A DNA stretch of 24,390 nt, taken from positions 9,130 to 33,519 of the IMG/VR virus record IMGVR_UViG_3300029787_004173; one strand, given 5' to 3'. The DNA comes from a virus. Below are positions 1 to 24,390 of this stretch, in pieces; the stretch's first letter is position 1, and every line of letters starts with the position of its first letter. The notes under the pieces were generated by a model that did no database searches, was not told the DNA's origin, and worked only from the letters and a program-made list of their open reading frames with translations. Position numbers and translations under genes: made by a program.

Positions 1-2205
<2,205 letters not shown>

Positions 2206-2217
2206 GATTTAGTGATT

Positions 2218-2225
2218 TATTTATA
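2218..2225 (-). promoter_or_regulatory. T4-type late promoter box for cobS-pebS
   Basis: An exact TATAAATA on the minus strand, the T4 late promoter -10 element recognised by the gp55 sigma factor. It sits between the terminator at 2242-2264 and the cobS ATG at 2205. If the start site lies 5-6 bases downstream of the box, as in T4, the leader is only about 7 bases. Confidence 0.7.
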
Positions 2226-2241
2226 TACGTAGTATAGCAAT

Positions 2242-2264
2242 AAAAAAGAGGGTGTATACCCTCT
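2242..2264 (-). terminator. Rho-independent terminator
   Basis: A perfect 7-bp stem AGAGGGT/ACCCTCT with a 4-base loop, followed on the minus strand by a run of six T. It ends the small-gene cluster downstream of the VWA protein and separates it from the late promoter of cobS. Confidence 0.8.
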
Positions 2265-2300
2265 AGTGGACACTTTAATTATTGTACCAAGTAAAGATTA

Positions 2301-2510
2301 TCAATCATCGTGATCGTCCCACTGATCTGTTAGTCCTTTATTATTAAAGAAGGATCTATATACACCAAAACCTGCTAGTAATATTAGTATTACTAACATT
2401 GATATGCCGAAAGTAATGTTTGGATTGGCATTATAGTGAGGTATTATTGCATTACACTTTGTCCATGTACCAGGTAAAGTATACACTGGTGGACACGATA
2501 AAAAAATCAT
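2301..2510 (-). CDS. Small single-pass membrane protein
   Basis: A 69-residue protein of unknown function. It has one clear hydrophobic membrane segment (about residues 32-52, ITFGISMLVILILLAGFGVY) followed by a short charged tail ending in an Asp/His-rich motif, and two Cys in the N-terminal part. I chose the ATG at 2510 because it overlaps the stop of the preceding 33-codon gene as ATGA and has a GGAG nine bases upstream. An ATG five codons earlier (2525) is possible. The gene is the last one before the terminator at 2242-2264. The C-terminal charge suggests a small inner-membrane protein, but I do not recognise the family. Confidence 0.6.
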   Translation of the reverse strand: MIFLSCPPVYTLPGTWTKCNAIIPHYNANPNITFGISMLVILILLAGFGVYRSFFNNKGLTDQWDDHDD

Positions 2511-2608
2511 TCTTGGGATCTCCATTCTTTTCTCATTGTAACATACTTTTCATCATCTAGTGAAGAAGTTATGAGACATTGTTTTAAATCAAATAATACG
2601 TGCTTCAT
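2507..2608 (-). CDS. Very small protein (33 aa), unknown function
   Basis: A 33-codon frame (begins MKHVLFDLKQ, ends RKEWRSQE) that fills the gap between two genes. Its ATG follows the upstream stop (2611-2613) by 2 bases and its TGA overlaps the next ATG as ATGA. This exact fit in a run of coupled genes is the main evidence that it is translated. No domain is recognisable; the ribosome binding site is weak (AAAGG about 12 bases upstream). Confidence 0.5.
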   Translation of the reverse strand: MKHVLFDLKQCLITSSLDDEKYVTMRKEWRSQE

Positions 2609-2610
2609 AA

Positions 2611-2802
2611 TTAAGTAAAACCTTTAGATTTTTTCTTTGGTTTATCTAGTACATGAATAACTGGAGGATTAAGAGATCTTGTATTCCACCAATATTCTCT
2701 TACTTCTTCCCAACTTTTTACTGTAATTTCTTTAGTATCATAAACTAATTTATAGTGATGACGATCATAAGATTTATCACATGTTTGTGTAAAATAAGTC
2801 AT
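2611..2802 (-). CDS. Small conserved cyanophage-type protein
   Basis: A 63-residue protein of unknown function, rich in Tyr and Trp, with a HYKLVYD segment, a KSWEEVREYWWN segment and a basic C-terminus (DKPKKKSKGF). The pattern resembles small hypothetical proteins I associate with T4-like cyanophages, but no function is known to me. I chose the ATG at 2802, which overlaps the upstream stop as ATGA. A TTG two codons earlier would also read in frame but is less likely. Confidence 0.7.
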   Translation of the reverse strand: MTYFTQTCDKSYDRHHYKLVYDTKEITVKSWEEVREYWWNTRSLNPPVIHVLDKPKKKSKGFT

Positions 2803-3299
2803 ATCCAATTTGGTTTTCTGGATGGGTCACGTAAATAATTAGATGCAACCCAAGGTTTGGACGATATATAACGTTTGTAAGCAGTAAAAGTGTCAATGCT
2901 TGTGTCATATTTAAACTGGTCGGGTCCTGCGAATGCAAAAGATTTAGGATCATGATCTTGTGGTGGAAATATTTGTGTACAATGTGCAATAGTTGATTGG
3001 CAACTATGTTTCTTACCATACCTATGAGTGTATTCATAGCATAAAGCAAGACCATGAAGTATCAACCATGTGTAATTATCTTGTGCCCAAACTGTACATG
3101 GGTGATTACGAAATGCACCCTTATCTGTTTTGTATGGTCTACCATCAAGTTTAGGTAATGTACCAAAACCATGACCCCATTTTTTTGATGCAACAATAGC
3201 AAGCATTTGACATGTTTCTAATGGCATCTTGACAATATGTTTATCGGGTAATACCTGTGCAGATTTTACTGCAGAGGGATCAGTTACAAAAATGTTCAT
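2799..3299 (-). CDS. Conserved phage protein of unknown function
   Basis: A 166-residue protein with a pattern found in many marine phage hypothetical proteins: an N-terminal MNIFVTDPSAVKSAQ, then LPDKHIVKMPLETCQML (17-33), a central FRNHPCTVWAQDNYTWLI (63-80) and CYEYTHRYGKKHSC (87-100). The conserved Asp, His, Lys, Glu and the NHPCxxW motif look like an enzyme active site, but I cannot name the reaction. Some such proteins are annotated as pyrimidine-dimer glycosylase-like; I do not see enough similarity to T4 endonuclease V to claim that. The gene lies 7 bases after the VWA protein gene and is coupled by ATGA to the next gene. Confidence 0.8.
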   Translation of the reverse strand: MNIFVTDPSAVKSAQVLPDKHIVKMPLETCQMLAIVASKKWGHGFGTLPKLDGRPYKTDKGAFRNHPCTVWAQDNYTWLILHGLALCYEYTHRYGKKHSCQSTIAHCTQIFPPQDHDPKSFAFAGPDQFKYDTSIDTFTAYKRYISSKPWVASNYLRDPSRKPNWI

Positions 3300-3306
3300 A
3301 CTGATA

Positions 3307-5472
3307 TTATACCACTAATTCTATAAATTCGCCAAGTATTTTTTTATTCATTTTTTTAGTCTTCAGACTTTTTACAAAAGCTCTTTTGATTTGTGCCTTT
3401 GTTGCATCTTCCTTTACCTCAAACTCATCTTCATTAGCCAGTGCATTTGATGATAATCCAAAGTAAGAATTATATCCAGAATTTTTGATTGTAAATGACC
3501 TTTCTCTTCTCCATCTCTTCATCATTTTATCATAAGTATCACCTTCATATCCAGCATACTGTCTGACAAATTGACCAGCATCTCTATTAGCAATGACTCT
3601 TATTCCAATAAGATTTGTATCAGAAAAAGTTTGTCTCAGATCTTTCAATAACAAATTTGTAACATCTGCCCAACGTCCTAGTCCTTCACAGGAATAAGTA
3701 TAACCTGTTTTACGATTACGCAATATACAACCGTCACTAACATAATTACTTCCCATCCAAGGTTTTTCTTCAGGATGACGTTGAAACTCTTTACTATACA
3801 TCATAGGAGAAGCTTCACCATCTGTGAGAATTACACACTGAACTTTCTCTACATTATTATTATTTTTGAATTGTGGAAGAATTTGATGAAGAGAAATAAT
3901 TGCTTCATTCAATGGAGTTCCAGAAAGATTCATTCCAATAGGAATATGATATTGAGTATAGATAGAACGAGAAAATGCAGTTGCCAATCTAAAAATATTT
4001 TTCATTTGAACTTCCAACTCTTTATTTTTAGTTTTGCTAGTGAATAAATTCATCATAGAAAACAATTCTGGAACAAGAGCTAAACCTTCTTTCTTTTCAT
4101 AAGCAAGTCTATGAAATGTATCTCCAACTGGAGGATGTTCATTAGTGAAAGCATAAACCTCAAATGGAATATTAATTTTCTTACAGAACCACAGTAGATT
4201 ATAAAGTTGTTTAACAGTGTCAAGCAAAACATCAGACATTGAACCAGACCAATCAAGAACAAATACTAATCCATGATTCTTACCTTCAGGAAGAGTAGTT
4301 ACTTTCTTGAATAAATCTTCATTGTATTTGTAAGTATGAAGTTTACTACAATCTAATACTCCAGTTCTAGCAGTAGTAGCACGTGCATATGAACTTGCAG
4401 CTTTCTTACACTCAAACTCTTTTACAAGATAATTAACTTCCTTTTGAGCATTTCTTTTAAACTCTACAAACTTACTATCAACTTCTTCATAAAGATTACT
4501 AGAATAAGGAAGTTTTCTTTCTTTCATCATTTTGTTCCAATCTTGCTGTTGATCAACCCAAGATAAATTAAGATTATTGTGTATAAATTCATTATCAATA
4601 ACAACTTTTTTTAAGTTTAACTTAGGTAATTCAAAATAAACATTTTCACGATCACTGTGAATATTAGTAAGATCTTTAATAGCATCTTCTAAAGCATCAG
4701 CAGTTTCAACTTGTGGTTCATTTTGAAATCCACCTTGAGACTGAGGTTGAGGTTCAAATTGTCCTTCGCCACCTTCCATATCTTGTGATTTAGTTTGATA
4801 ATCTACTTCTCCTTCCTCACTTTCTTCTTCACTTTCTTCTTCACCAATATCATTAGGTATATTACCACCACCTTCAATATCCATTCCAGAATATGTATTG
4901 ATTTCTTCTTCTTCTTTATTCTTAAGTTCTTCCTTACAAAGATTATATAACTCTTGTGCTGCAGATAAAGTTTCATCAAACGTTTCTGCATTTCCAATTA
5001 AACGGACAATCTGAGTTTCAACATCTGAAAAAGATATATCATTCCACGCACCAACCTTGAAATATAAATTAACCCTATCAGCAATATTAAAATCAGTAAG
5101 ATCTTTACCATCTATACTAAAGAAATCTTGATCATTGAGTTCATTATAACCATTATAAAAACATTTAGCAAGTCCTGCATATCTTCTCTTCATCAACTTT
5201 TCAATTCTTACATCCTCTACAATGTTTACAAATGATGGGGGAATCTGTATTTCTTTATACCACTCTCTATCAGGTGTATAAAGAGCATGACCAACTTCAT
5301 GTGCCACTAATGCATCATATACATTATTACTTGCTCTATCCCATTGAGGAAGGGTTAAAACACGAGTATGAACATTGAACACAGCAGTCTCAACAACTTT
5401 ATGTTCTACTATAAGATCTTCTGTTGCAAGAAGTTTAGCGAGTTGGGATTTGATTTCGTGTTTTACTGCCAT
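3307..5472 (-). CDS. VWA-domain protein with HEXXH metallopeptidase-like site (CobT-like)
   Basis: A 721-residue protein with two recognisable parts. Near the N-terminus is HEVGH (58-62) in the context ALVAHEVGHALYT, a typical zinc-binding HEXXH helix, followed by VEDVRIE (85-91) whose acidic residues could supply the third ligand. The middle (about 186-260) is acidic and low in complexity, with Glu runs and a Gln/Gly-rich stretch. The C-terminal half is a von Willebrand factor A domain with the MIDAS motif DWSGS (407-411), a later SGTPL threonine and LTDG. VWA proteins of this kind pair with MoxR-type AAA+ ATPases (CobT with CobS, NorD with NorQ, ViaA with RavA). The phage cobS gene lies 1.1 kb downstream, which makes a functional pair likely by analogy. 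Cyanophage homologues are often annotated simply as peptidase. Proteolytic activity is not demonstrated by the sequence. Confidence 0.88.
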   Translation of the reverse strand: MAVKHEIKSQLAKLLATEDLIVEHKVVETAVFNVHTRVLTLPQWDRASNNVYDALVAHEVGHALYTPDREWYKEIQIPPSFVNIVEDVRIEKLMKRRYAGLAKCFYNGYNELNDQDFFSIDGKDLTDFNIADRVNLYFKVGAWNDISFSDVETQIVRLIGNAETFDETLSAAQELYNLCKEELKNKEEEEINTYSGMDIEGGGNIPNDIGEEESEEESEEGEVDYQTKSQDMEGGEGQFEPQPQSQGGFQNEPQVETADALEDAIKDLTNIHSDRENVYFELPKLNLKKVVIDNEFIHNNLNLSWVDQQQDWNKMMKERKLPYSSNLYEEVDSKFVEFKRNAQKEVNYLVKEFECKKAASSYARATTARTGVLDCSKLHTYKYNEDLFKKVTTLPEGKNHGLVFVLDWSGSMSDVLLDTVKQLYNLLWFCKKINIPFEVYAFTNEHPPVGDTFHRLAYEKKEGLALVPELFSMMNLFTSKTKNKELEVQMKNIFRLATAFSRSIYTQYHIPIGMNLSGTPLNEAIISLHQILPQFKNNNNVEKVQCVILTDGEASPMMYSKEFQRHPEEKPWMGSNYVSDGCILRNRKTGYTYSCEGLGRWADVTNLLLKDLRQTFSDTNLIGIRVIANRDAGQFVRQYAGYEGDTYDKMMKRWRRERSFTIKNSGYNSYFGLSSNALANEDEFEVKEDATKAQIKRAFVKSLKTKKMNKKILGEFIELVV

Positions 5473-5641
5473 GTGTTTTCTTAATTATGAACCTATTATA
5501 CGACGAAACCCTACCGTTGGCAGGGTTTAGTAGACGCTTTATCAACTGTCTACGTCTTTCTCTTGCAGCACGTAGTGCCTGTGGTTTAAGTTTTCGTTTG
5601 GCTTCCTTCTTAGAGTGGTGTTGCCAGTTTGGAGTGTTCAT
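5435..5641 (-). CDS. Small basic protein (68 aa), unknown function
   Basis: The ATG overlaps the gp46 stop as ATGA. The protein is strongly basic, with KKEAKRKLKPQALRAARERR (11-30) likely forming an amphipathic, nucleic-acid-binding helix. Its last 38 bases overlap the start of the VWA gene in another frame, an unusually long overlap for this window, so the C-terminal part may be less constrained. The basic N-terminal half looks like a genuine protein; a hairpin and a TATAAT box fall inside the C-terminal coding part. I do not recognise a family. Confidence 0.55.
   Translation of the reverse strand: MNTPNWQHHSKKEAKRKLKPQALRAARERRRQLIKRLLNPANGRVSSYNRFIIKKTHGSKTRNQIPTR
5495..5500 (-). promoter_or_regulatory. 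Possible -10 box before the VWA gene
   Basis: TATAAT lies 22 bases upstream of the VWA gene ATG, just after a hairpin at 5506-5528. No convincing -35 is present at 17 bases, and such boxes arise by chance in AT-rich DNA. Confidence 0.25.
5506..5528. other. Hairpin (inverted repeat) inside the 68-aa gene
   Basis: AAACCCT and AGGGTTT form a perfect 7-bp stem, extended by a mismatch and a CC/GG pair around a GTT loop. No T-run follows on either strand, so it is not a standard terminator. It may act as an RNA processing or pausing site between gp46 and the VWA gene. Confidence 0.45.
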
Positions 5642-7350
5642 GACTCTATACGGGAGAATCCTTTTATTTTATCAAATTTTAACACATTGTCAAATTTATC
5701 ATGTAGATCAGACTTATGAGAGATCACAAAAATATTAGCATCCTTAATAACAAATTTAATAATCTTAAGGAACTCATCAGTTCCAAAACCATCAAGAGAA
5801 CTATCAAACACCTCATCCATGATAAGAAGATTTGTATTCACGGAGTTCTTGACTCTGGCAACTTCTCTCCATGTAAAGAGTAATGCTAAATCAATTCTCA
5901 TCTTTTCACCTTCACTGAATGATGAATATGAAAAATCCTCATGGATGGGTGACTTTACAGTTTCACTAAACTCTTCATTTAATGTGAAATTAATATAAAA
6001 ATCCATCAACTGTAAGTATCTATTAACTTGTTGATTTATAAAAGGTAGATACTTTTTGATTATTTTTGTCTTTACTCCATCATCTTTCAACAGAGAATAT
6101 GCAAAATCATAATGAGTGATTTCATCTCTTATTGAGGAAAGATCTTCAATTGTTTTTTTGAGGTTTTCTTTAAACTCTGTTAATTTCTCATGTTCAGTAT
6201 TTCTGTTTTTAAACTGTTTGGTAATTGTTTGAACTTCTTCTTCAAGATCTCTGATTTGTCTCTGGTTGAGACTGATACGAGTATTGTTTTGAGAAATGTC
6301 ATGGTTGAGTTTAGTGATTTCCTCTGATAGTTGGGTGAAGTAACGTTCTCGGTCTTGCTCTTTTTTGATAGTCTCTTCAAGGTCTTTATAACCCTTCTTG
6401 AGTTCCTTCGCTTTAGTTTGAACGTTACTAATTCTATTTAATCGAAACTCTTCTTCTATTGGTTGAGTGCATGTAGGGCATGATACATTATCTTTAAAAA
6501 ACTTATGTTCCTTGGTAAGGGTTGATACTTTATTCGATAATTTACCTTTTAGATTGTTAAGTTTTAGTAACTTTTCTTTTGCACCAGTAAGTTTTTTTTG
6601 CTCTTCTATAAGACCATATACTTTATCTTCTAATCCCTCAGTTTGCATTATCAGAACACAAACTTCATCACCTAAATTATCTTTTTTCTTTTGATTTGCT
6701 GCAATATTATTCTTACCCTGTTCTTCTAACTCTTTAATAAAATTTTTCTGCATAGACATCTTATCTTTAAGATTATCTTTCTTAAGATCAAGAGATCTTA
6801 ATTGTTCTTTTTGTGAACGAATCTTTTCTTTAATAAGATTATTCATTGCAGAGAAAATACGAATATCCAAAAGATCCTCAATAACTTCCCTACGATTATT
6901 ACCTGTCAGTTGCATGAAAGGTACAAAAGTACTACTACCCAAAATTACAATTTGAGTAAATGATTTATAATTTACTTTCAATATAGTATCTTCTAATATT
7001 TTTTGATTATTTCTATCATCAGCCTGTTTATGTAGTGGATTGCCATTCACTTCAATATCAAATATGTTTGGTTTAATCCCACGTCTAACCAAATAATCTC
7101 TATTATTAACATTAAATTCTATTTCAACAACACAATCTTTTTCATTGGTAGTATTAATTAACTGACTTTTATTAATTTTACGAAATGGTTTATTAAACAA
7201 AGCAAAAGTAAGAGCATCCAACATAGTAGACTTTCCAGAACCATTTGTACCAATAATCAAATTAGTATTACATTGTTGAAAATCTATTTCAGTGTAGTTA
7301 TTACCAGTGCTTAGAAAATTTTTCCACTTAATTTTTTGAAAGGTTATCAT
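5638..7350 (-). CDS. 46: gp46 recombination endonuclease subunit (Rad50/SbcC-like ATPase)
   Basis: A 570-residue SMC-like ATPase. It shows Walker A GTNGSGKST (34-42), two long coiled-coil arms (about 165-285 and 300-410) joined at a zinc hook CPTC (291-294), the ABC signature FSEGE (478-482), Walker B LLIMDEVFDSSLD (508-520) and an H-loop SHKSD (544-548). With gp47 it forms the nuclease complex that resects DNA ends for recombination-dependent replication and host DNA breakdown. The length is close to T4 gp46. Its ATG overlaps the stop of the DUF3110-like gene as ATGA, and its own stop overlaps the next start in the same way, so the gp55-gp47-DUF3110-gp46 group reads as one coupled unit. Confidence 0.97.
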   Translation of the reverse strand: MITFQKIKWKNFLSTGNNYTEIDFQQCNTNLIIGTNGSGKSTMLDALTFALFNKPFRKINKSQLINTTNEKDCVVEIEFNVNNRDYLVRRGIKPNIFDIEVNGNPLHKQADDRNNQKILEDTILKVNYKSFTQIVILGSSTFVPFMQLTGNNRREVIEDLLDIRIFSAMNNLIKEKIRSQKEQLRSLDLKKDNLKDKMSMQKNFIKELEEQGKNNIAANQKKKDNLGDEVCVLIMQTEGLEDKVYGLIEEQKKLTGAKEKLLKLNNLKGKLSNKVSTLTKEHKFFKDNVSCPTCTQPIEEEFRLNRISNVQTKAKELKKGYKDLEETIKKEQDRERYFTQLSEEITKLNHDISQNNTRISLNQRQIRDLEEEVQTITKQFKNRNTEHEKLTEFKENLKKTIEDLSSIRDEITHYDFAYSLLKDDGVKTKIIKKYLPFINQQVNRYLQLMDFYINFTLNEEFSETVKSPIHEDFSYSSFSEGEKMRIDLALLFTWREVARVKNSVNTNLLIMDEVFDSSLDGFGTDEFLKIIKFVIKDANIFVISHKSDLHDKFDNVLKFDKIKGFSRIES

Positions 7351-7610
7351 TTTTTAGGTTTAGGAGGAATTACAATGTCATCAGGAGTAATAACTGCATA
7401 CTTATAACTATGCATTTTACAAGTTTTTAATGCAAGTTCATCATCAACTTCAATTACATCCATTTCTTTATCTTCTTGATCTTTTACCATCATAGCATAT
7501 CTTACGGCATCGTCTTCTTCTTGGAAAAGAAACAAAACTTTATGTCCATGTTGATCTTGAACAGCATAAGCACCTTCATCTTTACCATCTTTAAGAGTTA
7601 AAAGCCACAT
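7347..7610 (-). CDS. DUF3110-like small protein between gp47 and gp46
   Basis: An 87-residue protein of unknown function. The pattern EGAYAVQDQHGHKVLFLFQ (12-30) followed by EEDDAVRYAMMVKDQ, an acidic VIEVDDELALKTC and a C-terminal YAVITPDDIVIPP matches what I recall of DUF3110, a short domain typical of cyanobacteria and plastids. That points to a host-type origin, although assignment is from memory. It is coupled on both sides: its start shares a base with the gp47 stop and its stop overlaps the gp46 ATG. This position suggests a link with the gp46/47 nuclease or simply an insertion tolerated there. Confidence 0.78.
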   Translation of the reverse strand: MWLLTLKDGKDEGAYAVQDQHGHKVLFLFQEEDDAVRYAMMVKDQEDKEMDVIEVDDELALKTCKMHSYKYAVITPDDIVIPPKPKK

Positions 7611-8644
7611 TATTCTACCTCACAAGCTTGTCTATAAAGATTTTGGAAAATATCTTTAATAAAAGTCTTACTAAATTCAAATTCAGATTCATCAATATAT
7701 CGATTTAATATTGATAATGTATTTTCATCTTCATCTATTTCAAAATTTTGATTTTCTTGTATCTCAAAATTTTCAACAACTTTTAAATCCTGAACACCTA
7801 CAGAATATAATTTATCAATAAATTTTTCAAACTCTTTGGATTTAGATTTTTTGCGAACAATTATCTTTACAATTTTATTTTTATATTCAGTAGCATTAAA
7901 TAATTTATGATTTGTATCTTCATAATAGATATTGTAAAATAATTTATATGGATTATTAATTGGAGTATGAGTAAGAGTTTCAGTATCAAAAATATGAAAT
8001 CCTCTTTTATCATTCACATCATTCCAAAACATCTCATATGGATTACCCAAATAAAATATCTTTCCATTATTAGAACGAGTATGAAAATGTCCTGAATAAA
8101 CTTTTTCAAATTTATTAAATATTCCTACATCCATTCCAGTTTCCATCATATGCCCACGAGTAGCCTTGAAACCATTTACTTCAAGATGACCCATGGCAAC
8201 CTTTGCCTTAGTATTATTAATTAATTTCTCAGTTTCTTCAAAATTCTCAGAATTAATCCAAGGTAAAAACAAAATCTTTAATTTATCTAAAGAAATTTCT
8301 GTTGCTTTTGAATACGTCTCAATATTTGCATAATCTTTTAATAAAAGTTCTGGAGAATTTACATTATTGGTATTTTTATAATAACAATCGTGATTTCCAA
8401 TAAGAGCATGGACTTTATATTTCTTAAGAGGTTCAAATACAACTTTCTTTGACCACTCAAGACTTTGCAAATCTATTGCTTTACGACTGTCAAATATATC
8501 TCCCATATGAATCACAGTGTCTATCTTATGCTCCTCTAAAGAAGGAAAGAAGACATCACGATAAAACATCTCAAAGTAATCATGAAGATGTTTAGAACCT
8601 TTTCTGGCTCCATAATGCGTATCAGTTATAATAGCTAGCTTCAT
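7610..8644 (-). CDS. 47: gp47 recombination endonuclease subunit (Mre11/SbcD-like)
   Basis: A 344-residue calcineurin-like phosphoesterase. The metal-binding motifs are all present: DTH (8-10), GDIFD (48-52), GNHD (83-86), GHLE (152-155) and GHFHT (185-189). It is the nuclease partner of gp46 and acts on DNA ends in recombination and replication. Length is close to T4 gp47 (339 aa by memory). The ATG overlaps the gp55 stop as ATGA. Confidence 0.97.
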   Translation of the reverse strand: MKLAIITDTHYGARKGSKHLHDYFEMFYRDVFFPSLEEHKIDTVIHMGDIFDSRKAIDLQSLEWSKKVVFEPLKKYKVHALIGNHDCYYKNTNNVNSPELLLKDYANIETYSKATEISLDKLKILFLPWINSENFEETEKLINNTKAKVAMGHLEVNGFKATRGHMMETGMDVGIFNKFEKVYSGHFHTRSNNGKIFYLGNPYEMFWNDVNDKRGFHIFDTETLTHTPINNPYKLFYNIYYEDTNHKLFNATEYKNKIVKIIVRKKSKSKEFEKFIDKLYSVGVQDLKVVENFEIQENQNFEIDEDENTLSILNRYIDESEFEFSKTFIKDIFQNLYRQACEVE

Positions 8645-9165
8645 CGGTTATTATTTCGATACTGAATGTTATCTTTAATTGTATTATATTCAGCATTACT
8701 ACCAGATAATGCAGTATCATCAACCATCATAACTTCATCAAATCCACTCTTTTCAATAATTTTTGTTTTAATATCTAATTGTTTTTTCTCTTTTTGAATT
8801 CTTCTGAGGAACGCATAATGTATAATCTGCGTAAAGTATGCAAAAGGATTACGAGATTTCTCAGGATCAAAATTATGAATATACTGAACACAGTTTTCTA
8901 TACCATCAGAAATCATATCCTCACGAAACATATAATTAACAAAGTTCGGTTTATACGACAAATGAGTAGCAATCTTTAAAAAACACTCACCAAGATAGTT
9001 CGGTATGGGTGGTTTACCCTCCCATGGTCCAGACTTAGGAGGTTCTTTATCAGGATATTTTTTGATAAATGCTTCTTTAGCTATAGCAACTTTTCCTCTA
9101 TAAACAATCATTGCCTCCAACAATTCTTTATTATTTACATAATGTTCCGTCTTTTTTCTTGGCAT
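8641..9165 (-). CDS. 55: gp55 late-transcription sigma factor
   Basis: A 174-residue member of the highly reduced sigma-70 family used by T4-like phages. The conserved core NYMFREDMISDGIENC (77-92) and NPFAYFTQIIHYAFLRRIQKEKKQ (106-129) corresponds to the region 2-type core-binding and -10 recognition segment. gp55 directs host RNA polymerase to TATAAATA late promoters, together with the gp45 clamp and gp33. Three exact copies of that box occur in this window. A good sigma-70-type promoter lies just upstream, consistent with synthesis before late transcription. The start is the ATG with a GGAA nine bases upstream. Confidence 0.95.
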   Translation of the reverse strand: MPRKKTEHYVNNKELLEAMIVYRGKVAIAKEAFIKKYPDKEPPKSGPWEGKPPIPNYLGECFLKIATHLSYKPNFVNYMFREDMISDGIENCVQYIHNFDPEKSRNPFAYFTQIIHYAFLRRIQKEKKQLDIKTKIIEKSGFDEVMMVDDTALSGSNAEYNTIKDNIQYRNNNR

Positions 9166-9198
9166 GGCATTGGAGTTTCCGTTTTCTTAATTGTTTTT

Positions 9199-9227
9199 AT
9201 TATATCACAAAACCTAAGGCTTGACAA
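9199..9227 (-). promoter_or_regulatory. Sigma-70-type promoter for gp55 operon
   Basis: TTGTCA (9227-9222) and a perfect TATAAT (9204-9199) are separated by exactly 17 bases on the minus strand, with gp55 starting 33 bases downstream. This is the best host-type promoter in the window and would express gp55, gp47 and gp46 early or in the middle phase. Confidence 0.75.
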
Positions 9228-9249
9228 GGTGGTAAAATATGAGTAGAAT
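9221..9249 (+). promoter_or_regulatory. Possible antisense sigma-70-type promoter
   Basis: On the plus strand a perfect TTGACA (9221-9226) and TAGAAT (9244-9249) are 17 bases apart. The -35 overlaps the -35 of the gp55 promoter on the other strand. A transcript would run into the 137-aa gene and uvsW in antisense. Confidence 0.45.
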
Positions 9250-9276
9250 AACTCTGTTAGGGGTTAAGGGATAAGT

Positions 9277-9690
9277 TTAGCTTTCTTTATTATTAATATT
9301 TTTCTTAAATAATACTTCAAGATACTTTCGAGCATCTTTTACGGAAGAAATATATCCCATTTTAGGAGAAGGTTTCATATATCCAGTAGAACTATAAATT
9401 TCTACATCTTCATCAGAAATAAAATCATTATATATTTGAATTAATCTATCATCTGTAGTTTCAGTCATAGTAATTATCTTATCAGGTTTTATCATAAAAA
9501 AATCTTCTTCAGATAATTCAATCCACGGTTTAACTTTAATATGAGATCCATAAGTATCACTATACATCATCATAGTAATAGGATTCTGTAATATTATAAT
9601 AGGATAATCGCCACTATCATCCACAGATATAAGAGAAAATATTTCTTCTCCTGATACTAATTTTAGTATACTGTAAAATTCATCTCCCAT
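9277..9690 (-). CDS. Conserved cyanophage-type protein (137 aa)
   Basis: A protein of unknown function. The N-terminal half is beta-rich, with ILKLVSGEEIFSLISVDD (8-25) and IIILQNPITMMM (31-42), a pattern that could form an Sm-like barrel; this fold suggestion is only an inference. It continues through VKPWIELSEEDFFMIKPDKI and ends with GYISSVKDARKYLEVLFKK. The order of segments resembles a conserved hypothetical protein I recall between uvsW and gp55 in T4-like cyanophages. Its ATG shares one base with the uvsW stop (TAATG). The end of the gene is followed by a 111-base promoter region. Confidence 0.8.
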   Translation of the reverse strand: MGDEFYSILKLVSGEEIFSLISVDDSGDYPIIILQNPITMMMYSDTYGSHIKVKPWIELSEEDFFMIKPDKIITMTETTDDRLIQIYNDFISDEDVEIYSSTGYMKPSPKMGYISSVKDARKYLEVLFKKNINNKES

Positions 9691-11156
9691 TAGTTTTTAA
9701 TCGGTATGTTGACTATATCATAATTAAAATTTTCTTCATTGTAAACTTTAATTCTTTCTATTAGATGATTTAAAGTATAATTTCTTTTAGATTTATAACT
9801 AATATCATCAGCAATATCATATAAAGTTGCTCTAGTTTTTTGATTACCTTTTCTAAGTACCCTCCCTATTGATTGTAAATTTCTAATTCTAGACTTAGAC
9901 GGAGAAGCAAAAATGACGTTGTGAAGGTTTTTAATATTAATACCTGTGGAGAATGTTCCATAAGACGCTACAATGATTGCATTTTTTTCTTTTTCAGTAA
10001 TTTCACGAACTTTTTCTCTTTCTTCAGCATCTACTCCACCATGGATAAAGAAAACTTTTCGATTTTCAATAATGTTATTATTATTTATTAATTCATATAA
10101 TGGTTCACCATGCCCTTCCACTCTGGCATAAAGTATAAGAGTATTACCTTTTAAATCAAGAGCAAGATTTTTAATAAAGTTATTTCGACGATGATGACCA
10201 ATTATATACTGAACTTCTTCTTCAAAGTTTTCAAATTTATTTGGTGGGTGTTTCAATAGAAGTACATTGATATCGAGTTTGGCAAGATGTCCCTTCTTCA
10301 TTAACTCGTCAGTTTTAATTATTTTATAGGAAGGTCCGAACAATCCCTCAAGTACCCACTTATGTGTTTGCGTTCCATCAAGAGTTCCTGTAAATCCGTA
10401 ACGATACTTAGCATCTGATAGTTTAGTCATTATAGATATAAGTGACTTTGATTTAAATTGGTGAGCTTCGTCTCCAACTACAACAGAAAATCTCTCAAAA
10501 TATTGTCGGGGAAGTTTGTAGATTGATTGCCAAGTCGTAATTATGACCTGAGAATCTGTTTCTCTTTCTTTTCCAGCGTATATCTTGTGACAAAATGAAC
10601 CAACATCCCATCCATAATCCGCAAAATCTTTATACATCTGTTCTACTAAAGATGTCGTCGGAACTACTATCAGAATACTTAGTTTTTTTTCAACGTAATA
10701 TCTCACAATCCCGTATATCATCAGCGACTTTCCTGAAGCAGTTGGAGATATCAATAACCTACGATTGTATTTTAAGGCATCGTGTACTCCCTCTATTTGA
10801 TAATCTCTAGGTTTATGCCTAGAAATAGCTGTCATATAATCTTTAACACCTTCTTTTGATATATTATCATTGACTTCAAAAGGAGTTCCATAATATTTGT
10901 TTTCTAAAAATTCATAAGTATATTCATGATCTTTACAGAATTGAACTACTCTATCTAATAATCCAACATATATTTCTTTAGTATTAACATTAAAAAGTCT
11001 TATTTTACCATCCCAAAATTTCTTTTTATATGCAGGTGAAAATTTTGCACCAGGAACCTCAAAGGTAAACTGATCCGACAACTCATAATATACATGTTCC
11101 TCTGAAGATATCTGAAGATTTACTTCATTCTTCTTCGATATAACCAAATGTGACAT
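9690..11156 (-). CDS. uvsW: UvsW recombination DNA helicase
   Basis: A 488-residue superfamily 2 helicase. An N-terminal ~100-residue domain precedes the RecA-like core. Visible motifs are the Q-like RDYQ (117-120), Walker A SPTASGKS (137-144), DEAH (229-232), motif III FTGTLD (255-260) and motif VI QSIGRVLRKG (428-437). In T4, UvsW unwinds branched intermediates and R-loops, and so helps switch from origin-dependent to recombination-dependent replication. The length is near that of T4 UvsW. It follows uvsY by 42 bases with no strong promoter that I can confirm. Confidence 0.96.
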   Translation of the reverse strand: MSHLVISKKNEVNLQISSEEHVYYELSDQFTFEVPGAKFSPAYKKKFWDGKIRLFNVNTKEIYVGLLDRVVQFCKDHEYTYEFLENKYYGTPFEVNDNISKEGVKDYMTAISRHKPRDYQIEGVHDALKYNRRLLISPTASGKSLMIYGIVRYYVEKKLSILIVVPTTSLVEQMYKDFADYGWDVGSFCHKIYAGKERETDSQVIITTWQSIYKLPRQYFERFSVVVGDEAHQFKSKSLISIMTKLSDAKYRYGFTGTLDGTQTHKWVLEGLFGPSYKIIKTDELMKKGHLAKLDINVLLLKHPPNKFENFEEEVQYIIGHHRRNNFIKNLALDLKGNTLILYARVEGHGEPLYELINNNNIIENRKVFFIHGGVDAEEREKVREITEKEKNAIIVASYGTFSTGINIKNLHNVIFASPSKSRIRNLQSIGRVLRKGNQKTRATLYDIADDISYKSKRNYTLNHLIERIKVYNEENFNYDIVNIPIKN

Positions 11157-11198
11157 AACATAATGTTCATTTGGAAATATTTAGTAGCCTTTGTCAAG

Positions 11199-11627
11199 CT
11201 ACATACCTGCTTGGAATCTATTCCATTCTATTGCATTTTTAATCTGAAATGTCCTATTAGAAACATTTTTAATTATTTCTTCAAGAAATTTTAATGTAGT
11301 ATCATAATATCTTATTTTGAGATCTAACTGTGTTAGTTTCTCATCTGCCTCTAGATGCCTTTGTATTGCATCTTTCTCTCTAACCTTATACGGAAATGGT
11401 TCTTCAGCATATACCTCAGGTTCTGCCTTTCCTGTATAGTAATTATACCTTTCCAGTTTTACTCTGTTATATGAGTCTCTTGCTTTTTCACGCAATAAAG
11501 TAATCGTATTATAGACAGTATAATACTTGGAATGTAATTGAGGAATTTTTAGTGATTCATCATGTAGGTTATCAGGATCAATGACAGCATCACGTTGCCA
11601 CATTTCCTGAATTTTGTCAAGATTCAT
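11199..11627 (-). CDS. uvsY: UvsY recombination mediator protein
   Basis: A 142-residue helical, charged protein matching T4 UvsY (137 aa) in length and in several positions: an N-terminal LDKIQEMWQRDAVID, a central YNYYTGKAEPE (residues 61-71) and the C-terminal NRTFQIKNAIEWNRFQAG, compared with the SRGFAIKHI...FEAG end I recall for T4 UvsY. UvsY loads the UvsX recombinase on gp32-coated single-stranded DNA. Its ATG overlaps the stop of the gp3-like gene by 4 bases. The neighbour uvsW supports the assignment. Confidence 0.88.
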   Translation of the reverse strand: MNLDKIQEMWQRDAVIDPDNLHDESLKIPQLHSKYYTVYNTITLLREKARDSYNRVKLERYNYYTGKAEPEVYAEEPFPYKVREKDAIQRHLEADEKLTQLDLKIRYYDTTLKFLEEIIKNVSNRTFQIKNAIEWNRFQAGM

Positions 11628-12178
11628 AAAGGAGTTCTTCCGTCTGGTTTAACTATATTATACACAGTATACTTGAAAACTACCTCTGCTGTAAAGTAGT
11701 TAACATCGGTATCTGATGCTTCGAAATCTAATGAAGTTAATCCAATAGGAAATAAATCACTAAATTTTACAATAGCAGTGTCTCTATAATTACTATTCAA
11801 TATATGTAAAGATCCATCACTATATGCCTCTTCACTATCTCTTATTCCTTGAGTGTTAGTTGTTAAATCTTTATATTCTTTTGTAGTTTCTGGATATCCT
11901 AATCCTCTCATCCAATTATGGATTTTCATATAATTCTCAAGTTCTTCATCAACTAAAAATCTTAATGCAAAATCACCATATTGTAACTTATCACCAGGAA
12001 CATCAACATCTTTTAAATAACTTGGTTGTATAGCAGTTCCCAATATAATTTCAGGTATTCTAACAGAATTGGAAAAAAAAGTTACTTTAGGTTCTTTTGC
12101 TAAAGTAAATTTAAATCCAATAGGTGATAGAAAATTCCTATTTTGTATTTGGTTTTCAAATGCACCTCTAGTTGCCAT
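11624..12178 (-). CDS. 3: gp3-like tail completion and sheath stabiliser protein
   Basis: A 184-residue protein close in length to T4 gp3 (176 aa). The start NRNFLSPIGFKFTLAKEP and the phrase VPGDKLQYGDFALRFLVDEE fit a tube-like beta fold shared by gp3, gp19 and gp54. T4 gp3 caps the tail tube and helps end tail length. The location between gp23 and uvsY/uvsW is where cyanophage gp3 is usually annotated. Identification is by pattern and position from memory; a related tail-tube terminator is the main alternative. Confidence 0.75.
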   Translation of the reverse strand: MATRGAFENQIQNRNFLSPIGFKFTLAKEPKVTFFSNSVRIPEIILGTAIQPSYLKDVDVPGDKLQYGDFALRFLVDEELENYMKIHNWMRGLGYPETTKEYKDLTTNTQGIRDSEEAYSDGSLHILNSNYRDTAIVKFSDLFPIGLTSLDFEASDTDVNYFTAEVVFKYTVYNIVKPDGRTPL

Positions 12179-12180
12179 TA

Positions 12181-12453
12181 TTAACCTCCGTTACCTCCTC
12201 CACCATTTCCACCACCGTTGCCACCACCGTTTCCATTACCACCATTACCATTGCCGTTTCCACCATTTCCATTTCCATTACCATTTTTCTTACCATTTTC
12301 ACCACTATTATCATCTGGTTCAACAAATCCTCCTCTACCTACATGGTGTCCGTAAGGAATTTTTTTGCATTTTTTATCAGTATAGCAATAATATTTGCCA
12401 GGTGGACACCTCTTAGTAGCTGCCTCTTCAATAAATTTATCAAAATCTTTCAT
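12181..12453 (-). CDS. Gly/Asn-rich small protein
   Basis: A 90-residue protein with two parts. The N-terminal 47 residues contain CPPGKYYCYTDKKC (16-29), a compact three-Cys pattern, then HHVGRGG. The C-terminal ~37 residues are almost only Gly and Asn (repeats of GNGNGG and GGNGGG). The pattern resembles small cyanophage proteins with a Cys-rich head and Gly-rich tail that I recall as hypothetical; a virion surface or adhesion role is a guess. The ATG shares one base with the preceding stop (TAATG). The repeat length probably varies between relatives by slippage. Confidence 0.75.
   Translation of the reverse strand: MKDFDKFIEEAATKRCPPGKYYCYTDKKCKKIPYGHHVGRGGFVEPDDNSGENGKKNGNGNGNGGNGNGNGGNGNGGGNGGGNGGGGNGG
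12184..12290. repeat. Low-complexity coding repeat (GGN/AAY-type)
   Basis: Degenerate short repeats of CCACC, CCATTACC and CCGTTTCC (plus strand) encode the Gly/Asn-rich tail of the 90-aa protein. Unit boundaries vary. Confidence 0.7.
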
Positions 12454-12614
12454 TAGTCGTTAAGAATTTGTTCGTACCATTGCTCACTCATACCCATAAT
12501 AATATTACCAGCCATATCAGTATTTTCAGCATATCCTTCACGAATTAAATAATCAGTAATCTTTTTCGTGCGTTCATGTGCTTCCTTTAATTGTTTAGGA
12601 GTAAAGTCTTTCAT
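12453..12614 (-). CDS. Small conserved cyanophage-type protein (53 aa)
   Basis: A 53-residue protein of unknown function beginning MKDFTPKQLKEAHERTKKIT and ending MSEQWYEQILND. The pattern, with a GYAENTDMAGNIIMGM middle, is like small conserved cyanophage proteins. I chose the internal ATG at 12614 instead of the longer in-frame ATG at 12662 because the longer form would read through the terminator hairpin that follows gp23. Confidence 0.7.
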   Translation of the reverse strand: MKDFTPKQLKEAHERTKKITDYLIREGYAENTDMAGNIIMGMSEQWYEQILND

Positions 12615-12643
12615 GGTAATACTACTTTTATTTGTATTTAGAC

Positions 12644-12672
12644 AAAAAAAGAGACCCGTCAAGGGTCTCTTT
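12644..12672 (-). terminator. Rho-independent terminator after gp23
   Basis: A perfect 10-bp stem AAAGAGACCC/GGGTCTCTTT with a 5-base loop, continued on the minus strand by a run of T (stem plus tract TTTTTTT). It lies 22 bases past the gp23 stop and is the strongest terminator in the window. Confidence 0.92.
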
Positions 12673-12694
12673 GAAAAGATATGTAATATCTGAA

Positions 12695-14059
12695 TTACAT
12701 GAGGTTTGTAACCTTAACACGACGATAGTACTTATTGCTATTACGTGCAATAATACCAGGATCATCGAGAGAAGCACCACGGGCGAAGGGATTAGCAACG
12801 ATTCCGTAACGAGTCTTAAACCCGATTTTTGGTTGGAAGGTGTTCTCACCAACTGCACGAACCATCTGTAATGGAACGTAAGGGCAGTAGAACAGTCCTG
12901 CGTCATAAGGTGAAGAACCTTTATAACCTGCAACGTAGTACTGATTAGCAGCAACGTTTGCAGCATAAGGATCGATGTATACTCTATACTTACCTTGAAG
13001 TACACCAGCAAATGTATTGCCTGTGTCATCAACGTTAAGATTAGCATTAAGTGCTGGAGTGTAATCTAATACACCTGCCATTGTTAGGGCACTAGCAACG
13101 TCTGCAGAACAGAGGATCATATTACCCTTTCCACGACGAGTTTGCTGTGCGATTGCGTTAGCGTCTCTTTCGATCTGGAAAATAAGTCCCTTGAACTTTT
13201 CAACTGACCATCTACCATTTGAGTCGATGTCTAAGTCGAATGTACCACCTGTAGCAACGTTTGCCTGAGCACCAGGAACAGCAACGTTATAGATTGTTCT
13301 AATAACTTCTCTGTTGATTTCAGCAAGAATCTCAGTAGAAAGAATGTTGGCAAGTTCTGCCTCTGCATTCAATCCGTGGATTGCTTTCAAGTCTTGAGCA
13401 AGCTCTAATGAGTACTCAGCTTTTAGGGCACGTGACTTTGCAGTAACGGTGACTTTCTCGATTGAGAATGCCATTTCGTTGAACTGGTTGTCAGTTGCAT
13501 CTCCAAGTGCTTCAGAGTTTGCAGTTGTCATACCCTGACCTACGTTGTAGGTAGTAGCATCAGCAGTAGCAGGGAATGTTCCGTCAAGTGCACCTGGGTT
13601 AGTACCCTGTTGGTTAGTTGTACCTAAACCAACTGCTGCTTGAGTCATTCCAGCAGTCTTATTGAATCCTGCTGACTGACCAGAGAATGCAGTATCTGCT
13701 TCGTTGTAGAATGCTTCCTCTCCACTTTGTGTGGCATAACGAGAACGCATTGCAAAGATTAGTCCAGTAGGACCATTCATTGGTTGAACACCAGCTAGGT
13801 CATAAGCGACCAAGTTTGGCATTGCTCTTCTGATCAGACTGATAAGTACTGGATCGAAGTTTGATATCCCTGAACCTGTTGAGTTTGTAGGGGCTGCTTC
13901 ATTAAGGAACTCTTGTTCCTCTTTTAAAATTTTTTCTTGATTCTCCAGAAGAACTGCGGTAACCATTCTCTTATGAGAATCTGTTATTTTCTCTTGACCA
14001 TCATGGTCTAGAATTGGTGCCCACTTCTCCTGCAGATGTTCAGCATTGAACGCTTGCAT
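12695..14059 (-). CDS. 23: gp23 major capsid protein
   Basis: A 454-residue major capsid precursor. Recognisable pieces are SNFDPVLISLIRRAMPNLVAYDLAGVQPMNGPTGLIFAMRSRY split over residues 66-108, the AKSRALKAEYSLELAQDLKAIHGL motif of gp23 and a C-terminal RRVKVTNLM. It assembles the prohead lattice around the gp22 core. The N-terminal helix-rich propeptide ends with LNE|A at residues 52-55, which fits the [L/I]xE consensus cut by gp21, leaving a mature protein of about 400 residues; this cleavage is inferred. A ribosome binding site AAAGG lies about 8 bases before the ATG. Confidence 0.98.
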   Translation of the reverse strand: MQAFNAEHLQEKWAPILDHDGQEKITDSHKRMVTAVLLENQEKILKEEQEFLNEAAPTNSTGSGISNFDPVLISLIRRAMPNLVAYDLAGVQPMNGPTGLIFAMRSRYATQSGEEAFYNEADTAFSGQSAGFNKTAGMTQAAVGLGTTNQQGTNPGALDGTFPATADATTYNVGQGMTTANSEALGDATDNQFNEMAFSIEKVTVTAKSRALKAEYSLELAQDLKAIHGLNAEAELANILSTEILAEINREVIRTIYNVAVPGAQANVATGGTFDLDIDSNGRWSVEKFKGLIFQIERDANAIAQQTRRGKGNMILCSADVASALTMAGVLDYTPALNANLNVDDTGNTFAGVLQGKYRVYIDPYAANVAANQYYVAGYKGSSPYDAGLFYCPYVPLQMVRAVGENTFQPKIGFKTRYGIVANPFARGASLDDPGIIARNSNKYYRRVKVTNLM

Positions 14060-14106
14060 TTGATTTACCTTTTAAATTTAGTAAGTTTGATCTTGTAATT
14101 TTAAAA

Positions 14107-15261
14107 TCACTTTTTCGAAACTCTACCCAGAGTCTGAAGATAAGTTTCCATCAAGCCAGACGGTGCTGCTTGAGGTGCCTCGGTACCTTCAGAAAGATTT
14201 TCTGAATGGTTTCTAGGAGTGCCAGGATTAGCTGGGAAATATGATTCCCTCAGTGTACCAAGCTTCTCACGGTATGTTTCTTCACTATCAAACTCAACAT
14301 TTTCGGCAAGAGAAGCAAGTTTTTCCTTTTGGGAAACTGCAAGACCTTCTGATACATCCGCTAGGATTACATCAGCAGTCGATTCTGATAACCTTTTTGT
14401 TAGAGCAACATTTTTGTTTATTTGCTCGTTGAGTTTATCTTCCATTTCATCAAGTTTTTCTACCATACTATTAAGTACATCATATTTTTCTTCAGGGATT
14501 GTTACATAATGATCTTCAAAAAGACTCTTCATTCCAGTTAGGAATGATTCTGTCATTTCTGTTTTAAGTCCGTGCTCAACTGCGAGTTGATTTTCTTCCA
14601 ACCACTCTTGAGCAACATATTCTAGATAAGCATCAGATCTATCTTCAATTTCTTCTTTGATAGATGCAACCTCTTCGGTTAATGCTTTTTCAAATTCTTT
14701 TGAAAGTTCTTCTTTCAATTCTGAAACCTTAGACTTAATTGCGGCTTCAAAAATTGTACGTGCTTTATCTTGAAACTCTTCAGAAAGATCTTCTCCTTCA
14801 AGAAGTGCCTTAATGTCTTCTTCAACATCAATCTGTTCTTCAGCAACAATTTCTTCGTCAGTGGTTTCTTCTTCAGCAACTACTTCTTCAGATGAAGTTT
14901 CTTCTTCAGACACTACTTCATCTGTAGTTACTTCATCCTCGGCAACAATTTCTTGATCGTCTTTCACTTCTGGTTCGTCTCCCTGCTTAAGGGTTCCAGG
15001 AGTTGCATTTCCACTAGGAGTTGCTTGATCTCCAGGTGTTGCTTTTGCATTAACAACATCTCTGACTTGCTTGAGCGTTTTACCTGGTGTTGCCAACTTG
15101 TTAGAGTTGTCATCGGGTTTGGAATTTTGGGGTGTAGGTCCACCTAAATCCTCATAAGTTGCAGGTGTTCCACCTGTTGTCAACTTAGGCATCGGATCAC
15201 CAGGTGCAGCATTTTTAGTTACTACGTTTTCCATTTCTTGTAAATTGTTACCAACGGACAT
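14107..15261 (-). CDS. 22: gp22 prohead core scaffold protein
   Basis: A 384-residue acidic, mostly helical protein. The first ~95 residues are Pro/Thr/Gly-rich with several ATPG repeats, followed by a Glu-rich repeat zone (about 100-145) and a long coiled coil (150-320). This is typical of a scaffold core that is degraded by gp21 during head maturation. It is longer than T4 gp22 (269 aa by memory), mainly due to the N-terminal low-complexity part. The place between gp21 and gp23 fixes the identity. A late promoter box lies 30 bases upstream of the ATG. Confidence 0.9.
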   Translation of the reverse strand: MSVGNNLQEMENVVTKNAAPGDPMPKLTTGGTPATYEDLGGPTPQNSKPDDNSNKLATPGKTLKQVRDVVNAKATPGDQATPSGNATPGTLKQGDEPEVKDDQEIVAEDEVTTDEVVSEEETSSEEVVAEEETTDEEIVAEEQIDVEEDIKALLEGEDLSEEFQDKARTIFEAAIKSKVSELKEELSKEFEKALTEEVASIKEEIEDRSDAYLEYVAQEWLEENQLAVEHGLKTEMTESFLTGMKSLFEDHYVTIPEEKYDVLNSMVEKLDEMEDKLNEQINKNVALTKRLSESTADVILADVSEGLAVSQKEKLASLAENVEFDSEETYREKLGTLRESYFPANPGTPRNHSENLSEGTEAPQAAPSGLMETYLQTLGRVSKK

Positions 15262-15291
15262 TTTTAGATATTTTATAATTTAATCTGTATT

Positions 15292-15299
15292 TATTTATA
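15292..15299 (-). promoter_or_regulatory. T4-type late promoter box for gp22-gp23
   Basis: Exact TATAAATA on the minus strand, 30 bases upstream of the gp22 ATG and between gp21 and gp22. A separate late promoter here would boost scaffold and capsid expression. Confidence 0.75.
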
Positions 15300-15303
15300 G
15301 AAC

Positions 15304-15954
15304 TTAAAGATTAGAGAGAAAATCGTTGAATAGATTCAACTTATGTTCTTCTAATTTTCTTTGGTCTACAAGAGTATTAATTCTCTTTTGTGTGTTTTGT
15401 GCGAGTTGTTCACGAAGAATTCCTCCTTCCCAAATCCACTCTTTTCCTTCCATGATTCCAGATACAAATGCATCAGGAGCAGAAGGATCGGCAACGATAT
15501 CAGCAGCAGTTGCTAACATGAAATCTTCACCTACAACTTTGCAACCATTACTACCTTCTTTTAATGACCCAACACCACGAGAAGAAACTCCTAGTGTTAC
15601 ACCTTCTGCGATAAGAGATTTTGCAATCTTACCCATAGGGGTTTCAAGAAGTTGTGCCTTACCAATAAAATTATTACCTTCCTGTTTAAGTGAAGTAATC
15701 TTATGTGATACACGATCAAGATTTACAGTTGGACCATCGGGATGTCCTAACTCACCAACTGCACGTCCTTTTTTTACAAAAGACTCATTGTATCTACCAA
15801 CTTCTTTTGCAAGAGTTGTTACTGGATACATTCTTCCATTACGATTTTTGAGATCTCCTTGTAGGAAAACTCCTTCAATATACATTTTCTTTTTAGCACC
15901 TTTTCCTTCGGTGATAAATTTAACGCTTGAAATTTCTTCGGTAATGAGTTTCAT
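15304..15954 (-). CDS. 21: gp21 prohead core protease
   Basis: A 216-residue serine protease of the T4 prohead maturation type. The catalytic histidine is in GELGHPDGP (H71) and the serine in GVSSRGVG (S124 or S125); GEDFMLATAADIVADPSAPDA (142-162) is the conserved C-terminal block. It is assembled in the prohead core and trims gp22, gp23 and other core proteins at [L/I]xE sites. Length is close to T4 gp21 (212 aa by memory). The start ATG lies 4 bases after the stop of the 91-aa gene. Confidence 0.96.
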   Translation of the reverse strand: MKLITEEISSVKFITEGKGAKKKMYIEGVFLQGDLKNRNGRMYPVTTLAKEVGRYNESFVKKGRAVGELGHPDGPTVNLDRVSHKITSLKQEGNNFIGKAQLLETPMGKIAKSLIAEGVTLGVSSRGVGSLKEGSNGCKVVGEDFMLATAADIVADPSAPDAFVSGIMEGKEWIWEGGILREQLAQNTQKRINTLVDQRKLEEHKLNLFNDFLSNL

Positions 15955-15958
15955 TTTT

Positions 15959-16234
15959 TTAATTTGTAAATCCTACTTTGGCACCTAATACAGCTGCATT
16001 TTCAGCAAGAAGAGCATGTACACTATTTTTTTCAATGTATTCAACTGATTGAGCTGGCATTGTAAAGGAACCAATACCAGCAGCACCTGTGTCTTCTAAA
16101 AGAGTTACTTTATATGCATTAGTTGCATGAGTATTGACAAGACGAACAATTGTAGCACTACCAAAACTACTAGCAGCACCTACTGTTGTTGGTAAAGCTA
16201 CTTCTGCACCTTTTATTAATGTCCTATTTGCCAT
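15959..16234 (-). CDS. Conserved small beta-rich protein between gp20 and gp21
   Basis: A 91-residue protein of unknown function, with few charged residues and alternating beta-like segments: TIVRLVNTHATNAYKVTLLE (28-47), GSFTMPAQSVEYIEKN and a C-terminal GAKVGFTN. It resembles a cyanophage hypothetical protein I recall from this position. It sits in the head-assembly operon, 5 bases after the gp67-like gene and 4 bases before gp21, so a virion or head-assembly role is a reasonable inference. It is not similar to T4 gp68, which occupies the equivalent place in T4. Confidence 0.8.
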   Translation of the reverse strand: MANRTLIKGAEVALPTTVGAASSFGSATIVRLVNTHATNAYKVTLLEDTGAAGIGSFTMPAQSVEYIEKNSVHALLAENAAVLGAKVGFTN

Positions 16235-16239
16235 TATTC

Positions 16240-16407
16240 TTAATCCTCAGATGGTTGTTGTTCAGCATCAGCAAACATAGAAGTCGCTACATTAGGTTTG
16301 AAATTATCAATACCTTGAGCTGCTTTTGTATATAAAACATCTTTAATTTTATCACTGATATCTGCTGCTGCTTCATCAGCAACAATCAAATTGACGATTT
16401 CTTCCAT
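16240..16407 (-). CDS. gp67-like prohead core protein (55 aa)
   Basis: A 55-residue open frame directly after gp20. It starts MEEIVNLIVADEAAADISDK and ends TSMFADAEQQPSED. T4 gp67 is also a short acidic protein encoded between gp20 and gp21, begins with a similar ME-hhxxI helix and has an SxF-like C-terminal end, so gp67 is the likely equivalent. In T4 this is a prohead core component cleaved by gp21. An exact late promoter box lies 25 bases upstream and the next gene starts 5 bases after its stop. Assignment is from position and pattern. Confidence 0.7.
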   Translation of the reverse strand: MEEIVNLIVADEAAADISDKIKDVLYTKAAQGIDNFKPNVATSMFADAEQQPSED

Positions 16408-16432
16408 GAAAATTTAATATAATTCTATTCTT

Positions 16433-16440
16433 TATTTATA
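16433..16440 (-). promoter_or_regulatory. T4-type late promoter box for gp67-like/gp21 group
   Basis: Exact TATAAATA on the minus strand. It overlaps the gp20 stop codon (TAA at 16438-16436) and lies 25 bases upstream of the 55-aa gene. Confidence 0.75.
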
Positions 16441-18085
16441 TCTCTGCCGTCTTAGTGTCTTTTTGTACCTGTGCATTGGTGATTCCATCATCAATTTCTG
16501 GATCCATTGGAAGTTCTCCCATCTCACCTTCTGCTGGTAATGGTTCTCCAGTTATTGGATCAACTGCACTAGGATCTGGTATTATACCATCTTTAATTTC
16601 TTTTTCTATTTGTTCATCCTGTTCGATAATTTCTCCATCAGTTTGACGTAAGACATTTTTACGAACCCACTCTTGTGAATAGAATCTTCCAATATAAGGT
16701 TCAATAGTAGCAAGAGTTCCTAATCTCTCATTCATCATTTCAGTTTCTTTTAATTCTGCAAACTGATTATCATAAATGAAATCATATTGGATATGCTCAC
16801 TAATTAATTCCCAATCTTCTGGTGTAACAATATTCTTCAGAATCAATTGAGTCTTAAGCATATCTGTGAACATATGTGCAAAACGTTTTCTTAAACGTCC
16901 TACAAATTTAGAGAACTTGAGTTCATCTCTTAGAATCTCTGATGAACGACCTAAATTAAATCCACCCTCTGCAGCAATTCTAGATTCTGGAACACCTAAT
17001 GCTCTATAAAGTTTCTTTTGGAAATATTCAATATCAGCAAGTTCACCAAGATTTTGACCACCAGGAAGTGTAGTAATTTCAGTTCCTCTACCACCTTCTC
17101 TTCTAGGAAGCCAGAAATCTTCCATCATAGACATAAACTTACGATCATCTCTGACTTCACCAGTGTTTGCATCATAAACAAGTTTGTTTCTATAACGAGA
17201 CATCACTTCTTTAAGATATTGTTCTGCTTTTACCTTTGGTAGATTACCAACATCAATATAAAATATTCTTCTTTCTGGTGCTCTTGATAACCTATAAATT
17301 ACAAGACTATCTTCAATCATTCTTAATTGATTAAGTGCCTTGATTGCTTTATGAAGATATGAAAGAACTGTCCCTTTATTTCTATCTACAAGACCAGAAG
17401 TTACATATGTAATAGAATCTTTTGCTATTTTAATTCCTTTACTTCCACCACCACTGCTTATATTATTTGATGGATAAGATGGTTTTGGTGTATATACATA
17501 ATATTCTTCAATCTCTGGATTTATTACTTTAGTATCATCATTATTTCTTATGGTATAATCATTTTTATCTCTTTTCTTTTCTTGACGAACAAATTTTATT
17601 TTCATAGGATCAATATACCTCAGATCCTTTATTCCTTCTTCAGGTTTTTTAATATCAATAACCTTCATGTAAAATACTCTTCCATCTACATACCAATTTC
17701 TGAGTATTTCATGAGATTTTTTGTCAAAATCTAATATATCTTTAATATTTCTAAATTCTTCTCTAATTATTTTTTTTAATTTATCACTAGCATTTAAATT
17801 AGAAAGTTCAATTTCAATAGGAGAATCATATAAATCACTAACGATTGCTTCATTAATAACATCTTCAATAGCACCATCACACTCAGGGTGTAATGCCATC
17901 TCTCTATATCTTTTAATTAAGTCTGATTCGGTTTTATATACACCTTCAATATCAACATAAGATCCATAAAAGGAACTAGCAATAAAATTATCAACCCCAT
18001 CCTCATTATTTTGAGGGACGGGGGATATTACAGAAGGTGACTTTTTTTCTTTGTCACCAATAGAAAATCCAAAAAGTTTTGCCAT
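16436..18085 (-). CDS. 20: gp20 portal vertex protein
   Basis: A 549-residue portal protein. Hallmark segments are YLHKAIKALNQLRMIEDSLV (243-262), RAPERRIFYIDVGNLP (268-283) and EDFWLPRREGGRGTEI (322-337), the region widely used as a cyanophage marker. The dodecameric portal nucleates head assembly, forms the DNA channel and binds the gp17 motor. The last ~40 residues are rich in Pro, Glu and Asp, as usual. A possible extended -10 box (TGCTATAAT) lies 20 bases upstream of the ATG. Confidence 0.98.
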   Translation of the reverse strand: MAKLFGFSIGDKEKKSPSVISPVPQNNEDGVDNFIASSFYGSYVDIEGVYKTESDLIKRYREMALHPECDGAIEDVINEAIVSDLYDSPIEIELSNLNASDKLKKIIREEFRNIKDILDFDKKSHEILRNWYVDGRVFYMKVIDIKKPEEGIKDLRYIDPMKIKFVRQEKKRDKNDYTIRNNDDTKVINPEIEEYYVYTPKPSYPSNNISSGGGSKGIKIAKDSITYVTSGLVDRNKGTVLSYLHKAIKALNQLRMIEDSLVIYRLSRAPERRIFYIDVGNLPKVKAEQYLKEVMSRYRNKLVYDANTGEVRDDRKFMSMMEDFWLPRREGGRGTEITTLPGGQNLGELADIEYFQKKLYRALGVPESRIAAEGGFNLGRSSEILRDELKFSKFVGRLRKRFAHMFTDMLKTQLILKNIVTPEDWELISEHIQYDFIYDNQFAELKETEMMNERLGTLATIEPYIGRFYSQEWVRKNVLRQTDGEIIEQDEQIEKEIKDGIIPDPSAVDPITGEPLPAEGEMGELPMDPEIDDGITNAQVQKDTKTAEI

Positions 18086-18105
18086 AGTATAATCTTTTTC
18101 CTACT

Positions 18106-18114
18106 ATTATAGCA
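18106..18114 (-). promoter_or_regulatory. Possible extended -10 box before gp20
   Basis: TGCTATAAT on the minus strand lies between gp19 and gp20, 20 bases upstream of the gp20 ATG. The -35 region is poor, so this is a weak call. Confidence 0.3.
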
Positions 18115-18118
18115 CTAT

Positions 18119-18712
18119 TTAGCTGATATCTTCACCACCAGCTGAGACAGAACTACCTTTATAAGCTTCCCACCACTGAACCTGTAGTTCTACAGTGAAC
18201 TCTTCAAGAGTATCAGTTGTTTCGTAACTTAGATCTATAGTAGAAATATTTGTTGGAAAAATGTCCCAGAACTTGTAAGATCTTAGTACACTTCCATCAC
18301 GATCTAATTGTTTTACAGTAGCATCTTTTTGATATGCTTCTGGATCAACTATTCCAGTAGCATCAGACATTTTATTAATAACATTCATCCACTTTTCAAA
18401 AGCAGAACGAATAGAAAAGTCTGTATCATTAAGAACAGTGATAGTCCAAGTTTCAAATGTTCTGTCTCCAGCAATCTTTAAAATACGACCTCTGAATGGA
18501 ACATCGATAGGAGCAATAGTAGATGCTGGTAATGCAGCTGCCTTAACCAAGAACCTTGATTTTGATAAGACATCATTTTCTATTCCTACTGCATTTGGGA
18601 ATGCTAATTCTACTTCAAATAGATTTGGTCTAGCACCACCACCAGATAATCTACTTTTAAAATCACTAATTGTTCTTAATGGAGTAGTGTTTTGTTGTTG
18701 TCGTGTTGGCAT
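18119..18712 (-). CDS. 19: gp19 tail tube protein
   Basis: A 197-residue protein of the gp19 tail-tube family. It has SRLSGGGARPNLFEVEL near the N-terminus, a central VPFRGRILKIAGDRTFETWTITVLND split over residues 76-101, and a C-terminal LQVQWWEAY. Rings of this protein form the tube through which DNA passes. Its place right after gp18 and before gp20 is the standard T4 order. It is somewhat longer than T4 gp19 (163 aa by memory), as is usual in cyanophages. Confidence 0.96.
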   Translation of the reverse strand: MPTRQQQNTTPLRTISDFKSRLSGGGARPNLFEVELAFPNAVGIENDVLSKSRFLVKAAALPASTIAPIDVPFRGRILKIAGDRTFETWTITVLNDTDFSIRSAFEKWMNVINKMSDATGIVDPEAYQKDATVKQLDRDGSVLRSYKFWDIFPTNISTIDLSYETTDTLEEFTVELQVQWWEAYKGSSVSAGGEDIS

Positions 18713-18735
18713 AATTTTTTGTACCTCTAGTAGAA

Positions 18736-21033
18736 TTAAACGTTACCAATTACTTCTTCAAAAGCAACACCAGTTCTGGTGGCAACGAAGGTTAAACCAA
18801 TGAAGTTAATCGACCTTGCTGGTTTAATGAAGATGTCTGCTACAAACTCATTATTATCTATAACAGCAGCAGTGTTATTCGTCTCATCACAAATAACAAC
18901 ATAATCTTGTAAACCTCGTTTTGCTTGAACATCACGTAAGAAAGGTTCAACAATATTTACAAAGTTAGTCCTTGTGATCTCATCGTTAAATTCAAAGAGT
19001 TGATCTTTAGCAGCATTAGAGATTGCATTTTCAAGATATAAGAATAATCTACGAACATTGATTCTATCAAATGCTGATGATTTTGCAAGTGCAGTCTTAT
19101 CACCGAATAGAACAATTCCTGATCCTGCTGAAAATATTACAGAATTAATTCTATTTGAATAAAGAACATCTCTCTGAGACTTACTTGGATTGTAAGTAAG
19201 TTTCACTGCATTTAGAATTGCACCTCTTTGTGTTCCTGCTGGTGAGAACCAAGGGAAGTTTGTGATGTCAGTTCTAACACAAGTTCCTGCAACATCTCCA
19301 TTTAATGGAACATATCGGAAAGTACTATCAAATCTATCGTACATATACTTATATCCACTATCGAATACAGTATATGATGACGATGATATTGGTGCATAGA
19401 AACTAAGAATATTGTTTGTTATTGTCTCATCATCATTAACAGTAACAGATCCAACATCAGTGTCAGTCAGGAATGCTCCTCTATATGGACTGATAAATGC
19501 AAGTGAATCTTTTCTAGCATCAGCAACTGCAACAATTTGATTTGCTAATGCCTGTGTTGCTTCTTTACTATAATTTCCAGATCCCATGAGTAGGAAATTA
19601 ACAGCATAATTATCAGCATTCTCAAAGAGTTTATAACCAGTAGATAATTTAGCAACGGATGCTGTTAAACCTCCTGTTGTTATAATACCAACCGTACCAT
19701 CAGGTTTTAGATTTCTAACATTACCATAGTCTTCACCGTTAGTAATTTTATAATTTTGTGAACCAGATCCACCAAAAATAATTCCATCTGCATTTTGATC
19801 CCATGCTTGATCTGATTGTTTAGTGAAATCAGCACTAAATCCAGTTGTTGAAAGTCCTGAAGGAGCTCCACCACCAAAGATGTAAGATGAATTATTCTTA
19901 AGATATTTTCTCCAATAAGAAGGAGAACCTGCTGAGAATTCACCATCTTTTGCCTTAGAAAGTCCTAGATGTTTCTCAAGAATAGTACCAGCATTGCCAG
20001 TAATGTCCCCTTCACCATCAATTACTACAACATGAAGTTCATCATTTTTAGCACCTCTTGCTGCAGCAAAATCTGTAGTGGTTGGTCTTTCTACAATAGA
20101 ATTCCATTTAATTGAAGATATTGTAGATGCAGTTCCAGGAACTCCTGATGAAGTATAAAGAACTTGCTTATCGAAATAGTCCTCTACACTGTGAACAGTA
20201 TTTGTAGTTCTAGAAATAGCAACATCACCATCATTTTTAAATATATCAATACTAGGTGATCCTCCACTTCCTGTGCTTCCTACACCAACAGAAAACTTAT
20301 ATAATCCATTGGGTTGATAATCTACTGGAGTTTCAGTAGAACCAACTACATGAGAAAGAACTTTTACTTCTAGTGTACCTGCTATTCCATCTGCAGCATT
20401 TAAACCAGCAGTAGTGACTCCAGTAATAATTCCTTTTAAGTATCCATCAATTAAAGATGTTGCACCAACTCCAGGTAAAACTGTTCCAGTAGCAAATGCT
20501 TGAGTAACACCAAATCCAACCCAATTACCAGTAATAGCATTTCCAATGCTAGTAACACCTAAACACTGATCTGCTTTTCCATCAATAATTCCTACTCTTA
20601 ATCCATTAGACCAAGAACCAGGATTTTTTGCAACAACAGTTACATTAGTAATTGTATTATCATCATAACCAAGTTGCTCATAATGTTCAACATTTTTAAT
20701 TTTTAATTCTGTTTCACTACTAGAAGTACCTACGGTATTAACTGAACCATTATATAAATTATCATCATCTGCTCTTACAACTCTTAAAGATCCACCATAT
20801 GCTAAAAATGATGAAGCAACTAGCCATGTCTCAAATTGTTTATCAATACTGTTTGGTTTTCCAAAAGTATTTAATAAATCATTTTCATTAGCAATAACTG
20901 TTGGTAATTCTACTGGTCCTTGTGCAAAAGGACCAACTAGTCCACCAACGCTTCCTGATGTTGGATCGACTCTACCTACAGTTAAGTCTACTTCCTTTAC
21001 AACAATGCCAGGAGATGCTAGATTTATAGGCAT
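18736..21033 (-). CDS. 18: gp18 contractile tail sheath protein
   Basis: A 765-residue sheath protein. The N-terminal SPGIVVKEVDLT (7-18) and GGLVGPFAQGP (29-39) and the C-terminal domain (RRLFLYLENAISNAAKDQ followed by NIVEPFLRDVQAKRGL) are typical of contractile sheath subunits. The central ~300 residues are Gly/Ser/Thr-rich and variable, and would be the domains exposed on the outer sheath surface; the protein is longer than T4 gp18 (659 aa by memory) mainly there. A strong ribosome binding site GAGAGG lies 7 bases upstream of the ATG. Confidence 0.97.
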   Translation of the reverse strand: MPINLASPGIVVKEVDLTVGRVDPTSGSVGGLVGPFAQGPVELPTVIANENDLLNTFGKPNSIDKQFETWLVASSFLAYGGSLRVVRADDDNLYNGSVNTVGTSSSETELKIKNVEHYEQLGYDDNTITNVTVVAKNPGSWSNGLRVGIIDGKADQCLGVTSIGNAITGNWVGFGVTQAFATGTVLPGVGATSLIDGYLKGIITGVTTAGLNAADGIAGTLEVKVLSHVVGSTETPVDYQPNGLYKFSVGVGSTGSGGSPSIDIFKNDGDVAISRTTNTVHSVEDYFDKQVLYTSSGVPGTASTISSIKWNSIVERPTTTDFAAARGAKNDELHVVVIDGEGDITGNAGTILEKHLGLSKAKDGEFSAGSPSYWRKYLKNNSSYIFGGGAPSGLSTTGFSADFTKQSDQAWDQNADGIIFGGSGSQNYKITNGEDYGNVRNLKPDGTVGIITTGGLTASVAKLSTGYKLFENADNYAVNFLLMGSGNYSKEATQALANQIVAVADARKDSLAFISPYRGAFLTDTDVGSVTVNDDETITNNILSFYAPISSSSYTVFDSGYKYMYDRFDSTFRYVPLNGDVAGTCVRTDITNFPWFSPAGTQRGAILNAVKLTYNPSKSQRDVLYSNRINSVIFSAGSGIVLFGDKTALAKSSAFDRINVRRLFLYLENAISNAAKDQLFEFNDEITRTNFVNIVEPFLRDVQAKRGLQDYVVICDETNNTAAVIDNNEFVADIFIKPARSINFIGLTFVATRTGVAFEEVIGNV

Positions 21034-21069
21034 CTTAATTCCTCTCGTAATCCAAATTTATTCTAAAAA

Positions 21070-21077
21070 TATTTATT
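21070..21077 (-). promoter_or_regulatory. Possible late promoter variant before gp18
   Basis: AATAAATA on the minus strand matches the TATAAATA box at 7 of 8 bases and lies 36 bases upstream of the gp18 ATG in an 82-base AT-rich gap. It fits the need for a promoter for gp18, but the match is not exact. Confidence 0.35.
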
Positions 21078-21115
21078 AAAATGCCTTTTTACAATGGGGA
21101 AACAATACATGAACA

Positions 21116-21346
21116 TTACCAATCTGGATATATCCATTCATTAGAAGGTTTTTTATTCTTCCTACTAGCAACAATTCTTTTTATTGTACATGCCTTACAT
21201 TCATAAGCATATGATGATGGTAATGACAATCTATTCTTATGAGTTTTATAAAAACCATCTATTAAATTTTTTATTCCTCCACAAACTCTACATCTTCTTT
21301 CTTCAAGAAGTAAATCTCCCAATTCAAATTGTTCTTCTATATTCAT
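21116..21346 (-). CDS. Small CxxC...CxxC zinc-binding-type protein
   Basis: A 76-residue protein with C19-x2-C22 and C50-x2-C53, set in CRVCGGIKNLIDGFYKTHKNR and SYAYECKACTIKRI. The four Cys can bind one metal ion, and the basic stretch around residues 55-66 would suit nucleic-acid binding. The pattern resembles the N-terminal part of endonuclease VII/HNH-type phage proteins, without the nuclease residues, so only a metal-binding role is supported. It begins directly after the stop of the NifU-domain gene. Being next to an iron-sulfur scaffold gene, a Fe-S or zinc target is conceivable but unproven. Confidence 0.8.
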   Translation of the reverse strand: MNIEEQFELGDLLLEERRCRVCGGIKNLIDGFYKTHKNRLSLPSSYAYECKACTIKRIVASRKNKKPSNEWIYPDW

Positions 21347-21577
21347 CTATAGAACTTGAATAACTCCCTTAATATCTGGTATTTCCATCATCAATTTTTT
21401 TTCAATACCTTGTTTCAATGTCATAACACTCATAGCACATGTCTCACATGCACCACCTAATCTCACCTTAACATAACTATCTTCAGTCTCAACATACTGT
21501 AAAGAACCACCATCTGCTTCGATGTATGGTAATAATTCTTCAAGAACTTTAATTATATTTTCGTCGTTTAATTCCAT
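21347..21577 (-). CDS. NifU C-terminal domain protein (Nfu-type Fe-S scaffold)
   Basis: A 76-residue single-domain NifU-like protein. It shows the family pattern LPYIEADGGSL (residues 13-23), VKVRLGGACETCAMSVMTLKQGIEKKL (split 32-58) and EIPDIKGV. The CxxC pair (CETC) that binds a transferred Fe-S cluster is intact. In cyanobacteria, Nfu is the essential Fe-S carrier that supplies photosystem I, so a phage copy would help maintain ferredoxin- and photosystem-type Fe-S proteins during infection; this role is inferred. I chose the ATG at 21577, which shares one base with the gp17 stop (TAATG), over an upstream GTG. Placement inside the tail/packaging block is unusual. Confidence 0.9.
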   Translation of the reverse strand: MELNDENIIKVLEELLPYIEADGGSLQYVETEDSYVKVRLGGACETCAMSVMTLKQGIEKKLMMEIPDIKGVIQVL

Positions 21578-23229
21578 TACATATAGTCCCACATATAAGA
21601 TCTATCTCCATATTCATCAGTGTGCCATCTATCTCCATCGCCATCTACAAAACTATCCATATCTTCAAACCCATCAGAAATAAATCCAAACGGTGCCATG
21701 TCTTGTTCTATCTGGTTCTTTTGTTCTTCATAAATTCTTTTACGAACATCATTGTCCGTCATTTCTTTGAAATAATCTTGTGCAACTAACCATGCAAATA
21801 TGACAAGACACATTGCTAAATCATCATTACATCCCTCTTCTGCCTCAAATGAATTATGTTTCTGTGCAAATGTTGTTAATTCTGAAATAATATCATAATC
21901 TGAAGTAAGTAGTTTATCATCTTCCAGTAACGTCTTAAGATTAGAACAACCTAACTTTTTAACTGCAGCTGTCATTCTTACACCAAGTTGTGTTTTCTTA
22001 CCTGAGAAACCTTGTCCAACTATTTGACCATTTCTTCCTCTCATAGAAGCCATTAAAAGGTTTTCATATTCAAGATCATATTGAAGAATACTTGCAACTT
22101 GATCTCCAATATCATTAACTTCTATTAGTAAGTAAGCATTATTATATCCTTTTGCTACATCAAGTATAATATTAGGAAATAGCATAGGTTTAATTTCATT
22201 ATTCCTATATTTTGCAACTACCTTATATGGAAACTCAGTAGTATCAAAAACAATAAATGCAGAATAATCATTACCTAAACCACGTGCTACATCAACACTA
22301 ATTACATAATTATGTTCTTTTTGTGGATTTTCGTAAATATCAAGACCAGCATTTTTCTTTAAAGGTTCTTCATATACAAGATTTCGAAGTTTTGCTGGAC
22401 TAATAAGAGTATTAACAGAACCTAAAAATTCACATTCAAACTCAATCTTAAACTGCTGCTCTGAAGTGTTTGCAATAGTTTGTCTTTTCCATTCAGCATC
22501 TCTACCAGGAACTTGTGACCAATGCACATCAGTAGGAACATATTCATTCTTACCTTTCTCTGCATCATGCCAATACCTATAAAAATGATTCATCCCGTGA
22601 GGGGTTGAAACCATTATGACTTTGGTTGTTTTACCAGAAGTGATAGTAGGATATACTGAGCTGAAGAATGCTTCAGCAATATGATTAGGAACAAAGGCAA
22701 ACTCATCCAAAAATAGAATGTTGAAAGACATACCCCTAACTGCAGATGCAGAGGTAGATGCTGCAAGTATTTTAGATCCATTTTCTAACTCCAATGATCC
22801 TTTATTCCAAGATATAATACCCTGTTGCATCCATTTAGGTAAGTTTTCATATGCAATTTGTAATCTACCTAATAAATCTCTTGCAGTCGCTGCTTTGTTT
22901 GCAAGAATACCAATATTTACACTATCATTAAAAACACAATAATGCAAAAGATATGCTACAGACGTAGTAGATTTACCAGTTTGACGTGGCATTTTACATA
23001 TATTAAATCTATTGCCATGAAAATTATTAATTAACTTTTCTTGAAAATCATATGGTTTAAATTGTACAAGTCCCTCATCAAGAGAAACAATCTTCATGTA
23101 ATTATTTGCAAAATAAACTGGATCTTCTTTACATTTTAAGAACTCAATAATGTTCTCTTGTGTAAATTCAATCTTAGTATTTGCTTTTTTTAAATTGGGA
23201 TTACCAAGATATACATCATTATTAGACAT
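21577..23229 (-). CDS. 17: gp17 terminase large subunit
   Basis: A 550-residue packaging motor. The ATPase has Walker A PRQTGKST (81-88), Walker B ILFLDEFAFV (171-180) and the coupling motif STPHG (208-212). The C-terminal RNase H-like nuclease has D313 in SVDVARG, E370 in LLIEVND and D469 or D470 in NDDLAMCL; D313 and E370 are 57 residues apart, the same spacing I recall for D401 and E458 of T4 gp17. It cuts concatemers and pumps DNA through the gp20 portal. The start is 3 bases after the gp16 stop. Confidence 0.98.
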   Translation of the reverse strand: MSNNDVYLGNPNLKKANTKIEFTQENIIEFLKCKEDPVYFANNYMKIVSLDEGLVQFKPYDFQEKLINNFHGNRFNICKMPRQTGKSTTSVAYLLHYCVFNDSVNIGILANKAATARDLLGRLQIAYENLPKWMQQGIISWNKGSLELENGSKILAASTSASAVRGMSFNILFLDEFAFVPNHIAEAFFSSVYPTITSGKTTKVIMVSTPHGMNHFYRYWHDAEKGKNEYVPTDVHWSQVPGRDAEWKRQTIANTSEQQFKIEFECEFLGSVNTLISPAKLRNLVYEEPLKKNAGLDIYENPQKEHNYVISVDVARGLGNDYSAFIVFDTTEFPYKVVAKYRNNEIKPMLFPNIILDVAKGYNNAYLLIEVNDIGDQVASILQYDLEYENLLMASMRGRNGQIVGQGFSGKKTQLGVRMTAAVKKLGCSNLKTLLEDDKLLTSDYDIISELTTFAQKHNSFEAEEGCNDDLAMCLVIFAWLVAQDYFKEMTDNDVRKRIYEEQKNQIEQDMAPFGFISDGFEDMDSFVDGDGDRWHTDEYGDRSYMWDYM

Positions 23230-23232
23230 AAT

Positions 23233-23658
23233 TTATTTTTTAAATAGTCCTTGCTCTTTTAAAATTTTAGATAAATCAGTTGTTGAACCTACAAATAAAG
23301 CGTTATTAGTAACTTGTGTAGTTTTTCCTTTATCTTCATCAATTTCTTTAAGTTTTTTCTGAAGTTCCATCAACTTATCAGTAGTATCAGCAACTGACTT
23401 AATAATTTGACCTGCAACTTCATATGCTCTTGGACTTGCACTTTCACCAGCAAGTTCCATTATACCATTAAGAGATTCTTGTCCTTTTTCAATTAATGAG
23501 TATAAATTAGCACGAGTGTATTCATAATCTTTATCAATATCATCAGTGACATTCTTATGAGAATCTTGTTTCTTAATACATCCACCTTCTGATGTAGTAC
23601 TTACTTCAATACTACTTGTAGTATTGAGTGCTTCATCTATAGAATCATAAGTAGACAT
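23233..23658 (-). CDS. 16: gp16 terminase small subunit
   Basis: A 141-residue mostly helical protein. It has the DKDYEYTRANLYSLIEKGQESLNGIMELAGESASPRAYEV region (residues ~42-81) and a coiled coil KLMELQKKLKE (95-105), in keeping with T4 gp16, which forms rings that recognise DNA and regulate gp17. T4 gp16 is 164 aa by memory. Its position directly before gp17 and after gp15 makes the assignment safe. Confidence 0.93.
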   Translation of the reverse strand: MSTYDSIDEALNTTSSIEVSTTSEGGCIKKQDSHKNVTDDIDKDYEYTRANLYSLIEKGQESLNGIMELAGESASPRAYEVAGQIIKSVADTTDKLMELQKKLKEIDEDKGKTTQVTNNALFVGSTTDLSKILKEQGLFKK

Positions 23659-23663
23659 AATAA

Positions 23664-24390
23664 TTAAGTATCCTTCTGTAATGTTGGACTATAAGTTTTA
23701 CTATCATCAAAATCTGTCCAAGTTTCACTAAATCCAAAATCATCTTCTGGTCCAGCAGTAATTGGATCAGGAACTACACTATATCTTCTTTCACGTTTAG
23801 CTGTAGCAGTATCAGTACCTGCATATTGATCTACAATAACTTTCTTAATAAGTCCATCAGATGTCTGTGCAATTGGACCAAATAGATATGTTTTTGCTGT
23901 AAAACTTAAAGTATAAATTAATGCTCTTCTTACTTCGAAACTTCCCTCATAATCATCTTGGAATGATATATTATCTAATATAACAGGCATATCTCTTTTC
24001 TCTCCGATAGAAGATACTAAATCTACAGTTAAAGTAAATGAAGGTTGAAAATATGGTAATATCTGTTCAATAATTTGTAATGCATCATCATTTAATTTAC
24101 TAAAAATATTTAATTCAAATCCAATATTATAAGGAACAGGCATATAAACTTTCTTCATTTTATCATCAGTACTATCAACTGCCTTAAAAGTCTGAGTAAC
24201 TCCAGTTTTTCTTGTAGGATCATACTGAATATTATTCATTTCAAAAGACATTCTAGGTAAAGTTATAGCAACTGATTTTGACAACTCAGCCTGTTCTTGT
24301 ATCTTTGCCAAATATTTTTGTTGAGGTCCATAAGAAAGACCAACTTTAATATCATCAAGAATAGTACCATCACTTTTTTTATGTTTAATA
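23664..24390 (-). CDS. 15: gp15 proximal tail sheath stabiliser, partial (5' end outside window)
   Basis: The frame remains open to the window edge, so the first residues of the gene are missing. About 241 residues are present; the upstream part reads LSYGPQQKYLAKIQEQAEL, a motif of the family, then ITLPRMSFEMNNIQYD, VYMPVPYNIGFELNIF, ILPYFQPSFTLTV and a C-terminal RRALIYTLSFTAKTYLFGPI, which match gp15 (272 aa in T4 by memory). It caps the tail at its head-proximal end. A TTG at 24311 that could serve as a start lies inside this frame but is not the true start. Position before gp16 agrees with T4 gene order. Confidence 0.93.
   Translation of the reverse strand, partial: IKHKKSDGTILDDIKVGLSYGPQQKYLAKIQEQAELSKSVAITLPRMSFEMNNIQYDPTRKTGVTQTFKAVDSTDDKMKKVYMPVPYNIGFELNIFSKLNDDALQIIEQILPYFQPSFTLTVDLVSSIGEKRDMPVILDNISFQDDYEGSFEVRRALIYTLSFTAKTYLFGPIAQTSDGLIKKVIVDQYAGTDTATAKRERRYSVVPDPITAGPEDDFGFSETWTDFDDSKTYSPTLQKDT

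Follow-up and report, generated by a model that had tools for sequence, protein, structure and literature searches.

The gene studied here belongs to a family that is already known both as 'peptidase' and as 'CobST', and that is also a core gene of T4-like cyanophages; since the pair and its partner are thus on record, the question raised by the locus is which of the two labels, 'peptidase' or 'CobT', is the wrong one. The gene lies in a window of 24,390 nucleotides, the whole stretch of DNA analysed, from a virus record of 33.5 kb (IMGVR_UViG_3300029787_004173) whose genes are arranged as in T4-like cyanophages (Kyanoviridae). Its product of 721 residues, read from an ATG start (3307–5472; this and all other window features given below are on the minus strand), is covered end to end by the phrog_459 'peptidase' profile (residues 3–720, E = 5.3e-260, 866 bits). 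The known family, phrog_459 or T4-GC 146 of cyanophages (S-PM2d119, PSSM4_122), is the same family at full length, has the same synteny with gp46 and cobS and shows no structural difference from the window protein; relatives are present in 463 INPHARED records, with at least 80% of the query covered in 456. No tested basis was found for the 'peptidase' label of phrog_459, and the family has been published as 'CobT mistakenly annotated as peptidase' (Liu et al., PMC8651126). What is new here is a previously unrecognised distinction from CobT, namely a zincin site within a MoxR/VWA machine that appears intact in sequence and in a structural model.

Genes in the record are ordered from terminase, capsid and tail genes to uvsW, gp55, gp47, gp46, the VWA gene and cobS. 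Directly upstream of the VWA gene, in a conserved context, is gp46 (5638–7350), which encodes an SbcC-like recombination endonuclease subunit. The gene of the CobS-like MoxR-type AAA+ ATPase (1108–2205, 365 residues, phrog_249) starts 1.1 kb downstream of the VWA gene's 3′ end, the distance given in the initial annotation. Between the two genes are a pyrimidine-dimer DNA glycosylase gene (2799–3299; PF03013, 5.8e-17) and an open reading frame for 74 residues with a PsbN domain (2301–2525; PF02468, 7.5e-7; phrog_8051), the latter being uncommon at this spot (1 of 89 related loci). A short ferredoxin-dependent bilin reductase of the PcyA/PebS type is encoded right after cobS (491–1111; PF05996, 1.5e-17), and a phage-encoded NifU-like (Nfu) iron-sulfur scaffold domain of 81 residues (21347–21592; PF01106, 1.7e-22) sits between the terminase and tail sheath genes.

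The translation confirms that the two motifs singled out in the initial annotation, HEVGH at residues 58–62 and the MIDAS motif DWSGS at residues 407–411, occur in one and the same protein. From the N terminus, the protein comprises a zincin-like domain (residues 1–195; 4888–5472) delimited by an AlphaFold2 model and PDB matches, an acidic low-complexity linker (residues ~194–250; 4723–4893) that is predicted to be disordered (pLDDT < 50 at 194–250), a VWA domain (residues ~400–680; 3433–4275), and a conserved C-terminal helix (residues 692–720; 3313–3399) that is present in the model and in which F699, N709 and F716 are invariant. The acidic linker and C-terminal VWA domain had been likened to those of CobT, and the likeness holds and goes further, as CobT (TIGR01651, PF06213 and PF11775; PDB code 9uka) shares the N-domain, the acidic linker, the C-terminal VWA domain and an AAA+ ATPase partner. 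In the MIDAS motif (4240–4254), D407, S409 and S411 are identical in 90 of 90 sequences, i.e., the window protein and 89 relatives from IMG/VR, and G410 in 89 of 90. The best PDB matches of the VWA domain in Foldseek are NorQ-NorD VWA complexes (E = 4.9e-5) and, by analogy, the C-terminal helix would be comparable in position with the C terminus of NorD that docks on NorQ (PMC13036017). Direct searches of Pfam, NCBIfam and PDB sequences with the VWA protein returned no significant match, and tblastn against plasmids gave none; weak Pfam matches to GLF and M13 were taken as noise.

Shuffling produces an HExxH motif by chance in 1.3% of cases when the first 120 residues are permuted and in 2.6% when the whole protein is, and the motif alone is therefore little proof of a metal site. 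Chance does not explain, however, that H58, E59, H62, N83, E86, D87, R89 and E91, which fall in HEVGH (5287–5301) and in the segment NIVEDVRIE at residues 83–91 (5200–5226), are identical in all 90 sequences. Seven of these residues (H58, E59, H62, N83, E86, D87 and R89) are also unchanged in an alignment of 13 sequences with identities down to 21%, including those of Pelagibacter and Ochrobactrum phages. The AlphaFold2 model of the N-domain (pLDDT 89.3, pTM 0.85) consists of a helix, three strands, the HExxH helix (residues 49–65) and a glutamate helix (residues 79–97) that holds NIVEDVRIE, and thus places HExxH in an active-site helix and a glutamate ligand in the helix that follows. The top eight PDB matches of the model are all HExxH gluzincins, i.e., ArdC (three), selecase (three), PprI and IrrE, each match being non-significant on its own (all E > 0.03, best E = 0.035). 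The spacing of 24 residues between H62 and E86 is the same as that between H205 and E229 in ArdC, for which the crystal structure identifies H201, H205 and E229 as metal ligands (PMC7213743). The model suggests that the N-domain is an intact, small gluzincin-type domain with H58, H62 and E86 as predicted metal ligands and E59 as the predicted catalytic base; a buried HExxH helix lacking a third ligand, the outcome that would have spoken against the initial annotation, is not what the model predicts.

ArdC, IrrE/PprI and selecase, which are of the minigluzincin type, share the predicted fold of the N-domain but, unlike the window protein, possess neither a VWA domain nor a dedicated MoxR partner. 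The predicted metalloprotease site of ArdC is dispensable for the known phenotype of that protein (PMC7213743), a precedent that calls, by analogy, for caution in assuming proteolysis by the N-domain.

The ATPase encoded downstream matches AAA_5 (PF07728, 1.7e-17) and CbbQ_C (PF08406, 6.8e-5), and cobS is listed among the cyanophage core genes (PMC3037559). Of 89 IMG/VR cyanophage-type loci, 76 have it downstream of the VWA gene in the same orientation, as do 41 of the 42 with at least 3.5 kb of downstream sequence. Relatives of the two genes are equally numerous in INPHARED (Synechococcus 365, Cyanophage 61, Prochlorococcus 24), the agreement being one of totals and not of a record-by-record join. 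The MoxR/VWA pair that had been anticipated is thereby corroborated, and neither synteny nor the INPHARED counts indicate that one gene is regularly present without the other. In another viral group, 67 of 71 loci have the MoxR and VWA genes side by side in the same orientation, and in the four exceptions a contig end cuts one side. A MoxR-type AAA+ gene is thus adjacent to a VWA gene with an intact MIDAS motif, and gene content and order support the assignment of the phage VWA protein and the cobS-like gene product as a MoxR/VWA pair. One long locus without cobS (L014) looks chimeric past ~6–7 kb, as judged from its open reading frames, and was not taken as a true exception; in its region ~6000–12882, phage genes extend to ~6.9 kb and are followed by long open reading frames on both strands, unlike the phage part.

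On balance, we favor with moderate confidence the assignment of the 721-residue protein as the VWA partner of a CobS-like MoxR ATPase, equipped with a gluzincin-type metallopeptidase domain of its own, and not as a cobaltochelatase subunit. The metal binding, proteolysis, docking geometry and substrate class that we infer for such a pair could be combined as follows. The MoxR ATPase would assemble as a ring on which the VWA domain and the C-terminal helix would dock, as NorD does on NorQ, and the MIDAS would grip the substrate at an acidic residue. Rotation of the VWA domain relative to the tethered N-domain, driven by ATP, would strain the bound substrate and present it to the tethered peptidase domain, where it would be nicked or clipped. 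The likeliest substrates would be phage proteins of replication, recombination or late transcription, or DNA-bound host proteins. The VWA protein of NorQD binds the ring through a finger and the C terminus, and rotation driven by ATP stretches the linker to the N-terminal domain of that protein (PMC13036017).

It is possible, though in our estimate unlikely, that the pair instead acts as a non-proteolytic remodeling or metal-insertion chaperone of the NorQD/CbbQO type, in which the HExxH metal would serve substrate recognition or metal delivery without any cutting. NorD (with NorQ) and CbbO (with CbbQ) do resemble the window pair in joining a MoxR ATPase to a VWA adaptor, the VWA domain has its nearest structural counterpart in NorD complexed with NorQ, the C-terminal domain of the ATPase is of the CbbQ/NorQ type, and NorQD twists iron into its target (PMC13036017). 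The dispensable site of ArdC and the absence of the site from several related phages are likewise consistent with a chaperone. The invariance of the catalytic E59 in 90 of 90 sequences argues against it, as mere metal binding would not need this residue. An HExxH peptidase domain, conserved in the window family, is absent from the descriptions of NorD and CbbO that were consulted.

Over the N-domain, the profile of the cyanophage VWA proteins matches one built from 'CobT' proteins of other phages, among them SSU5, CRP-810 and Rhizobium N1_15 (E = 3e-20); between this second profile and true CobT, the match spans the full length (E = 4e-49). PF06213 (CobT) detects relatives that bear HExxH (pR997, 1.9e-12; CRP-810, 2e-15; SSU5, 2e-37) but reaches a best E of 0.074 directly against the window family, so that homology is established via the profile chain. 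On these profile comparisons, the N-domain is common to the window family and CobT. The metal site is not: HExxH occurs in 0 of 32 readable true CobT sequences (strong PF06213 matches from Alphaproteobacteria), where the corresponding columns are mostly S-[MFY]-A-L-[RK] and the ED motif is mostly EQ. The initial annotation had regarded the metallopeptidase-like site as foreign to CobT, which is correct for the site but not for the domain that carries it, since that domain belongs to CobT (PF06213).

Among readable CobT-like proteins from other viral contigs, the site is kept in 64 of 71, and the seven without it read QExxK, GExxE or GExxK. The aspartate of the ED motif is also changed in six of the seven viral proteins that lack the HExxH histidines; a phylogenetic sign test of the coupled loss of histidines and D87 is non-significant, with few independent events and low power. 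The histidines are gone while VWA domain and MoxR gene are kept in nickie, Stenotrophomonas ANB28, L184, the L245 group and L257, with L020 and L026 among the loci concerned, and peptidase chemistry is thus dispensable in some lineages. A tree of the VWA proteins contains at least six changes in the state of the site, four of them on well-supported branches, and true CobT is nested on a long branch among site-bearing viral proteins. Because the root of this tree is arbitrary, the direction of the change is likely rather than proven, and the metal site was likely lost in CobT from a site-bearing ancestor. The comparison points to a defunct metallopeptidase domain in CobT; a literature search for CobT in conjunction with HExxH found no such paper. 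With the site kept in the phage partner and lost in CobT, the pair is likelier to be a protein-remodeling or protein-cutting machine than a vitamin-making one.

The published alternative is a viral cobaltochelatase, in which the CobS/CobT pair, together with host CobN, would place cobalt in the corrin ring and so raise B12 output for ribonucleotide reduction (PMC8651126). This we consider improbable, even though homology links the N-domain with CobT and the ATPase with CobS. Also in its favor, cyanobacteria possess CobN but lack cobS and cobT (PMC9227772), so that host gene content allows the proposed hijacking of the host enzyme, which the results below make less likely. The window VWA protein has no match to the CobT equivalog TIGR01651 (cut-off 759 bits), against which a true CobT (L140) scores 1112.9 bits as positive control, and the window ATPase scores 69.5 bits against the CobS equivalog TIGR01650, below the cut-off of 558.55 bits. 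Furthermore, the metal site that is kept in all 90 phage relatives is gone from true CobT, and the CobN partner (PF02514) was found in 0 of 16 phage records, of which 15 are isolate genomes searched whole, while PF02514 was matched in a Synechococcus elongatus control. Related pairs also occur in phages of SAR11, Salmonella and V. cholerae, hosts not known to use the aerobic CobN route. CobT itself was observed apart from CobN: among 65 alphaproteobacterial genomes in which CobT was matched strongly (E < 1e-60; sample G001–G125), 29 yielded no CobN/ChlH-family gene, part of these absences possibly being due to incomplete assemblies, and in the Caulobacter control CobT was matched but CobN was not. 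Canonical CobT, or CobST, may therefore have work beyond cobalt chelation.

As to what a metallopeptidase pair might act on, the neighborhood offers some indication. Of the 54 viral loci that extend at least 2 kb upstream of the VWA gene, 52 have gp46 there in the same orientation. In cyanophages and Ochrobactrum OC, the pair is accompanied by gp46/47 and gp45/44; SSU5, nickie and Rhizobium N1_15 have ligase and DNA polymerase III genes around it, ICP2 has primase and helicase genes, and in pR997 and pMAQU02 the neighbors encode a recombinase and an exonuclease, with radC or toprim genes. A pyrimidine-dimer glycosylase gene lies close by in 37 of 89 cyanophage-type loci, downstream of the VWA gene, and is likewise close to the pair in 17 of 71 loci of the other group. 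These surroundings support a possible role in DNA metabolism; nearness to replication genes may also merely reflect shared early expression. A farther-reaching proposal, which we regard as doubtful, is that a widespread AAA+/VWA metalloprotease borne by phages, phage-plasmids and ICEs strips or cuts proteins on replicating DNA, in principle a viral analogue of Spartan with its unfoldase, and that CobT is a site-less descendant recruited for cobalt insertion. A role as counter-defense protease, in which the pair would disable a host complex for defense or restriction much as ArdC counters restriction during conjugation, is very unlikely. In its favor, no structure matches the N-domain better than ArdC, and the pair is carried by conjugative plasmids and ICE-like elements as well as by phages and phage-plasmids. 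That match is non-significant, however, and a core gene present in almost every T4-like cyanophage, in fixed synteny with replication genes, is unlike typical accessory anti-defense genes.

The assignment as a MoxR-driven metallopeptidase would bear on how cyanophage genomes are read. cobS is used as a marker of cyanophage communities, and surveys of cyanophage metabolism count it as a vitamin-B12 gene (PMC9983427). If the pair is such a machine, a very abundant supposed auxiliary metabolic gene of the ocean would be unrelated to B12, and several hundred sequenced cyanophages would carry an unexamined core protease.

Putative metallopeptidases of the DUF2201_N family (PF13203, COG3864 type) have an HExxH domain N-terminal to a VWA-like domain and are encoded beside MoxR. 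The window protein resembles them in this concept, HExxH followed by a VWA-like domain, and our data give no basis for direct homology. PF13203 was matched by 1 of 53 members of the window family (E = 0.0033), the window protein itself being unmatched, and on this one weak match it was rejected as parent family; in 58 Alphaproteobacteria no PF13203 match above the cut-off was found.

Two observations concern loci outside the window. The pyrimidine-dimer glycosylase gene adjoins the pair in two unrelated phage lineages, represented by L027 (6037–6531) and by the window. In SXT/IncA/C-type and Marinobacter plasmids, an HExxH-VWA protein (L035, 4989–6644; L034, 4980–6734) is encoded in one cluster together with bet or recT, an exonuclease, an AAA ATPase, DUF3150, and radC or toprim genes; a literature search on DUF3150/VWA operons of SXT-type elements found nothing useful. 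The VWA proteins of these two clusters keep HEAAH or HESAH and the motif EDxRIE.
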